Origin: Azoarcus sp. Aa7
GTDB taxonomy: Bacteria; Pseudomonadota; Gammaproteobacteria; Burkholderiales; Rhodocyclaceae
DNA length: 64,000 bases
Assembly: GCF_014822185.1 (NCBI RefSeq)
Contig: NZ_QVLR01000080.1
Span: 1 to 64,000, forward strand
Reading direction: 5' to 3'
The notes beneath the pieces are model-generated. The model was not told the origin of the DNA, made no database searches, and worked only from the letters and a program-made list of their open reading frames with translations. Of this stretch, positions 1 to 64,000 are shown piece after piece. Every line of letters starts with the position of its first letter. The stretch's first letter is position 1. Position numbers and translations under genes: made by a program.

Positions 1-1
1 C

Positions 2-2257
2 GATGACGTCTCGCTCAACAACATCGTCGCCTTCGAGGACGACGGCCCGACCGCCAACCTGGCACCGGTCGCAGGCGCCAGTCTCGTCGTCGATGAGACC
101 GCCGGCGTCAATACCCCCGATGCTACGGCGCCTGCCGGAACGCTGGGGCAAGCCACCATCACCGCCACGAGCCTCTTCACCGACTCGTCCGCCTTCGGCT
201 CCGATGGCGCAGCCAGCTCCGGCGCCACCGCCTATTCGCTGGTGTTCGATGCGGGCAACACCGCCACCGGCCTCACCGATACGCTGTCCGGACAGGCCAT
301 CGTCCTCGTCGATAACGGCGGCGTCATCGAGGGTCGCACCACCACCGGCAACGACGTCGTCTTCACCGTCAGCATCGACGCCAACACCGGCGCAGTCACC
401 CTCACCCAGTATCGCGCCGTCGTCCATAACGATTCGACCGATCCGGACGAAGCCGGCACTTCGGCCGCCTTCCTCTCCGGCAGCTCCCTCGCCGTGCGCG
501 TGACCGTCACCGACGGTGACGGCGACACCGATACCGACGACGTCTCGCTCAACAACATCATCGCCTTCGAGGACGACGGCCCGACGACAATCACGCCCGA
601 AAAGGCCTATCTGGTGAACCTCGTAGGCACCTCGGCCCTCGGCGTTCCTCTCGATCTCGACAAGAACGTCGACAACAACTATGGCTCGGATCAGGGCGGA
701 ACCGTCACGTTCGCCAACATCACGCAAGGGATGGACAGCGGCTATACGAGCTCCAGCGACACCATCTACTTGTACCTTTCCACCGACGGCAAGACGCTCA
801 TCGGCTCGACCCTCGCGTCGTCGAGTTTCGACACCGCACTCGACGCGACCGATTCCTTGGTATTCAAGGTCAACCTGTCCCTTGACGGCGGCCTTAGCAG
901 TTCGAACGACACCTACGACTTCCACCTATATCAGCAGATCGATGGCGGCACCGGCAGTTTCAACACCAGTACCGGTTCGTGGGACTTCGAGGGCGGCAAC
1001 ACCAACTACGCCTTCTACACCGATCTGTCCGGCCAGGGTCTGCCGTCGATCCTCCTTACCCCGGTCGACGGCACCCGGATCAATGGCACGGCCAACCGTG
1101 CTGGTCTGAGCGGCGGAGGCGGCGGACAGGCGATCGGCTCGGGTGAATCAATCCGCGTCGACTTTGTCGACAACGTGACGAGCATGCCAACCGCGACGGA
1201 TTTCAATTTCGGATCACAGACGCAAATCTTCGGGGAACATATCCTCGTCAATGGCGCCGAAGTCAGCTTCTCGATCAACAGCGGCACCTCGACGGTACGG
1301 ATCAAGGCTGCCGATGACCCCGAGTTCACCGACAGCACTCCCGGCGAGGACGATACGGTCGGCGATTACAGCACTTACGACACGATCGTCAAAGTCGAGG
1401 TCAACGGTGTCACGTACACGACGACAGGCGGCCCCGTGACCTTCGATGCCGACGGAACCGTGCAGGTTACCGGTGTCGCCGACGGAACGTCCGTGGTTGT
1501 ATTCACGGCGGACGGCTTCACGACGGTCGAGTATCAATATGTCGGCACCGTGACCGGAGCCGATTCGCCCTTCTCGCTCGCCGGATTCGGCGCATCGTTC
1601 TTCACTCCCGGAGACGAAGTCGGTCTTACATTCGACCTGCAGGTGGCAGACGGCGACGGCGATACGCAGCTCGTCCAGGACGGACTCCAGGTCCTGCTGA
1701 GCCCGGATGACCACGTCATCATCAGCGGCGCCGACAATGTCAATGACACGCTCAGCGCAAGCGCAGGACAGCCGACCACGCTCGTCGGTTACAGCGGGGA
1801 TGACACGCTTACCGGCAGCACCGGCAACGACATCCTCGACGGCGGTTCGGGCTCCGACCTTCTGCAGGGTGGCGGAGGCAGCGACTCGCTGTACGGCGGC
1901 GCGGGTGCCGACACCTTCAAGTGGTCGCTCGCCGACGCAGGCTCCTCTCCAGTGCCCACCGACACGATCAAGGACTTCGACACCGCGGCGTTCAATGCCG
2001 GCGGCGACCGTCTCGATCTGAAGGACCTGCTGGAAGGCTCGTCCGCCGCTACCGATCCGCTAGGCGACTACCTGCACTTCAGCTACAGCGCCACGACGAA
2101 CTCGACGACCATCGAGGTTCACTCGGGCGGCACCGGCGCACCGATCGATCAGCGGATCGTGCTCGAAAACATCGATCTGACCAACGGCGGCACGCTGACC
2201 ACGGACCAGGCGATCATCACCGACCTCATGACCAAGGGCAAACTCATCACCGATTGA
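2..2257 (+). CDS. RTX-type giant adhesin, C-terminal part (type I secretion substrate); 5' end outside window
   Basis: The frame is open from the left edge and the last 751 residues are visible. It starts inside a tandem repeat: the motif DDVSLNN-I-AFEDDG at base 2 recurs at base 536, a period of exactly 178 codons, as in the large repeat domains of type I secreted adhesins. A non-repeat region follows. At about 1785–1920 there are calcium-binding nonapeptide repeats (GGxGxDxLx type, e.g. GNDILDGGSGSDLL, YGGAGADTF). The end (…GADTF-KWSLAD…DTIKDFD…) matches the C-terminal target domain of the type I secretion adhesin class. The product should be a very long exported surface protein involved in attachment. 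No type I transporter genes lie in the window. The total size and the N-terminal retention module cannot be judged. Confidence 0.9.
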   Translation, partial: DDVSLNNIVAFEDDGPTANLAPVAGASLVVDETAGVNTPDATAPAGTLGQATITATSLFTDSSAFGSDGAASSGATAYSLVFDAGNTATGLTDTLSGQAIVLVDNGGVIEGRTTTGNDVVFTVSIDANTGAVTLTQYRAVVHNDSTDPDEAGTSAAFLSGSSLAVRVTVTDGDGDTDTDDVSLNNIIAFEDDGPTTITPEKAYLVNLVGTSALGVPLDLDKNVDNNYGSDQGGTVTFANITQGMDSGYTSSSDTIYLYLSTDGKTLIGSTLASSSFDTALDATDSLVFKVNLSLDGGLSSSNDTYDFHLYQQIDGGTGSFNTSTGSWDFEGGNTNYAFYTDLSGQGLPSILLTPVDGTRINGTANRAGLSGGGGGQAIGSGESIRVDFVDNVTSMPTATDFNFGSQTQIFGEHILVNGAEVSFSINSGTSTVRIKAADDPEFTDSTPGEDDTVGDYSTYDTIVKVEVNGVTYTTTGGPVTFDADGTVQVTGVADGTSVVVFTADGFTTVEYQYVGTVTGADSPFSLAGFGASFFTPGDEVGLTFDLQVADGDGDTQLVQDGLQVLLSPDDHVIISGADNVNDTLSASAGQPTTLVGYSGDDTLTGSTGNDILDGGSGSDLLQGGGGSDSLYGGAGADTFKWSLADAGSSPVPTDTIKDFDTAAFNAGGDRLDLKDLLEGSSAATDPLGDYLHFSYSATTNSTTIEVHSGGTGAPIDQRIVLENIDLTNGGTLTTDQAIITDLMTKGKLITD

Positions 2258-2271
2258 CGCCCTGACGATTC

Positions 2272-2303
2272 GCCCGGCGGCTCATGGCCGCCGGGCTTTT
2301 TTT
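2272..2303 (+). terminator. Rho-independent terminator of the adhesin gene
   Basis: A perfect 10-bp stem (GCCCGGCGGC at 2272–2281, complement at 2287–2296) with a 5-nt loop is followed at once by seven T residues (2297–2303). It lies 15 bases after the adhesin stop codon and just before the end of the convergent gdhB gene. Confidence 0.92.
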
Positions 2304-2317
2304 CGTCCGTACCCTGC

Positions 2318-5300
2318 TCACACCATCCCGCGCAGCTCCCTCAACAGCACCGACAGCATCGGCATCTCGATCGCCTGCGCCACCTTCACGTCGGCGAGCA
2401 GGTGGCGGTAGCGCTCGATCTGCGGTAGGCGGCGCGCTTCCCACGCGGCGATGAGGTCGTCGGGCTGGCCGAGGTCGGGCGAGGTCTTGAGGATATCCGT
2501 CGCGAGGCTGCGGGCGAGGTTCGACAGGTCGACGCGCAGCGCGCCGCGCGCGAGGTTCTGCCAGCGCGTGTCGGCCGGCAGGGCGGCGATCTGGGCGCCC
2601 AGCCAGTACAGGTCGAGGTGGCCGCCGAGGGTGAAATACACCGCGGCCACCGTCCCCTCGGGGCGGCCGGTGTCGGCGACGATCTCGACGAGGTCGAGCG
2701 CCGAATACAGTTCGTCGAGCAAGGCGATGCGCAGCGCGAGCTCGCCGGGCACGCCGCGCTCGACGTAGTGCGCGGTCACGGCGTCGAGTTGCGCGCGGTA
2801 GTCGTCCGACACCAGGCGGTACAGGTGCTCGGACAGGGCTTCGACGCCGGGACGGAAGCGGGCGAGCGTGGCCTGCAGGTCGGCGAGCGATTCGCGGTGG
2901 CGCAGGAACCAAGTCGTGCCGCGCTGCACGAGGCGGCCGCAGTCGATGATCATGGCGGTCTGGACCGCGTCGTCGACGCGGTTGTCGAGTTCCTCGATGG
3001 CGCGCCAGATCGGCACCAGGCCGAAGATCTCACGCGTGACCATGTAGGCGCGCACGATCTCGGCCGGCGTCGCACCGAGTTCACCCTGCAGCCGGCTGAC
3101 GAAGGTGGGGCCGACGCGGTTGATCATGCTGTTGATGACGTGCGTCGAGATGATCTCGCGGCGCAGCGCGTGCTTGGCGATGTGCGCGGCGAAGCGTTCG
3201 CGCAGCGGCGCCGGGAAGTAGCGCGACAGCGCGCTGCCGATGTAGGGGTCTTCCGGCACGTCGGACGCGAGCACCTCGTCGTAGAGTTCGATCTTGCTGT
3301 AGGCAAGCAGCACCGCGAGTTCCGGCGTGACGAGGCCGATGCGCGCGGCGCCGCGTTCGGCGATCTCGTCGTCGAGCGGCAGGAACTCGAGCTTGCGGTT
3401 GAGGCGTCCGGCAAAACTCAGGCGGCGGATGAACTCGGCCTGCTCGTCGAGCAGCGCCACGCCGCGCGCGCGCGTCACCGACAGCACCTGCGTCTGCGCG
3501 TAGTTGTCGCGCAGCACGAGCGCGGCGACCTCGTCGGTCATCTCGACGAGCAGGGCGTCGCGCTGCTTGCCGGTGAGTTCGCCTTCGGCGATCACGCTGT
3601 TGAGCAGGATCTTGATGTTCACCTCGTGGTCCGAGCAGTCCACGCCGCCGGAGTTGTCGATCGCGTCGGTGTACAGCTTGCCGCCCTTCAGCGCGTACTC
3701 GATGCGCCCGAGCTGGGTCATGCCGAGGTTGCCGCCTTCGCCGATGACGCGGCAGCGCAGTTCGGCACCGTTCACGCGCACCGCGTCGTTGGCGCGGTCG
3801 CCCACCGAGGCGTCGGTCTCGCTCATCGCCTTCACGTAGGTGCCGATGCCGCCGTTGTAGAGCAGATCGACCGGCGCGCGCAGGATCGCGCGGATCAGGT
3901 CGGACGGCGGCAGCGACTCGGCCTCGACGCCGAGCACGGCCTGCATCTGCGGCGACAACGCAATCGACTTGGCGCTGCGCGGCCACACCCCGCCGCCCGC
4001 GGAGATCTTCGTGCGGTCGTAGTCGTTCCACGACGAGCGCGGCAGCGCGAAGAGCCGTTCGCGCTCGACGAAGGACGATTCCGGATCGGGATCCGGGTCG
4101 ATGAAGACATGGCGATGGTCGAAGGCCGCGACGAGAAGGGTCTTGCGCGAGCGCAGCATGCCGTTGCCGAACACGTCGCCCGACATGTCGCCGACGCCGA
4201 CGGCGGTAAAGGGCTGCTCCTGCGTGTCGATGCCGAGCTCGCGGAAGTGCCGCTTGACCGACTCCCACGCGCCGCGGGCGGTGATCGCCATTTTCTTGTG
4301 GTCATAGCCGGCCGAGCCGCCCGAGGCGAAGGCGTCGCCGAGCCAGAAGCCGTATTCGGCCGCAACGGCATTCGCGTAGTCGGAGAAGCTCGCCGTGCCC
4401 TTGTCGGCGGCGACGACCAGATAGGGATCGTCGCCGTCGTGGCGCACCACGTCCGGCGGCGGCACGACGCGGCCCTGCACGAGGTTGTCGGTGAGATCGA
4501 GCAGGCCATGCAGGTACAGGCGGTAGCACGCGATGCCTTCGGCGAGCACGGCTTCGCGGTCGGTCGGCGGCGGCGGGTTCTTGACGACGAAGCCGCCCTT
4601 GGAGCCGACCGGCACGATCACCGCGTTCTTGACGATCTGCGCCTTCACCAGGCCCAGCACCTCGGTGCGGTAGTCCTCCATGCGGTCCGACCAGCGCAGC
4701 CCGCCGCGCGCGACCTTGCCGCCGCGCAGGTGCACGCCTTCGAAGCGCGGCGCATAGACGTAGATCTCGAACATCGGCAGCGGCTGCGGCAGGTTCGGGA
4801 TGCGCTTCGGGTCGAACTTGAAGGACAGGTAGGGCTTGATCCCGCCGTCCGCGCCGCGCTGGTAGTAATTCGTGCGCAGCGTCGCCTGCACCATCACGAG
4901 GAACTGGCGCAGGATGCGGTCCTCGTCGAGGTTCGCGACGCCGTTGAGCGCGTCGTCGATGCCGGCGAGCACCTTCGCCTCGTGGCGGGCCCGCGCCTCG
5001 GCTCGGGCGGGGTCCATGCGCAGCGCGAAAAGCTCGACGAGCTGGCGTGCGAGCCGCGGCCAGGCCGCGAGGGTCTGCTCCATGTAGGCCTGGCTGAAGG
5101 TGAACGCCGCCTGCCGCATGTGCTTCGCGTAGGCGCGCAGCACCGTGATCTCGCGCCAGGTGAGGCCGGCGAGCAGGGTCAGGCGGTTGAAGTCGTCGCT
5201 CTCGATCTCGCCGCGCCACGCGCGCAGGAAGGCGTCATGGAAGAGCGGGCGCAGGGTGTCGACGTCGAGCTCCTCCGCCCCCGCGTAGGCGAGCCCGAAG

Positions 5301-7135
5301 TCGTGGATCCACACGCATTCGCCGTCCTGGCGCGCGATCTCGGACGGGCGCTCGTCGATGACCTTCACGCCCATGCGTTCGAGCATCGGCAGGCTCTGCG
5401 ACAGCGGCACCGGCGCGCCGACGCGGTAGATCTTGAAGTTGAGCCGCCCGGCGGGCGCCTCGAGCGGGATGTAGAGACTCATCGCCAGCCCGTCGCCGGC
5501 GACCGACTCCATCTGCTCGATGTCGAACACCGCCACGCGCGGCGAATATTCCTCGCGATAGCCGGCCGGAAAGGCGCCGCCATAGCGGCGCAGCAGGGCC
5601 ATGCCGCGCTCCTCGCCGCAGTGTTCGAGCAGCACACGCTGCAGCTCGTCCTCCCAGCGCCGCGTCGCGCGCACGATGCGCTGTTCGAGTTCATGCACCT
5701 CGAACGGCGGGATCTCCGAGCCGCGCGTACGCACGATGATCAATACGCGCGCGAGCGCCGACTCGAAGAACTGCACGTCGAAGTCCGAACTCGCGCCGTT
5801 GAAGGCCTCCATCAGCACCGCCTGCATGCGCAGGCGCTGGTCGGTGTTGTAGTGCTCGCGCGGCACGTAGATCAGGCAGGAGACGAAGCGTGCGAAGGGG
5901 TCGCAGCGCACGAAGAGCCGCGTGCGCTGGCGCTCGCCCAGGTGCAGGATACCCATCGCCTGGTGGTAGAGCTCTTCGGTCTCGATCTGGAACAGCTCGT
6001 CGCGCGGATAGCGCTCGAGGATGGTCAGCAGCGCCTTCGCCGCATGGCTCTTGGGCATCAGCCCGGCGCGCGCGATCACCGCATCGACCTTGCGACGCAG
6101 GAAGGAAATCAGCTTGGGGCTGGTGCTGTAGGCGGTCGATGCGAGCAGGCCGATGACGCGGTGTTCGCCGCACACGTGGCCGTCCGCGTCGAAGCGCTTG
6201 ATGCTGAAGCGGTCGATGTAGCCGACGCGATGCACGGTCGAGCGCGTGTTCGACTTGGTCACCGTCAGCAGGATCGGCAGGTTGGGCAGCGTCGATTTCA
6301 GCTCCGCCGGCAGGGCGCCGAACGAGCGCGACTGCTTGTCGCCCTCCTTCTCGCGCAGCAGCCCGAGCCCCGAGCCCGCGACGATGGACAGTTCGGGGAT
6401 CCCGCCGTCGGCCGTGGCCAGCTCGTAGTCGCGGCAGCCGAGCAGGACGAGGTTGTCGTCCATCAGCCATTTCAGGAAGGCGACGCTCTCCTCGATTTCC
6501 TCCGCGGCGACCGGCGGCGGACTGTGCTCGATCTCGGCGATGACGTCGGCCACGCGCTGCTGCATTGCCGGCCAGTCGGCAACGGCCACGCGCACGTCGG
6601 CGAGCACGCGCTCCAGCCCCGCCCGCAGCGCATCGAGGTCGGCCGCGTCGGTGCGCCGGTCCACTTCGACGTGGATGATGGATTCGTAGCGCCCCGCAAC
6701 CGCGTCGTCGGCGACGCCCTTATAGATGCCTTCGGCGTCTCGCACCACACGCATCACCGGGTGGATGATCAGGTGCAGCGTGAGCCCCTGGCGATTGACC
6801 TCCATCGCGATCGAGTCGACGAGGAAGGGCATGTCGTCATTGACGATCTCGATCACGGTGTGGGTCGATTCCCAGCCGTGCTCCTCGAGCTTGGGGTTAT
6901 ACACCCGCAGGCGTGTGCCGCCGCGGTGCTTGCGCGCGAAGTGCCAGTGGCTGAGCACCGCGCCGTACAGGTCGTCGACGGTGTAGTCGGCGATATCCTC
7001 CGGCGCGACCTGGCCGAACCAGCGCCGGGCGAAGGCGCCGACGGACGCGGCCTGATCGGCGGGCAGCTTGAGTTCGATCTGCTCCAGGATCGCTTCGAAA
7101 CTTGCGGCACCGCTTTCTACGTGGCGTGTCTGCAT
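2318..7135 (-). CDS. gdhB: NAD-specific glutamate dehydrogenase, large (about 180 kDa) type
   Basis: The 1605-residue protein matches the bacterial NAD-GDH family (usual length about 1600). It converts L-glutamate and NAD+ to 2-oxoglutarate, ammonium and NADH, a catabolic role. The N-terminal third carries the ACT-like regulatory region. The catalytic core lies at about residues 700–1300 and includes the glycine/lysine motif PVGSKGGFVVKNP near residue 845 and GDMSGDVFGNGML. The start at 7135 (MQTRHVES) is chosen because GGGAG sits 6 bases upstream. Two in-frame ATGs further upstream, reaching 7189, have no such site. The gene is transcribed alone and converges on the adhesin. In family members, activity is allosterically controlled by amino acids; that is knowledge of the family, not visible here. 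Confidence 0.95.
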   Translation of the reverse strand: MQTRHVESGAASFEAILEQIELKLPADQAASVGAFARRWFGQVAPEDIADYTVDDLYGAVLSHWHFARKHRGGTRLRVYNPKLEEHGWESTHTVIEIVNDDMPFLVDSIAMEVNRQGLTLHLIIHPVMRVVRDAEGIYKGVADDAVAGRYESIIHVEVDRRTDAADLDALRAGLERVLADVRVAVADWPAMQQRVADVIAEIEHSPPPVAAEEIEESVAFLKWLMDDNLVLLGCRDYELATADGGIPELSIVAGSGLGLLREKEGDKQSRSFGALPAELKSTLPNLPILLTVTKSNTRSTVHRVGYIDRFSIKRFDADGHVCGEHRVIGLLASTAYSTSPKLISFLRRKVDAVIARAGLMPKSHAAKALLTILERYPRDELFQIETEELYHQAMGILHLGERQRTRLFVRCDPFARFVSCLIYVPREHYNTDQRLRMQAVLMEAFNGASSDFDVQFFESALARVLIIVRTRGSEIPPFEVHELEQRIVRATRRWEDELQRVLLEHCGEERGMALLRRYGGAFPAGYREEYSPRVAVFDIEQMESVAGDGLAMSLYIPLEAPAGRLNFKIYRVGAPVPLSQSLPMLERMGVKVIDERPSEIARQDGECVWIHDFGLAYAGAEELDVDTLRPLFHDAFLRAWRGEIESDDFNRLTLLAGLTWREITVLRAYAKHMRQAAFTFSQAYMEQTLAAWPRLARQLVELFALRMDPARAEARARHEAKVLAGIDDALNGVANLDEDRILRQFLVMVQATLRTNYYQRGADGGIKPYLSFKFDPKRIPNLPQPLPMFEIYVYAPRFEGVHLRGGKVARGGLRWSDRMEDYRTEVLGLVKAQIVKNAVIVPVGSKGGFVVKNPPPPTDREAVLAEGIACYRLYLHGLLDLTDNLVQGRVVPPPDVVRHDGDDPYLVVAADKGTASFSDYANAVAAEYGFWLGDAFASGGSAGYDHKKMAITARGAWESVKRHFRELGIDTQEQPFTAVGVGDMSGDVFGNGMLRSRKTLLVAAFDHRHVFIDPDPDPESSFVERERLFALPRSSWNDYDRTKISAGGGVWPRSAKSIALSPQMQAVLGVEAESLPPSDLIRAILRAPVDLLYNGGIGTYVKAMSETDASVGDRANDAVRVNGAELRCRVIGEGGNLGMTQLGRIEYALKGGKLYTDAIDNSGGVDCSDHEVNIKILLNSVIAEGELTGKQRDALLVEMTDEVAALVLRDNYAQTQVLSVTRARGVALLDEQAEFIRRLSFAGRLNRKLEFLPLDDEIAERGAARIGLVTPELAVLLAYSKIELYDEVLASDVPEDPYIGSALSRYFPAPLRERFAAHIAKHALRREIISTHVINSMINRVGPTFVSRLQGELGATPAEIVRAYMVTREIFGLVPIWRAIEELDNRVDDAVQTAMIIDCGRLVQRGTTWFLRHRESLADLQATLARFRPGVEALSEHLYRLVSDDYRAQLDAVTAHYVERGVPGELALRIALLDELYSALDLVEIVADTGRPEGTVAAVYFTLGGHLDLYWLGAQIAALPADTRWQNLARGALRVDLSNLARSLATDILKTSPDLGQPDDLIAAWEARRLPQIERYRHLLADVKVAQAIEMPMLSVLLRELRGMV

Positions 7136-7250
7136 CGCTGTCTCCCGCATGACGGGGGCTGCGCCGCGACGGGCCGACCAGTCGGGCAACCGCCCACCTT
7201 ATCCGGACAACCATACCCGCATCGCGTGCCCCGGGGAAGGGGAGCAGTGC

Positions 7251-7351
7251 GTAGGGCGGAAAAGCGAAGCGCCTTCCGCCGAATGGCAACCACGGACTCC
7301 GGCATGCGGCGGCGCAGTTGGCAACATCGGCCTTCGGCTCATCCGCCCTAC
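7251..7351. repeat. Dispersed inverted-end element, copy 1
   Basis: A roughly 100-bp intergenic element begins GTAGGGCGGA and ends with the inverse TCCGCCCTAC. Inside are AAAGCGAAGCGCCTTCCGCC near one end and CCTTCGGCTCATCCGCC near the other. A second copy in the opposite orientation lies at 35341–35429. It looks like a non-coding REP/MITE-type element between gdhB and the SDR gene. Confidence 0.75.
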
Positions 7352-7356
7352 AATTC

Positions 7357-8154
7357 CTACAGCGGCAGCCCGCGCGGCTTGCGTCCGGCGCGGGCAAACA
7401 GGGCGTCGAACACGGGGTTCGGCAGAGCCCGCAGCACGCGCGCGACGACGCCCATCTGCCACGGCACGACGGCGTAGCCGCGGCCCGCATCGATGACTTT
7501 CGCCATGCGCCGCGCGGCTTCGTCGGCCTGCAGCATGAAGGGCATCGGATACTGGTTCACGGCGGTCATCGGCGTCGCGATGTAGCCGGGCGCGAGCGTC
7601 ACCACGCGCACGCCGCTGCCGCGCAGTTCGACGCGCAGGCTTTCGAGGTAGGCGATCGCGGCGGCCTTCGACGCGCTGTAGGCGCCCGCTCCGGGCAGGC
7701 CGCGGATGCCGGCGACCGAGGCGATGCCGACGAGCCGCCCCGAGCCGCGCCGGCGCATCACCTCGACGAAGGGCTGGAAGCTCGCGACCATGCCGTTCAC
7801 ATTGGTGCGCATGACGCGCTCGAAGGCCGGAAGGTCTTCGGGGCATTCGGTGAGCGTGCCGACCGACACGCCCGCATTGGCGATGACGATGTCGGGCACG
7901 CCGACCTGCGCGAGGTAGGTTTCGGCCGCCCGCGTGAGGGCATCGCGATCGCCGACATCCGCCGGCAGCGCGAGGTGCTCGCCGGGCAGCTCTCCGGCCA
8001 GTTGCGCCAGCGCCTCCGCGCGCCGTGCGACCAGGCCCAGCTGCGCCCCGCGCGCGGCGTAATGGCGCGCGAAGGCCTGACCGAGGCCGCTGGAAGCGCC
8101 GGTCAGAAAAACACGAAGTCCGGCCGGAGCCGGACTTGCGGTGGGGTGAGACAT
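7357..8154 (-). CDS. Short-chain dehydrogenase/reductase (classical SDR)
   Basis: The 265-residue protein has the classical SDR set: a TGASSGLG cofactor loop at residues 18–25, NAG at 93–95, a serine at about 145 and the YSASK catalytic pair (Y159, K163). It should be a cytosolic NAD(P)(H)-dependent oxidoreductase; the substrate cannot be read from sequence. The start at 8154 (MSHPTAS) places the cofactor motif at the usual distance. An ATG five codons upstream (8169) is an alternative, and neither has a strong ribosome site. It is the last gene of the argS–SPOR–dsbA–SDR row on the minus strand, 65 bases after dsbA, and is followed by the dispersed repeat. Confidence 0.88.
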   Translation of the reverse strand: MSHPTASPAPAGLRVFLTGASSGLGQAFARHYAARGAQLGLVARRAEALAQLAGELPGEHLALPADVGDRDALTRAAETYLAQVGVPDIVIANAGVSVGTLTECPEDLPAFERVMRTNVNGMVASFQPFVEVMRRRGSGRLVGIASVAGIRGLPGAGAYSASKAAAIAYLESLRVELRGSGVRVVTLAPGYIATPMTAVNQYPMPFMLQADEAARRMAKVIDAGRGYAVVPWQMGVVARVLRALPNPVFDALFARAGRKPRGLPL

Positions 8155-8219
8155 TGCGGATCGATGCATCGACGGCTCGAACGCTCACCCGGCCGCCGAG
8201 CGGCCGGGAGGCACGGACA

Positions 8220-8861
8220 TCAGCCCTTGCCCTTCTCCGAGCGCACGCGCGCGACCAGCTCGTTGACGGTCTTGAGCATGCCCTCGTGGCTGCCGGCGGT
8301 CGAGGCCGAGACCATGAAGCGGCCGTCGACGGCCATCATCGGCACGCCGCTGACGCGGTAGGCGGCGGCGATCTGGTTCGAGCGCTGCACGCGCGACTGC
8401 ACGCCGAAGGACTTCCACGTGTCGCTGAAGCGCTTGGAGTCGGTGACGCTGCCGGCCCATTCGAGCAGCACATCTTCCTTCTGCAGCGGGCGCTTCTGCT
8501 CGTGGATCGCGGCGAACACGGCCGGTCCGACCTTGCCCGCCTCGCCCATCGCTTCGAGCGTGTAGTAGATGCGTGCGAGGTTGGTCCATTCGGCACGATT
8601 GAAGGTGATGGGCACCTTCACGAAGTTCACGTCGGCCGGCAGCGTCTTCGTCCAGTTGTTCAGCAGCGGCTCGAAGTCGTGGCAGTGCGGGCAGCCGTAG
8701 GAGAAGAACTCGATCACCTCGATCTTGCCGGCAACTTCGGTCGGCACCTTGGTGGGCAGGGTCTGGAAGGGCTGGCCGGCCTTCTGGGCCCAGGCCGCGC
8801 CACCGAGGGCGGAAAGAGCGGTCAGGGCGGACAGCTGCTTGAGTGCGGCACGACGATTCAT
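8220..8861 (-). CDS. dsbA: Periplasmic thiol:disulfide interchange protein DsbA
   Basis: The 213-residue precursor has an N-terminal signal peptide ending near GAAWAQ (residue 26) and a thioredoxin fold with the redox motif C57-P-H-C60 after FFSYG, the standard DsbA active site. The cis-proline loop is seen as RVSGVPMM. It oxidises cysteine pairs of exported proteins and is normally reoxidised by DsbB, which is not in this window. Its place after argS and the SPOR gene is typical of this bacterial group. A second, different DsbA-like protein lies at 50901–51683. Confidence 0.95.
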   Translation of the reverse strand: MNRRAALKQLSALTALSALGGAAWAQKAGQPFQTLPTKVPTEVAGKIEVIEFFSYGCPHCHDFEPLLNNWTKTLPADVNFVKVPITFNRAEWTNLARIYYTLEAMGEAGKVGPAVFAAIHEQKRPLQKEDVLLEWAGSVTDSKRFSDTWKSFGVQSRVQRSNQIAAAYRVSGVPMMAVDGRFMVSASTAGSHEGMLKTVNELVARVRSEKGKG

Positions 8862-8959
8862 TCAGTACTCCCGAGTTGATGACAGGGCTTCAGACGACAG
8901 ACCCTGCGAGTTGTTCCCGAAATTTTATAAGCATATCCGCCTGAAGTGCGCCGCGGGGC

Positions 8960-9541
8960 TCAGGGATTGCCCTTCACGACCGTCCCGGCAAACCCGGCCT
9001 CGGACAGGCGCGCGCGCACCGGATTCATGTCTTCCGGCTTCGCGAACGGGCCGATGCGCACGCGGTGCATCGTGCGGCCGTCCGGGAGCTGCGCGCGCTG
9101 CGCGCTCGCCTCGATGCCGCTCAGCGCGAGCTTGGCCTTCAGGTTGTCGGCCTCGGCCGGATTTTCGAATGCCCCGATCTGCAGATAGAGCTTCTCGGGC
9201 GCGGCCGGTGCCGCGGCGGCGGGCGTCGCGGGCTTGCTTTCGGTCGGTGCACCCTCGCCCTGCGGCAGGATCTTGTAGAACTCGAAGTCCGGCTTCACGA
9301 CCGGGCGATCGCCCGGCTTGCCCGGCAGCGAGGCCGGCGGCTGATCGCCCGCGGGCGGACGTGCTGCGGCGGGCGCCGGCGCGGCGGGCGTCTGGAAGGG
9401 CGAATTGCGCGTGAAATACCACGCAGCACCGGCTGCGAACAACGCGCCGAGCACCAGTCCGATGAAGATGCCGACAATCACGCCGCCGCGGCTCTTCGCC
9501 GGCCGGCTCGATTTCCTGCTGGGCTTGCGGTCTCGACTCAC
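8960..9541 (-). CDS. SPOR-domain membrane protein (FtsN-like)
   Basis: The 193-residue protein has a basic cytosolic N-terminus (residues 1–18), one membrane helix at about 20–42, a low-complexity Ala/Pro linker (45–110) and a C-terminal SPOR domain (LYLQIGAF… to …FAGTVVKG, about 117–192). SPOR domains bind denuded glycan strands at the septum, so a role in cell division or the envelope is likely. It starts 15 bases after argS, so the two are probably co-transcribed. Whether it is the true FtsN orthologue cannot be decided from sequence alone. Confidence 0.88.
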   Translation of the reverse strand: MSRDRKPSRKSSRPAKSRGGVIVGIFIGLVLGALFAAGAAWYFTRNSPFQTPAAPAPAAARPPAGDQPPASLPGKPGDRPVVKPDFEFYKILPQGEGAPTESKPATPAAAAPAAPEKLYLQIGAFENPAEADNLKAKLALSGIEASAQRAQLPDGRTMHRVRIGPFAKPEDMNPVRARLSEAGFAGTVVKGNP

Positions 9542-9556
9542 GGAATTCTCCGGCGA

Positions 9557-11335
9557 TCACATCGACTGCGGCGCAGACACGCCCAGCAGCGCAAGGCCGT
9601 TGGCGAGCACCTGGCGCACGGCGGCGGCGAGCGCCAGGCGCGCGAGTTTCACCGCCTCGTCGTCGACGAGCATGCGCTCGGCGTTGTACCAGCTGTGGAA
9701 CTCGCCGGCGAGGTCCTTGAGGTAGAACGCGATCTGGTGCGGCGCGTAGTCGGCGGCGGCGTTCTGGATCAGCTCGGCGAAGGCGCCCAGGCGCGCGCAC
9801 AGCGCCAGTTCGCGCTCGTTCTCCAGACGCGCGAGATCGGCTGCGGCGAGCTCGCCGAGTTCGCCACCCCACTGCTGCAGCACCGAACAAACGCGCGCGT
9901 GGGCGTACTGCACGTAGTACACCGGGTTCTCGTTGCTCTGGCTCTTGGCGAGGTCGAGGTCGAAGTCGAGGTGCTGGTCGCTCTTGCGCAGCACGTAGAA
10001 GAAGCGGCACGCGTCGTTGCCGACCTCGCGGCGCAGCTCGCGCAGGGTCACGAACTCGCCCGAGCGGGTCGACATCGCGGCCTTCTGGCCGTTGCGGTAC
10101 AGCACGGCGAACTGCACCAGCGCCACTTCGAGCTTTTCCGGCGGCAGGCCCAGCGCGGCGATCGCACCCTTCACGCGCGCGATGTAGCCGTGGTGGTCGG
10201 CGCCCCAGATGTCGATGACGCGGTCGAAGCCGCGTTCGTACTTATTCAGGTGGTAGGCGATGTCCGACGCGAAGTACGTATACAGGCCGTTGTCGCGCTG
10301 CACGACGCGGTCCTTCTCGTCGCCGAAGGCGGTCGAGCGGAACCACTTGGCGCCGTCCTGCACGTAGATGTGGCCGCGCTTCTCGAGCTCGGTCACCACG
10401 CGTTCGACGAGCCCGGTATCGAACAGGCTCTTCTCGGAGAACCACTTGTCGAAATGCACGCCGAACTCGTGCAGGTCGTCGCGGCCGTCGCCGAGCTGCT
10501 CGTTGAGCGCGAAGCCGTGCACGAAGGGGTAGTCTTCGCCGAGCAGGCGCTTGGCGTTGGCGATCAGCACGTCGAGGTGCTCCTCGCGCTGCTGCTTGGC
10601 CTCGTCGTCCTTGCGCTCGGGCGCGGGCAGGCCCGGCGCGCCGTCGAGGATCTGCGCGACGGTGACGTTCGCGAAGCGGTCCTTGTGGCCTTCGCGCATC
10701 TCGCGCGCCATGTCGATGACGTAGTCGCCCTGGTAGGCATTGGGCGGGAAGTCGATCTCGATGCCGTGGAAGGCGAGGTAGCGCAGCCACGTCGACAGCG
10801 CGAGGATGTCCATCTGCCGGCCGGCATCGTTGATGTAGTACTCGCGCGTCACGTCGAAGCCGGCGAAGTCGAGCACCGCCGACAGCGAGGCGCCGTAGGC
10901 CGCACCGCGGCCGTGACCGACGTGCAGCGGGCCGGTCGGGTTGGCCGAGACGAACTCGACCTGCACCCTGGAGCCGAGTCGCACGCCGCGGCCGAACTCC
11001 GCGCCGCGCGCGAGCGCGTCGGCGACGACGGAGGTTTTCGCACCGGAATTCAGCGTAAAGTTGATGAATCCGGCGCCCGCCACCTCGGTTTTCGCGACCA
11101 GCGGCGAGGCCGGCAGCTCGGCGAGCAGCATGTTCGCGAGATCGCGCGGACTGCGGCGCAGCGGCTTGGCGAGCTGCAGCGCGAGATTGGTGGCGAAGTC
11201 GCCGTGACCGGCCTGCTTGGGGCGTTCGAGCTGGATCGGGGTTTCGGTCAGATCGGGGGCGACGCTCTTCAGCGCGGCACGCAGCAGATCGGCGAGCAGG
11301 ACTTTCGGGTCGGAGACTTTCGGATCGGCGCTCAT
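9557..11335 (-). CDS. argS: Arginyl-tRNA synthetase
   Basis: The 592-residue class I synthetase charges tRNA-Arg with arginine using ATP. Visible signatures are the N-terminal tRNA-recognition domain (residues 1–110), the HIGH-type motif in ANPTGPLHVGHGRG at about residue 135, the loop replacing KMSKS (AMSTRSGEFVTL) near 415, and the anticodon-binding DALR domain at the C-terminus. Length is normal. It heads the minus-strand row argS–SPOR–dsbA–SDR and diverges from ubiB across about 150 bases, which should hold both promoters. Confidence 0.97.
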   Translation of the reverse strand: MSADPKVSDPKVLLADLLRAALKSVAPDLTETPIQLERPKQAGHGDFATNLALQLAKPLRRSPRDLANMLLAELPASPLVAKTEVAGAGFINFTLNSGAKTSVVADALARGAEFGRGVRLGSRVQVEFVSANPTGPLHVGHGRGAAYGASLSAVLDFAGFDVTREYYINDAGRQMDILALSTWLRYLAFHGIEIDFPPNAYQGDYVIDMAREMREGHKDRFANVTVAQILDGAPGLPAPERKDDEAKQQREEHLDVLIANAKRLLGEDYPFVHGFALNEQLGDGRDDLHEFGVHFDKWFSEKSLFDTGLVERVVTELEKRGHIYVQDGAKWFRSTAFGDEKDRVVQRDNGLYTYFASDIAYHLNKYERGFDRVIDIWGADHHGYIARVKGAIAALGLPPEKLEVALVQFAVLYRNGQKAAMSTRSGEFVTLRELRREVGNDACRFFYVLRKSDQHLDFDLDLAKSQSNENPVYYVQYAHARVCSVLQQWGGELGELAAADLARLENERELALCARLGAFAELIQNAAADYAPHQIAFYLKDLAGEFHSWYNAERMLVDDEAVKLARLALAAAVRQVLANGLALLGVSAPQSM

Positions 11336-11482
11336 GGCACTCGGGGTTGCGTAAAAGGGCAGAATTATAGCGGATAGCGGGGACCCGGCCCGTACGCATC
11401 GCTCATGCCATGCCGAACGCCGGCTTTCGCGGCGCGGCCTTTCGGGCTAAAGTCCGCCCTTTCCCCCGCCCGGCAATCCAAA

Positions 11483-13012
11483 GTGCGTCTCTTCCGTCTC
11501 GCCAAGATCATCACCGTCGGCCTGCGCTTCGGCCTCGACCAGATGGTGCTCGAAGCCGACTCGAGCGGACGCCTGGGCAAGCTGTGGCACGTGGTGTTCT
11601 TCTGGCGTCATCCCAAGGCGCCGCGCGGCGAACGCCTGCGCCGGGCGCTGGAGTCGCTGGGCCCGATCTTCGTCAAGTTCGGCCAGATGCTGTCGACGCG
11701 CCGCGACCTGCTGCCGCCGGATCTCGCCGACGAACTCGCGCTGCTGCAGGACCGCGTCCCGCCCTTCCCCTCCGAACAGGCCCTGAAGGTGCTGGAGGAC
11801 TTCTACGGCAAGCCGGTGGACGACGTCTTCGTCGCTTTCGAGCGCACGCCGGTCGCCTCGGCGTCGGTCGCGCAGGTGCATTTCGCCCGCCTGCCCGACG
11901 GCACCGAAGTCGCCGTGAAGATCCTGCGTCCGGGTATCGGGCCGGTCATCGAGCACGACCTCGCGCTGCTCGACACCGCGGCAACGCTGCTCGAAAAGCT
12001 GTGGCCGGAGGCACGGCGCCTCAAGCCGCGGGAAGTCGTCGCCGAATTCAGCAAGTACCTGCACGACGAGCTCGACCTGATGCGCGAGGCGTCGAACTGC
12101 TCGCAGCTGCGGCGCAACTTCACGAACTCCAGGCTGCTGCAGGTGCCCGAAGTGTATTGGGACTGGTGCGGCAAGTCGGTGATGGTGATGGAGCGCATGC
12201 GCGGCGTGCCGATCTCGCAGCTCGATGCGCTGCGCGCGCAGGGCACGGATCTCAAGGCGCTGTCGCGCGCGGGGGTGGAGATCTTCTTCACCCAGGTGTT
12301 CCGCGACGGCTTCTTCCACGCCGACATGCACCCGGGCAACATCTTCGTGCATGCCGACGGGCGCTACATCGCGCTCGATTTCGGCATCGTCGGCACGCTC
12401 ACCGAGGTCGACAAGAGCTACCTCGCGCAGAACTTCCTCGGCTTCTTCAAGCGCGACTACAACCGCGTCGCGCGCGCCCACATCGAGGCCGGCTGGGTGC
12501 CGGCGCACACCCGCGTCGATGAGTTCGAGAGTGCGATCCGCGCGGTGTGCGAGCCGATCTTCGACCGTCCGCTGAAGGACATCTCCTTCGGCAAGACGCT
12601 GCTGCGCCTGTTCCAGACCGCACGCCGCTTCGAGATGGAAGTGCAGCCGCAGCTCGTGCTGCTGCAGAAGACCCTGCTCAACATCGAAGGCCTCGGCCGC
12701 CAGCTCGACCCCGACCTCGACCTGTGGAAGACCGCCAAGCCCTTCCTCGAGCGCTGGATGGACGAGCAGATGGGCTGGCGCGGGCTGCTGCGCAACCTCA
12801 AGGACGAGGCGCCGTCCTGGGCCGGCACGCTGCCGCAGATCCCCCGCCTCGTGCATCGCGTGCTCGACGCGACCGCGCATCGCCACGAGGTGCAGAGCGG
12901 CGAGCTGGAGCGTCTCGCCGGTGCACAACGGACCCAGGCGCGCGCGCTATGGGTCGTCGGCGTGCTGCTCGCGGCGCTCGTCGGGCTGGAGCTGTACCGC
13001 ATCTTCGGCTGA
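11483..13012 (+). CDS. ubiB: UbiB/AarF-family atypical kinase (ubiquinone biosynthesis)
   Basis: The protein belongs to the ABC1/ADCK/UbiB family, which supports ubiquinone synthesis in the inner membrane through an ATPase activity. Visible are the family KxGQ region ([13 protein letters not shown]), the Ala-rich loop ([11 protein letters not shown]), the catalytic segment [11 protein letters not shown] and the metal-binding LDFGIVG, then a C-terminal membrane helix (about residues 487–506). The GTG at 11483 gives the usual start [10 protein letters not shown] and 509 residues. The open frame runs 26 codons further upstream (11405), but that stretch is not family-like. No strong ribosome site precedes the GTG. 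Confidence 0.93.
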
Positions 13013-13151
13013 CCCCCCCCCGCGGGCGCGAAATCCGTCACGCGCCGGATCGCGCGCGCCGACGGCACCTGAACGAATCCCCCCGGCCTGCGTCGAACGC
13101 ATAAGCGCATCGACTATTCGCCCGCCCCCGCCGCGGGCAGGGAGGATGGCC

Positions 13152-15308
13152 ATGACTCACTCCGCGCCACTTCACGTCCCGCCGCATGCCGACATGCGCG
13201 CCGTCGTGCACGTCATCGGCGTCGCGTCCGCGCTGGGGGCTCCCGGCCACGGGCCGGCCGCCGGCCCGGCGGCCCTCCAACGCCACGGACTGCTGCAGCG
13301 GCTCACGGGAACCGGCATCGCCGCGAGCTGGCAGGAAACGCTCGTGCCGGTCACGACGCCCGCGCCCGGCGCACTGATGCGCGAGCGCCTGGATGCGGTC
13401 GGCGGACTCGCGCAGCGCGTCGCGGACCACCTCACCGCCCTCGCGCCCGACGTGTTCCCGCTCGTGATCGGCGGCGACCACACGGTGGGCATCGGCACCT
13501 GGCGCGGCGTCGCCAGCCGCATCGCGCCGCGCGGCGCGCTGGGCCTGATCTGGATCGACGCCCACCTCGACAGCCACACCGAGCGCAGCACGCACTCGGG
13601 CAACATCCACGGCATGCCGCTCGCGGCCCTGCTCGGCGAAGGCGACGCGGCGCTGACGGGTGTCGGCGGACCGAAGCTCGACCCGGCCAACGTCGTGATC
13701 ATCGGCGCGCGCGCATGGGAGCACGAGGAACACGAGCGCCTGATGCGTCTCGGGGTGCAGGTCTTCGACATGGCGGAAGTGCGCGAACGCGGCATGGCCG
13801 CCGTGTTCTGCGACGCGCTGAGCGTCGTGCGCGAGCGCACGGCGGGCTTCGGCGTCAGCATCGACCTCGACGCGCTCGACGCCGCCGCCTTCCCCGCCGT
13901 GACCTGCCCGGAAACCGCGGGCATCGCGCCCGACGAGCTGTGCGCGGCGCTGCTCGCACTGCGCGGCTGCGGCGATTTCGTCGCGATGGAGATCGTCGAG
14001 TACCTGCCCGAGCGCGACCCCGGCGGGATGTGCGCGGACTGGGTCGCGAACATCGCCGCCGCGGCGTTGGGGCCGTCGACCTATCTGCTGCGCGCGAAGG
14101 AGCGCGAGTTCGGCGCGCACAACTATGCGCCGCTGCCCGTCGTGTTCCATCACGGCAAGGGCGTGTGGCTGTGGGACGTCGAGGGACGGCGCTACCTCGA
14201 CATGATGAGCGCCTACTCGGCGGTAAGCTTCGGCCACGCCAACCCGCGCCTGCTGCACGCACTGAACGACCAGGCACAGCGCCTCGCGCTGACTTCGCGC
14301 GCGTATTCCAACGACCGCCTGCCGCTGCTGATGGAGCGCCTGTGCGGCCTGCTCGGCTACGACCGCGTGCTGCCGGTGAATACCGGCCTCGAGGCGGTCG
14401 AGACGGCCTTGAAGACGGCGCGCAAGTGGGGCTACAAGGTGAAGGGCATCGCGCCCGACCAGGCAGAGATCATCGCCTGCGAAGGCAACTTCCACGGCCG
14501 CTCGATCGCCATCGTCGGCATGTCGTCGGAAGCGCAGTACCGCGACGGTTTCGGCCCCTTCCCGGCCGGATTCAAACGCATTCCCTACGGCGATGCGGAC
14601 GCGCTCGAAGCCGCGATCACGCCGGACACCGCGGCCTTCCTCGTCGAACCGGTGCAGGGCGAAGGCGGCATCCTCGTGCCGCAGGCAGGCTACCTCGCGC
14701 GCTGCGCGGAGATCTGCCGGCGCCACAACGTGCTGCTGATCGCCGACGAAGTCCAGACGGGACTGGGCCGCACCGGGCGCCTGCTGGGCTGCGACCACGA
14801 GGGCGTGCATCCGGACGGACTGATCCTCGGCAAGGCGCTGGGCGGCGGCCTGCTGCCGGTGTCGGCCTTCCTCGCCGACGCCGCGGTGATGGACGTGTTG
14901 CGGCCCGGCGACCACGGCTCGACCTTCGGCGGCAACCCGCTGGGCGCGGCCGTCGCGCTGGAAGTGCTCGCCATCCTCGAAGAGACGCGCCCTTGGGAGC
15001 ATGCTGCGCGCCTGGGCGAACGCCTCATGGCCCGCTTCCGCGACGCGCGCCTGCCGTGCGTGCGCGAGGTGCGCGGGCGCGGCCTGCTGGTCGGCATCGA
15101 GCTCGATCCGGCGCAGCTGCGCGCGCCGACCGCGGCCGAACTGCTGCTCGCACGCGGCATCGCGACCAAGGACACGCACAACACGGTGCTGCGCTTCGCG
15201 CCGCCGCTGGTCATCACCGAGACCGAGCTCGACGCGGCCGCCGGCGTCGTGATCGACACGCTCGCAGCCGCCTGCGCCCATCGCGGGCAGGAGCCGCTGC
15301 AGCCCTGA
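13152..15308 (+). CDS. Arginase–ornithine aminotransferase fusion protein
   Basis: A single uninterrupted 718-residue frame joins two successive enzymes. Residues about 15–300 are an arginase/ureohydrolase with all Mn-site motifs: GGDHTVG, the DAHLDSHT loop, SGNIHGMPL and SIDLDALD. Residues about 315–710 are an ornithine-type class III aminotransferase: NTGLEAVETALK, the ADEVQTGLGRTG aspartate loop, and the pyridoxal-phosphate lysine in GKALGGG. Together they would turn arginine into urea and ornithine, then ornithine plus 2-oxoglutarate into glutamate semialdehyde and glutamate. The start is 13152: GGAGG at 13141–13145 is 6 bases upstream, whereas the ATG at 13146 touches it. The large glutamate dehydrogenase in this window could consume the glutamate formed (inference). 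Confidence 0.92.
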   Translation: MTHSAPLHVPPHADMRAVVHVIGVASALGAPGHGPAAGPAALQRHGLLQRLTGTGIAASWQETLVPVTTPAPGALMRERLDAVGGLAQRVADHLTALAPDVFPLVIGGDHTVGIGTWRGVASRIAPRGALGLIWIDAHLDSHTERSTHSGNIHGMPLAALLGEGDAALTGVGGPKLDPANVVIIGARAWEHEEHERLMRLGVQVFDMAEVRERGMAAVFCDALSVVRERTAGFGVSIDLDALDAAAFPAVTCPETAGIAPDELCAALLALRGCGDFVAMEIVEYLPERDPGGMCADWVANIAAAALGPSTYLLRAKEREFGAHNYAPLPVVFHHGKGVWLWDVEGRRYLDMMSAYSAVSFGHANPRLLHALNDQAQRLALTSRAYSNDRLPLLMERLCGLLGYDRVLPVNTGLEAVETALKTARKWGYKVKGIAPDQAEIIACEGNFHGRSIAIVGMSSEAQYRDGFGPFPAGFKRIPYGDADALEAAITPDTAAFLVEPVQGEGGILVPQAGYLARCAEICRRHNVLLIADEVQTGLGRTGRLLGCDHEGVHPDGLILGKALGGGLLPVSAFLADAAVMDVLRPGDHGSTFGGNPLGAAVALEVLAILEETRPWEHAARLGERLMARFRDARLPCVREVRGRGLLVGIELDPAQLRAPTAAELLLARGIATKDTHNTVLRFAPPLVITETELDAAAGVVIDTLAAACAHRGQEPLQP

Positions 15309-15324
15309 GGCGGGCACCGTCCGC

Positions 15325-15353
15325 GGTGCGGCGGGCGCCCCGCCCGCCGCACC
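15325..15353. terminator. Strong 12-bp hairpin after the arginase–OAT gene
   Basis: GGTGCGGCGGGC (15325–15336) pairs perfectly with its complement (15342–15353) across a 5-nt loop, 17 bases after the stop codon. There is no T-run, so it is either a transcript-end stabiliser or a Rho-assisted stop. Confidence 0.55.
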
Positions 15354-15477
15354 AGAAAGGTGCATCAATGCCAAGCTACGCAAGGGATTCGGGTCCCCGC
15401 GCGGGCGCATTCGTTGCTAAACTTTGCGCCCGCCGTATTTGTTCAACCTCCACCCATCTCCGCGCAAAGGTCCAAGC

Positions 15478-16947
15478 ATGCTGGTCGGCTTCGTCATCGC
15501 TTATCTCCTGCTCTCGATCGGCGTCGGCCTGTACGCCGCCACGCACGTCAAGAACACCTCGGACTACGTCGCAGCCGGCCGTCACCTGCCGCTGTACATC
15601 ATCACCGCAACGGTGTTCGCGACCTGGTTCGGCGCCGAGACCGTGCTCGGCATCTCGGCGACCTTCCTCGACGAGGGCCTGCGCGGCCTGTGGTCAGACC
15701 CCTTCGGCGCCTCGCTGTGCCTGATCCTCGTCGGCCTGTTCTTCGCCCGGCCGCTGTACCGCCTGAACCTGCTCACCCTGGGCGACTACTACCGCCTGCG
15801 CTACGGCCGCACGGTCGAAGTGCTGTGCTCGAGCGCGATCGTGATCTCCTACCTCGGCTGGGTCGCCGCGCAGATCACCGCACTGGGCCTGGTGTTCAAC
15901 ATCCTGTCCGACGGTTCGATCCCCAATGAGGCGGGAATGCTGATCGGTGCCGGCATCGTGCTGGTGTATACGCTGTTCGGCGGCATGTGGTCGGTGGCGC
16001 TGACCGACTTCATGCAGATGACCATCATCATCGTCGGCCTGTTCTACATCGCGTGGCTGGTCGGCGACATGGCGGGCGGCGTCGGCACCGTCGTCGCCCA
16101 TGCGAACGAGGCGGGCAAGCTCAACTTCCTGCCGGCCTTCGACGCGAAGGACATGATCGCCTTCGTCGCCGGGATCCTGACCATGGGTTTCGGCTCGATC
16201 CCGCAGCAGGACGTGTTCCAGCGCCTGAACTCGGCGCGCGACGAAAAGACCGCCGTGCGCGGCACGCTGCTCGGCGGCTCGGGCTACTTCGTGTTCGCCT
16301 TCGTGCCGCTCTTCATCGCCTACTCGGCCACGCTGATCGACCCCGCACTGGTCGCGCAGTACCAGGAGAGCGACAGCCAGCAGGTCCTGCCGCAGCTGAT
16401 CCTGCAGCACACGCCGATCTTCGCGCAGGTGATGTTCTTCGGTGCGCTGCTGTCCGCGATCATGAGTACGGCCTCGGGCACCCTGCTCGCCCCGTCGGTG
16501 ACCTTCTCCGAGAACATCCTGCGCGACACCTTCCCGAGGATGAGCGACCACAAGTTCCTGTGGCTCACCCGCGGCGTGGTCGTCGTGTTCGCGCTGCTGA
16601 TCACGTGGTATGCGACGCATACCAGCGAGAGCATCCACGGCATGGTCGAAAACGCCTACAAGGTCACGCTGGCGACGGCCTTCGTGCCGCTCGCCTTCGG
16701 CCTGTACTGGAAACGCGCGACCACGCAGGGCGCGCTGGCGTCGATCTTCGTCGGCCTCGTGACCTGGGTGCTGCTCGAAATCGTCGCGCCGGAAGCCGAT
16801 GTGCCGCCGCACTTCGCCGGCATGCTGGCCGGCATCGTCGCGATGCTCGCCGGCTCGCTGCTGCCGCAGACCCTCGTCAAGCCGACCCACGGCCACGTCG
16901 CCGAGCACCTGCACACCGCGCACCAGCACCCGCACGCAGGACGCTGA
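15478..16947 (+). CDS. Sodium:solute symporter family transporter
   Basis: The 489-residue integral membrane protein has about 13 hydrophobic helices and matches the SSS family. Visible features are the N-terminal helix, the SDYVAAGR motif near residue 28, and the conserved GTWFGAE-like segment (VFATWFGAETVLG). Such carriers import organic solutes with Na+; the substrate is unknown. The neighbourhood (arginine breakdown upstream) makes an amino acid or related compound possible but unproven. The ATG at 15478 is chosen because AAAGG (15466–15470) lies 7 bases upstream. The final 20 residues are His-rich (about seven His). Confidence 0.9.
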   Translation: MLVGFVIAYLLLSIGVGLYAATHVKNTSDYVAAGRHLPLYIITATVFATWFGAETVLGISATFLDEGLRGLWSDPFGASLCLILVGLFFARPLYRLNLLTLGDYYRLRYGRTVEVLCSSAIVISYLGWVAAQITALGLVFNILSDGSIPNEAGMLIGAGIVLVYTLFGGMWSVALTDFMQMTIIIVGLFYIAWLVGDMAGGVGTVVAHANEAGKLNFLPAFDAKDMIAFVAGILTMGFGSIPQQDVFQRLNSARDEKTAVRGTLLGGSGYFVFAFVPLFIAYSATLIDPALVAQYQESDSQQVLPQLILQHTPIFAQVMFFGALLSAIMSTASGTLLAPSVTFSENILRDTFPRMSDHKFLWLTRGVVVVFALLITWYATHTSESIHGMVENAYKVTLATAFVPLAFGLYWKRATTQGALASIFVGLVTWVLLEIVAPEADVPPHFAGMLAGIVAMLAGSLLPQTLVKPTHGHVAEHLHTAHQHPHAGR

Positions 16948-16980
16948 AGCGCTTCGGCGCTCAGAAACGGTTCGCACCTC

Positions 16981-17023
16981 GCGCCGCCAATGCCTATGCT
17001 ATCTGCAGGGGCATTGGCGGCGC
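16981..17023. terminator. 14-bp perfect hairpin after the symporter gene
   Basis: GCGCCGCCAATGCC (16981–16994) and its exact complement (17010–17023) enclose a 15-nt loop. It lies about 35 bases after the symporter stop and has no T-run. A transcript-end structure is the likeliest reading. Confidence 0.55.
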
Positions 17024-17143
17024 GGCAGCATCGCGGCAACGCCTCCTGCGTATGTACCGGCGTATTACCCGCACGCCGGAGCGCGATGGAATACTGCTTC
17101 GCACTCAGGGCACCCAGACCCCGATGCAACGAGGAGACGAACC

Positions 17144-17758
17144 ATGCAAGCAATCCGGATCGCCACGGCGAGCCGCGGTGCAGCGTCGGCCGCGACCACC
17201 GGGCATCAAGCGCCGCTGACGCGGCGCGAGTTCCTTAAAGGCACGGGCCTCCTGCTCGGCACCCTGGCGATCGGCACCCCGATCGCCGCGCTGGCGCCCT
17301 CGCGGGCTTGGGCCCTGGAGCTCAAGGCGCTCGACACGGCCACGGGCGACACCCTGCTCAAGTTCGGCCGCGTGCTGTATCCGCACCCGAACCTCCCCGA
17401 CGCCGTATACGCCCTGCTCGTCAAGGACCTCGACGCGATGGCCGCGGCCGACCCGAAGATGGCCGGGCAACTGCGCGACGGCGTCGCGGGCCTCGACCGC
17501 GCGGCCGGTGGCGCGTTCGCCAAGGCCAAGCCCGCCGCGCAACTCGCCGCCGTGAAAGCGATCGAAGGCAAGCCCTTCTTCGCGACGGTGCGCGGCAAGT
17601 GCGTGACCGCACTGTACGACAACGAGATGACGTGGACGGCCTTCGGCTACCCCGGCGAGTCCTTCAGCAAGGGCGGCTACATCCGGCGCGGCTTCCAGGA
17701 CCTGAAGTGGCTGCCCGACCCGCCCGAGGACGCGAGCCCGCCGCCCTTCCTGGGCTGA
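17144..17758 (+). CDS. Tat-exported small subunit, gluconate 2-dehydrogenase subunit 3-like
   Basis: The 204-residue protein has a twin-arginine signal (TRREFLKG, followed by a hydrophobic stretch and AWA, about residues 25–56). The rest resembles the small Tat-carrying subunit of membrane-associated FAD dehydrogenases such as gluconate 2-dehydrogenase, which escorts the flavoprotein through the Tat pathway. GAGGAG at 17131–17136 sets the start. The partner flavoprotein follows 37 bases downstream, so the two probably form one complex in the periplasm. The electron-accepting cytochrome c subunit normally found in such operons is not present here. Confidence 0.82.
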   Translation: MQAIRIATASRGAASAATTGHQAPLTRREFLKGTGLLLGTLAIGTPIAALAPSRAWALELKALDTATGDTLLKFGRVLYPHPNLPDAVYALLVKDLDAMAAADPKMAGQLRDGVAGLDRAAGGAFAKAKPAAQLAAVKAIEGKPFFATVRGKCVTALYDNEMTWTAFGYPGESFSKGGYIRRGFQDLKWLPDPPEDASPPPFLG

Positions 17759-17795
17759 TCGACACCCCGCAAACCACGGCATCCGGAGGCAGGAC

Positions 17796-19364
17796 ATGGC
17801 GAAGATCGCATTCGACGACGACTCCGCGGTCGTCATCATCGGTTCAGGCGCGGGCGGCGGCACGCTCGCAAACGAGTTGTGCCAGAAAGGCATCAAGGTG
17901 GTCGTGCTCGAGGCGGGCGCGATGCAGTCCGTCGCGAGTTTCATCAACGACGAGTGGAAGTCCTTCTCGCAGCTTGCGTGGCTCGACGCGCGCACGACCT
18001 CGGGCAACTGGCGCATCGCTAAGGATTTTCCGGGACTGCCGGCGTGGATCTGCAAGACCGTCGGCGGCACGACGACGCACTGGGCAGGCGCATCGCTGCG
18101 CTTTCAGGAACACGAGTTCAAGGTCCGCACGCATTACGGCGCGATCAAGGGCGCGAACCTGATGGACTGGCCGCTGACGCTGAAGGACCTGGAGCCTTGG
18201 TACGACAAGGCCGAGGACAAGATGGGGGTGACGCGCACCCACGGCATTCCGGGCCTGCCGGGCAACAACAACTTCAAGGTGATGCACGCCGGGGCGACGA
18301 AGCTCGGCTACAAGGAGGTGCACACCGGAAACATGGCGATCAACAGCCGGCCGCGCGACGGCCGCGGCAGCTGCCAGCAGATCGGCTTCTGCTTCCAGGG
18401 CTGCAAGAGCGGCGCGAAGTGGTCCACGCTGTACACCGAACTGCCCAAGGCCGAGGCGACCGGCAACCTCGACCTGCGCCCCGAGTCCCACGTCACCCGC
18501 ATCGAGCACAACGCGGCCGGCAAGGTCAGCGCCGTCGTGTATGTCGACAAGGCCGGACAGGAGCAGCGGCAGAAGGCGCGCATCGTGTGCGTCGCCGGCA
18601 ACTCGATCGAGACGCCGCGCCTGCTGCTGATGTCGGCGAGCGACAAGTTCCGCGACGGCCTCGCGAACTCCTCGGGCCAGGTCGGACGCAACTACATGCG
18701 CCACATGACGGGCTCGGTGTACGCGGCCTTCAAGGAGCCGGTGCAGATGTTCCGCGGCACGACGATGGCCGGCGTCGTGGGCGACGAGGCGCGCAACAAC
18801 CCGAAGCGCGGCTTCGTCGGCGGCTACGAGATGGAGACACTGTCGCTGGGCGTGCCCTTCATGGCGGCCTTCCTCGACCCCGGCGGCTGGGGCGAGGAGT
18901 TCGCGTGGTGGATGGAGCACTACAGCCAGCTCGCGGGCATGTGGCTGGTCGGCGAGGACATGCCGCGCGAGACCAACCGCGTCACGCTCAATGCAAAGGT
19001 CAAGGACAAGTACGGCAATCCGGTGCCCAACGTGCACTTCGACGATCACGCCAACGACGTCGCGATGCGCAACCACGCCTACACGCAGGGCGAGCGCGTC
19101 TACCAGGCCGCCGGCGCGATCCGCACCTTCCGCACGCCGCCCTACCCCTCGACGCACAACCTCGGCACCTGCCGCATGGGGGCCTCGGCCGCCGACAGCG
19201 TGTGCAATGCGTACGGGCAGACGCACGACATCCCCAACCTGTTCATCTCGGACGGCAGCCAGTTCACGACCGGCGGCGCGGAGAACCCGACGCTGACGAT
19301 CGTCGCCCTCGCCATCCGGCAGGCCGATCACATCGCCACCCGGATGAGCCAGCGGGCGCTCTGA
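17796..19364 (+). CDS. GMC-family FAD-dependent oxidoreductase (large dehydrogenase subunit)
   Basis: The 522-residue protein starts with an FAD-binding Rossmann motif (VVIIGSGAGGGTLA, residues about 11–25) and has a C-terminal GMC domain with the histidine/asparagine region STHNLGTCRMG…NLFISDGS…NPTLTI. This is the layout of the catalytic subunit of gluconate, sorbitol or glucose dehydrogenases. It lacks its own signal peptide, so it is probably exported with the Tat subunit encoded just upstream. The substrate is unknown; a sugar, sugar acid or other alcohol is expected. A glyoxalase gene follows 47 bases downstream. Confidence 0.88.
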   Translation: MAKIAFDDDSAVVIIGSGAGGGTLANELCQKGIKVVVLEAGAMQSVASFINDEWKSFSQLAWLDARTTSGNWRIAKDFPGLPAWICKTVGGTTTHWAGASLRFQEHEFKVRTHYGAIKGANLMDWPLTLKDLEPWYDKAEDKMGVTRTHGIPGLPGNNNFKVMHAGATKLGYKEVHTGNMAINSRPRDGRGSCQQIGFCFQGCKSGAKWSTLYTELPKAEATGNLDLRPESHVTRIEHNAAGKVSAVVYVDKAGQEQRQKARIVCVAGNSIETPRLLLMSASDKFRDGLANSSGQVGRNYMRHMTGSVYAAFKEPVQMFRGTTMAGVVGDEARNNPKRGFVGGYEMETLSLGVPFMAAFLDPGGWGEEFAWWMEHYSQLAGMWLVGEDMPRETNRVTLNAKVKDKYGNPVPNVHFDDHANDVAMRNHAYTQGERVYQAAGAIRTFRTPPYPSTHNLGTCRMGASAADSVCNAYGQTHDIPNLFISDGSQFTTGGAENPTLTIVALAIRQADHIATRMSQRAL

Positions 19365-19411
19365 GCCCGCCGAGGACCCCACCGATCTCGCCCCAGACAA
19401 CCGGAGTCTCC

Positions 19412-19807
19412 ATGGCCAAAATCATCCACAGCATGATCCGCGTGCTCGATCTCGACAAGGCGATGCGCTTCTACGCCGACGTCCTCGACCTGCGCGAAGC
19501 GCACCGTCTCGACTTCCCCGACTTCACGCTGGTCTATCTGCGCAACCCCGAGAACGACTTCGAGCTCGAGCTGACGCTCAACAAGGGGCGTGAGGAGCCC
19601 TACACGCACGGCACCGGCTACGGCCACATCGCGGTGGTCGTGCCGGACGTGACCGCGCGCCACGCCGAGTTGCTCGCCAAGGGCTACGAACCGGCGCCGG
19701 TGAAGGAGTTCAAACGCGGCGAGGAACTGCTCGCGCGTTTCTTCTTCATCCAGGATCCGGACGGCTACAAGATCGAGGTGCTCGAGCGCCACGGCCACTA
19801 CCGCTAG
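19412..19807 (+). CDS. gloA: Lactoylglutathione lyase (glyoxalase I)
   Basis: The 131-residue VOC protein has the four metal ligands of glyoxalase I at the expected places: H6 (IIHSMIRV), E53 (FELELTLN), H72 (GYGHIAV) and E122 (KIEVLE). It would isomerise the methylglyoxal–glutathione adduct to S-lactoylglutathione in the cytosol. CCGGAG lies 5 bases before the start. It closes the plus-strand run that begins with the Tat/GMC pair. The shared transcription is plausible but the pathway link is unclear. Assignment as GloA rests on the ligands and length. Confidence 0.88.
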   Translation: MAKIIHSMIRVLDLDKAMRFYADVLDLREAHRLDFPDFTLVYLRNPENDFELELTLNKGREEPYTHGTGYGHIAVVVPDVTARHAELLAKGYEPAPVKEFKRGEELLARFFFIQDPDGYKIEVLERHGHYR

Positions 19808-20321
19808 GGACGCGCCGCCTCCAGGCGCAACCGGTTGCACCGCCGGTCCCGCACCGGCACCATTGCTCAGTGCGGCCTGCGGCGAGATCCCCATCGCGCA
19901 AAACGAATTCCCGCTCGCACACGGTCGCCGCGGGAAGGGTCCGGAATCGACCACTAAAACCTGTCCCACGCCCAGCTGAGCAGGGGCCGCGAGCCAGGCC
20001 AGCGCAAGGTGCGTCGCATGCACACGACCCGCCCGCAGCCTGTCCGGGCGCTTCGCGGCGCGCGTCCCGGATATAACGTTAGTGATAATGCATCGCGCGT
20101 GACGCACAACTTTTTCACGCTGCTGTCTTTTTTGCGTCCCGCAGAGACCTAAAATAGTCAAAAATACGGCTATGGCGGCGTCAGCCCCACATATAACAAG
20201 AGAATAAATCGCCCCTTCCTCCGCACAGCGGAGAGAGGCGGCGCCTCGCCAATTTCTGCGCCGACATCCCTTCCCGGCGCCCCAACAACGCCGCACTTGC
20301 CGCGGCGGAAGGATCTTGTTC
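19808..20321. other. 514-base intergenic region before the hybrid kinase
   Basis: No convincing gene is seen. It contains a perfect 12-base palindrome (GCAACCGGTTGC, 19827–19838). The last 250 bases are much richer in A/T than the surroundings (e.g. ATATAACGTTAGTGATAATG near 20070, and TAAAATAGTCAAAAATACGG near 20150), which marks a likely promoter zone for the kinase operon. No riboswitch pattern was matched. Confidence 0.5.
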
Positions 20322-23300
20322 GTGACTGCCCGACCGCCGCGCCTCGGGCTGGCCAACCGCCTGCAGGTGGTGGTCGTGCTCGCGCTCTCGCCGCTGCTGC
20401 TGCTGCTCGCCTACTGGAGCTGGCAGGACTACCAGGACGCCGAGGCGCGTGCGCGCGCGACCGCGCAACGCATCGCGGCCAACACGGCACTGCGGGTCGA
20501 GGAGCACCTGCGCGGGCTGCGTCAGGCCCTCGTCACGCTGGCCCAGGCCGGCGAGCTCGGCAAGCTGCCGCCGGAGCGCTGCAGCGCGCTGCTGGCGCGC
20601 GCCCAGGCAGCGCTGCCGGAGTTTCTCACGCTCGGCCTCGCGGTGCCCGAGGGGCCGGTGCGCTGCGGATCGCGGCCGGGCGTCAACGCGATCACCGCCG
20701 CCGGCCGCCCGTATTTCCAGCGCGCGCTCGAAACGCGCGAGTTCGCCGTCGGCGAATTCCAGATCGGTCGCGCGACCGGTCGCCCGTCGATCAATTTCGC
20801 CTATCCGCTGAGCGACGACGGCGTCGCCGTCGCGGCGGTGCTCATCGCGCCGGTGAGCACCACGGCCTTTGTCGAGTTCGTCGCCGACACGCGGCTGCCG
20901 GCGGGTACCCGCCTGACGCTGATCGACCGCAACGGCACCGTGGTCGCGCGCAGCGGCGACGGCGGCGAGCGCTGGGTCGGCCGGCACGTTCCCGACGCGC
21001 CGCTGATCCGCGAGGTGCTCGCGCGCGGCGAGGGCCTGGCCGACGTCACCGGCCTCGACGGCATTTTCCGGCTGCACGCCTTCGCGCCGGTGCTGTCGCG
21101 GCAGGAACCGGCCTTCTACGCGGTCGTCGGCATCGACCAGGGGGATCTGGTCGCCGACGCGTGGCAAAAGCTCCTCACGCGCCTCGCCGGGCTCGTGCTG
21201 GTCGTCGCGCTGGCCATCGCCGCGGCCGCCGCGACCAGCCGGCGCTTGATCGTGCAGCCGGTGCAGAGCCTCACCGGCATGGCGGGGCGGTTGTTCGCCG
21301 GCGACCTGGCGGCGCGCAGCGGCGTGCCCCACTCGTCCGACGAGATCGGCCAGCTCGCGCAAGCCCTCGACGAGTCCACCGCGGCGCTGCAGGACGCGCA
21401 TGTCGCGACCCGGCGCGGCCAGGACGAACTGGCAGCCCTCAACCGCGATCTCGAGCGCCGCGTGAGCGAGCGCACCGCCGCGCTCGCCGAGGCCAACGTT
21501 GAGCTCGTGCAGGCGGCGAGCTACGACGTCGGACACGGCGACGCGCTGCGCCTGATGAACACGCTGCACGACCGCCCGGCGCTGCTCGCTGCCGTGCTGG
21601 CGCTCCTCGCCGAACGCTTTGCCTTCCCCGCCGGCGCCGTGTTCGCCTTCGACGAATGGAACGGGGATTACACCTTCGAGACGGGGCACGCGGTCTCGGC
21701 CGGACTGCCCCGCCGCTTCGCCCCCGGCGAAGGCCTGCTCGGCGAGGCGGCCCGACGCGGACAACTGGTCGTGGTCGAGACCGCGCGATCGACGGCGGGA
21801 TTCGCGCTCGAGACGGGGATCGCCGATCTCGAGCCGGCGGCCGTCGTGATCGCGCCGATCACCTACCAGGACAAGCGCCAGGGCGCCGTCGTCCTGCTCG
21901 CGTCGCGCTGCCCCGGCGAGCGCGAGCGGAGCTTCGTCGAACGCCTGTGCGCGCAGCTCGCCGTGGCGCTGCACAACCTGCGCCAATACGAGGACATGCG
22001 CCTGCTGACCGCCCAGCTGCGCGCGCGTGGCGAGGAAATCGGCGCCAAGAACGCCCAGCTCGAGCAGGCCAACCGGCTGAAGTCGGAATTCCTGGCGACC
22101 ATGTCGCATGAGCTGCGCACGCCGCTCAACGCCATCATCGGCTTTTCCGAGATCCTCAAGGACGGCCTGGCCGGCCCCCTCGCCGCGCGCCAGCTCGAGT
22201 TCTGCCAGGATATTTTCGCCAGCGGCCGCCACCTGCTGGCGCTCATCAACGACGTCCTCGACCTGTCGAAGATCGAGGCCGGACGCATGGAACTCGAGCT
22301 CGAGACGGTCGAACTCGCCGAACTCCTGCACAACAGCGTGGCGGTAGTCAAGGAGCAGGCCAACGCGCATCGCCAGCAGCTCGAACTGCAGCTGGCCGAT
22401 TGCCCGGCCGAGTTGGTCGCCGACCCCCGCAAGCTCAAGCAGATCCTCTACAACCTCCTGTCCAACGCGGTGAAATTCACGCCCGACGGCGGCCGCATCG
22501 GCCTCGGCGTGCGCACGCTCGCCGCCGCCGAGGTGCAGACCGCACTCGCAGCCCGCCCCGGGCGCGCGCTCGGCGTCGCCGAAGGGGCCTTCAGCCGCTT
22601 CGTCGAGATCGCCGTGCGCGACACCGGCATCGGCATCGCGCCCGCCGACCTGGGCAAGCTGTTCCAGCCCTTCACCCAGCTCGACAGTGAGCTTTCCCGG
22701 CGCTATGCCGGCACCGGACTCGGTCTGGCGATGGTGTACAAGCTGGTCGAACTGCACGCCGGGGCCGTCGCAGTCGACAGCGCGCCCGGCGAGGGCAGCA
22801 CCTTCCTCGTCTGGTTGCCCGTGCGCGACAATGCCCTGCCGGACAGGCTGCCGCCTGCGGCCGATCGCGCCGCGCCGCCGCGGAGGGGCTCGCGCGTGCT
22901 GGTGGTGGAGGACGATCCGGCGGCCTGCGAACTGATCCGCAGCCAGCTCAAGGACGAAGGGCTGGAGGCCATACCGGCGGCGACCGCCGAGATGGCCGAG
23001 AAGCTGCTCGCGCAGACGACCGTCGATCTGATCATCCTGGATATCCTCCTGCCCGGCGTCGACGGTTGGGAGCTGCTCGCGCGCCTGAAGGGCAACCCCG
23101 CGCAGGCCGCCGTGCCGGTCGTGATCGTCTCGGTGGTCGCCGACACGCGGCGCGGCCTGTCGCTGGGCGCCGCCGACGTCCTGCAGAAGCCGGTCGGCCG
23201 CGACGAACTGCTCGACGCCCTGGCGCGGCTGGGCTTCGTCGAAGGCGGCGACGGGCCGCGGCGCGTGCTGGTGGTGGACGACGATCCGCACGCCGTCGAA

Positions 23301-23636
23301 ATCGTCGTCAGCCATCTCGAACAGGCCCGCTTTGCCGTGAGCCGCGCCTACGGCGGCGCCGAGGCCGTCGAGGTGGCGCGGCGCGAACACCCCGCGCTGA
23401 TCATCCTCGACCTCATGATGCCCGAGGTGAGCGGCTTCGACGTGGTCGAAATGCTCAGGTCGGAGCCCGGCACCGCCGTCATTCCGATCCTGGTGCTGAC
23501 GGCCAAGGAACTGACGCCGGAAGACCGCGCAACCCTCAACGGCCATGTCGAACGCATCATGGGCAAGGCCCACTTCAACCACGGGCGCTTTCTCAGCGAG
23601 GTCCGGCGCGCCCTGCAAAGGCATCCGGAGGCATAG
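20322..23636 (+). CDS. Hybrid sensor histidine kinase with two receiver domains
   Basis: The 1104-residue inner-membrane protein has, in order: membrane helix (10–30), a Cache-like periplasmic sensor (about 50–280), second helix (287–305), HAMP and coiled coil (306–400), GAF domain (about 413–550), HisKA with phospho-His H596 (MSHELRTPLN), HATPase (DTGIGI, GTGLGL), then two receivers (LVVEDDPA from about 858; LVVDDDPH from about 982). It should autophosphorylate in response to an extracellular and a cytosolic signal and relay phosphate internally. The GTG at 20322 is preferred: GGAAGGA lies 8 bases upstream. The TTG at 20316 is too close. It heads a tight operon with the next three genes. Confidence 0.92.
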   Translation: MTARPPRLGLANRLQVVVVLALSPLLLLLAYWSWQDYQDAEARARATAQRIAANTALRVEEHLRGLRQALVTLAQAGELGKLPPERCSALLARAQAALPEFLTLGLAVPEGPVRCGSRPGVNAITAAGRPYFQRALETREFAVGEFQIGRATGRPSINFAYPLSDDGVAVAAVLIAPVSTTAFVEFVADTRLPAGTRLTLIDRNGTVVARSGDGGERWVGRHVPDAPLIREVLARGEGLADVTGLDGIFRLHAFAPVLSRQEPAFYAVVGIDQGDLVADAWQKLLTRLAGLVLVVALAIAAAAATSRRLIVQPVQSLTGMAGRLFAGDLAARSGVPHSSDEIGQLAQALDESTAALQDAHVATRRGQDELAALNRDLERRVSERTAALAEANVELVQAASYDVGHGDALRLMNTLHDRPALLAAVLALLAERFAFPAGAVFAFDEWNGDYTFETGHAVSAGLPRRFAPGEGLLGEAARRGQLVVVETARSTAGFALETGIADLEPAAVVIAPITYQDKRQGAVVLLASRCPGERERSFVERLCAQLAVALHNLRQYEDMRLLTAQLRARGEEIGAKNAQLEQANRLKSEFLATMSHELRTPLNAIIGFSEILKDGLAGPLAARQLEFCQDIFASGRHLLALINDVLDLSKIEAGRMELELETVELAELLHNSVAVVKEQANAHRQQLELQLADCPAELVADPRKLKQILYNLLSNAVKFTPDGGRIGLGVRTLAAAEVQTALAARPGRALGVAEGAFSRFVEIAVRDTGIGIAPADLGKLFQPFTQLDSELSRRYAGTGLGLAMVYKLVELHAGAVAVDSAPGEGSTFLVWLPVRDNALPDRLPPAADRAAPPRRGSRVLVVEDDPAACELIRSQLKDEGLEAIPAATAEMAEKLLAQTTVDLIILDILLPGVDGWELLARLKGNPAQAAVPVVIVSVVADTRRGLSLGAADVLQKPVGRDELLDALARLGFVEGGDGPRRVLVVDDDPHAVEIVVSHLEQARFAVSRAYGGAEAVEVARREHPALIILDLMMPEVSGFDVVEMLRSEPGTAVIPILVLTAKELTPEDRATLNGHVERIMGKAHFNHGRFLSEVRRALQRHPEA

Positions 23637-24041
23637 ATGGCAACCATCCTGCTCGTCGAAGACAACCCGGCGAACATGAAGCTCGCGGCCTTCGTGCTGA
23701 CGCAGGGCGGACACGAAGTGCTGTGCGCGACGACCGCCGACGCGGCGCTGGCCCTCGTGCGCGAGCGCCTGCCGGCGCTGGTGCTGATGGACGTGCAGCT
23801 GCCAGGCATGGACGGCCTCGCCGCCACGCGCCGGCTCAAGGCCGACCCGGCAACGCGCGCCATTCCTGTCGTCGCACTGACCGCCTTCGCGATGCGCGGC
23901 GACGCCGAGCGCATCCGCGACGCCGGCTGCGACGGCTATATCGCCAAGCCCGTCCGCTACCAGCAACTGCTCGCCGAAGTCGCACGCATGCTCGGCGGCG
24001 GGGCGGAGGACGAACAAGCGCTGGCGCGAGGCATGACATGA
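23637..24041 (+). CDS. Stand-alone receiver-domain response regulator (DivK/CheY type)
   Basis: The 134-residue protein is a lone receiver domain with the acidic pair (VEDN), phospho-acceptor aspartate in LVLMDVQLPG, the conserved threonine/serine region and lysine in IAKPV. It has no output domain, so it should act by protein contact or as a phosphate shuttle. Its start codon follows directly on the stop codon of the hybrid kinase, with GGAGG inside the end of that gene, and its stop overlaps the next start (ATGA). Co-translation with the kinase is likely. Confidence 0.92.
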   Translation: MATILLVEDNPANMKLAAFVLTQGGHEVLCATTADAALALVRERLPALVLMDVQLPGMDGLAATRRLKADPATRAIPVVALTAFAMRGDAERIRDAGCDGYIAKPVRYQQLLAEVARMLGGGAEDEQALARGMT

Positions 24042-24412
24042 ACGCCCCCTACCTGCTGATCGTCGACGACGATCCGCTCAACCGCCGCGTGCTCGAGGCG
24101 ATGCTGGCCGGCGAGGGCTACCGGACCGTCAGCGTCGGCTCGGGACGCGAGTCGCTGGCGGCGGTCGGCGCCGAACCGCCCGCGGTGATCCTGCTCGACC
24201 TGATGATGCCGGAGATGGACGGCTTCGAGGTGGTACGCCGGCTGCGCGCCGATGCGGCGACGCAGTCCATCCCCATCGTCGCCGTGACCGCGGTCGACGA
24301 TGGGGGCTCGCGCGCGCGCCTGGCCGCCGCCGGGGTCGTCGACGTGCTCGCCAAACCGGTCGAGCGCTGGGTCCTGAGCGCCTGCCTGGCGCGCCTGCTG
24401 GAGAAACGATGA
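24038..24412 (+). CDS. Second stand-alone receiver-domain response regulator
   Basis: The 124-residue single receiver domain has IVDDD near the N-terminus, the acceptor Asp in ILLDLMMPEMDG and the lysine in VLAKPV. It overlaps the previous gene by four bases (ATGA) and the next by four as well, so the run is translationally coupled. It most resembles the second receiver of the hybrid kinase upstream, which suggests duplication within the operon (inference from eye comparison only). Confidence 0.9.
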   Translation: MNAPYLLIVDDDPLNRRVLEAMLAGEGYRTVSVGSGRESLAAVGAEPPAVILLDLMMPEMDGFEVVRRLRADAATQSIPIVAVTAVDDGGSRARLAAAGVVDVLAKPVERWVLSACLARLLEKR

Positions 24413-26748
24413 TGGCCGACGATCCGTCCGCGCTGCGGGAACTCGAGCACCTCAACCGCCTGTATGCGATGCTCAGCGGCGTCAACCGCGCGATCGTGCG
24501 CTGCGACGACGCGCAGTCGCTGTTCGCCGAAGCCTGCCGCCTCTCGGTCGAAGAGGGCGGCTTCGCCGCGGCCTGGGTCGGGCTGTTCGAGCCGGGCGAA
24601 TGCCAGCCGCGCGTGGCGGCGCGCGCCGGCGTGAGCGTGTCGGCGCCGCTGTGCACGGCCTGCGACGCGAGCGCCGCCTGCCCGCTGCGCGCGGGACAGC
24701 CGTGCCGCATCGACGACCTGGCCGCCGACCTGCGCGCCGCGGGCTCGCACGACGGCGCGCTCGACGCCGGACTGCGGGCGAGCGTCGCGCTGCCGCTGCG
24801 CAACGGCGGGGAACTGGTCGGGGCCTTCGGCGTGGCGACAGGGCCGGCACAGGCCTTCACCGATGCCGACCTGCGCCTGCTCGACGAGGTGGCGGCCGAC
24901 CTGTCGTTCGCGCTCGCGGCTCTGCACCGCGAGCAGGTGCGCATCGCCGACCAGTCGCGCATCGAGTTCCTCGCCTATTACGACGCCCATACCGGCCTGC
25001 CCAATCGCGCGCTGTGCGAGCGGCGCCTGCGCGAGGCGACCGCGCAGGGCGAGCCCCTCGCGGTGCTGGCCGTCGAGCTGGGCGTGTTCCACGACGCCGC
25101 ACGCCTCTTCGGCCCCGGCGGCGCCGTGCTGATCGCCCGCGAGACCGCGCGCCGGCTCGAAGCCGGTCTGCCGCAGACCGGCGTCGCGCGCATCGCCGAG
25201 AACGCCTTCGCGCTGTGGCTGACGGCGCTGCCCGCCGGCGAGGCGGCGCACGACGCGGCCGCGGCGATCGCGCTGCGGGTCGGCGAGCTGCTGGCCCCGG
25301 CCCTGCGCATCGAGGGGCAGGACCTGTACGCCGCGCCCTTCGTCGGCATCGCGCTGCACGCGGGGGATGGCGCGGTCGGGGAGACGCTGCACCAGGCGGT
25401 GGTCGCTGCCGACCGCCAGCGCGGCACGGCCGACACGAGCTACCGCTTCTATGCCGACGAGATGGCGAGTAGCTCGCTGCGCCAGTTCGATCTCGACGCC
25501 GCCCTGCACCGCGCACTCGACCGCGGCGAGTTCCTGCTGCACTACCAGCCGCAGGTCGACCTCACGAGCGGTGAGGTCGTCGGTGCCGAAGCGCTGCTGC
25601 GCTGGAACCGGCCCGGCGTCGGGCTGATCTCGCCGCTGGAGTTCATCCCCATGCTCGAGAGCAGCGGGCTCATCGGCGCCGTGGGCGAATGGGTGCTCGA
25701 GGAGGCGTGCCGCAGCTGCCGCGACTGGCAGGAGCTCGGCGATGCTCCCCTGCGGGTCGGCGTGAACCTCTCCGCGCGCCAGTTCCACGACGGCGACGTC
25801 GGCGCCGCGGCGCGCCGCGCCCTCGGCCGCAGCGGCCTCGACCCGCGGCTGCTGGAACTCGAACTGACCGAAAGCATCGTCCTGCAGGATGCCGACAGCG
25901 TGATCCGCTGCCTGCGCGAACTGCGCGGCGAAGGCATCGGCACCACGCTCGACGACTTCGGCACCGGCTACTCGTCGCTGAGCTACCTGCAGCGCCTGCC
26001 CGTGGACCGCATCAAGATCGACCGCTCCTTCGTCACCGACCTGACCAGCAATCCCAACAGCTCCGCGATCGCGCGCGCGATCATCGGCATGACGCACAGT
26101 CTGGGCATGACGGCGATCGCCGAGGGGGTCGAGACGGAGGGGCAACTCGGTTACCTGCGCCGCCTCGGCTGCGAAGCGATGCAGGGCTACCTGTTCAGCC
26201 CGCCGCTGCCCGGCGAGGCCTTCCGTGCGCTGCTGCGCGACGGGCGCCGCATGGCGCGCAGCGACGCCGATCCGGTCTGGGAGCGCACACTGCTGCTGGT
26301 CGACGACGAACCCAACGTACTCAGCGCGCTGCGCCGGGTGTTCCGCCGCGCACGCGTGCGGGTGCTGGCCACGAGCGACCCGCGCGAGGCCTTCGAACTG
26401 CTCGCCCGCCAGCCGGTCGGCGTGGTCGTGTCCGACCAGCGCATGCCCAGCATGTCGGGCACCGAGCTCCTGCGCCGGGTCAAGGCGCTGCATCCGGACA
26501 CCGTGCGCATCGTGCTGTCGGGCTACACCGAGCTCGGCGCCGTGATCGAGGCGGTCAACCACGGCGCGATCTACAAGTTCCTGACGAAGCCTTGGGAGGA
26601 CGAGGCGCTGCGCGCGATCGTCGACGAAGCGTTCGGGCTGTTCGAGCTGGCGCAACAGAACCGCGTGCTGACCGAGCGGCTGGCGGCCCTGCTCGACCCC
26701 GCCCTGCCGCCGCCGGGCCGGCGCGCCGCCGTGCAGCGGCCCCACTGA
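24409..26748 (+). CDS. GAF / degenerate GGDEF / EAL c-di-GMP phosphodiesterase with C-terminal receiver
   Basis: The 779-residue cytosolic protein has a GAF-like sensor (about 10–170), a degenerate GGDEF domain (about 185–345) in which the signature is replaced by AENAF, an EAL domain (about 360–605) and a receiver (about 627–740). The EAL catalytic set looks complete: EALLRW, NLSARQF, ELELTES, DDFGTGYSSL, KIDRSF, EGVETEGQ and QGYLFSPP, so c-di-GMP hydrolysis is expected while diguanylate synthesis is not. The receiver is C-terminal (VDDEPN, VVSDQRMPSMSG, LTKPW), so phosphorylation by the upstream kinase could control the phosphodiesterase. It overlaps the preceding gene by four bases. Confidence 0.9.
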   Translation: MMADDPSALRELEHLNRLYAMLSGVNRAIVRCDDAQSLFAEACRLSVEEGGFAAAWVGLFEPGECQPRVAARAGVSVSAPLCTACDASAACPLRAGQPCRIDDLAADLRAAGSHDGALDAGLRASVALPLRNGGELVGAFGVATGPAQAFTDADLRLLDEVAADLSFALAALHREQVRIADQSRIEFLAYYDAHTGLPNRALCERRLREATAQGEPLAVLAVELGVFHDAARLFGPGGAVLIARETARRLEAGLPQTGVARIAENAFALWLTALPAGEAAHDAAAAIALRVGELLAPALRIEGQDLYAAPFVGIALHAGDGAVGETLHQAVVAADRQRGTADTSYRFYADEMASSSLRQFDLDAALHRALDRGEFLLHYQPQVDLTSGEVVGAEALLRWNRPGVGLISPLEFIPMLESSGLIGAVGEWVLEEACRSCRDWQELGDAPLRVGVNLSARQFHDGDVGAAARRALGRSGLDPRLLELELTESIVLQDADSVIRCLRELRGEGIGTTLDDFGTGYSSLSYLQRLPVDRIKIDRSFVTDLTSNPNSSAIARAIIGMTHSLGMTAIAEGVETEGQLGYLRRLGCEAMQGYLFSPPLPGEAFRALLRDGRRMARSDADPVWERTLLLVDDEPNVLSALRRVFRRARVRVLATSDPREAFELLARQPVGVVVSDQRMPSMSGTELLRRVKALHPDTVRIVLSGYTELGAVIEAVNHGAIYKFLTKPWEDEALRAIVDEAFGLFELAQQNRVLTERLAALLDPALPPPGRRAAVQRPH

Positions 26749-26964
26749 AGGGCGCCGACGGCAACCGCCTGCGCGACCCCGTCGGCCCGCTGCCGGGACG
26801 AGGCATTTCTTAACGGTACGATGCGTGATTTCCCCCACTCTCGCCGGCAAACATCTATGCTGCAGAGCAACACAAGCTGAGCGCGCCCCGCACCGGTCCT
26901 CCGAGCCTCCTCCCGCCGCGTTGCGCGCTTGCCTCCGGCACAGTCGTCGAGATGAGGCCCGAAA

Positions 26965-28620
26965 ATGGTTGCCGTGCGCAGTCACTCCCGCACCCGCGCT
27001 CTGCTGGACCCGGCATGCCTGGCGCTCCTGTATTTCGCCGGCGCACAGGTCGGGCTGGCCTACGCCGTCATCGGCAACGCGATTTCGCTGGTGTGGCCGC
27101 CGAGCGGCATCGCACTGGTGGCCGTCCTCGCGCTCGGCACGCGCGTCGCCCCCGGCATCTTCGCCGGCTCGTTTCTCGCAAACGTGTCGGTCGGCGTGCC
27201 GGTCCCCATCGCTGCCGCAATCGCCACCGGGGCCACGCTCGCCGCCCTGGCCGCGGCACGCCTGCTGGAACGGCGCGCCCGCTTCCAGATCGCCCTGAAC
27301 CGGACATGGGACGTCCTCGCGCTGATCGTCCTCGCCGCCATGCTCGGCACCACCATCAGCGCCTTCGTCGGCGTAAGCGCCCTCACCGTCGGGGGCATCG
27401 TGCCGCCCGTCGAGTTCGCCTCGGCATGGCTGAAATGGTGGCTGGGCGACATGATCGGGATACTCGTCATCGCGCCGCCGCTGCTGGTGTGGCTCAGCCA
27501 CCCGCAACCGATCGACTCGGTGCGCCAGGCCGTCGAGGCGGTGGCCCTCGCCACGGCGATCGGCACCACCAGCTACCTGATCTTCGGCGCGCCCGAACTG
27601 GCCGGGCACGGCTACTATCCGGCCGCGCTCGCGATCGTGCCCTTCGTCATCTGGGCGGCGCTGCGCTTCGATCACTGGGGCGCCAGCCTCGCCATCCTCG
27701 CGATTTCCATCGCGGCGATCTGGGGTACCACCGCGGGAACCGGCCCGCTCGCCGCGGACTCGCCCGTGGACAGCCTCGTGCGCTGGAGCACCTTCGTCAA
27801 TCTGCTGGCCGTGACCGGCCTGCTGCTCGTCGCCTCGCATGCCGAAACCCGGCGCGCGCAGGCCGAACTCCGGGCCTCGCTTGCGGAACTCGAGCAGCGC
27901 GTGCGCGAGCGCACTGCCAGTCTGGCACGGACCAATGCCGAGCTGATCGAGGAAATGAGCGGGCGCAGGCGCCTCGAGCGCAGGTTGGTGCGGGTCAGCG
28001 ACGAACAGCTGAAAGCCACGGGGCGCGAACTGCACGACGGACTCGGTCAGCACCTGACCACCATCGGCCTGTACGGCGCAGCCCTGGCGCACAAGCTCAG
28101 TGCCCGCCGGCACCCGGAAGCGGGCGACGCGGAACGGCTCGTGACGCTCGTCGAACAGGCCGCCGACATGATCCGGGCCATCGCGAAGGGTCTCTATCCC
28201 GCCTCACTGGAATCCGCGGGCCTCGTCGCCGCCCTCAGGAACCTCGCCGACAGCACGCATTCGCTCAAGCAGGTCGACTGCGTCCTTTATGCCGCACCGG
28301 ACGTGCAGGTCCGCGATTCGCTCGTCGCGATCAACCTCTACCGTGTCGCCCAGGAGGCGATCAACAACGCACTCAAATACAGCAGAGCGCGCCACATCCG
28401 GATCGAACTGCAAAGCAGCGACGGCATGCAGATGCTATCGATCAGCGACGACGGCATCGGCATCGACCCGCAATCGGTCGATCGCAGCGAGGGGCAGGGC
28501 CTGCACAACCTGCGCCACCGCGCGACCCTGCTCGGCGGAACGTGCGCGATCTACCGCAATGCGCAGGGTGGCACGACGGTCGCGATCACCTACCCGGAGG
28601 AGACCCCGAACCATGAGTGA
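26965..28620 (+). CDS. MASE1-domain sensor histidine kinase (NarX/UhpB type)
   Basis: The 551-residue protein begins with about eight hydrophobic helices forming a MASE1 sensor (residues 10–290, including the typical VWPPSGIALV and WLGDMIGILVIAP). A coiled coil, a HisKA_3 dimerisation/phospho-acceptor segment (RELHDGLGQHL, H357) and an HATPase domain (QEAINNALKYS, DDGIGI, GLHNLRHRA) follow. This is the class that pairs with NarL/LuxR regulators, and one follows with an 8-base overlap. The ligand of MASE1 domains is generally unknown. A 216-base gap separates it from the EAL gene, so it probably has its own promoter. Confidence 0.92.
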   Translation: MVAVRSHSRTRALLDPACLALLYFAGAQVGLAYAVIGNAISLVWPPSGIALVAVLALGTRVAPGIFAGSFLANVSVGVPVPIAAAIATGATLAALAAARLLERRARFQIALNRTWDVLALIVLAAMLGTTISAFVGVSALTVGGIVPPVEFASAWLKWWLGDMIGILVIAPPLLVWLSHPQPIDSVRQAVEAVALATAIGTTSYLIFGAPELAGHGYYPAALAIVPFVIWAALRFDHWGASLAILAISIAAIWGTTAGTGPLAADSPVDSLVRWSTFVNLLAVTGLLLVASHAETRRAQAELRASLAELEQRVRERTASLARTNAELIEEMSGRRRLERRLVRVSDEQLKATGRELHDGLGQHLTTIGLYGAALAHKLSARRHPEAGDAERLVTLVEQAADMIRAIAKGLYPASLESAGLVAALRNLADSTHSLKQVDCVLYAAPDVQVRDSLVAINLYRVAQEAINNALKYSRARHIRIELQSSDGMQMLSISDDGIGIDPQSVDRSEGQGLHNLRHRATLLGGTCAIYRNAQGGTTVAITYPEETPNHE

Positions 28621-29278
28621 CGCGACCCAGCCGGTCGTGCGGCGCCGCATCCTGATGGTGGACGACCACCCGATCGTGCGCGAGGGCATGGCGAAGTTCC
28701 TCAACCTGCAGGACGACCTCCACCTGTGCTGCGAGGCCGGCAATGCCCAGGAGGCGCTCGCGATGCTGCACGACTGCAATCCGGATCTCGCGATCGTCGA
28801 CATGACGCTGCGCGGCGACTCCGGACTGGAGCTCGTCAAGACCCTTCGCCACCGCCATCCACTGTTGCCCATCCTCGTCATGAGCATGCACGACGAAGGC
28901 CTGTTCGCCGAACGCGCGCTGCGGGCGGGCGCCAACGGCTACCTCATGAAGCTCGAAGCCACCGCACATATCCTTGCGGCCATCCGCCAGGTGCTCACCG
29001 GCAACATCTATCTCAGCGAGGCGATGCACAACCGCATCGCGCAGCGCCTGCTCGCGCCGGGCAAGACCGCCAACGGCCCGATCGGGGGCCTGACCGAGCG
29101 CGAGTTCGAGGTGCTGCACCTGATCGGGCTCGGCTTCGGCACACGCCAGATCGCAGAGAAGCTCAGCCGCAGCGTCAAGACCATCGAGGCCCACCGCGCC
29201 AATCTCAAGGACAAGCTGAACCTGCCGCACGGCCCCGACCTGGTGCGCTTCGCGGTGCAGTGGCTCGACCGCGAATGA
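28613..29278 (+). CDS. LuxR/NarL-family response regulator
   Basis: The 221-residue regulator has a receiver (DDH at 17–19, phospho-Asp D63, lysine in GYLMKLEA) and a LuxR-type helix-turn-helix (LTEREFEVLHLI…TIEAHRANLKDKL, about 155–198). It overlaps the MASE1 kinase gene by eight bases and has CGGAGGAG upstream, so it is the cognate partner. It should bind DNA as a phosphorylated dimer. The next gene downstream, encoding a small exported repeat protein, lies behind a hairpin and could be a target (inference). Confidence 0.93.
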   Translation: MSDATQPVVRRRILMVDDHPIVREGMAKFLNLQDDLHLCCEAGNAQEALAMLHDCNPDLAIVDMTLRGDSGLELVKTLRHRHPLLPILVMSMHDEGLFAERALRAGANGYLMKLEATAHILAAIRQVLTGNIYLSEAMHNRIAQRLLAPGKTANGPIGGLTEREFEVLHLIGLGFGTRQIAEKLSRSVKTIEAHRANLKDKLNLPHGPDLVRFAVQWLDRE

Positions 29279-29313
29279 TCACGCGCATGCCCTTCGAATA
29301 GGGGAATCCACTA

Positions 29314-29344
29314 GCGCATATCGGGGAGCCCCCCCGATATGCGC
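29314..29344. terminator. 13-bp perfect inverted repeat between the LuxR gene and the repeat-protein gene
   Basis: GCGCATATCGGGG (29314–29326) and its exact complement (29332–29344) flank a 5-nt spacer. It lies 36 bases after the regulator stop. It has no T-run, so it could be a transcript-end hairpin or a protein-binding dyad for the gene starting at 29452. Confidence 0.5.
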
Positions 29345-29451
29345 GTGTGCTGGCGGCACGTACATTGGCATCGAGCCTGCACCGAAACCGACGCGGTGCT
29401 TGCCCGAACGCACCGATGTGACCGCGTCACGCGCACCGCCAGGAGAGCCCC

Positions 29452-29892
29452 ATGAAATTCGAAACGACACTGCTGGCCATCGCGGCCACGACATTCGCCA
29501 CACTGGCCGGATCGGCGCTTGCCGCCTCCGACAGCGCGCGCGGCGCCGGACGGGCGCGCGCACCGATGGCCCCCCAGGTGTCGGCCCCGGCAGCAAAAGG
29601 CGGCTGCATGGCGAGCCCCACGCTGGCAGTCGCCGGCTTGCCCGCCACGGATGGCGCTGCACCAGTCGCCAGCAAGCGCATGAAGACCGCACGCGGCGCC
29701 GGGCGAGCCCGCGCGTCCGCCGAAACCCGTCGCCTCGTCGCGGCCGGCAGCTGCGAGAAGATCGCCGGCGATGTGCTGCCCGACAAGCCCGAGACCGTCC
29801 CGACGGGACTTCCGCCCAGCAAGGGCGCAAAGGGCGCAGGCCGCGCCCGCGCACCCAGCACCACGAAGCCCCTCAACGCATGGAGGGGATGA
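29452..29892 (+). CDS. Small exported protein with three GAGRARA repeats, unknown function
   Basis: The 146-residue protein is not a family I recognise. It has a clear signal peptide (about residues 1–25, …GSALAA). The mature part is basic and low in hydrophobic residues, and carries three near-identical nonapeptides: RGAGRARAP (30–38), RGAGRARAS (81–89) and KGAGRARAP (127–135). Between them are two single cysteines, C52 (GGCMAS) and C101 (GSCEK). GGAGAG precedes the start. Codon use is as GC-rich as its neighbours. It stands alone behind the MASE1/LuxR two-component pair. The regular spacing suggests repeated binding or processing units, but no function can be assigned. Confidence 0.75.
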   Translation: MKFETTLLAIAATTFATLAGSALAASDSARGAGRARAPMAPQVSAPAAKGGCMASPTLAVAGLPATDGAAPVASKRMKTARGAGRARASAETRRLVAAGSCEKIAGDVLPDKPETVPTGLPPSKGAKGAGRARAPSTTKPLNAWRG

Positions 29893-29895
29893 GCA

Positions 29896-29922
29896 GGCAC
29901 GCGGCGGGAGCCCCCGCGTGCC
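29896..29922. terminator. Hairpin after the repeat-protein gene
   Basis: GGCACGCGG (29896–29904) pairs with CCGCGTGCC (29914–29922) four bases after the stop codon. No T-run follows. Confidence 0.45.
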
Positions 29923-30114
29923 CCGTCGCAGCGCGAAGCGCCTCCCTTCACCGGCCGCGCCCCGGATATCCACCCCCCGACGCCTCGAATCCTGGCCGAT
30001 ACGATCGATTTCACGTTTTCCCGGGTGACGTTTTTGCCGGATGAGATCAAAGTATCGGTTCGCCGTCGATGTGCGGCGAATGCGATCCGGCGGCAACGCG
30101 ACCGAGGGGGGGAC

Positions 30115-30459
30115 ATGGACACGGGGATCAACGGGCGCAGCGCAGCGCCATCCTTCCAGTACCTGCTTTATCGCTACATCTGGCCCTTCCAGTACTTCCG
30201 CGACGTCACCTGCGGGGGCCGCATGGAACGCCAGCAGAACTACCGCCACAATCGCGCGATGCGCCGCTACCTCCCCGGCTTCGTGGCGAAATGGACCTTC
30301 CTGACGGTATTCGCGATGTCGGTCGGCAGCGCGCTGGAACAGCTCGGTCTGGCCGTACCCGCGGCGGGCTGCTTCATCTTCGCGACCTGGACCCTGCTCG
30401 TCGCGCTCCTGCTCGCCGTCGACTGGCTGTGGCTCGAACGCTTCCCCGAGTTGTACTAG
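30115..30459 (+). CDS. Small two-helix membrane protein, unknown function
   Basis: The 114-residue protein has an aromatic/basic N-terminal half (YLLYRYIWPFQYFRD, then RQQNYRHNRAMRRYLPG) and two predicted membrane helices (about 58–78 and 83–103). No family was recognised. The ATG at 30115 is chosen because a G-rich ribosome site (GAGGGGGGG) lies just before it. The frame is open back to 30025, but that part is Arg-rich and unlike a protein start. It is convergent with the ModE-like regulator, 13 bases away. Confidence 0.6.
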   Translation: MDTGINGRSAAPSFQYLLYRYIWPFQYFRDVTCGGRMERQQNYRHNRAMRRYLPGFVAKWTFLTVFAMSVGSALEQLGLAVPAAGCFIFATWTLLVALLLAVDWLWLERFPELY

Positions 30460-30472
30460 CTTTTCCCTGACG

Positions 30473-31576
30473 CTACTTGTACCAAGGCAGCGTGCGCCGC
30501 AGCGACACGATCTCGCCCGCGCCGGTCGCATCGTAGCCCGGCTGGGCCTCTGCGAGGCGGCGAAACCCGTCGCTGCGCAGGACGTCGAGCACGGCCTGCA
30601 TGGCCGGCATCTCGAGTCCCTCCTTGAGGCACACGAGGAAGTACTGCTCATGCGCCAAGGGTACGAAGTCGAGCCCGAAGCGCCGCGCCGCCGCGCGCAG
30701 CCCGAAACCGCAGTCCGCATTGCCCGCGGCGACATGCGCCGCCACGGACAGATGGGTGTGCTCCTCGGTCGAATACCCCGCGATCGCCGCCGGCGACATG
30801 CGCGCCCGCGCGAGCAGCTCGTCGAACACGAGGCGCGTGCCGGAACCCTTCAACCGGTTCACGAAGACGATGTCCGTCCGCGCGAGATCCTCGAGCGCCG
30901 CCAGTCCGCGCGGGTTGCCGGGCGCGACGATCAGGCCCTGCTCGCGCCGCGCGAAGCGGACCAGCTTGTGCACGCCCAGGCGCAGCTCGCGTCCGATCGC
31001 AGCGTGGATCAGCGATCCGCGCCGGCACAGTTTTTCGTCGTCGAGCGGCAGGTGGATGCCGGCGAGCGTGCATCCGCCCGCGTTGAGCCGCTGCAGCGCC
31101 TGCGTGCTGCCGACGTACTCCACGTCCAGCAGCGCCCGCGCATCGCGCAACAGCGCGTCGCGCAGCCCGCCGAACAGCAGATCGTGGCTCGCGGCGGTCG
31201 GCAGCACGTCGAGCCCGGGATCCACCGCCAGCAGCAGCTCGCGGTCGAGCAGGCCCGCGAGGGTTTCCGCCTGCGGCAGCAGCCGCGCCAGCGCACGCTT
31301 CTCGGCCCACAACAGGCGCTCGCCGAAGGCCGACAGCCGCGCCGCGCGCCCCTGCCCGCCGGCGATCAGCGCCTGGCCGAACGCCGCCTCGTGCCGCCGC
31401 AGCTCGCCCCACAGGTGGCGATACGACACCCCGAGCTGCTCCGCGGCCTTCGCGATCGAGCCCTGCACGCGGATCGCGTCGAGCATCGCCGTCAGCGGAT
31501 TGCCCAGCTGCAAGGGGCCGCCCGGCGGCGCATCCTCGCTGCCGGCGACGAAACGGTAATCGAGTGTCACGCCCAT
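30473..31576 (-). CDS. ModE-type HTH regulator with periplasmic-binding-protein-like sensor domain
   Basis: The 367-residue protein has an N-terminal ModE/LysR-like winged helix (about residues 22–95, with SIAKAAEQLGVSYRHLWGEL) fused to a molybdate/tungstate-binding-protein-like domain (about 115–345, with SGTRLVFDELL and GNADCGFGLRAAA). Such one-component regulators sense oxyanions in the cytosol and control the nearby uptake gene. It diverges from tupA across 313 bases, which contain a clean TATGCA/TGCATA dyad. The tungstate/molybdate assignment follows from domain type and neighbour; ligand choice is unproven. Confidence 0.88.
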   Translation of the reverse strand: MGVTLDYRFVAGSEDAPPGGPLQLGNPLTAMLDAIRVQGSIAKAAEQLGVSYRHLWGELRRHEAAFGQALIAGGQGRAARLSAFGERLLWAEKRALARLLPQAETLAGLLDRELLLAVDPGLDVLPTAASHDLLFGGLRDALLRDARALLDVEYVGSTQALQRLNAGGCTLAGIHLPLDDEKLCRRGSLIHAAIGRELRLGVHKLVRFARREQGLIVAPGNPRGLAALEDLARTDIVFVNRLKGSGTRLVFDELLARARMSPAAIAGYSTEEHTHLSVAAHVAAGNADCGFGLRAAARRFGLDFVPLAHEQYFLVCLKEGLEMPAMQAVLDVLRSDGFRRLAEAQPGYDATGAGEIVSLRRTLPWYK

Positions 31577-31889
31577 GCATCGAGCTTAACCGAAAATCCC
31601 CCCGCCCCTGGCTTCGCCACTGCGCGCGCCCGTGCGCACCGACAGCACCCGCACAAAAAGCAACACGCATTTCTGCCGGACCGGCCGGCACCGCGGCAGA
31701 CGGCTCGAGCGACTCCCCGATTGCGACCGCTGCCGCGCCCGACGTGGCAGCGAACCAACCTATGCACGACCCTGCATAAGTAACCGGATCGCACCCCACG
31801 CCATCCGCACCCGCCCACGCACGTTTTGATACAAGGACTCTTGCACTCGCGCGCGAGGCTCGATCAATAAAGAACCACGGAGACCCTTC
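31577..31889. other. 313-base divergent promoter region (regulator / tupA)
   Basis: There is no gene here. It should hold both divergent promoters. The clearest element is the dyad at 31761–31778. A TTTTGATACAAGGACTC stretch at about 31823–31840 is the most promoter-like segment for tupA. GGAG at 31879–31882 is the tupA ribosome site. Confidence 0.5.
31761..31778. promoter_or_regulatory. Candidate operator dyad TATGCA-N6-TGCATA
   Basis: A perfect 6+6 inverted repeat with a 6-base spacer lies between the ModE-like regulator gene and tupA, 112 bases before the tupA ATG. Position and symmetry fit a binding site for a dimeric regulator. It is not the classical ModE consensus. Confidence 0.5.
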
Positions 31890-32711
31890 ATGGCAAGTCT
31901 GTTCCGCCCCCTGCTGCTCGCCTGCGCCTGCCTGCTCGGCATCGCCGGCGCCCACGCCGAAGACCGGTTCATCACCGTCGCATCGACGACTTCAACCGAA
32001 CAGTCCGGCCTCTTCGGTCACCTGCTGCCGCGCTTCGAGCAGCAGTCCGGCGTCAAGGTGCGCGTCGTCGCGCTCGGCACCGGCCAGGCGCTGGACACGG
32101 CGCGCCGCGGCGATGCCGACGTAGTGTTCGTGCACGACCGCAGCGCCGAGGAGAAATTCGTCGCCGACGGCTACGGCGTCGAGCGCAAGGAGGTCATGTA
32201 CAACGACTTCATCCTCGTCGGCCCGAAGACCGACCCGGCCGGGGTCGCGGGCGGGCGCGACATCGTCGAGGCGCTGAAGAAGGTCTCCGCCACCCAGGCC
32301 CCGTTCGTGTCCCGCGGCGACAAGAGCGGCACCCACGCCGCGGAGTTGCGCCTGTGGAAGCTCGCCGCCATCGACCTCGAACAGGCGAAGGGTCCGTGGT
32401 ACCGCGACTCCGGTTCCGGGATGGGCCCCGCGCTCAACATGGCCGCCTCGCTCGGCGCCTACATCCTCGCCGACCGCGGCACCTGGCTGTCGTTCAAGAA
32501 CCGCCAGGATCTCGTGATCGCCGTCGAAGGCGACAAGCGCCTGTTCAACCAGTACGGCGTGATCCTCGTGAATCCCGCGAAGCACCCGCACGTGAAGCGC
32601 GAGGAAGGCCAGCGTTTCATCGACTGGATCGTCTCGCCGGCCGGCCAGACGTCCATCGCCGAGTACAAGATCGGCGGCGAGCAGCTCTTCTTCCCCAACG
32701 CCGCCCAGTGA
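31890..32711 (+). CDS. tupA: Tungstate-binding periplasmic protein TupA
   Basis: The 273-residue precursor has a signal peptide (residues 1–23, …GAHA) and the tungstate-binder signature STTSTEQSGLFGHLLP at the mature N-terminus, with VSRGDKSGTH and GSGMGPALNMA further on. TupA proteins capture tungstate (or molybdate) and hand it to the TupB permease and TupC ATPase. Neither partner is found next to it: the following gene is ubiU. It must therefore use transporter genes elsewhere or act in another way. The regulator diverges immediately upstream. Confidence 0.92.
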   Translation: MASLFRPLLLACACLLGIAGAHAEDRFITVASTTSTEQSGLFGHLLPRFEQQSGVKVRVVALGTGQALDTARRGDADVVFVHDRSAEEKFVADGYGVERKEVMYNDFILVGPKTDPAGVAGGRDIVEALKKVSATQAPFVSRGDKSGTHAAELRLWKLAAIDLEQAKGPWYRDSGSGMGPALNMAASLGAYILADRGTWLSFKNRQDLVIAVEGDKRLFNQYGVILVNPAKHPHVKREEGQRFIDWIVSPAGQTSIAEYKIGGEQLFFPNAAQ

Positions 32712-32781
32712 CGGGCGACACGCCGCGGGCACGCGCACCGGCCGTGCCCGCGGCGATTTGTGCCGCCGACGGGCACGCCCC

Positions 32782-32795
32782 TTGATTCGCGTCAA
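32782..32795 (+). promoter_or_regulatory. FNR/Anr-like box in front of ubiU
   Basis: TTGAT-TCGC-GTCAA matches the FNR consensus TTGAT-N4-ATCAA at nine of ten fixed positions. A -10-like CACTAT lies at 32815–32820, which places the box near -40 as in class II FNR promoters. Oxygen-dependent control fits the anaerobic role of ubiUVT. Confidence 0.65.
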
Positions 32796-32851
32796 CGCGG
32801 GCCGGACGCCGCGGCACTATGGTTGCGGAGCTTTTTTCCCCAACCCCCGCC

Positions 32852-33865
32852 ATGACCTCCAATACGAAAATCGAACTCGTCTGCCCGGCAGGTAGCCTGC
32901 CGGCGCTGAAGACGGCCGTCGACCATGGAGCCGACTGCGTCTACCTCGGCTTCAAGGACGCGACCAACGCGCGCAACTTCACCGGCCTGAATTTCGACGC
33001 CAAGGCGATGACCGAGGGCGTGCGCTACGCCCACGACCGCAAGCGCAAGGTGCTGGTCGCGCTCAACACCTACCCGCAGGCCGGCAACTGGTCCGGCTGG
33101 ACCGCCGCCGTGGATCGCGCCGCCGACCTCGGCATCGACGCGATCATCGTCGCCGACCCGGGCCTGATGGCCTACGCCCAGAAGAAGCACCCGCAGCTGC
33201 GCCTGCATCTGTCGGTGCAGGGCTCGGCGACCACCTACGAGGCGATCAATTTCTACGCCGAGCGCTTCGGCGTCCAGCGCGCGGTGCTGCCGCGCGTGCT
33301 GTCGCTGCCGCAGGTGCAGCACGTCATCGCCAACACCCAGGTCGAGATCGAGGTGTTCGGTTTCGGCGGCCTGTGCGTGATGGTCGAGGGGCGCTGCGCG
33401 CTGTCCGCCTACGCCACCGGCGAATCGCCCAACTGCAATGGCGCCTGCTCGCCGGGCAAGCACGTGCGCTGGGAACAGACCCCCAAGGGCATGGAAACCC
33501 GCCTCAACGGCATCCTCATCGACCGCTTCGACGACGGCGAGCGTGCCGGCTACCCGACGCTGTGCAAGGGCCGCTTCGACGTGAACGGCGAGACCTACTA
33601 CGCGATCGAGGAACCGACCAGCCTCAACACGCTGGAACTGCTGCCGGATCTCGCCCGCGCCGGCGTGCGCGCGATCAAGATCGAAGGCCGCCAGCGCAGC
33701 CCCGCCTACGTCGCGCAGGTCACGCGCGTGTGGCGCGAGGCGATCGACCGCGTGATGCGCGACGCCGACAGCTTCGCCGTGCAACCGGCGTGGATCGCCG
33801 AACTCGACAAGGTCTCCGAAGGCCGCAGCCATACGCTCGGCGCGTACTACCGGCCGTGGAAGTGA
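32852..33865 (+). CDS. ubiU: UbiU, oxygen-independent ubiquinone hydroxylation protein (U32 family)
   Basis: The 337-residue U32-family protein carries four cysteines, C175, C182, C199 and C238, with exactly the spacing of the [4Fe-4S] ligands of E. coli UbiU (C169, C176, C193, C232). With UbiV it hydroxylates ubiquinone precursors without O2, using prephenate as the oxygen source in E. coli. The ATG at 32852 (MTSNTKIEL) is chosen over 32819 because the latter falls between the predicted -10 and the transcription start and encodes a non-homologous extension. No strong ribosome site is seen. It is first in ubiU-ubiV-ubiT, behind an FNR-like box. Confidence 0.93.
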
Positions 33866-33873
33866 ACACCACC

Positions 33874-34770
33874 ATGAAAATCGCACTGGGTCCCCTGCTC
33901 TACTACTGGTCGCGCCAGGAAACGCTCGACTTCTACGCGCAGATCGCGCAAAGCCCCGCCGACATCGTGTATCTCGGCGAAACGGTGTGCTCGCGCCGCC
34001 ACGAACTGCGCGCCGACGACTGGCTCGAGGTCGCGGCGATGCTCAAGGCCGCCGGCAAGGAAGCCGTGCTGTCCGCACAGTCGCTGATCGAATCCGAATC
34101 CGACCTCAAGGCCCTGCGCCGCATCGTCGCGCAGGACGAGTTCCGCGTCGAAGCCAACGACATGTCGGCGGTGCAGCTGCTGTCGAAGGCCGGGCGCCGC
34201 GACTGGATCGCCGGGCCGACGCTCAACATCTTCAACCCGCAGACCTTGTCGATGCTGGCCGAAGCGGGTGCGACGCGCTGGATGGCGCCGCCCGAGATGT
34301 CGGGCGCGGTGCTGGCGGAACTCCTCGCCTCCGGCGCGCCCGCGATCGAGACCGAAGTGCTCGCCTGGGGCCGGCTGCCGCTCGCGCACTCGGCGCGCTG
34401 CTTCACCGCCCGCCACTTCAACCTGCAGAAGGACACCTGCGAGTTCCGCTGCCTCGGCATGAAGGACGGCCTGGTGCTGCGCACCCGCGAGGGCGAGCCC
34501 TTCCTGACGCTCAACGGCGTGCAGACACAGTCGGCACGCGTGCACAACCTGCTCGGCGACCTGCCGCAGCTGCGCGACACGGCGCAGGTGCTGCGCGTGA
34601 GCCCGCAGGGCGACGACACCGTGCGCGTGCTCGAACTCTTCCGCGACGCGATCGCCGGCAAGCTGTCGCCGCAGGACGCCTTCGGCCAGAGCAAGGCGCT
34701 GATGGTCGAAGCGCCGTGCAACGGCTTCTGGCACGGCCGCCCCGGCGTCGAACAGTACGTCTCCGCCTGA
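33874..34770 (+). CDS. ubiV: UbiV, partner of UbiU (U32 family)
   Basis: The 298-residue protein has the four iron–sulfur cysteines of UbiV: C39 (GETVC), then C176, C189 and C193, matching the C39, C-x12-C-x3-C pattern of the E. coli protein. It forms a soluble heterodimer with UbiU for O2-independent ring hydroxylation in ubiquinone synthesis. It starts 8 bases after ubiU and is followed 26 bases later by ubiT, so the three are one operon. The set would let the cell make ubiquinone while denitrifying or otherwise respiring without oxygen. Confidence 0.93.
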
Positions 34771-34796
34771 ATCCGCATCACTTGAGAGCACATCCG

Positions 34797-35300
34797 ATGA
34801 GCAGCTTCCGCATCCCGGCCTTCACGCTCCCCGCGCCGCTCGCGCGCATCGCATCGCACCTGCCGCAGCGCCCGCCGACCCTCGCACTGACCACGGCGCT
34901 GAACCTCGCGCTCGGCCGCGTGCTGTCGCGCGAGGACCTCGAACCGCTGACCGGCCGCCACCTGCGCATACGGGTGCGCGACGCCGGCCTGACGCTCGAC
35001 TTCACGCTCGGCCCGCGCGGCTTCGTGCCGCTGTCGAGCGGCGGCCAACCCGACCTCACGCTGACCGCCAACGTGCGCGACTACATCGCGCTGGCGCTGC
35101 GCGAGGAAGACCCCGACACGCTGTTCTTCGGCCGCCGCCTGCTGATGGAAGGCGCCACCGACCTCGGCCTGCTGGTCAAGAACACGCTCGACGCCGTCGA
35201 CTGGGACGCCCTGCACGCCGAATACGCGCCCGCCAGCGTGCTGCGCCGCTTCAACCCGCTCACGCGCAGCCGTCCGCAGCAATCGCTCGGCGCGCACTGA
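34797..35300 (+). CDS. ubiT: UbiT, SCP2-domain accessory factor of anaerobic ubiquinone synthesis
   Basis: The 167-residue protein is an SCP2 sterol-carrier-like lipid-binding domain (about residues 30–135) with the family features GRHLRIRVRDAGL, PDLTLTAN and FGRRLLMEGATDLGL. In E. coli UbiT replaces UbiJ under anoxia and is needed with UbiU and UbiV. Here it closes the ubiU-ubiV-ubiT operon. The dispersed repeat element, copy 2, follows 40 bases after the stop. Confidence 0.9.
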   Translation: MSSFRIPAFTLPAPLARIASHLPQRPPTLALTTALNLALGRVLSREDLEPLTGRHLRIRVRDAGLTLDFTLGPRGFVPLSSGGQPDLTLTANVRDYIALALREEDPDTLFFGRRLLMEGATDLGLLVKNTLDAVDWDALHAEYAPASVLRRFNPLTRSRPQQSLGAH

Positions 35301-35340
35301 CGCCCCGAAGCCCCCCCGCGGCGGCGCCGGACCCGAACCC

Positions 35341-35429
35341 GCAGGGCGGATGAGCTGAAGGCGTCATCCGCCGCATGCGCTAGTCACGGGGGCACATGCG
35401 GCGGAAGGCGCTTCGCTTTTCCGCCCTAC
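35341..35429. repeat. Dispersed inverted-end element, copy 2 (opposite orientation)
   Basis: An 89-base element begins GCAGGGCGGATGAGCTGAAG and ends in TTTTCCGCCCTAC. Read on the other strand it matches the element at 7251–7351 at both ends (about 30 bases each) and differs mainly in the middle. It lies between ubiT and the VanZ-like gene. Confidence 0.75.
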
Positions 35430-35521
35430 GACTGAAGCCGCTCCCGCACGGCCCCCCAACGGGCTCATCTGCCCGACATCCGCGCTAGAATCGGGGCTCC
35501 GAACTCCGCCCGGACCCGCCG

Positions 35522-36601
35522 ATGCCTCACGCGCGTGCCGTTTCATCCCTGCCGCGCCACCTCGCCGTCGCCTACGGACTGCTGATCGTCTACGCCTGCC
35601 TGCATCCGCTGACCGGCTGGCGGCCGACCGGGCTGCCGCTGCTCGATTTCCTCGGCGCGCCCTGGCCGAAGTACTACCGCGGCGCCGACATCGTGCTCAA
35701 CGTGCTCGGCTTCCTGCCTTTCGGCTTCGTGCTCGCCCCGTCCCTGCCGCTGCGCATCGGACGCGGCACGGGCGTTGCAGTCGCGACGCTGGTCGCGGCG
35801 CTGCTGTCCTTGTCGATGGAAGTGACGCAGAACTTCCTGCCGACGCGCGTCCCGTCGAACGTCGATCTCGCCTGCAACATCACCGGCGCCCTGCTCGGCG
35901 CGCTGGCTGGCGCGCGCTGGGGCCATCCGCTGTTCGACCAGAGCGGCTGGCTGCACCGCTGGCGTTCGGCGCGCGTCATCCCCGGGCACATGGGGGATCT
36001 CGGGCTGATCCTGCTGGGCCTGTGGCTGCTCGCGCAATTCACGCCCGACCGCGTGCTGTTCGGCAGCGGCGACCTGCGCCAGCTGCTGGGCCTGCCGACG
36101 CCGCTGCACTTCGAGCCGGAACGCTACATCCTGCTCGAGACCGTGCAGGTCGCGATCACGATCGTCGGTGTGGGGTTGTTCGCACGCTGCATGATGCGCA
36201 GCGCCTCGCCGTGGCCGGTCGCGCTGCTCCTGCTGCTGGGCATCGGCGCGAAGTCGATCGCGACCGCGTCCTTCTACATCCCCGGCGAGGCGCTGCTGTG
36301 GCTCACCCCCGGCACACGCCAGGGGCTGCTGCTGGGCCTGCTCGTGCTCGCCGCGGCGCTGCTGCTGGCGAGCGTGTTGCAGCACGCACTGGCCGGGGTC
36401 GCGCTGCTCGCCGCGACCAGCCTCACCAACCTGCTGCCCGAGAACCCTTATTTCGAGGTCGGCCACCGCATGCTCGGCCAAGGCAACTTCCTCAACTTCC
36501 ACGGCCTCACCGAACTCAGCGCCAATCTGTGGCCCTTCCTCGCGCTCGCCTACCTGTCGGCGGTGGGCCTGTGGCGCGGGGAGCATCTCACGCGGCGTTG
36601 A
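35522..36601 (+). CDS. VanZ-family integral membrane protein
   Basis: The 359-residue protein has about ten hydrophobic segments. The first 140 residues form a VanZ-like domain (GADIVLNVLGFLPFGFVLAP, SMEVTQNFLPTRVPSNVDLACNITG in two parts of the family pattern). The rest is further membrane helices without a recognised domain. VanZ-like proteins have been linked to envelope and antibiotic-tolerance traits, but no reaction is known. It appears to be a single gene followed by the ferredoxin 73 bases later. Confidence 0.82.
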   Translation: MPHARAVSSLPRHLAVAYGLLIVYACLHPLTGWRPTGLPLLDFLGAPWPKYYRGADIVLNVLGFLPFGFVLAPSLPLRIGRGTGVAVATLVAALLSLSMEVTQNFLPTRVPSNVDLACNITGALLGALAGARWGHPLFDQSGWLHRWRSARVIPGHMGDLGLILLGLWLLAQFTPDRVLFGSGDLRQLLGLPTPLHFEPERYILLETVQVAITIVGVGLFARCMMRSASPWPVALLLLLGIGAKSIATASFYIPGEALLWLTPGTRQGLLLGLLVLAAALLLASVLQHALAGVALLAATSLTNLLPENPYFEVGHRMLGQGNFLNFHGLTELSANLWPFLALAYLSAVGLWRGEHLTRR

Positions 36602-36674
36602 ACGGCCCGGCGGCTATAATCGCTCGCATTGCGGAGCGGCCCGGCGCCGCCCCCGCCACCTCCCGGAGTCCCTG

Positions 36675-36989
36675 ATGAGCTATTTCAAGCACCACGTGTT
36701 CTTCTGCTGCAACCAGCGCGAACCCGGCAACACCTGCTGCAACGACCACAAGGCGACGGTGATGCAGACCTACGCCAAGGACCGCATCGCCGAGCTGGGG
36801 CTCAAGGGCCGCGGCAAAATCCGCATCAACAAGGCCGGCTGCCTCGACCGCTGCGACGAGGGCCCGGTGCTGGTCGTGTATCCCGACAACGTCTGGTACA
36901 CCTACATCGACAAGGAAGACGTCGACGAGATCATCAACGAGCATCTCGTGCACGGCCGCATCGTCGAACGCCTGCGCCTGCCGGATTAA
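36675..36989 (+). CDS. Thioredoxin-like [2Fe-2S] ferredoxin
   Basis: The 104-residue protein fits the stand-alone thioredoxin-fold [2Fe-2S] ferredoxins. Cysteines lie in FFCCNQREPGNTCC at the N-terminus and in KAGCLDRCDEGP near residue 62, the family C-x-n-C…C-x3-C layout. It should carry single electrons in the cytosol; its partner is unknown. GGAG precedes the start. The hydrolase gene follows three bases after the stop, so the two are co-transcribed. Confidence 0.88.
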   Translation: MSYFKHHVFFCCNQREPGNTCCNDHKATVMQTYAKDRIAELGLKGRGKIRINKAGCLDRCDEGPVLVVYPDNVWYTYIDKEDVDEIINEHLVHGRIVERLRLPD

Positions 36990-36992
36990 CCC

Positions 36993-37640
36993 ATGACACG
37001 GCCCCAGCCTCCCGAGAGCGTCCTGCTGCGCGGACGCGACGGCGCGATCGAGGCGCTGATCGACACCCCCGACACGGTGCGCGGCATCGCGCTGGTGTGC
37101 CACCCGCACCCGCTGTTCGGCGGCACCAACACCAACAAGATCGTGCACACCCTCGCGCGCACGCTGCGCGAGCTGGGCTACGCGGTCGTGCGCCCGAACT
37201 TCCGCGGCGTCGGCAAGAGCGAAGGCGAGCACGACCACGGCAACGCCGAGACCGAGGACATGCTCTCGGTGATCGCGTGGATGCAGTCGCGCTGGGGCAC
37301 CCTGCCGCTCGCGCTGGGCGGCTTCTCCTTCGGCGCCCACGTGCAGACACGCGTCGCCGCGCGGCTCGCGGGAGGCATGACGCCGGCGAGCCGCGTCGTG
37401 CTGGTCGGCACCGCGACCGGAGAGGTGAGCGGCGCACGCAGCTACACCACCGGCCCGGTACCGAAAGACACGCTGGTGATCCACGGCGAGGAAGACGAGA
37501 CGGTGTCGCTCGCGAACGTGCTCGAGTGGGCGCGGCCGCAGAACCTGCCGGTCGTCGTCGTGCCCGGCGCGGACCACTTCTTCCACGCCCGCCTCACCAT
37601 CATCCGCGACATCATCCTGCGCAACTGGGCGCCGCTGTGA
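36993..37640 (+). CDS. Alpha/beta hydrolase
   Basis: The 215-residue protein is a compact alpha/beta-hydrolase of the bacterial family with HPHPLFGG near residue 35, the NFRGVGKSEG turn, the nucleophile elbow GFSFGA (Ser about residue 113) and a C-terminal acid/histidine pair (EDETV; GADHFFH). It is probably a cytosolic esterase or peptidase-like enzyme of unknown substrate. It starts three bases after the ferredoxin gene and precedes a GST gene by 28 bases. Confidence 0.88.
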   Translation: MTRPQPPESVLLRGRDGAIEALIDTPDTVRGIALVCHPHPLFGGTNTNKIVHTLARTLRELGYAVVRPNFRGVGKSEGEHDHGNAETEDMLSVIAWMQSRWGTLPLALGGFSFGAHVQTRVAARLAGGMTPASRVVLVGTATGEVSGARSYTTGPVPKDTLVIHGEEDETVSLANVLEWARPQNLPVVVVPGADHFFHARLTIIRDIILRNWAPL

Positions 37641-37668
37641 TCGGCGCGCCACTTCACCGGAGAATGCC

Positions 37669-38280
37669 ATGAAGCTCTTCGCCTCGCTGACCAGCCCCTA
37701 CGCACGCAAGGTCCGCATCATCCTCGCGGAAAAATCGCTGCCTTGCGAGTTGATCGTCGATTCGCCGTGGGAGGCGAACACGCGCGTCCCGAGCGTGAAC
37801 CCGCTCGGCAAGGTGCCGGCGCTGGAGACCGACGCGGGCGAGATCTTCTTCGATTCGCCGGTGATCGCGGGCTACCTCGAGACACTCGACGCGGCGCCGA
37901 AACTGCTGCCGGCCGACCCGCTCGAACGCGTGCGCGTGCGCCAGATCGAGGCCCTCGCCGACGGCGTGACCGACGCCGCGGTTACAGCGCTGCTCGAATC
38001 GCGCCGCCCCGAAGGCCTGCGCAGCGAACCCGAGATCGACCGCCAGATGGACAAGATCGACCGCGCGCTCGACGCGCTGGAGGCGCGCGCGAGCGGGCGT
38101 GACTGGATGTACGGCAACGCGCTGAGCCTGGGCGACATCGCCGTCGCCGTCGCCCTCGGCTACCTGGACCTGCGCTTCCCGCAGCACGAATGGCGCCGCG
38201 AGCACCCCTCGCTGGCGGCGCTCGCGCGGCGCATGTTCGCACGCCCGAGCTTCACCACGACGAAACCGCCGGTCGGCTGA
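37669..38280 (+). CDS. Glutathione S-transferase
   Basis: The 203-residue protein has the thioredoxin-like N-terminal domain with [10 protein letters not shown] (catalytic Ser/Tyr region), [13 protein letters not shown] (cis-Pro) and [10 protein letters not shown] (glutathione binding), and the all-helical C-terminal domain with the [18 protein letters not shown] motif. It should conjugate or transfer glutathione in the cytosol; the substrate is unknown. GGAGA precedes the start. Confidence 0.92.
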
Positions 38281-38284
38281 TGCC

Positions 38285-39265
38285 GTGACGGGCATGCCCG
38301 CCGCACCGCAGGGCATCGCGCTCGCCAGCCCGCTGGAGATCCGCGGCCTGCGCAAGCGCTATGGCGACAACGAGGTCGTCGCCGGCATCGACCTCCGCCT
38401 GCGCCCGGGCGAGTGCTTCACGCTGCTGGGCCCCAACGGCGCGGGCAAGACGACCACGCTGCGCTGCGCGCTGGGCCTCACCCGCCCCTCGGGAGGCGAG
38501 ATCTTCCTCGCCGGCCTGCCCGTGCCCGAGCGCGCGCGCGAGGCGCGCATGCGCGTGGGCGTGGTGCCGCAGCAGGACAATCTCGACCCCGACTTCACCT
38601 GCGCCGAGAACCTCCTCGTCTATGGCCGCTACTTCGGCCTCGACGACGCGGCGATCACCGCGCGCATCCCGGAGCTCCTCGCCTTCGCCGGACTGGAAAG
38701 CAAGCGCGACGCACGCATCCAGTCGCTGTCGGGCGGCATGAAGCGGCGCCTGACGCTCGCGCGCGCGCTGGTGAACCGCCCCGACCTGCTGATCCTCGAC
38801 GAACCGACGACCGGCCTCGACCCGCAGGCGCGCCACCTGATCTGGGAGCGCCTCAAGCAGCTGATCCGCAACGGCACCACGGTGCTGCTGACGACGCACT
38901 TCATGGACGAGGCCGAGCGCCTCGCCGACCGACTGGCGATCCTCGACGCCGGCCGCATCCTCACCGAGGGCAGCCCGCGCGACGTGATCGCGGCGCAGAT
39001 CGAGGCGCAGGTCGTCGAGGTGTATGGCGACTGGAACGGCACCGCCCGCAACGGCACGAGCGGCGCGCAGGCCTGGGCCGAGGCGCATGCCGGCGCGTTC
39101 GCGCGCCGCTACGAGGTGAGCGGCGAGACCGCCTTCTGCTACCTCGACGACGCGGCGCCGCTGATGGCCCACCTCGCGGAACAGTCGGGCCTGCGCTACC
39201 TGCGCCGGCCGGCGAACCTCGAGGACGTGTTCCTCAAGCTCACCGGGCGCGATCTGCGCGACTGA
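38285..39265 (+). CDS. ABC transporter ATP-binding protein, NodI / DrrA type
   Basis: The 326-residue ATPase has Walker A ([10 protein letters not shown]), the Q-loop ([12 protein letters not shown]), signature LSGGMKRR, Walker B ([13 protein letters not shown]) and the H-loop (TTHFMDEAE). The DNLDPDFT loop and C-terminal domain fit the NodI/ABC-2 exporter subfamily. The GTG at 38285 starts 4 bases after the GST stop; the ATG at 38294 is an equally possible start. With the permease downstream it forms an exporter for an unknown lipid-like, glycolipid or drug substrate. No nodulation genes are nearby. Confidence 0.9.
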
Positions 39266-39280
39266 CGCGAGACCGACACC

Positions 39281-40078
39281 ATGGCCTCCACCCCGCTCCG
39301 CTCGACCTTCCGCGCCCCGCACCTGTCGCACCGCTTCGTCCCGGTGTGGCAGCGCAACTTCCTCGTGTGGCGCAAGCTCGCGCTGCCCTCGGTGCTGGGC
39401 AACCTCGCCGACCCGATGATCTACCTCTTCGGCCTGGGCTTCGGCATCGGCATGCTGGTGCCCGAGATCGGCGGCGTGTCCTACATCAGCTTCCTCGCCG
39501 CCGGCATGGTGTGCTCGTCGACGATGAACAGCGCCTCCTTCGAGGTGCTTTACTCGTCCTTCTCGCGCATGCACGTGCAGCGGACCTGGGACGCGATCAT
39601 GAACGCGCCGGTCGATCTCGACGACATCGTGTTCGCGGAGCTGGTGTGGGCGGCATCGAAGGCGCTGCTGTCGGGCGTCGCGATCCTCATCGTGATCGCG
39701 GTGTTCGGCCTCGTCGACAGCCGCTACGTGCTGTGGCTGCTGCCGCTGATCTTCCTCGTGGGCCTGAGCTTCGGCGCGCTCGGGCTGGTGATGACGGCGC
39801 TGGCGCCGAGCTACGACTTCTTCATGTACTACTTCACCCTCTTCATCACGCCGATGACGCTGATTTCGGGCGTGTTCTTCCCCGCCGAACAGCTGCCCGC
39901 GGCAGTGCAGGTGGCCGCGTCGCTGCTGCCGCTCGCCCATGCCGTCGAGCTCGCGCGCCCGCTGCTGCTGGGCAAGCTGCCGGACGGCATCCTGCTGCAC
40001 CTGGCCGTGCTCGCGGCCTACGGGGTCGGCGGCTTCTGGGTCGCGCTGGGGCTCACGCGGCGGCGGCTGCTCGGCTGA
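39281..40078 (+). CDS. ABC-2 transporter permease, NodJ type
   Basis: The 265-residue permease has six hydrophobic segments and matches the NodJ/ABC-2 family (NLADPMIYLFGLGFGIG, FEVLYSSFSRMHVQRTWDAI split over two lines of the family pattern, and ISGVFFPAEQLP near the end). It lies 15 bases after its ATPase. The pair is most like lipo-oligosaccharide exporters, a family that is widespread in free-living betaproteobacteria; the substrate here is unknown. Confidence 0.9.
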   Translation: MASTPLRSTFRAPHLSHRFVPVWQRNFLVWRKLALPSVLGNLADPMIYLFGLGFGIGMLVPEIGGVSYISFLAAGMVCSSTMNSASFEVLYSSFSRMHVQRTWDAIMNAPVDLDDIVFAELVWAASKALLSGVAILIVIAVFGLVDSRYVLWLLPLIFLVGLSFGALGLVMTALAPSYDFFMYYFTLFITPMTLISGVFFPAEQLPAAVQVAASLLPLAHAVELARPLLLGKLPDGILLHLAVLAAYGVGGFWVALGLTRRRLLG

Positions 40079-40093
40079 GTACCGCGCCGCGGC

Positions 40094-41473
40094 TCAGGGC
40101 AGGATGAAGCTGCTCGGCTCCTGCACGCTGCGCGCCGCGTCGTGCCCCGCCACGATGCGGAAGGTGATCGGACGCACGCCCGACAGTGGCGTGCCGGCGG
40201 GCGCGGACAGGGTCAGCGACACCGGGCGCACGCTGCCCGCCGCGACCGCGAACGCCCGTTCGCCGACGACCTCGATGCCCGGCACGCCACCGACTTCGAC
40301 GACGAACTCGCGCGGGGTGTCGTCGAGGTTCTTCAGCTTCAGCGTGTAGGCGTTCTCGATCCGTCCGGCGGAGGTCTCGCGCAGCAGGGCGCCGCGGTCA
40401 CGCAGCACGTCGACCTGCAGCAGCGAACGCTGGCTCAGTGACCACGCCCCGAGCGCGAGCACCGCCAGCGACAGGCCGCCATACGCGGCGAGGCGAGTCC
40501 TCCCGCCCGCCGCCGCCCCGGCGAGCTCGCGCTCCGAGGCGAAGCGGATCAGGCCGGTGGGCGTGCCGACGCGTGTCATCACCGTGTCGCAGGCATCGAT
40601 GCACAGGCCGCAGTTGATGCAGCCGAGCTGCAGGCCCTCGCGGATGTCGACGCCGGTCGGACAGACTTCGACGCAGATGCCGCAGTCGATGCAATCGCCG
40701 CCGCCCTCGGCCCGGCCGCGCGCCTGCCGCGGCTCGCCACGGCGGGAGTCGTAGCTGACGGTCGCGGTGTTGCGGTCGAACATCACGCCCTGGAAGCGCG
40801 AGTACGGGCACATGTGCTGGCACACGGCCTCGCGTGCGAAGCCGGCCTGCACGTACAGGAAGAGGCCGTAGAAGATCAGCCAGAAGCTCTCCCACGGGCC
40901 GGTGGCGCCGACGGCGAGCGCCGGCAGCAGTTCGCGGATCGGCGTGAAGTAGCCGACGAAGGTGATCGCCGTCCACGCCGCGATCAGCAGCCACAGGCCG
41001 TGCTTGGCGCCCTTGAGCAGGAGCTTGCGTGCGCTCATCGGACTGCGGTCGAGCTTCAGGCGTTCGAGGTGGTCGCCCTCGACCTTCGCCTCGACCCACG
41101 TGAAGATCGTCGTGTACACCGTCTGCGGGCAGGCGAAGCCGCAGAACAGGCGCCCCGCGAGCGCGGTGACGAGGAACAGCGCGGTCGCCGCGAGGATCAA
41201 CGCCAGCGCGAGCAACAGCGCGTCCTGCGGCCACAGCACGAGGCCGAAGAGATAGAACTTCTCGTGCACGATGTCGAAGAGGACGGCCTGCCGCAGCGCG
41301 CCGTTGCCCTCCCACCTGAGCCAGCAGCCGCCGTAGAAGACGATCTGCGTGAGCCACACCATGGCCCAGCGCAGCGTATTGAAACGGCCCGCGACGGCCC
41401 GCGCATGGATCTTCCCCTGCTTGCGGTACAGCTCCAGCTTCGCCTCGCGCACCTTGCTGACGGACTTGCCCAT
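40094..41473 (-). CDS. ccoG: CcoG, copper-handling factor for cbb3 oxidase assembly (RdxA/FixG)
   Basis: The 459-residue protein has five N-terminal membrane helices, the membrane-embedded CGFACPQTVY motif, two [4Fe-4S] cluster motifs (CIDCGICVEVCP and CINCGLCIDAC, about residues 260–300), one more helix, and a C-terminal Ig-like periplasmic domain. CcoG reduces copper for cbb3-type cytochrome oxidase. The start at 41473 (MGKSVSK) follows a GGAGGAAGG site; the open frame extends 23 codons further without support. The ccoNOP genes are not in the window. It diverges from the norE-like gene. Confidence 0.92.
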   Translation of the reverse strand: MGKSVSKVREAKLELYRKQGKIHARAVAGRFNTLRWAMVWLTQIVFYGGCWLRWEGNGALRQAVLFDIVHEKFYLFGLVLWPQDALLLALALILAATALFLVTALAGRLFCGFACPQTVYTTIFTWVEAKVEGDHLERLKLDRSPMSARKLLLKGAKHGLWLLIAAWTAITFVGYFTPIRELLPALAVGATGPWESFWLIFYGLFLYVQAGFAREAVCQHMCPYSRFQGVMFDRNTATVSYDSRRGEPRQARGRAEGGGDCIDCGICVEVCPTGVDIREGLQLGCINCGLCIDACDTVMTRVGTPTGLIRFASERELAGAAAGGRTRLAAYGGLSLAVLALGAWSLSQRSLLQVDVLRDRGALLRETSAGRIENAYTLKLKNLDDTPREFVVEVGGVPGIEVVGERAFAVAAGSVRPVSLTLSAPAGTPLSGVRPITFRIVAGHDAARSVQEPSSFILP

Positions 41474-41683
41474 TCCTGCCTTCCTCCGGATGCGGACCGG
41501 GGAGACAATTTCCCCGGTCGACGCCGGAGGCGAGTACAACACCGCGCGCCCGACAGAAACAGTTCCAGAAAATCATATTTTCAACAGGAACAGATTCAGG
41601 CTTGCAGCGAATGTCCGAGCTGAACTGTGCCGATCTGAAACCCGATCGGCTGTGCCTGTGATCGGGAGGCGGAACGGGCAAGA

Positions 41684-42319
41684 ATGATGGCAGTTCATAC
41701 TGGGCGCAAAGCCATGACGACGATCGCGATTTCCGCTCCTCCGCCGCGGCAGGACGCCGCGCAGGCGGGGCGGGTCCCCGGCAACAGCGGCATCTGGGTG
41801 GGCATCACCTGCGAATTCGTCGAGTTCGCCGTGCTCTTCATCGTCTATTTCGTCGCCCGCGCCCACTTTCCCGACGCCTTCGAGCACGGCTCGGAGCGCC
41901 TGTCGCGCGTCTCCGGCACCGTCATCACGCTGCTGATGGTGACGAGCAGCTTCTTCATCGCCGCGTCGGTCGTGACGATGCGTGCCGGCCAGCGCCAGCG
42001 CTCGCTGTGGTGGCTCGTCGCCGGGCTGGTCGTGGCGCTCGGCTATCCGGTGGCGAAGTTCCTCGAGATCCGCTGGAACCTCGCGCATGGCATCGACGGC
42101 GAAGCGGGCATCTTCTTCACGGTTTACTACTACCTGACGATCAACCACCTGGTGCACGCGAGCTGGGGCATCCTCGGCATGCTGTGGGTGCTCGCGCGCC
42201 ACGTCGCCGGCGCGTACTCGGCCGAGGAGCACAGCGGACTCGAGGCGCTGGCGAGCTACTGGCACGCCACCGACATCATCTGGCTGGTCCTCTTTCCCTT
42301 CTTCTACGTGCTGGCGTAA
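41684..42319 (+). CDS. norE: NorE-like / cytochrome c oxidase subunit III family protein
   Basis: The 211-residue protein has five membrane helices in the pattern of heme-copper oxidase subunit III (ITCEFVEFAVLFIVYF, KFLEIRWNLAHG, YYYLTINHLVHASWGILG, YWHATDIIWLVLFPFFYVLA). Stand-alone versions of this size next to a small subunit IV-like protein are NorE, an accessory of nitric oxide reductase. Starts at 41684, 41687 and 41714 are all possible. The norCB genes are absent from the window, so the NorE name rests on size and the NorF-like neighbour. Confidence 0.8.
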   Translation: MMAVHTGRKAMTTIAISAPPPRQDAAQAGRVPGNSGIWVGITCEFVEFAVLFIVYFVARAHFPDAFEHGSERLSRVSGTVITLLMVTSSFFIAASVVTMRAGQRQRSLWWLVAGLVVALGYPVAKFLEIRWNLAHGIDGEAGIFFTVYYYLTINHLVHASWGILGMLWVLARHVAGAYSAEEHSGLEALASYWHATDIIWLVLFPFFYVLA

Positions 42320-42321
42320 CG

Positions 42322-42630
42322 ATGAGCCCGACCGAACGGAAACCCGCCACGGCGCTGGCCCCGCTGACCGCGGCATGGCTGATCCTCGTCGCGCTGACGC
42401 TGCTGAGCCTCGTGCTGGGGCAGTGGTTCCACGGCGCGGCGTGGCTGCCGGTGGTGGTCGCGGCCATCGTGTGGGCAAAAGGCATGCTGATCGCGCAGCG
42501 CTTCATCGAGGCCGAGCTCGCCCACCCCTTCATCCGCCGCGTGCTGAAGGGCTTCGTCGCCTTCGCACCGCTCGCGCTGGTGCTGATCGCCTTCTTCGGC
42601 CGCGAGTTCGCGCGCTGGGCGACGCTATAG
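42322..42630 (+). CDS. norF: NorF-like / prokaryotic cytochrome c oxidase subunit IV family protein
   Basis: The 102-residue protein has three membrane helices (about 15–35, 40–60, 77–95) and the subunit IV-type sequence AAIVWAKGMLIAQRFIEAELAH divided between helix 2 and its exit loop. It starts two bases after the norE-like gene, so the pair is one operon. In denitrifiers NorF supports nitric oxide reductase activity. Its end overlaps the last bases of the convergent MocR gene. The role is inferred from topology and pairing. Confidence 0.78.
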   Translation: MSPTERKPATALAPLTAAWLILVALTLLSLVLGQWFHGAAWLPVVVAAIVWAKGMLIAQRFIEAELAHPFIRRVLKGFVAFAPLALVLIAFFGREFARWATL

Positions 42631-44037
42631 CTGCTGTGCGATGAGCCGGCCGAGCGTCGCCATCGCAACCTGCTGGCGCTCCGAATCGGGGTGGCCGAAG
42701 TTGAGCCGCAGCCAGTGGCCGAACTCGCGCTTCGCCGAGAAGATCGGCCCCGGCGCAATGCTGATGCCGTGCGCGAGCGCCTGCTGGTGCAGCAGCAAGG
42801 TGTCGACCTGCCGCGGCAGTTCCAGCCACACGAAATAGCCGCCTTGCGGCCGCGCGAGCCGCGCGCCGGGCGGGAAATGCCGCTCGATCGCGGCGATCAG
42901 GGCGACCTCCTGTTCGGCCAGCTTGCGCCGCAGCTGGCGCAGGTGGTTCTCGTAGCCGCCGTGCTTCAGGTAGTCCGCCAGCGCGATCTGCACCGGTACC
43001 GTGGTCGCGAGGCTGGTCGCGAGCTTCAGGCGCTGGATGCGCCCGGCGTAGCGCCCCGCCGCGACCCAGCCGACGCGGTAGCCGGGCGCGAGGCACTTCG
43101 AAAACGAGGACACGTGCATCACCAGGCCATCCGCGTCCACCGCCTTCGTGCACAGCGGCGCCTGCCGGCCGAAGTACAGCTCGGCATAGACGTCGTCCTC
43201 GATCAGCGGCACCTCGTGACGGCGCAGCAGCTCGACAAGGGCCTTCCTGCGCTCGTCCGGCACGAGGCTGCCTGTCGGGTTGGCGAAGTTCAGCATGAAC
43301 AGGCAGGCCTTCACCGGATGGTGGCGCAGCGCGTCCGCCAGCGCCGGCAGGCTCACGCCTTCGCGCGGATGAGTCGGGATCTCGATGACCTTCAATCCCA
43401 GCCGCTCGCTCGCCTGCAGCCCGGCATAGAAGGTCGGCGACTCGATCGCGATCAGGTCGCCGGGGCGCGTGACCGCCTGCAGGCACAGGTTGAGCCCCTC
43501 CATCGCGCCCGAGGTGATGACGATCTCCTGCGGCGACACCGGCGCGCCGTGCGCGAGGTAGCGCAGCGCGAGCTGCCGGCGCAGCTCCTCGTTGCCCGGC
43601 GGCAGGTCGGTCACCGTCGCGAGCGGGTCGAGCCGGCGCGCGGCGTTCGCGAGGAAGCGCCCGAGCCTGTCGAGCGGATACAGGTAGGGGCTGGGGAAGC
43701 TCGACCCCAGCGGCACGATCGCGGGGTCGCGCACGCTGTCGAGGATCTGGAAGATGAAGTCGCTGACCTCGAGCTGCGTCGAGCCGCCGGCCGGGCGTGT
43801 CATGTCGGGCTCGGGCAGGCTGCGGCCGAGGCGCGCACGCACGAAGTAGCCCGACTTCGGCCGCGCCTCGATCAGGCCGCGCCCTTCCAGCAGGTAATAG
43901 GCCTGCGTGACGGTGATCGGGCTGACCTTGTGCGTGCGGCAGGCCTGTCGCACCGACGGCAGCCGGTCGCCGGCGCGCAGCACGCCGTCGGCGATGAGCT
44001 TTTCCGTCTGCTCGGCGAGGTCCTGGTAGCGGCTCAT
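42625..44037 (-). CDS. MocR/PdxR-type GntR regulator with aminotransferase-like domain
   Basis: The 470-residue regulator has a GntR winged helix (residues about 5–75: LRAGDRLPSVRQACRTHKVS, then a recognition helix) joined to a fold type I aminotransferase domain (about 110–465) with NFANPTGS, the DDVYAEL aspartate region and the pyridoxal-phosphate lysine in SFSKCLAPGYRVGW. Such proteins sense PLP or amino compounds and regulate a neighbouring gene. The divergent neighbour is a TerC-type membrane protein, so the target is not obvious. It converges with norF. Confidence 0.92.
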   Translation of the reverse strand: MSRYQDLAEQTEKLIADGVLRAGDRLPSVRQACRTHKVSPITVTQAYYLLEGRGLIEARPKSGYFVRARLGRSLPEPDMTRPAGGSTQLEVSDFIFQILDSVRDPAIVPLGSSFPSPYLYPLDRLGRFLANAARRLDPLATVTDLPPGNEELRRQLALRYLAHGAPVSPQEIVITSGAMEGLNLCLQAVTRPGDLIAIESPTFYAGLQASERLGLKVIEIPTHPREGVSLPALADALRHHPVKACLFMLNFANPTGSLVPDERRKALVELLRRHEVPLIEDDVYAELYFGRQAPLCTKAVDADGLVMHVSSFSKCLAPGYRVGWVAAGRYAGRIQRLKLATSLATTVPVQIALADYLKHGGYENHLRQLRRKLAEQEVALIAAIERHFPPGARLARPQGGYFVWLELPRQVDTLLLHQQALAHGISIAPGPIFSAKREFGHWLRLNFGHPDSERQQVAMATLGRLIAQQL

Positions 44038-44214
44038 GCGGCGATGTTAGCAGGGGCGCATCGCCCGCGGCCGGCGTCGAAAGCGGGCTGAAAGGGTGCC
44101 GCCGTATCGTTCGTGCCACCGGGTGCCCGCGACTGCCCCTGTCGCACGATGCCGTTCTTGGCGACAATGGCCGCCTTCGGCCCCATCATCCGTGCTTGAA
44201 AAGGAGAACGAGCA

Positions 44215-44961
44215 GTGCTCGAAACCCTGACGACCGCCGCCTTCTGGGTGTCGGTATTGCAAATCATCGCGATCGACATCCTGCTCGGCGGCGACAACGC
44301 CGTCGTGATCGCGCTCGCGTGCCGCAAGCTGCCCGAGCATCAGCGCAACAAGGGCATCGCGTGGGGCGTGGTCGGCGCGATCGCGCTGCGCATCGTGCTG
44401 ATCTTCTTCGCGCTTCAGCTCCTGGCGCTGCCCTTCCTGAAGGTCGTCGGCGCGCTGCTGCTCTTGTGGATCGGCGTGAAACTGATGCAGCCGGAGGACG
44501 ACGACGGCCACGGCAACGTCGAGGGCTCGACGCATCTGCTGGGCGCGATCAAGACCATCGTCGTCGCCGACGCCGTGATGAGCCTGGACAACGTGATCGC
44601 GGTCGCCGGCGCGGCCAAGGGCGATCTCGGCCTCGTGGTCTTCGGCATCGTCGTCAGCATCCCGATCATCGTGTGGGGCAGCAAGTTCGTGCTCAAGCTG
44701 ATGGACCGCTTCCCGGTCGTGATCACGCTGGGCGCCGCGTTGCTCGGCTGGATCGCCGGTGGCATGCTGGTCGGCGACGTGGTCGTGAAGCCCTACGTGG
44801 AAGGGCTGCCCGGCTGGCTGCACTACGCGGCCTCGGTCGCGGGCGCGGCGTTCGTCGTCGGCGTGGGCGCGTGGCTCGCGCGGCGCCAGAGCGATGAAGA
44901 GACGCCGCTCGTCGAACTCGCGGTCGAAGAGACCGGCGACGGCGGCGCCCGGCGCAACTGA
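44215..44961 (+). CDS. TerC/YjbE-family integral membrane protein
   Basis: The 248-residue protein has seven membrane helices and the two acidic TerC motifs: IDILLGGDNAVVIA near residue 20 and VVADAVMSLDNVIAVAG near 120. The family includes metal (notably manganese) exporters in several bacteria. The GTG at 44215 is preceded by AAGGAG with 7 bases spacing. The tail is acidic. A universal stress protein follows 22 bases later. No manganese riboswitch pattern could be matched upstream. Confidence 0.87.
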   Translation: MLETLTTAAFWVSVLQIIAIDILLGGDNAVVIALACRKLPEHQRNKGIAWGVVGAIALRIVLIFFALQLLALPFLKVVGALLLLWIGVKLMQPEDDDGHGNVEGSTHLLGAIKTIVVADAVMSLDNVIAVAGAAKGDLGLVVFGIVVSIPIIVWGSKFVLKLMDRFPVVITLGAALLGWIAGGMLVGDVVVKPYVEGLPGWLHYAASVAGAAFVVGVGAWLARRQSDEETPLVELAVEETGDGGARRN

Positions 44962-44983
44962 CCGTGCTGACAAGGAGATCATG

Positions 44984-45421
44984 ATGCTCAAGGTGCTCGT
45001 CCCCCTCGACGGCTCGGAGAACGCCAACCGCGTGCTCGACCACCTGATGAAGCTGCGCGCGCTCAGCGGCGAGCTCGACATCCACCTGCTCAACGTGCAG
45101 ATCCCCATCGACGGCCACGCCCGCAGCTTCGTCAACCATGACGAACTGGAGACCTGGCACCGGGAGGAAGGCCTCGCCGCGCTCGCCACAGCCCGTGCGG
45201 CGCTCGACGCAGCCGGCGTTCCCTACACGCACCACATCGCGATCGGCCACGTCGCCGACACCATCGTCCGCTACGCGAGCGAGCACCGCTTCGACAAGAT
45301 CGTCATGGGCACGCACGGCCGTGGCGCGCTGCTGCAGGCGCTGCTCGGCTCCGTCGCTCACGCGGTGCTGGAGCGTTCGCCCGTCCCCGTGACGCTGGTG
45401 AAGCCCGTCCCGCCCGCCTGA
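44984..45421 (+). CDS. Universal stress protein (UspA family)
   Basis: The 145-residue protein has the Usp fold with VLVPLDGSENA at the N-terminus and the ATP-binding signature MGTHGRGALLQALLGSVAHAVLERS near the C-terminus (G-x2-G-x9-G-S/T type). The start at 44984 is chosen because AAGGAG (44972–44977) is 6 bases upstream; the ATG three bases earlier is also in frame. It is probably co-transcribed with the TerC-type gene. Its function in stress survival is general. Confidence 0.9.
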   Translation: MLKVLVPLDGSENANRVLDHLMKLRALSGELDIHLLNVQIPIDGHARSFVNHDELETWHREEGLAALATARAALDAAGVPYTHHIAIGHVADTIVRYASEHRFDKIVMGTHGRGALLQALLGSVAHAVLERSPVPVTLVKPVPPA

Positions 45422-45454
45422 CCGGCCGCCCCTCGCCCCCCCACCCGGCGGTCA

Positions 45455-45495
45455 CCGCCGCGGTGGTCTAGAGTGGGGTAGCAGCACCGCGGCGG
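45455..45495. terminator. Hairpin between the Usp gene and the ferritin-like gene
   Basis: CCGCCGCGGT (45455–45464) pairs perfectly with its complement (45486–45495). The loop is 21 bases, and no T-run follows. It is placed 33 bases after the Usp stop codon. Confidence 0.4.
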
Positions 45496-45529
45496 ACATC
45501 GCACGGCGGCGGGCAAAGGAGGGGACATC

Positions 45530-45997
45530 ATGGCGGAACTCGACAGGGAAGCGGTCGTTGCGGCACTGAACCGGATCCTCGAAGCGGAACTTGCCGGAGT
45601 CGTGCGCTACACGCATTACTCCTTCCTCGTGTTCGGCTTCGGGCGCATTCCGATCGTATCGTGGCTGAACGCGCAGGCCGACGAATCGCTGCAGCACGCG
45701 CGCATGGCCGGCGAGTGGATCACCACGCTGGGGGCGCACCCCTCGCTCGCGATCGGTCCGCTACTCGACTCGCACCAGCACGACATCGGCGCGATGCTGC
45801 GCGAATCGCACGAATCGGAACGCAGCGCGCTGAAGCTGTATCACGAACTGCTCGCACTGGTCGCGGACCGCTCGGTGGCGCTCGAGGAATATGCGCGCCA
45901 GATGGTCCGGACCGAGGAACTGCATCTCGCGGAAGTCGACAAGATGCTGCGCAAGCCGGGCGACCTGTCGGCCTTCGCGCCGGCACGGCCGACCTAG
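45530..45997 (+). CDS. Ferritin-like (bacterioferritin-type) protein
   Basis: The 155-residue, all-helical protein has carboxylate/histidine pairs on four helices, as in ferritin-like diiron proteins: E18/E20, the DESLQHARMAGEW segment (E52, H56), the HESERSALKLYHE helix and the TEELHLAEVDKML helix. Iron storage or oxidation is plausible. The second-helix spacing (E-x3-H) differs from the textbook bacterioferritin E-x2-H, so a classical Bfr cage is not certain. It overlaps the end of the convergent SagB-type gene by four bases. Confidence 0.78.
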   Translation: MAELDREAVVAALNRILEAELAGVVRYTHYSFLVFGFGRIPIVSWLNAQADESLQHARMAGEWITTLGAHPSLAIGPLLDSHQHDIGAMLRESHESERSALKLYHELLALVADRSVALEEYARQMVRTEELHLAEVDKMLRKPGDLSAFAPARPT

Positions 45998-47628
45998 TAT
46001 CCGGAGCCGCGCCCTGCATATGGCGGCAGGGAACTGAGGCGCGCGTCCTCGACCGGCCCGCCGACGGTGAAGTGGTAGAGGCTCTGCCATTCACGGCCGG
46101 CGAGGCCCAGCAACTCGTGCATCGTGTCGTCGAAGAAGCAGCCGATGCCGGTGCCGCGCAACCCCGCCGCCTCAGCCTCCAGGTACAGCACGTGGCCGAG
46201 CATGCCGCACTCGCGATAGAGCTGCGCATAGCGCCACGGCTCGTCCGCGACGATCCCGGTGCGCGCCAGCATGCCAAGCGCGAAGCACGAATCGGCCGCG
46301 ATTTCCTGATGGCAGCTGACGAGCTGCGCCGTTTCACGCAGGTCGTACGGGATCAGCAGGTAGAGCGGCAGGTGCGCGGGGCCGGCCTTGTGCCACAGCC
46401 AGTCCTCGCGCATCGCCGCGCGCAGTCCGGCGAGCGCCGCCGGATCGCGCACCAGCACGTAGAGCCCCGGTTCCAGCCCGGCGACACGATGCACGAAGAG
46501 CGCCGGATGCACCTGCGGCGGCCACGGCCAGGCCGACCACGGCGGCACGCCGGCGCGCGGCAGCAGCGCATCGAGGACGGCGAAGAAGGTTTCGGCGCCC
46601 ATCGTCGTCACGCCGTCGAAGGCGACCGCGCTGCGGCGCTGGCGCGCGATCGTCGCGAACGGGAGGTCGAGCGCCGCGGGCGCGGGCGGTGCCAGCGCCG
46701 GGAGCACCCGCGCCGGTGCGGCTGCGGTGCGCGGCTTGCGCGCGGCGGCATCGACGACGGCGATGTCCGGCCAATCGACATGCCCGGAACTCAGGCGGTT
46801 GGCGTGTCCATGCCAGCCGGCCTGCCCCGCTGACGCGAGCAGCGCATCGACGTCGATCCTGCCTCCCGCTGCGCCGAGTTGCAGCAGCACGTCCGGCGCC
46901 TCGCGCTCGGCGCCGTCGAAGTCCGCTACGCGATCGAGCCCCGCGAGGTGCGCGATGTCGTCGTCGCCGACGCGGTCGAGCACGCGCGCCGGCCAGCCGA
47001 GCGCCGCGGCAGCAAGCGTCACCGCGGCCACTGCGTGGCCGCAGTCGTGCTGGCAATAGCGCCATGCGCGCATGCCGTACTTCCACGCCTCGCGCCAGTG
47101 GATAGAGCTCAGCGCGACCAGTACCCCCTGCCCGCCGAAGGCTCCATCCCATCCCGCGGGCGGCGCCGCGCGGTGCTCCAGCACGTGCTCGCGGCTCAGG
47201 TAGTGGTGCACGCCGGCCGGGATGCCGGGCAGCGCCGGTGCGATCAGGTAGCCCTCGGTCGGATGCAGGTTGCCGCTCGACGGGTTGCAGCGCAGCGCCC
47301 AGCGCGTGCCGCCGAACTCCTTCCACGCCGACAGCGCGAGCGAGAGTTCGAACAGGATGCCCAGATGCTTGAGATCGCGGGGCGCCGGCGGTGGCAGTTC
47401 GCCACGGCGCAAGGCCGCGTAGCGCGTCGCGAGGCCGTCCGCCGCAAGCGGCAGGATCGTGCGCGCGGCGCCGTCCCAACGGCGCCACGGCTCCGGCTGG
47501 TTCGCCCAGTCGAGCCGCCCCGGCCCCGGCGCGTAGCGCTCCGGGCGATGCTTGCTATGCTGATGGTAGGCCTGCACGGCCGCGACCTTCCCGCTGTCCG
47601 TCGACACTGCTGCCGGCTCGTGCGCCAT
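45994..47628 (-). CDS. Two-domain SagB/ThcOx-type nitroreductase-family oxidoreductase
   Basis: The 544-residue protein contains two nitroreductase-like FMN domains in tandem. The N-terminal one (about 60–270) has RWALRCNPSSGNLHPTEGY, typical of SagB-type dehydrogenases. The C-terminal one (about 305–535) has IARQRRSAVAFDG, the phosphate-binding RRS element, and GLRGTGIGCFFDD. SagB enzymes oxidise thiazolines/oxazolines in modified peptides, but no cyclodehydratase or precursor gene is nearby, so such a role is unsupported. GAGGGG precedes the start. It stands alone between a ferritin-like gene and a divergent DM13 gene. Confidence 0.85.
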   Translation of the reverse strand: MAHEPAAVSTDSGKVAAVQAYHQHSKHRPERYAPGPGRLDWANQPEPWRRWDGAARTILPLAADGLATRYAALRRGELPPPAPRDLKHLGILFELSLALSAWKEFGGTRWALRCNPSSGNLHPTEGYLIAPALPGIPAGVHHYLSREHVLEHRAAPPAGWDGAFGGQGVLVALSSIHWREAWKYGMRAWRYCQHDCGHAVAAVTLAAAALGWPARVLDRVGDDDIAHLAGLDRVADFDGAEREAPDVLLQLGAAGGRIDVDALLASAGQAGWHGHANRLSSGHVDWPDIAVVDAAARKPRTAAAPARVLPALAPPAPAALDLPFATIARQRRSAVAFDGVTTMGAETFFAVLDALLPRAGVPPWSAWPWPPQVHPALFVHRVAGLEPGLYVLVRDPAALAGLRAAMREDWLWHKAGPAHLPLYLLIPYDLRETAQLVSCHQEIAADSCFALGMLARTGIVADEPWRYAQLYRECGMLGHVLYLEAEAAGLRGTGIGCFFDDTMHELLGLAGREWQSLYHFTVGGPVEDARLSSLPPYAGRGSGY

Positions 47629-47683
47629 CCCGTTCCCCTCGCAATTTATCGCGCCACCGCCTCAGCACAGGAGTCCGACAGCG

Positions 47684-48181
47684 ATGAAACGCTCCATCCT
47701 CGTTTTCGTCCTCGGCGGCCTGCTCGGCACCGCCGCCGGCTTCGCGCTCGGCATCTTCGTCTACCCCTTCATCTTCCTCGCCGACATCACCGCGAACGAG
47801 CGCATCGACGACCCGTCGGCGCTGACCCTCGTCGCGCGCGGAACCTTCATCCATGCGAACCCCGCGGACCCGATCCACCACGGCCGGGGCGGCGTGCGCG
47901 TGTATGACGGCCTCGTGCATCTCGAGGAAGACTTCCAGGTCGGCCCCGGGCCGAAGTTCCACGTCTACCTCGTACCGGACAAGCAGGTCACGCCCGATAC
48001 CGACGTCGCCCGCAGCATGTTCATCGACCTCGGGCGGCTCAAGGCGTTCAAGGGCAGCCAGAACTATCCCGTCCCGGCCGGCGTGGATCTGGCTGCCTAT
48101 GGCAGCGTCGTCATCTGGTGCGAGCAGTTCGGCGTGCTGATTTCGCCCGCGCGGCTGAGCGCCGTTCCCGTGGCACGGTGA
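47684..48181 (+). CDS. Membrane-anchored DM13-domain protein
   Basis: The 165-residue protein has one N-terminal membrane anchor (residues 5–35) and an exported DM13 domain (about 50–160: GTFIHANPADPIHHGRGGVRVY… KFHVYLVPD… VIWCEQFGVLIS, each within the family pattern). DM13 domains carry one near-invariant cysteine (here in VIWCEQF) and are thought to act in redox or hydroxylation chemistry. AGGAG precedes the start. It is divergent from the SagB-type gene across 55 bases. Confidence 0.85.
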   Translation: MKRSILVFVLGGLLGTAAGFALGIFVYPFIFLADITANERIDDPSALTLVARGTFIHANPADPIHHGRGGVRVYDGLVHLEEDFQVGPGPKFHVYLVPDKQVTPDTDVARSMFIDLGRLKAFKGSQNYPVPAGVDLAAYGSVVIWCEQFGVLISPARLSAVPVAR

Positions 48182-48235
48182 CTCAAAGCGGCCCCGTCGA
48201 AGGATAGGCGCCCCCGACAGCTCGGACTCCGTGTT

Positions 48236-48256
48236 CCTCCCCCTTCAAGGGGAGGG
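48236..48256. terminator. C/G-rich hairpin after the DM13 gene
   Basis: CCTCCCCCTT-C-AAGGGGAGGG folds on itself around TTCAA. A near-identical sequence, in inverse orientation, occurs at 54856–54878. It lies 55 bases after the DM13 stop and may be a transcript-end hairpin or a dispersed repeat. Confidence 0.45.
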
Positions 48257-48370
48257 AGTGGCCGCTCGCCCGGACCGGTCCTGCCTTGGCGCTTCCATCG
48301 CGGATCGACAGGCCGGCAAAATGTATCCAGACGTAACCACACACCCTCTTCACCGCCGACAGGCGGCCTG

Positions 48371-48394
48371 AAGTGTCGCCGTACGGCGACACTT
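48371..48394. repeat. 24-base perfect palindrome
   Basis: AAGTGTCGCCGT is followed directly by its exact reverse complement, with no spacer. It lies about 200 bases before the riboswitch. A zero-spacer palindrome of this length could be a protein-binding site for a dimer. Confidence 0.7.
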
Positions 48395-48589
48395 TGCCCC
48401 CATCCGATTGCCAAGCGCATCTCGCCATAACGGCGTAGACGCCCGCCCCGCGGACCTCTGCGCAATGCCACATCCATAGCATGGATTTTCTGTAAAAAAC
48501 CTTTGCATATTAAGCACATCCCGTCGTCAACCCGTTAAAGTTCAGCCCAATTTTGCCGTAACTGCACATACGGTCGGCTCACATTCCCG

Positions 48590-48705
48590 ACCGTCCTGAA
48601 AAGGGCAAACCCGTCGAAAGGCGGGGACGCAAAGTCACCGGTCCAAAAGGCTTAGGCCTCATGACAGCGGGACTGCCAGGTTACGAGACACCGGGTGGAT
48701 CGAGA
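48590..48705 (+). promoter_or_regulatory. Cyclic-di-GMP-I (GEMM) riboswitch
   Basis: The leader contains the GEMM core in order. AAGGGCAAACC is followed by a stem capped by a GAAA tetraloop (CCGTC-GAAA-GGCGG, 48612–48625). Then come GGGACGCAAAG, the second stem region (CACCGGTCC … AGGCCTCATGACAGCGGGACTGCC) and GGTTAC. These are the conserved elements of c-di-GMP-I aptamers. It is on the same strand as, and 100 bases before, the secreted metalloprotease gene. Confidence 0.9.
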
Positions 48706-48753
48706 GGTCCCGCCACGTCGCCTGTCCGCCGCGCCATTGCGCGGGGGTCCGCA

Positions 48754-48793
48754 GTACTCCCTGTCGTAACTGAACACGAGTCACGGGGAGTAC
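48754..48793 (+). promoter_or_regulatory. Hairpin sequestering the ribosome-binding site (expression platform)
   Basis: GTACTCCCTGT (48754–48764) pairs with ACGGGGAGTAC (48783–48793), 11 pairs with one G·U. The right arm contains GGGGAG (48785–48790), the ribosome site of the gene starting at 48800. The structure should block translation unless opened, which fits a translational expression platform for the riboswitch just upstream. Confidence 0.7.
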
Positions 48794-48799
48794 CGCATC

Positions 48800-50779
48800 A
48801 TGAAATCCACCACCACCACAAACGCGATGCGCCGCCGCGCAAGCCACCTTGCGCGCCTGGCCGGCGCCGGCCTCTTCACGACGCTGCTCGCGTTGTCTTC
48901 CGCAAACACGGTTCTGGCCGCTCCGGCATTCACCGCCGAAGGGAGCGAAATCGGTCTCGGCTCGACTCAGGCCACCAAGGCGGCGCGCGCCGAGCAGCTG
49001 ACGCAGGCCCTCCCGGGTCTGCACGCCGAATACCGTGCCGCGCCCACCCACCAGCAAGCAGCACGGCTCGATGAACTCGCCGCCGCGGTTGCGGAACGCA
49101 AGGCCCTGCTCGCCGAACTCGTCAAGAACGACCCCGCCGCTGCGCTGCGACTCGCGCTTTCACCCAGCGTTCGCGCCAGCATGCCGGCGCAGGTGCGGAG
49201 CGCCCTCGAACAGCATGTGGAGCTGGATGGCGAACTCGAAGTTTTTTATGAAGAGTATGCGAACAAGAAGGCGCGGCTGGTCAATTACCTCCGTACGCCC
49301 CAAGGCCAGCGCATTTCCCTGCACTTCAAGGCCCAGCCTCCCGGACTGGTCACGGGTACGCAGGTCCGCGCCAAGGGGGTCCTGCTGGATGACTCGATGG
49401 CCCTCGAATCGGGCGACGGCAGCCTGACCCTGGCCGCCAGGGGTGGCGCGACCGGCGGCAGCAACGGCGGGACGGCCGCGGGACCCAGCGCCACGGGCGA
49501 GCACAAGACCCTGGTGATCCTGGTCAACTTCCAGGACAACCCGATCCAGCCCTACACCCCCGACTTCGCGAAAACCGTACTGTCGACCACGAGCGACTAT
49601 TTCCGCGAGAACTCGAGCCAGCAGATGTGGCTGAACACGGATGTCACGGGCTGGTTCACGATCGCCAACAGTTCCAGCGTCTGCGACACCTGGACGATTG
49701 CCGCCCAAGCCAAGGAAGCAGCTTCGGCAGCGGGATACAATCTTTCCGCCTATACGCACCACGTCTATGTCTTCCCGCAGATTGCCTGCGGCTGGTGGGG
49801 GCTGTCGTCTGTCGGTGGCAGTCCGTCGAACACGTGGATCACCGGGGAACTCAAGCTCGGCGTGACGGCGCACGAACTCGGCCACGCCATCGGCCTGTTC
49901 CACTCGCATTCGCTCGATTGTGGCGCCGACACCCTCGGAACGACCTGCACCACCTATGAGTACGGCGACCAGATGGACATGATGGGCTCATCGAGTGCCG
50001 GCCACTACAATGCCTTCCAGAAAGAGCGCCTGGGCTGGCTGAATACGTCTGCATCGCCGGCGGTCACGACCGTCACGAGCGACGGCGTGTTCACCCTCGA
50101 ACCGTACGCTGCCACCGGAACCGGTCCGAAAGCCCTGAAGATCCCGAAATCCATCGACCCGCTCACCGGACAGCAAACCTGGTACTACGTCGAGTTTCGC
50201 CAGGCCGTCGGCTTCGACAGCGTGCTCGCCGGCAACACCAACGTTCTCAGCGGCGTGCTCATCCACACTGCCACGACGTCCAACGGCAACAGCGCCAACC
50301 TGCTCGACATGACGCCGAGCAGCGGCACCTCCATCTACCTGGACTGGAAAGACCCCGCCCTGATGGCCGGCGGCACTTTCGCGGATCCGGCTACCGGCGT
50401 GAGCATCACCTCGGATTCAGTGTCCTCGACGCAGGCCGTGGTCACGGTGCGGTTCGGTGCCGGAGGCTCGACGTCGTCCGCTCTGCTGAACGCGACCGGC
50501 TCGACCAGCCAGACGACCTACTTCCGCGGCCAGACGGTCTATCTGAGCGCGAACGTGAATGCCGGCGGCGTGCCGGTGGCCGGAGCGACGGTGTCCTTCA
50601 CGGTGACCAAAGCCAACGGTTCGCAGGTCAAAGGCAGCGCGACGACCGGAAGCGACGGCAAGGCCCTGTACCAGTTCCAGCTCAAGAAGCCGGACCCCGT
50701 CGGCACGTATCAGACCGGCATGGTCGCGGCGTATAACGGGCAGTCCGCCAGCACCGCCGTGTCCTTCAACGTTCAGTAA
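48800..50779 (+). CDS. Secreted zinc metalloprotease (gametolysin/M11-like) with C-terminal Ig-like domain
   Basis: The 659-residue precursor has a signal peptide (to about residue 41, …TVLAAP), a propeptide-like helical region (50–200), a Gly-rich linker and a protease domain (about 235–430). The zinc motif is H358-E-L-G-H362-A-I-G-L-F-H368 with a following YGDQMDMMG Met-turn region, the metzincin pattern closest to gametolysin-type peptidases. A beta-rich part follows, with a C-terminal bacterial Ig-like domain (about 560–659). It should cleave extracellular or surface proteins. The leader carries a c-di-GMP-I riboswitch. A strong terminator follows the gene. Confidence 0.88.
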   Translation: MKSTTTTNAMRRRASHLARLAGAGLFTTLLALSSANTVLAAPAFTAEGSEIGLGSTQATKAARAEQLTQALPGLHAEYRAAPTHQQAARLDELAAAVAERKALLAELVKNDPAAALRLALSPSVRASMPAQVRSALEQHVELDGELEVFYEEYANKKARLVNYLRTPQGQRISLHFKAQPPGLVTGTQVRAKGVLLDDSMALESGDGSLTLAARGGATGGSNGGTAAGPSATGEHKTLVILVNFQDNPIQPYTPDFAKTVLSTTSDYFRENSSQQMWLNTDVTGWFTIANSSSVCDTWTIAAQAKEAASAAGYNLSAYTHHVYVFPQIACGWWGLSSVGGSPSNTWITGELKLGVTAHELGHAIGLFHSHSLDCGADTLGTTCTTYEYGDQMDMMGSSSAGHYNAFQKERLGWLNTSASPAVTTVTSDGVFTLEPYAATGTGPKALKIPKSIDPLTGQQTWYYVEFRQAVGFDSVLAGNTNVLSGVLIHTATTSNGNSANLLDMTPSSGTSIYLDWKDPALMAGGTFADPATGVSITSDSVSSTQAVVTVRFGAGGSTSSALLNATGSTSQTTYFRGQTVYLSANVNAGGVPVAGATVSFTVTKANGSQVKGSATTGSDGKALYQFQLKKPDPVGTYQTGMVAAYNGQSASTAVSFNVQ

Positions 50780-50822
50780 GCTTCGCCGCTCCCGACCTCC
50801 CCGCGGGACCCGGCAAGCAAAG

Positions 50823-50869
50823 AAACTCCCGCTGGTTCCGGCAAATGCCGGCAAGACCAGCGGGAGTTT
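50823..50869. terminator. Bidirectional terminator between the metalloprotease and DsbA-like genes
   Basis: A 14-bp perfect stem (AAACTCCCGCTGGT, 50823–50836, and its complement 50856–50869) encloses a second hairpin (CCGGCA-AA-TGCCGG, 50838–50851). The arms start with AAA and end with TTT, so it can work for both convergent genes. Confidence 0.8.
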
Positions 50870-50900
50870 CCGTTAACCGCTTTCCCCACGTCCGATCGAT

Positions 50901-51683
50901 CTACTGCTTGCTCTCCACCAGCAGTTTGTCGATCTCCTGCTTGAGCAATGCGTAGGCCTGGGCCCCGCGCATGATGCGCACGTTCTTCATGCTGCCATCG
51001 GCGCTCATCCCCAGCAGGAACGTCGGCGTGCCGGTCACCGTGAGCTTGCGGCCCACGTCGATATCGTTGCGGATGCGCTCCACGTACTTGCCACTCTCCA
51101 GGCATTGCTTGAATGACCCGGCGTTGAGCTCGAGAGCCGATGCGTGGTCCAACAGCCGCTCGACCGCAAGGGCCTGCTGGTTCGCGAATAGGCGGTCGTG
51201 CATCTCCCAGTACCGCCCCTGCGCTCCCGCGCAGTGCGCCGCCTCGGCCGCCTTCAGGGCCTGCGGATGGATGGACTCCAAGGGGAAGTCGCGGAACACG
51301 TAACGCACCTTGCCGGTGGCGATATAGTCCCGGTCGATCTGCGACAGCGAATTGTCCGCGTGGCGCTTGCAGAACGGGCACTGGTAATCGGAAAACTCCA
51401 TCACGGTGAGCTGCGCGTCCCGCACCCCCTTGACCGGCGCGTCGCCGATCGCGACGACGGCATCGATGGATTGCACGAGGGGCGGCGGCGGTGGCGGCAT
51501 GCGCGCCTGGAGCTGCTTCTTGATTTCGTCGAGATCCTTGCGCAGGGCGTCCTGGCTCTGCCTTACGGCTTCGACATCGCGGCGCAACTGATCCATCTCC
51601 CCTGTCTTCTGCGCCAAGGCTGGCACAGTCAAACCCGCAAGGGACAAACCCGTCATTGCCGCGCATAGCGTCATTCGGTTCAT
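50901..51683 (-). CDS. Exported DsbA-like thioredoxin-fold protein with coiled coil
   Basis: The 260-residue precursor has a signal peptide (to about residue 25, …ALAQ), a coiled coil (28–60), a run of seven prolines (63–69) and a DsbA/DsbG-type domain with C102-P-F-C105 and the cis-Pro segment VTGTPTFLLG. The CPFC motif is common in bacterial disulfide isomerases/oxidases fused to coiled coils. It should act on disulfides in the periplasm. GGAAG precedes the start. Its upstream neighbour on the same strand encodes an unusually cysteine-rich secreted protein, which is a plausible client (inference). Confidence 0.87.
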   Translation of the reverse strand: MNRMTLCAAMTGLSLAGLTVPALAQKTGEMDQLRRDVEAVRQSQDALRKDLDEIKKQLQARMPPPPPPLVQSIDAVVAIGDAPVKGVRDAQLTVMEFSDYQCPFCKRHADNSLSQIDRDYIATGKVRYVFRDFPLESIHPQALKAAEAAHCAGAQGRYWEMHDRLFANQQALAVERLLDHASALELNAGSFKQCLESGKYVERIRNDIDVGRKLTVTGTPTFLLGMSADGSMKNVRIMRGAQAYALLKQEIDKLLVESKQ

Positions 51684-51738
51684 GGCATCACTTCCATGTG
51701 CGTGATCGAGCGGCCTGGATTGGCGCTGATATGCACGA

Positions 51739-51770
51739 ACCCCCTCGACCTGTTGCCCGATCGAGGGGGT
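51739..51770. terminator. Hairpin downstream of the DUF11-type gene
   Basis: ACCCCCTCGA (51739–51748) pairs exactly with TCGAGGGGGT (51761–51770) across 12 bases. It lies between the DUF11-type gene and the DsbA-like gene, both on the minus strand. No T-run is present on either side. Confidence 0.5.
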
Positions 51771-51879
51771 CCGAACGCGTCTCCATTTCCTGACTTACCC
51801 CGCGGGAGGGCCTCACGGTCTCGTCCGTTCTCAGGAAGAGACCCTTGGGCCAGCCCGGTCGGGGCATTCTGTGCAACGG

Positions 51880-53346
51880 TTACGGGAACGTCACGGTGAT
51901 ATTGACACCCGCCGTATCACGCAGCGGCGGAGCACCGTAAGGCACGCCATCATCGTCCGTCGCCGCTCCATCCAGGGTGTTGGTGTGCAAGCCGGTGGTG
52001 GCGATCCTGCCAACGAACGAGCACGTGTAGTTGCCACTCGGGGCAATCGCCTGGGGAACCGCGCAAGTGGTGCTGATGACGTTGCCAGCCGCCACGGTGA
52101 TGTCGCCGAACTTGTCGTCAGTGAGCGAACTCAGCGTCAGCGTATCGACCACGGAGTTGTTGGTCACCGCAACGGAGTACTGCACATCTACGGCAACGGC
52201 CTGCGTTGCGGTCGCGGTCTTGGCGAGACTCGGCGGAGTCGATACGTCGACATAAGTCACGTCGGCCGGATCGTCGTCGCAGAGATTCGAATGACCGAAA
52301 TCGTCCGTTCCGCAAGCGGTCACGATGTCCGTGATCTTGTCACCCGTGTTACCCGCTCCCACCGTCACCGTGAACTGGCAGAGGTAGGGGTTCAGGCCAC
52401 CCGGGTCATTGCTCTCGGCCGGGATCGTCGCCAACGTACACGTCGTGGCCGTGATGCCATTGTGGCCGGTCGTCGTGATGTCGCCGTACAGGTTGTCCAC
52501 GAGGCTATCCAGCGCCACGTCCGACACCTGCGCATTGTTGGTCACCGCGACGCTGTACGTCACGGAACCACCGGTTTCGAGCACCGTCGGCGTCACCGCC
52601 TCCTTCACGACGGTAATGCTCGCCGTCTCGAGGAACACGTCGATGTTGAGGTCACCGCAATTACATTTCGACGGTGATCCCGGGTATGCATCGAAGGTAC
52701 TCGCGGACCCGAACGTGGCCGAGTCGCAAACCTCGTTTGCCCCCGGCTGACGCCAAGTCGTACACCAGGGCAGATTCACCTTGCTGTCGCCATTGGTGTC
52801 GTTACACATCGTCGTGATGGTCTGATGAATGACCTGCGGGTTGTGCGCATCATCGATGTCGCCGCAAATGTCCGGGGGCGAATCCTTGTTGATGAAGGTC
52901 GGCGAATTCGCAGCGGTTACCACATTCGGCGCGCACACCCCGGTCAATGCGCCATCGGCCCCGCCACCATCTTGGGCGATATAGAGACCGAGGTCGTAAC
53001 GGGCCTGCGCCGTCAAGGGCATCGTGAAGTCAGCAGTGAAAGTGAATTGCTGGCCGGATACACAAGTGAACTGCCCTAGCGGGTTCGGGTCCTGGCAACC
53101 ATCATTGTTCAGGTCCCGTGGTCCTCCGGGCGGGGACACCACGATACAGATGTTGGCGACCGAAGACAGCGTTACGTCATTGGCGGTACAAGTCAGGCCC
53201 TGGGTATTGCCGTGCGCCATCCACACATCCTGAATACAACTCTGGGCCGACACGGGTGGCGCCCCCAGAAGCAGCCCTCCCACTACAAGCGTCGCTGCGC
53301 CGATTATGCGCGCACACGAACGCAACCATCTCGTAAAGCTTGTCAT
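51880..53346 (-). CDS. Cysteine-rich secreted protein with DUF11-type repeats
   Basis: The 488-residue precursor has a signal peptide (to about residue 35, …PPVSAQ), a unique N-terminal half with about a dozen cysteines and Ca-binding-like loops (DLNNDGCQDPN, CNDTNGDSKVN), and two DUF11-like repeats (about 245–365 and 375–488), each with the VTYSVAVTNN / VQYSVAVTNN signature. Such repeats occur in cell-surface proteins. The function is unknown. AGGAGG precedes the start. The row on this strand is LuxR regulator, this gene, DsbA-like gene; three 14-base repeats lie between the first two. Confidence 0.78.
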   Translation of the reverse strand: MTSFTRWLRSCARIIGAATLVVGGLLLGAPPVSAQSCIQDVWMAHGNTQGLTCTANDVTLSSVANICIVVSPPGGPRDLNNDGCQDPNPLGQFTCVSGQQFTFTADFTMPLTAQARYDLGLYIAQDGGGADGALTGVCAPNVVTAANSPTFINKDSPPDICGDIDDAHNPQVIHQTITTMCNDTNGDSKVNLPWCTTWRQPGANEVCDSATFGSASTFDAYPGSPSKCNCGDLNIDVFLETASITVVKEAVTPTVLETGGSVTYSVAVTNNAQVSDVALDSLVDNLYGDITTTGHNGITATTCTLATIPAESNDPGGLNPYLCQFTVTVGAGNTGDKITDIVTACGTDDFGHSNLCDDDPADVTYVDVSTPPSLAKTATATQAVAVDVQYSVAVTNNSVVDTLTLSSLTDDKFGDITVAAGNVISTTCAVPQAIAPSGNYTCSFVGRIATTGLHTNTLDGAATDDDGVPYGAPPLRDTAGVNITVTFP

Positions 53347-53526
53347 GACGTCCTCCTATCCGCTTCGGGGCAAGGTTCGCCCGGTCGGGGGCCAGCGCGG
53401 CCCTGGCAGGGGAAACCCGTTCTGCGCGGGGCGCCCCCAACTGTCATCGGTGTGCAGTCATCCCACCTGACGAGCCGACGTTCAGTTCTTTATGGATAGC
53501 AGAGGAATGCGACTGGAATGGTGCTG

Positions 53527-53568
53527 CGGTGGCCTAGGTCCGGTGGCCTAGGTCCGCTGGCCTAGGCC
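53527..53568. repeat. Three tandem 14-base repeats (CGGTGGCCTAGGTC)
   Basis: Two identical 14-base units (53527–53540, 53541–53554) and a third with two changes (53555–53568, CGCTGGCCTAGGCC) lie head to tail. Each contains the palindrome CCTAGG. They are 16 bases beyond the LuxR gene stop and 181 bases before the DUF11-type start. Confidence 0.85.
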
Positions 53569-53584
53569 ATTTGCCTCGGGAATT

Positions 53585-54256
53585 TCAGTGGGGCGCAGGA
53601 GCGCCCGGGAAGTTGCGCGGCTGGGTCAGCTGGGCGCGGCGGGTGACGCCGAGCTTGGCGAAGACGTGGCTCAGATGCGCCTTGACGGTCTTGTCGCTCA
53701 AGCCCAACGTCTTGGCGATCTCCTTGTTCGTACAGCCGCGCGCGATCAGCAGGACGATTTCCTCTTCCCGGGGGCTCAGCTTTTCCGCGGCGCCCGAGGT
53801 CTCGCGGGACTGGGGCGGCAGGTTGATCGTGTCGATGAGGCTCGTCAGCGCATGGGCGAGTTTCTCGCGCCCGAGCCAGATTTCCCCGCGCTGGATCGCG
53901 CGGATGGCATCCGCATATTCCCGGCTGTCGCAGCACTTCGATATGAAGCCGCTCACACCGTGTAGCAGAGCATCCTCGACGCACTTGTCGGTCAGCGCTG
54001 TGGCTGCCATCAGGATCGCCGTTTTCGGGCTCGAACGGTGAAGGGACGCAAGCACACCGATCGGCTCCGCGCCCGAGGAATCCGCATCGAACACCAGGAT
54101 GTCCACCTGCAGGGCGTCGAACAACGCCGGAAGCTGAAGGCAGCTGACCACCTGAGCTACCAGCTGAACGCCCGCCCGCTCCGTGGCCGCACCGACCTTG
54201 TCGCAGAAGCTCCTGTCCGGACTTGCGACCAAGGCGGTTGGGACCTTCAATTCCAT
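53585..54256 (-). CDS. LuxR-family response regulator
   Basis: The 223-residue protein has a receiver-like domain (about 8–125) with the phospho-acceptor region DILVFDADSSG and lysine in GFISKCC, and a LuxR helix-turn-helix (LSPREEEIVLLIARGCTNKEIAKTL divided into its first two helices, then KTVKAHLSHVFAKL). The usual N-terminal acidic pair is weak (VASPDRS), so phosphorylation is uncertain. The start at 54256 is preceded by AGAGAGG. The frame stays open to 54940, but that part is antisense to the PsiF-like gene. No kinase gene is adjacent. It may control the DUF11-type gene downstream. Confidence 0.85.
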   Translation of the reverse strand: MELKVPTALVASPDRSFCDKVGAATERAGVQLVAQVVSCLQLPALFDALQVDILVFDADSSGAEPIGVLASLHRSSPKTAILMAATALTDKCVEDALLHGVSGFISKCCDSREYADAIRAIQRGEIWLGREKLAHALTSLIDTINLPPQSRETSGAAEKLSPREEEIVLLIARGCTNKEIAKTLGLSDKTVKAHLSHVFAKLGVTRRAQLTQPRNFPGAPAPH

Positions 54257-54527
54257 CACGGTCAACCTCTCTGCCTGACCTTGCCGGTCTTCTTCTGGGG
54301 CATTTACCCCACCAACCTCTCTTTCATTTATAGGCCAGTTGTTACCAAGTGTCACGGGCGGAACTACCCGCGACGAGGCGTCCGAAGCGATTCGAAGGCC
54401 GCTCGTGCGCGACGCCCGCCGACACCCCGAATGCATGATCGAGGCGTATATTGGCGGGCGCAACTTGCAGACTGCATTCCCTAACCTCCGGACGGAGCCG
54501 CCGTCCGGCCAACCAGGAGATACGCGC

Positions 54528-54824
54528 ATGTCCCGTCTGATCGCCCCCCTTATCGCCACCCTCTCCGCCGCCCTGTTCCTCGCCGGCCCCGCCTTCGCGC
54601 AGGCCCCCGCCGGCGATTCGATGTGCGAATCCAAGGCCATCGACAAGAACGGCAAACCGCTCGTCGGCGCCGCCAAGTCGTCCTTCATGAAGAAGTGCCA
54701 CACCGAGGCCGTGAACACCGAATGCTCCGCGAAGGCCCTCGACAAGAACGGCAAGCCGCTCGCCGGCGCGGCGAAGAACTCGTTCATGAAGAAGTGCCAG
54801 GCCGACATGAAGGCGGCCAAGTAA
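54528..54824 (+). CDS. Small exported PsiF-repeat protein
   Basis: The 98-residue precursor has a signal peptide (to about residue 25, …PAFAQ) and two PsiF-type repeats, each with a cysteine before the helix and the pattern DKNGKPL-x-GAAK-x-SFMKKC (residues about 34–60 and 65–91). This is the family of phosphate-starvation-induced PsiF, whose function is unknown. AGGAGA lies 7 bases upstream. It diverges from the LuxR regulator. Confidence 0.85.
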   Translation: MSRLIAPLIATLSAALFLAGPAFAQAPAGDSMCESKAIDKNGKPLVGAAKSSFMKKCHTEAVNTECSAKALDKNGKPLAGAAKNSFMKKCQADMKAAK

Positions 54825-54855
54825 GGAGACACGCGCCCCGGCTCCGGCACGGCTG

Positions 54856-54878
54856 CTCCCTCCCCTTCAAGGGGGAGG
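54856..54878. terminator. C/G-rich hairpin after the PsiF-like gene
   Basis: CTCCCTCCCCTT-C-AAGGGGGAGG folds on itself. It repeats, in inverse orientation, the element at 48236–48256, and lies 32 bases after the stop codon. Confidence 0.5.
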
Positions 54879-54970
54879 AACAACGGCGGCGGGCGCGAAT
54901 CCCCCTGACGCCGACGTGCTTGTTTCGTCTTCCTCAGCAACTATCCTGAGAGTCTTAGGAGGGCGAGCGC

Positions 54971-56092
54971 ATGGACCGGATCGTATTGCTGATCGGAACG
55001 CGCAAGGGCGCGTTCCTCCTGCACACCGACAGTTCGCGGCGCGAGTGGCGTCTCACCGGCCCGCATTTCCTCGGCTCCGCGGTGCACCACATGGTGCTCG
55101 ACCCGCGCGACCGCAAGACATTGCTGATGGGCACGCGCCCGGGGCATCTCGGCCCGACGGTGTTCCGTTCGACCGACCTCGGCGAACACTGGCAGGAGGC
55201 GACCCGACCGCCCGCCTTCGCGGCGTCGGCCGACCCCAAGGCGGCAAGCGTAGACATCGTCTTCTGGCTCACCCCCGGTCACGCTTCGGAACCGGGCGTG
55301 TGGTACGCCGGCACCGTGCCGCCCGGACTCTTCCGCTCCGGGGATGGCGGCGACACCTGGCAGGAAGTGCCCGGCTTCAACCACGAACTCCTGCCCAACC
55401 TGCGCGAGGTCATCGGCCCGATTCCGGGCGGCCCGCCGCTCCACTCGATCTGCATCGACCCGCGCGATGCGCGCCACATGTACGTGTCGCTGTCCTCGGG
55501 CGGCACTTTCGAGAGCACCGACGCCGGCGCGAACTGGCGCGCGCTGAACCGCGGCATCGCCGCCGATTTCCTCCCCGACCCCGATGCCGACGTGGGCCAC
55601 GATCCGCACCGCGTCGCGCTCCACCCGCTCGCGCCGGACCGGCTGTACCAGCAGAACCACTGCGGCATCTACCGCCTGGACCGCCCCGGCGACCGCTGGC
55701 AGCGCATCGGCCGCGCGATGCCCGCCGAGGTCGGCGACATCGGCTTTCCGATCGTGCTCCATCCGCGCGACCCCGACACGCTGTGGGTATTCCCGATGGA
55801 GGGCACCGAGAACTGGCCGCGCACCTCGCCCGGCGGACAGCCCGCGGCGTATCGCAGCCGCGACGGCGGCGAAAGCTGGGAGCGCCAGGACAACGGCCTG
55901 CCGCGCGGGCACGCGTGGTGGACGGTGAAGCGCCAGGCCTTCTGCGCCGACACCGCCAAGCCGCTCGGGCTGTATTTCGGCACCACCTGCGGCGAGCTGT
56001 GGGGCAGCCACGACGAGGGCGACACCTGGCTGTGCCTCGCCGAGCACCTGCCGGAAATCTTCTCCGTCGAGTTCGCCGCGCCAGCCCCATGA
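54971..56092 (+). CDS. BNR/sialidase-like beta-propeller protein
   Basis: The 373-residue protein is made of beta-propeller blades with Asp-box/BNR motifs: FRSTDLGEHWQ, FRSGDGGDTWQ, FESTDAGANWR, YRSRDGGESWE and WGSHDEGDTW. It resembles the photosystem-assembly/sialidase-like propellers annotated as exo-alpha-sialidase, but glycosidase activity cannot be assumed. There is no signal peptide, so it is probably cytosolic. GGAGGG precedes the start. Its stop overlaps the start of the next gene (ATGA), so it is translationally coupled to a ThiS/MoaD-like protein. Confidence 0.83.
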   Translation: MDRIVLLIGTRKGAFLLHTDSSRREWRLTGPHFLGSAVHHMVLDPRDRKTLLMGTRPGHLGPTVFRSTDLGEHWQEATRPPAFAASADPKAASVDIVFWLTPGHASEPGVWYAGTVPPGLFRSGDGGDTWQEVPGFNHELLPNLREVIGPIPGGPPLHSICIDPRDARHMYVSLSSGGTFESTDAGANWRALNRGIAADFLPDPDADVGHDPHRVALHPLAPDRLYQQNHCGIYRLDRPGDRWQRIGRAMPAEVGDIGFPIVLHPRDPDTLWVFPMEGTENWPRTSPGGQPAAYRSRDGGESWERQDNGLPRGHAWWTVKRQAFCADTAKPLGLYFGTTCGELWGSHDEGDTWLCLAEHLPEIFSVEFAAPAP

Positions 56093-56355
56093 GCGTCCGC
56101 GTCGTCGTTCCCGGCCAGCTCTTCAGCTACACCGACGGCCAGTCCCGCCTCGTCGCCGGAGGCACGACGCTGGGCGATGTGCTCGACGACCTCGACCGCC
56201 GCCATCCCGGCATGCGCTTCCGCGTCGTCGACGAACACGGCGCGATCCGCCCGCATGTGCGCTTCTTCATCAACCGCCAGCCTGCCCTCGCGCTGTCATG
56301 CACGCTCGCCGACGGCGACGAACTCGTCGTTGTCGGTGCGCTCAGCGGCGGCTAG
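56089..56355 (+). CDS. ThiS/MoaD-like ubiquitin-fold sulfur carrier-type protein
   Basis: The 88-residue protein has a beta-grasp fold pattern (LVAGGTTLGDVLDDL, VRFFINRQPA, LADGDELVVVGALSGG) and ends in the diglycine …LSGG, the activation site of MoaD/ThiS sulfur carriers. It overlaps the BNR gene by four bases. No MoeB/ThiF activating enzyme is in the window. A sulfur-carrier or protein-tagging role is therefore inference. Confidence 0.82.
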   Translation: MSVRVVVPGQLFSYTDGQSRLVAGGTTLGDVLDDLDRRHPGMRFRVVDEHGAIRPHVRFFINRQPALALSCTLADGDELVVVGALSGG

Positions 56356-56439
56356 GCTGCATACTGTCCGGCACATTCCGGCCGTATCGGGCGCACCACC
56401 CCGGCCGGAGCGGGCGCACGCGCAGACGGGGACGAGGCG

Positions 56440-58263
56440 ATGGCAAACTCGGCGATCTTCATCAGCTACCGGCGGGACGACGCCAGCGGCGATGCCGGCC
56501 GCATCTTCGATCGCCTCGCCGATCACTTCGGCAAGGATCGCGTGTTCCGCGACGTCGACGCGATTCCCGCCGGCGAGGACTTCGTCGAGGCGATCCGGCA
56601 CAGGATCGCCCAGGCCGACGTGCTGCTGGTGCTGATCGGCCCGCGCTGGCTCACCGCGACCGACGGCGAAGGGCACTGGCGTCTCGCCGACGACAAGGAT
56701 TTCGTGCGCATCGAGATCCTCGGCGCACTCAAGCGCGGCATGCGCGTGATCCCGGTGCTGCTGCAGGACGCGGAGATGCCGCGCGCGCAGGACCTCCCCG
56801 GCGGACTCGCACCGCTCGCGCAACGCAACGCCTTCGAGATCCGCAACGCGAGCTTCGAGCGCGACCTCGCCGAACTGATCCGCATCCTCGCGCCGGGCTG
56901 GCGCCACAAACTGTTCCGCCTGCTGCGCCAGCGCCCGCTGCAGGCCGCCGCCACGCTCGTCGCTGCAATCCTCGTCGGACTGTGGGCCTACCCGCTGGTG
57001 ATCGACACCCCGGACAAGGTGCGCGTGCGCATCAACCAGATGGGCCTCGCATGGGATCCCGCGGCCTTCGTCGACCTCGCCGAGAAGAATGACGCCGACG
57101 CGGTCGCGCTCTACCTGCGTGCCGGCATGCCGGTCGACAGCGCCGACGCGGCCGAGGTCACCGCGCTGATGCGCGCCGCCCGGGCTGGACACGTCGCGCT
57201 CGTGAAGCAGCTGGTGAAGCAAGGGGCGGACGTGAATCGCGCGCTGCCGTGGGCCGCCGGCGCCGGTCAGGCGGAAACACTCGAAATGCTGCTGGCACAG
57301 AAGCCGTCACACGCGGCAATCAACCGGGCCATGGTGTCCGCGGCCGACGTCGACACCACCATCATGAAACGCCTGCTGGACCTCGGTGCAGACGTCGATT
57401 ATCGCGAGGAACATCGCGACACGGCGCTGGGCCTGGCCGCAGGAGCGCTGAAGCTCGATGCGGTGCGCGAGCTGCTCGCGCGCGGCGCGAACCCCAATCC
57501 CGACAAACCCGACGGCTGGCTGCCGCTGCACCGCGCGGTCGACGCCAGCCGTCGGGAGGGCGAGGACTTGCGGCGCCAGCTTGAACTCGTGCAGTTCCTG
57601 CTCGACCAGGGCGCACAGCTCGAAGCGCGCACGCGCTCGATGCAGGATTGGCAACCCACGCCGCTGCTGCTCGCGATCCAGAAGCCCGCGCCCGCACTCG
57701 CGCTGTTCCTGATCGAGAAAGGGGCAGACGTGAATGCCACGAGCGGAGACCGCAGCGGCAACAGCGGACACAGCGCATTGATGGCCGCGGCGGAAGCCGG
57801 TCTCGTCGAGGTGGTGGACGCCCTGCTCGCAAAGGGTGTGGACGTGAACGCCCGCAACAGCGCGGGCGGATCCGCGCTGTTGCGGGCAGCAGGGGCCTAC
57901 GCGGCCGCGAGCGAGGCCATCGCCCGCCGCCTGCTCGATGCCGGCGCGGAGGTCGATGCGCGCACCGAATCCGGCTCGACGCCGCTCACCCGCGCCGCCG
58001 GCCGCAACAACGGCGTGTTGCCCCTGCTGCTGGAGCGCGGCGCCGACGTCAATGCCACGACGAATAACGGGTGGACCGCACTGATGGTCGCCGCACAGGC
58101 CGGCAACGACGACTACGTGCGCGCGCTGCTCCAGCGGGGTGCCGATCCGCGCCGGCTCAACGAGGACGGCGACAGCGCCGCGACCCTCGCCGCGAAGGGC
58201 GGCAACAACCGCGTGTTGCGGACCCTGGGCGCCCCGCCGGTGCGGGCCGCGCGCGATCAGTAA
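56440..58263 (+). CDS. TIR-domain – transmembrane – ankyrin-repeat protein
   Basis: The 607-residue protein has an N-terminal TIR domain (1–140) with FISYRRDD, FRDVDAIPAGEDF and LLVLIGPRW; E92 in DFVRIEI is the candidate NADase glutamate. One membrane helix (about 166–187) follows, then roughly ten ankyrin repeats (about 215–600; repeated GADVN and ALMxAA motifs). The TIR would be cytosolic and the ankyrin part on the other side, or both cytosolic with a re-entrant anchor. TIR domains can cleave NAD+ in immunity or act as scaffolds. No defence genes are adjacent. GGGGACGAGG precedes the start. It converges with the next gene, overlapping by seven bases. Confidence 0.88.
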   Translation: MANSAIFISYRRDDASGDAGRIFDRLADHFGKDRVFRDVDAIPAGEDFVEAIRHRIAQADVLLVLIGPRWLTATDGEGHWRLADDKDFVRIEILGALKRGMRVIPVLLQDAEMPRAQDLPGGLAPLAQRNAFEIRNASFERDLAELIRILAPGWRHKLFRLLRQRPLQAAATLVAAILVGLWAYPLVIDTPDKVRVRINQMGLAWDPAAFVDLAEKNDADAVALYLRAGMPVDSADAAEVTALMRAARAGHVALVKQLVKQGADVNRALPWAAGAGQAETLEMLLAQKPSHAAINRAMVSAADVDTTIMKRLLDLGADVDYREEHRDTALGLAAGALKLDAVRELLARGANPNPDKPDGWLPLHRAVDASRREGEDLRRQLELVQFLLDQGAQLEARTRSMQDWQPTPLLLAIQKPAPALALFLIEKGADVNATSGDRSGNSGHSALMAAAEAGLVEVVDALLAKGVDVNARNSAGGSALLRAAGAYAAASEAIARRLLDAGAEVDARTESGSTPLTRAAGRNNGVLPLLLERGADVNATTNNGWTALMVAAQAGNDDYVRALLQRGADPRRLNEDGDSAATLAAKGGNNRVLRTLGAPPVRAARDQ

Positions 58264-58895
58264 CCGACCGTGAAGCGCCGGCGCGCGTGCGCGGGGCGCT
58301 CCAGCTCGTCGATCATCGCCACGGCGTAGTCCTCGACCGAAATGCGGCTGTCGCCCTGCGCGTCGACGAGCAGCTGGTCGGTGCCGAGGCGGAAACGGCC
58401 GGTGCGCTCGCCCGGCTCCAAATGGGCCGAGGGACTCAGCATCGTCCAGTCGAGTTCGGGCTCGGCGCGCAACAGCTGCAGCGCCTCGCGCGCCCCTTCG
58501 GCCGTGCCCTTCCACTGCACCGGGAACTCGGGCGTATCGACGAGCTGCACGCCCGCCGCGACCTCGAGGCTGCCCGCCCCGCCGACGACCAGCAGACGCG
58601 GCACGCGCGCCTGCTTCGCCGCGGCGATGATCGAGCGCATGCCCTGCACGTAGTAGCCATGCACGTCCGCCTGCGCGTGGCCGCTGAAGGCGCTCACGAC
58701 CGCGTCGTGGCCCTGCAGCCGTGGTGCGAGCGCCGCGCCGTCGAGCACGTCGGCCTTGACCGTTTCGAGGCCGGGCTGCGCCGCCAGCTTCGCGGGATTG
58801 GAGACGACGGCCGTGACGCGATGGCCGCGCGCGAGGGCTTCCTTCAGCAGGGAGGAACCGACGTAACCGGACGCGCCGATGAGAACGATGTTCAT
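58257..58895 (-). CDS. NAD(P)-binding epimerase/reductase-like protein (atypical SDR)
   Basis: The 212-residue protein has the NmrA/SDR_a5-like cofactor motif IGASGYVGSSLL (residues 6–17), the DVLDGAAL stretch and VVGGAGSLEVA. It resembles the YwnB-type putative NADH-flavin reductases. The ATG at 58895 (MNIVLIG) is chosen because AAGG lies 8 bases upstream; the GTG at 58904 is inside that site. It diverges from a LysR regulator, the usual arrangement for a regulated target. Confidence 0.88.
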   Translation of the reverse strand: MNIVLIGASGYVGSSLLKEALARGHRVTAVVSNPAKLAAQPGLETVKADVLDGAALAPRLQGHDAVVSAFSGHAQADVHGYYVQGMRSIIAAAKQARVPRLLVVGGAGSLEVAAGVQLVDTPEFPVQWKGTAEGAREALQLLRAEPELDWTMLSPSAHLEPGERTGRFRLGTDQLLVDAQGDSRISVEDYAVAMIDELERPAHARRRFTVGY

Positions 58896-59032
58896 GGATG
58901 TCACCTTGGTCGAGCGATGTGAGTGGAGGTGTCGCTGTCTGCAACGGCGCCATCATCACACTGCAGATTGTTTTCAAAAACGATTCAGTCCAGAATTCAC
59001 TGTTTTTAATTCGAAGACAAATAAGGCATCGC
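58896..59032. promoter_or_regulatory. Divergent promoter region of the NAD(P)-binding gene and the LysR gene
   Basis: This A/T-rich 137-base gap holds ATTGTTTTCAAAAACGAT (an imperfect dyad around 58966–58985) and CAGT-N9-ACTG at about 58986–59002. LysR-type regulators typically bind such dyads between divergent genes. Confidence 0.45.
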
Positions 59033-59998
59033 ATGGGCATCGCGGACCGCATCGACCTCAACGGATTGCTGATCTTCGCGGCCGTCGCCGAAGCCGGCGG
59101 CTTCACCGCCGCGGCAGATCGTCTGGGCATCGCCAAGGCCAAGGTCAGCATCGAGATCGGCCGCCTCGAGACGCAGCTCGGGATCAGCCTGCTCAGCCGG
59201 ACGACGCGCCGCGTCGCCCTTACCGAGGCCGGCCACACCCTGTACGCCGAATGCGTGCCGCGGCTGCGCGGCATCGAGGAAGCGCTCGCGCAGCTCGGCA
59301 GCCCGTCCGCGGAGCTGAACGGCACACTGCGCATCGGCTGCACCGTCGATCACGCGGAGCAGTCGCTCGGCCGCGTCGTCGCCGAGTTCGCGGCCCGGCA
59401 CCCGCAGCTGCACATCGAACTGCGCACCAGCGACCAGATCGTCGATCTCGTCGAGGAAGGCCTGGACGTGAGCTTCCGCATGGGCTGGCTGCGCGACTCG
59501 TCGATGCGCGCGCTCAAGCTCGCCGATTTCGCCCAGTACATCGTCGCCTCGCCGGACTACCTCGCGCGCGCGGGACAGCCGCAACACCCCGAGGAGCTCG
59601 CGCGGCACGAATGGGTCGCGCTGAGCCTGCTGCCGACGCCGCTGACCTGGGCCTTCACGCATGCCGACGGGCAAAGCTGCAGCGTGCGCACCCGCGGCCA
59701 CCTGCGCGCCGACTCGGCCGCCGCACTGCGCGCCCTGCTCGAAGGCGGCGCCGGGATCTCGGCACTCGACCAGTTCAGCGCCCGGCCGGCGATCGACAGC
59801 GGCCGGCTGGTGCGGGTGCTGTCCGACTGGGCACCGCCCGGCGGCGGCCTGTACGCAGTCTACGCGCCGGGCCGGCACCAGCCCGCGCACGCACGGCAGT
59901 TCGTCGACTTCTATCGCCGCCGGCTGCACCAGCGCCTCGACCAGTGTTTCGGCACCGCCCCGTCCGCGACCGCCCGTGCCGACTCCGCCCCGGCGTGA
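59033..59998 (+). CDS. LysR-family transcriptional regulator
   Basis: The 321-residue regulator has the N-terminal winged helix (residues 8–66: LLIFAAVAEAGGFTAAADRL, then KVSIEIGRLETQLG, LLSRTTRRVALTEAG) and a two-lobed effector domain (about 95–300; GTLRIGCTVDHA, DVSFRMGWLRDSS). It belongs with regulators that control an adjacent divergent oxidoreductase, here the NAD(P)-binding protein. The start at 59033 follows AAGG. The effector is unknown. Confidence 0.92.
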   Translation: MGIADRIDLNGLLIFAAVAEAGGFTAAADRLGIAKAKVSIEIGRLETQLGISLLSRTTRRVALTEAGHTLYAECVPRLRGIEEALAQLGSPSAELNGTLRIGCTVDHAEQSLGRVVAEFAARHPQLHIELRTSDQIVDLVEEGLDVSFRMGWLRDSSMRALKLADFAQYIVASPDYLARAGQPQHPEELARHEWVALSLLPTPLTWAFTHADGQSCSVRTRGHLRADSAAALRALLEGGAGISALDQFSARPAIDSGRLVRVLSDWAPPGGGLYAVYAPGRHQPAHARQFVDFYRRRLHQRLDQCFGTAPSATARADSAPA

Positions 59999-60092
59999 CA
60001 CAGCACATGACCCGCGTCGGGGCGCCCGGAATGCAATTGCAAATCACTTCGCTTTGGCTATGTTGAACCATGCTCGTCCCGAGGATACCGAC

Positions 60093-60497
60093 ATGGCCAG
60101 ACAGATCTACGTGAATCTCCCGGTGCGCGACCTGCCGCGGACGCGCGAGTTCTTTTCCGCGCTCGGCTTCACCTTCGAACCGAAGTTCAGCAACGACGAT
60201 GCGGCGTGCATGGTCATCGCGGACAACATCTTCGCGATGCTGCTCGTCGAACCCTTTTTCCGCGGCTTCACACGGAAGACCATCTGCGACACCGCGCAGA
60301 GCACCGAGGTGCTGATCTGCCTGTCCTGCGACAGCCGCGAGCACGTCAAGGATCTGGTCGCGAAGGCCGTTGCCGCGGGCGGCACGATCGCACGCGAGGA
60401 AAAGGACCACGGCTTCATGTACGAGCACGCCTTCGAGGACCTCGACGGCCATACCTGGGAGCTCGTCTACATGGATCCCGACGCCGTTCCCGCCTGA
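60093..60497 (+). CDS. VOC-family (glyoxalase/bleomycin-resistance-like) protein
   Basis: The 134-residue protein has the VOC fold (VNLPVRDLPRTREFFSALGF at the start; DLDGHTWELVYMDP at the end). It matches the small glyoxalase-like family whose function is generally unknown. GAGGA lies 7 bases before the start. A compact hairpin with T-rich loop follows the gene. Confidence 0.88.
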   Translation: MARQIYVNLPVRDLPRTREFFSALGFTFEPKFSNDDAACMVIADNIFAMLLVEPFFRGFTRKTICDTAQSTEVLICLSCDSREHVKDLVAKAVAAGGTIAREEKDHGFMYEHAFEDLDGHTWELVYMDPDAVPA

Positions 60498-60500
60498 AGC

Positions 60501-60518
60501 GGGCGCTTTTTTGCGCCC
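60501..60518 (+). terminator. Hairpin with T-rich loop after the VOC gene
   Basis: GGGCGC (60501–60506) and GCGCCC (60513–60518) enclose six T residues, three bases after the stop codon. It is terminator-like, but the T-run is in the loop rather than after it. Confidence 0.5.
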
Positions 60519-60613
60519 TCGCGGCACGGACGACGAAGTCGCGCTAGAATTGCGGCCGCCCGCCCAATCAATGCGGTCGTCATCCGGCTCGCGGCCGCGG
60601 CGGGCAGCGCTCA

Positions 60614-61762
60614 ATGACCCAACCGACGCCCGCCCCTTCTCCCGTCCTGTCGCGCCCCCTGCTGCTGGGCATCGCGCTGTCGCTCGCGCTGCATCTCGCG
60701 GTGCTGATCGGCCCGCAGGTCGATCTGCGCCCCCTGCCCGAGCTGCAACGCCTCGACGTGACGCTCGTGCGCACGGCGCCGCAGATCGCGGTGAGCGACG
60801 CACCTCCCCCTCCTCCTCCGCCAGCGAAGAAGCGGCCGCCCCGCCCGAAGGCCGAGCCGCAGACCGCCCAGGCCAGCATCACCGAGAAACCGGTCGAACA
60901 GTCCGAACCCGCGCCGGAACCCGCCGCGGCTGCCGAACCGCCCCCCGCTCCCGAGCCCGAGCAGGCGCCCGAGCCTGTCGCCGAAGCCACCCCTGAAGCC
61001 GCGGCGGACAGCGCTACACCGGCCCCCGCATCGCCGACGGCCGAGGAACTGGCGCAGCCCGCCGAGGCCACGCCCGCAGCTGCCAGCGGCGGCCAGGCCT
61101 GGCCGCGCGCCGGCCGCATCGCCTACATGGCCCTGATGGGCGAGAAGCAGCTTCCCATGGGCAAGGCGACGCACCAGTGGGAAGTCGCCGACGACGGCAG
61201 CTACCGCCTCTCCGAGCTCGTGGAACCGACCACCGTAGCCTCGATCCCGTGGTTCCGCCCCGGACGCAAGCTGCGCGAAAGCACCGGGCGCATCACCGAA
61301 ACCGGCCTGCGCCCCGAGCGTTTCACCGAACGCGAGGACGGGCGCCCCGGCGAAGTCCTCGCCGAGCTCGACCGCACGGCCGGCGAATTCCGCAGCGCCG
61401 GCACCACGGACACCCTGCCCGACAACGCGCAGGACATCCTGTCGCTGCTCTACCAGCTCGGCTACCCCGGCGCCGCTGCCGGCGGCACCCTGCCCGTCAC
61501 CGCGGGCGGCGCACTGCGCAGCTTTCAGCTCGAAACGATCGGCGAAGAGACCGTGCACCTGCCCTTCGGCCAGGGCTGGCGCACCCGCCACGTCCGCGCC
61601 CGCTACGGCAGCGCGCGCGAGATGACCGACGTGTGGCTCGCGACCGAGCACTTCGGCCTGCCCGTGCTGATCCGCACGATCGACGCCAAAGGCGTCGTCT
61701 ACTACCTCGTCGCCACCGAGGTGATGGTCAGCCGCGAATCGACGCCCGCCGCTGCACGCTGA
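60614..61762 (+). CDS. DUF3108-domain protein with TonB-like N-terminus
   Basis: The 382-residue protein has one N-terminal membrane helix (about 15–33), a long Pro/Ala/Glu-rich region (55–160, including a run of seven prolines) that could span the periplasm as in TonB, and a C-terminal DUF3108 domain (about 165–370). DUF3108 proteins are exported and of unknown function. The fusion of a TonB-like stalk to DUF3108 is common in betaproteobacteria. It appears to be a single gene. Confidence 0.82.
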   Translation: MTQPTPAPSPVLSRPLLLGIALSLALHLAVLIGPQVDLRPLPELQRLDVTLVRTAPQIAVSDAPPPPPPPAKKRPPRPKAEPQTAQASITEKPVEQSEPAPEPAAAAEPPPAPEPEQAPEPVAEATPEAAADSATPAPASPTAEELAQPAEATPAAASGGQAWPRAGRIAYMALMGEKQLPMGKATHQWEVADDGSYRLSELVEPTTVASIPWFRPGRKLRESTGRITETGLRPERFTEREDGRPGEVLAELDRTAGEFRSAGTTDTLPDNAQDILSLLYQLGYPGAAAGGTLPVTAGGALRSFQLETIGEETVHLPFGQGWRTRHVRARYGSAREMTDVWLATEHFGLPVLIRTIDAKGVVYYLVATEVMVSRESTPAAAR

Positions 61763-61908
61763 CCCCCGGCGTGCAGGCGTGCCCGCGCCGGCTTGCTTTC
61801 GCATGATCCTCGCCTACCATCAATGCATGCCGGGCGAGGCTCCGCAGCCTGCCTGACGGGTGACTCCGGCACCGGCACGCCACCCCGACGCGACGCGGAG
61901 GACATGCC

Positions 61909-62895
61909 ATGCTGTTCATCACCAGCAGAATGCCGACCCACAACACCGAGCCCGACCTGAATCCGGATTTCGCCTTCGACCTCGGCAACAACGCATCGAG
62001 CCGCGCGTTCTACTGCTGCCGGCGCAAGAAGAAGGACAGCTACGAGGAAATCGGCAGCAAGGCCCTGCTCAGCGCGATCAAGGAGTCGAAGCACCGCCAG
62101 GTGCTGCTCTACATCCACGGCTTCTCGAACATGCCGGAAACGGTGTTCAAGAACGTCGAGGAATTCCAGGCCCTGTGCAACAAGAAGAAGGCCGGCGAGG
62201 TGCTGGTCGTGCCGGTGATCTGGCCCTGCGACAACGACCTCGGCATCGTCAAGGACTACTGGGACGACCAGAAGGCCGCCGACCAGAGCGCCTTCGCGCT
62301 CGCGCGCATGTTCCAGAAATTCATGGAGTGGCGCGCCTCGACCGAATACAACCCCGAGGACGATCCCTGCCTCAAACGCATCAACGTGCTGGCGCATTCC
62401 ATGGGCAACCGCGTGCTGCGCCAGACCCTCGCCAACTGGCGCCGCTACGACCAGCCGCAGGGCCTGCCGCTGCTGTTCCGCAACACCTTCCTGGTCGCCG
62501 CCGACATCGTCAACGAGTCGCTGCACCGCGGCGCACCGGGCGAACTGATCTGCCACGCGTCGCGCAACGTCGTCGTGTATTACGCCTCCGACGACCTCGC
62601 GCTGCGCGCGAGCAAGGTCTCCAACCTGCGCAACGCCGAATCCTCGCGCCGCCTCGGCCACACCGGGCCGGAGGACATGGACCGCACGCCGAAGAACGTC
62701 TACGCGATCGACTGCGACGACGTGAACACCCGTTACGACCCGCCCAAGGGCCACTCCTACTTCCGTTCGGGCGACAAGAAGGGCGAGCCGGGCGTGGTCT
62801 TCGACCACATCTTCAACACCATGCTGACCGGCCGCGTGTTCCCCAGCGACGAGTTCCGCAAGTCGAGCATCATGGAACGGCCGGAAAATACCTGA
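61909..62895 (+). CDS. DUF900-family alpha/beta hydrolase
   Basis: The 328-residue protein has a hydrolase core with LLYIHGFSN (oxyanion region, about residue 65) and the nucleophile elbow LAHSMGNRVL (Ser about residue 164), then DDLALRAS and a C-terminal DHIFN histidine region. This fits the DUF900 group of serine hydrolases. The substrate is unknown. There is no signal peptide. It is surrounded by untranslated gaps of about 150 bases on either side, so it is probably monocistronic. Confidence 0.85.
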   Translation: MLFITSRMPTHNTEPDLNPDFAFDLGNNASSRAFYCCRRKKKDSYEEIGSKALLSAIKESKHRQVLLYIHGFSNMPETVFKNVEEFQALCNKKKAGEVLVVPVIWPCDNDLGIVKDYWDDQKAADQSAFALARMFQKFMEWRASTEYNPEDDPCLKRINVLAHSMGNRVLRQTLANWRRYDQPQGLPLLFRNTFLVAADIVNESLHRGAPGELICHASRNVVVYYASDDLALRASKVSNLRNAESSRRLGHTGPEDMDRTPKNVYAIDCDDVNTRYDPPKGHSYFRSGDKKGEPGVVFDHIFNTMLTGRVFPSDEFRKSSIMERPENT

Positions 62896-63052
62896 CCCGG
62901 AGAAGGACCGCAGCCGACCGCCCGGTTCTGCTTCCGGGGCGGCAGCGCGAATTCCGGAGCACATGGCGTTCGGGTTGCCAGAACGCTTGCCGGACGGAGA
63001 CAATAGCCGCTTTTCCGACACCACCGGCACCTGCGAACCGGCTCCCGTCCCG

Positions 63053-64000
63053 ATGTTTTCCAAGACCATGGGCACGCTGCTCGCCGCGCTCACGCTGCTC
63101 GCGAGCCTCGTTTCCGCCCCCGCCGCCGGACAGCCCCCGGTGCTGATCGGCCTCGACGCCGAGTTCGGCCACAAGACCAGCACGTCGGCACAGGCCATCC
63201 AGCAGGGCATCGAGATCGCGATCGAGGAAATCAACGCCGCGGGCGGCGTGCTGGGCGGGCGCAAGCTCGCGCTGGTGACGCGCGACAACCGCGCGCTGCC
63301 GGCCGTCGGGGTCGACAACCTGCGCGAGCTCGCCGCCATGCCCGATCTCGTGGGCGTCTTCGGCGGCAAGTTCAGCCCCGTGCTTCTCGAGTGGCTGCCC
63401 GTCGCTCACCAGCTCGGCGTCTTGATGCTCGACCCGTGGGGCTCCGCCGACCCGATCACCGAAAACGCCTATCGCCCCAGTTACAGCTTCCGCCTGTCCC
63501 TGAAGGACGCCTGGGCCGCGCCCGCGATGCTCAAATTCGCACGCAAGGAGCGCGGGGCAAGCCGCGTCGGCATCCTGCTGCCCAACACCGGCTGGGGGCG
63601 CAGCAACCGCAACGCCCTCGTCACCGCGGCCACGTCGGCCGGCGTCAGCATCGTCGGCGAACACTGGTACAACTGGGGCGACCAGTCGCTGATGGAACAA
63701 TATCGCAGCCTGCGCGCAGCCGGCGCCCAGGCGATCATCCTCGTCGCAAACGAAGCAGAAGGCGCGTTGCTCGTGCGCGAGGTGGCCGCACAGCCACCAT
63801 CCGAACGACTGCCGATCGTCAGCCATTGGGGCGTCACCGGCGGAGCATTCGCCGAACTGGCCGGTCCGGCACTCGACCAGGTCGATTTCGCGGTGATCCA
63901 GACCTTCAGCTTCATCGGCCTGGACACGCCCGCCGCGAAGCGCGCGCTCGCGGCGCTGAAGACCCGCTACGGAATTGCCGGCGCGGAACAGGTACGTGCG
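63053..64000 (+). CDS. Branched-chain-amino-acid-type periplasmic binding protein; 3' end outside window
   Basis: The frame is open from the ATG at 63053 to the window end (316 codons). It has a signal peptide (about residues 1–25, …VSAPAAG), then a type I periplasmic-binding fold of the Leu/Ile/Val-ABC family: AIQQGIEIAIEEINAAGGVLGGRKL as the typical first helix and loop, GVFGGKFSPV, and RVGILLPNTGWGRSNR. It binds a small organic ligand. It could be a free binding protein of an ABC transporter or the sensor part of a longer signalling protein; the C-terminus is not visible. Confidence 0.85.
   Translation, partial: MFSKTMGTLLAALTLLASLVSAPAAGQPPVLIGLDAEFGHKTSTSAQAIQQGIEIAIEEINAAGGVLGGRKLALVTRDNRALPAVGVDNLRELAAMPDLVGVFGGKFSPVLLEWLPVAHQLGVLMLDPWGSADPITENAYRPSYSFRLSLKDAWAAPAMLKFARKERGASRVGILLPNTGWGRSNRNALVTAATSAGVSIVGEHWYNWGDQSLMEQYRSLRAAGAQAIILVANEAEGALLVREVAAQPPSERLPIVSHWGVTGGAFAELAGPALDQVDFAVIQTFSFIGLDTPAAKRALAALKTRYGIAGAEQVRA

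Follow-up and report, generated by a model that had tools for sequence, protein, structure and literature searches.

The closest precedent for the locus described here is Zmp1/PPEP-1 (CD2830) of Clostridioides difficile, in which, as here, a class I c-di-GMP riboswitch precedes a secreted zinc metalloprotease. Zmp1 is described as being under negative regulation by c-di-GMP (PMC6366702, PMC6200980), and its riboswitch is labeled class II in one account (PMC4744006). Control in the same direction has been reported for Vc2, a GEMM-I riboswitch that is termed a translational OFF switch (PMC9262584), and a link between c-di-GMP and proteolysis outside the cytoplasm is described for the LapD/LapG system (PMC3032553). 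In Bdellovibrio, the attack-phase FliA regulon is reported to include proteases, and merRNA, which motile cells produce, is a c-di-GMP riboswitch RNA; the same source describes no conserved downstream ORF for merRNA, leaves it unmarked for a FliA promoter in its table, and gives a FliA consensus related to the one used in this work (PMC3627812).

Among the open-licence literature matches listed, Zmp1 is the single, clostridial case of a secreted protease under riboswitch control, and no betaproteobacterial example is found. A recurrent leader that joins flagellar transcription to c-di-GMP sensing would provide a simple and testable route from a lifestyle signal to extracellular proteolysis, and this route would be located in cultivable, aromatic-degrading bacteria. 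In the present work, we describe a candidate for such a leader in a 64-kb stretch of DNA from Azoarcus sp. Aa7 (hereafter the window) and compare it with its counterparts in related genomes.

A c-di-GMP-I Riboswitch Upstream of a Metzincin-Like Protease

An earlier note on this DNA had claimed, from the sequence alone, that a c-di-GMP-I (GEMM) riboswitch is present in the leader of a secreted zinc protease of a betaproteobacterium, and it had asked for a covariance search with the c-di-GMP-I model. This search identified an aptamer at positions 48594-48680 of the forward strand, which matches Rfam RF01051 with 86.2 bits (E 1.3e-15, gathering score 35) over model positions 1-87 of 87, and the claim of a riboswitch is thus borne out over the full length of the model. 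The aptamer is the only gathering-level c-di-GMP-I match within the window, and the leader would bind c-di-GMP through it. The segment GGGCAAAC of the aptamer includes the G that is expected to steer the selectivity for c-di-GMP vs. c-GAMP. A second c-di-GMP-I riboswitch is found elsewhere in the genome (G000:C39:16434-16522, reverse strand, 62 bits); the gene chosen behind it starts 375 nt past the aptamer and encodes an 831-aa protein with dCache, HAMP, GGDEF and EAL domains, for which feedback on c-di-GMP is possible.

The gene that follows the aptamer in the window (48800-50779, forward strand) encodes a 659-aa metalloprotease, which carries the HExxHxxGxxH motif of metzincins as HELGHAIGLFH at residue 358, a later Met within DMMG at residue 393, and four cysteines. 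Its N-terminus reads as signal-peptide-like, and these features together support a secreted-type zinc protease, as the note had proposed. The matches of this protein to known families are weak, viz. TIGR03296 (M6 metalloprotease; 46.1 bits against a cut-off of 110.8, which indicates resemblance only), Reprolysin_5 (23.9 bits, cut-off 27) and Astacin (19.8 bits, cut-off 22.5), and a sequence search of solved structures likewise produced weak metzincin matches (best E 0.12). Orthologs with 86% and 83% identity are present in Aromatoleum toluclasticum and A. toluvorans, which supports the betaproteobacterial host, and the comparisons of the locus presented below rest on three closely related genomes, i.e., these two and that of the window. 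A protein search of 61 genomes identified relatives of the protease in 4 of them; the same three carry the riboswitch, and for the fourth relative (G019), which is 42% identical, the contig shows no c-di-GMP-I match.

Several neighboring genes were also recorded. A gene for a DsbA-like thioredoxin (50901-51683, reverse strand) adjoins the protease and is kept in the two ortholog genomes. The orthologs also retain a gene (51880-53346, reverse strand) for a 488-aa protein that looks secreted and matches no Pfam family; this protein is conceivably a surface neighbor or a substrate of the protease. On the other side, positions 45994-47628 (reverse strand) encode a SagB-family dehydrogenase (85.2 bits, cut-off 78.4).

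Targets of c-di-GMP-I Riboswitches in Related Genomes

A survey of the window's genome and 60 relatives yielded 68 c-di-GMP-I matches in 38 of the 61 genomes, and one of the matches (32 bits) falls under the gathering cut-off. Throughout the survey, the downstream gene was taken to be the most plausible ORF as judged from its length, position and composition, and several of the short ones may be wrong. Proteases of exported type, with export inferred from the family, lie downstream of 20 of the 68 riboswitches; they comprise 13 subtilases (PF00082), 2 serralysin-like and 2 reprolysin-like proteins, and 3 proteases of the window's kind. Six of the subtilases were assigned by direct scan and seven by their position among the S8 matches, of which 116 were listed in the 61 genomes, a few being pieces of one gene.

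For a further sample, 300 genomes of the order were searched, and the best 108 listed matches outside the first 61 genomes were taken; 2 of these stretches are short and 6 do not show the core pattern where it is expected, and all of them were retained in the total. At least 10 of the 108 riboswitches in this sample precede proteases, viz. 9 subtilases and one protein with a metzincin motif and PKD domains. A weak match to the subtilase profile (L184) was left out of the protease count, as was Peptidase_C2, with at least one match among 59 other genes; 25 of 44 families are listed for these genes, and further peptidases may be among the remainder. The commonest target in the further sample is DUF1631, which accounts for 38 of the 108 genes by a profile built from the first set (e.g., L135, L137, and L138). 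Tandem c-di-GMP-I aptamers, placed a few hundred bases apart before one gene, were also observed (L110/L133 and L115/L159).

The counts from the two samples identify proteases as a recurrent minority target of this riboswitch class, and a more frequent one near the window's genus, where several of the proteases are likely orthologs. The riboswitch-linked proteases span several unrelated families, which suggests no single shared substrate, and it is about an even question whether the protease of the window, with its switch working as proposed below, serves nutrition or general protein breakdown and not the shedding of adhesins, as it would in the adhesion/detachment switch that the earlier note had suggested.

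A FliA-Like Promoter Upstream of the Aptamer

Upstream of the aptamer, the sequence TAAAGTTC (48536-48543), an 11-nt spacer and GCCGTAAC (48555-48562) form a FliA/sigma28-like promoter on the forward strand, with TAAA and GCCG elements whose spacing agrees with a consensus taken from other bacteria. The FliA consensus of other bacteria may fit the host lineage imperfectly, and the same is indicated by the upstream regions of two flagellin genes, which score only 12.5 and 13.5 with it; the genome carries a FliA gene and three flagellin-type genes, for two of which the starts were located. No sigma70-like promoter was found within 48180-50900, and among the 176 leaders described below, a single one, different from the window's, has a sigma54-type promoter.

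An explanation that has to be considered is that the resemblance to a promoter arose by chance and that a different sigma factor transcribes the gene. The foreign origin of the consensus and the low scores of the flagellin genes are in its favor, as is the behavior of a looser pattern with a stricter -10 element (TAAAN15GCCGNTA), which is no commoner in the genome (3 matches) than its reversed control (12 matches); two of these 3 matches are nevertheless followed, after 73 and 41 nt, by chemoreceptor genes. Against it, the pattern TAAAGTTN12GCCGNNA has a single match in the 5.39-Mb genome, namely the promoter at 48536-48562, which ends 31 nt upstream of the aptamer, and its reversed control has no matches. 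In addition, the two elements are kept in the three orthologs (8/8 and 8/9 columns) while the spacer varies (6/11). Such sites are also enriched before c-di-GMP-I aptamers generally. Among 176 leaders (68 from the 61 genomes and 108 from the further sample, related genomes being included so that the leaders are not independent), 22 score at least 16, vs. 0.11% of 3520 shuffles, and 26 score at least 15, vs. 0.71% of the shuffles; with the spacer fixed at 11 and a score of at least 15, there are 24 sites in the forward and 3 in the reverse orientation. We therefore regard a chance promoter as unlikely.

A score of 16 is reached by 6 of the 20 protease leaders, viz. the three leaders of the window's protease and the subtilase leaders of genomes G013, G002, and G001, and several DUF1631 leaders, such as those of G241 and G271, also have strong FliA-like promoters. 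The promoter before the protease leader suggests, as far as sequence can indicate, expression in motile cells. Together with the recurrence of several protease families, it lifts this locus above one more riboswitch, and both observations are new relative to the earlier note.

The Ribosome-Site Hairpin and Its Competing Pairing

The aptamer is followed by a linker of 70 alignment columns and by a hairpin (48751-48796) of 11 consecutive pairs, one A-C mismatch and 2 further pairs. The right arm (48783-48796), as read from the sequence, contains the ribosome site GGGGAG (48785-48790), which lies 9 nt upstream of the ATG at 48800, and it is paired in both the free and the aptamer-constrained folds. 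The cost of opening the ribosome site is 15.4 kcal/mol for the window, and the two orthologs give 16.1 and 22.9 kcal/mol; when the leader upstream of the ribosome site was shuffled (n = 100), this cost was matched by 1 of 100 shuffles for the window and by none of 100 for either ortholog. The 11-bp hairpin with the ribosome site in its right arm, which the earlier note had described, is thus upheld, and its strength exceeds that of nearly all shuffles in all three orthologs. In the identical test, the leaders of four subtilase genes of the genus were matched by 0, 8, 35, and 1 of 100 shuffles, so that strong sequestration is not common to all leaders of this kind.

The left arm of the hairpin (48751-48764) is invariant in 14/14 columns among the three orthologs, vs. 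59/88 columns in the remaining linker and loop (P 0.009), and it has two possible partners. If the fold is constrained to leave the ribosome site open, the chief partner of the left arm is the 3' strand of the aptamer (48663-48676) in all three orthologs, which makes this strand a candidate antisequestor. The duplex has two five-pair ends with probabilities of about 0.6 to 1.0, and its energy of -18.8 kcal/mol is equaled in 26, 23, and 29 of 1000 shuffles of the left arm; when complementarity to the aptamer was searched across the full linker, 116, 165, and 211 of 1000 shuffles were equally good, which is not exceptional. No general complementarity between aptamer and leader is seen over the 68 leaders, with 2 having P values up to 0.05 vs. 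6 for a control segment. A competing fold, in which the 3' strand of the aptamer pairs with GGUCCCGC (48706-48713), appears in a best fold and in the window's best duplex. A pairing between the linker and the hairpin loop, which had been spotted by eye in the window, was set aside, as it did not seem conserved in the two orthologs.

Two partners for one left arm are what is usually expected of a switch; in this leader the two pairings predict, on modest statistics, a translational OFF switch. The ribosome site is buried in both the free and the aptamer-constrained ensembles of all three orthologs, without switching at equilibrium, and relative to the best fold the open state is uphill by ~12 to 21 kcal/mol, which means that an OFF model requires folding during transcription. 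The order of transcription, viz. aptamer, left arm and then the ribosome-site arm, is such that the unbound RNA could form the open state first.

The presence of the hairpin in both computed states and the uphill position of the open state also bear on another possibility, namely that transcription or RNA stability is what the riboswitch controls (e.g., through Rho-dependent termination in the linker) and that the hairpin is a constant brake. Both of these results agree with such control, which we nevertheless consider improbable, since no terminator-like site was found within 48180-50900 and the conservation of the left arm exceeds that of the rest of the linker and loop. A similarly low probability is given to an ON switch, in which the bound aptamer would open the ribosome site through a fold other than those computed and the protease would be made at high c-di-GMP, e.g., for remodeling of the biofilm matrix or for feeding. 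The equilibrium folds alone do not give the direction, and class I riboswitches of both directions are described (PMC9262584, PMC6200980); however, the competing pairing frees the ribosome site by means of the aptamer's own 3' strand, so that ligand binding should close the site, and the FliA-like promoter suggests motile cells. From structure and promoter together, OFF at high c-di-GMP is the favored direction, a point on which the earlier note had not committed itself.

Proposed Model and Comparison with Known Systems

In the model that we propose, the protease gene would be transcribed from the FliA (sigma28) promoter, and hence mainly in cells that are building flagella, as an mRNA that begins with the c-di-GMP-I aptamer. 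At low c-di-GMP, the 3' strand of the unbound aptamer (48663-48676) would pair co-transcriptionally with the left arm (48751-48764), leaving the ribosome site free, and the cells would make and export the protease. Once c-di-GMP is high, the bound aptamer would keep its 3' strand, the left arm would pair with the ribosome-site arm, and translation would stop. The outcome would be that swimming or dispersing cells secrete the protease and turn it off on settling. Computation provides, for this model, the match to the aptamer, the hairpin that sequesters the ribosome site, the two pairings in competition, and the promoter match with its enrichment, to which ligand binding, the OFF direction, the dependence on FliA and the biological role are added by inference; for the model as a whole, our confidence is about evenly balanced. 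Extended to the order, and here somewhat more tentatively, at a level short of even confidence, a two-input module of FliA promoter and c-di-GMP-I riboswitch may have come to lie upstream of exported proteases that are unrelated to one another and of DUF1631 genes, whose products would be made only in flagellated cells with low c-di-GMP, as an RNA-based counterpart of LapD/LapG.

The LapD/LapG system itself uses a protein receptor and a C93 protease, whereas the window's locus would exert RNA control over the synthesis of a protease. A partial match to LapG-type C93 (45.6 bits) is found elsewhere in the genome (G000:C40:163481-163822, forward strand) within an 811-aa open frame, which is longer than is usual for LapG. 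The likeness to Bdellovibrio lies in a FliA regulon that includes proteases and in a c-di-GMP riboswitch RNA of motile cells. Vc2 of Vibrio cholerae shares with this locus the GEMM-I aptamer and, by our prediction, the OFF direction, and differs from it in the downstream gene.

With respect to Zmp1, negative regulation by c-di-GMP is the direction that is also predicted for the window's protease. The locus differs from this precedent in having a ribosome-site hairpin without a terminator-like site, a FliA-like promoter and a betaproteobacterial host. PPEP-1 differs in protease type from the metzincins, and the protease described here is metzincin-like. The earlier note had regarded the arrangement as apparently independent of Zmp1/PPEP-1, and this independence is likely, in that the Pfam scan gave other families and the HExxHxxGxxH motif points to a metzincin. 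The analogy with Zmp1 is apt in the sense that the present locus would work like it, and not in the sense of membership.
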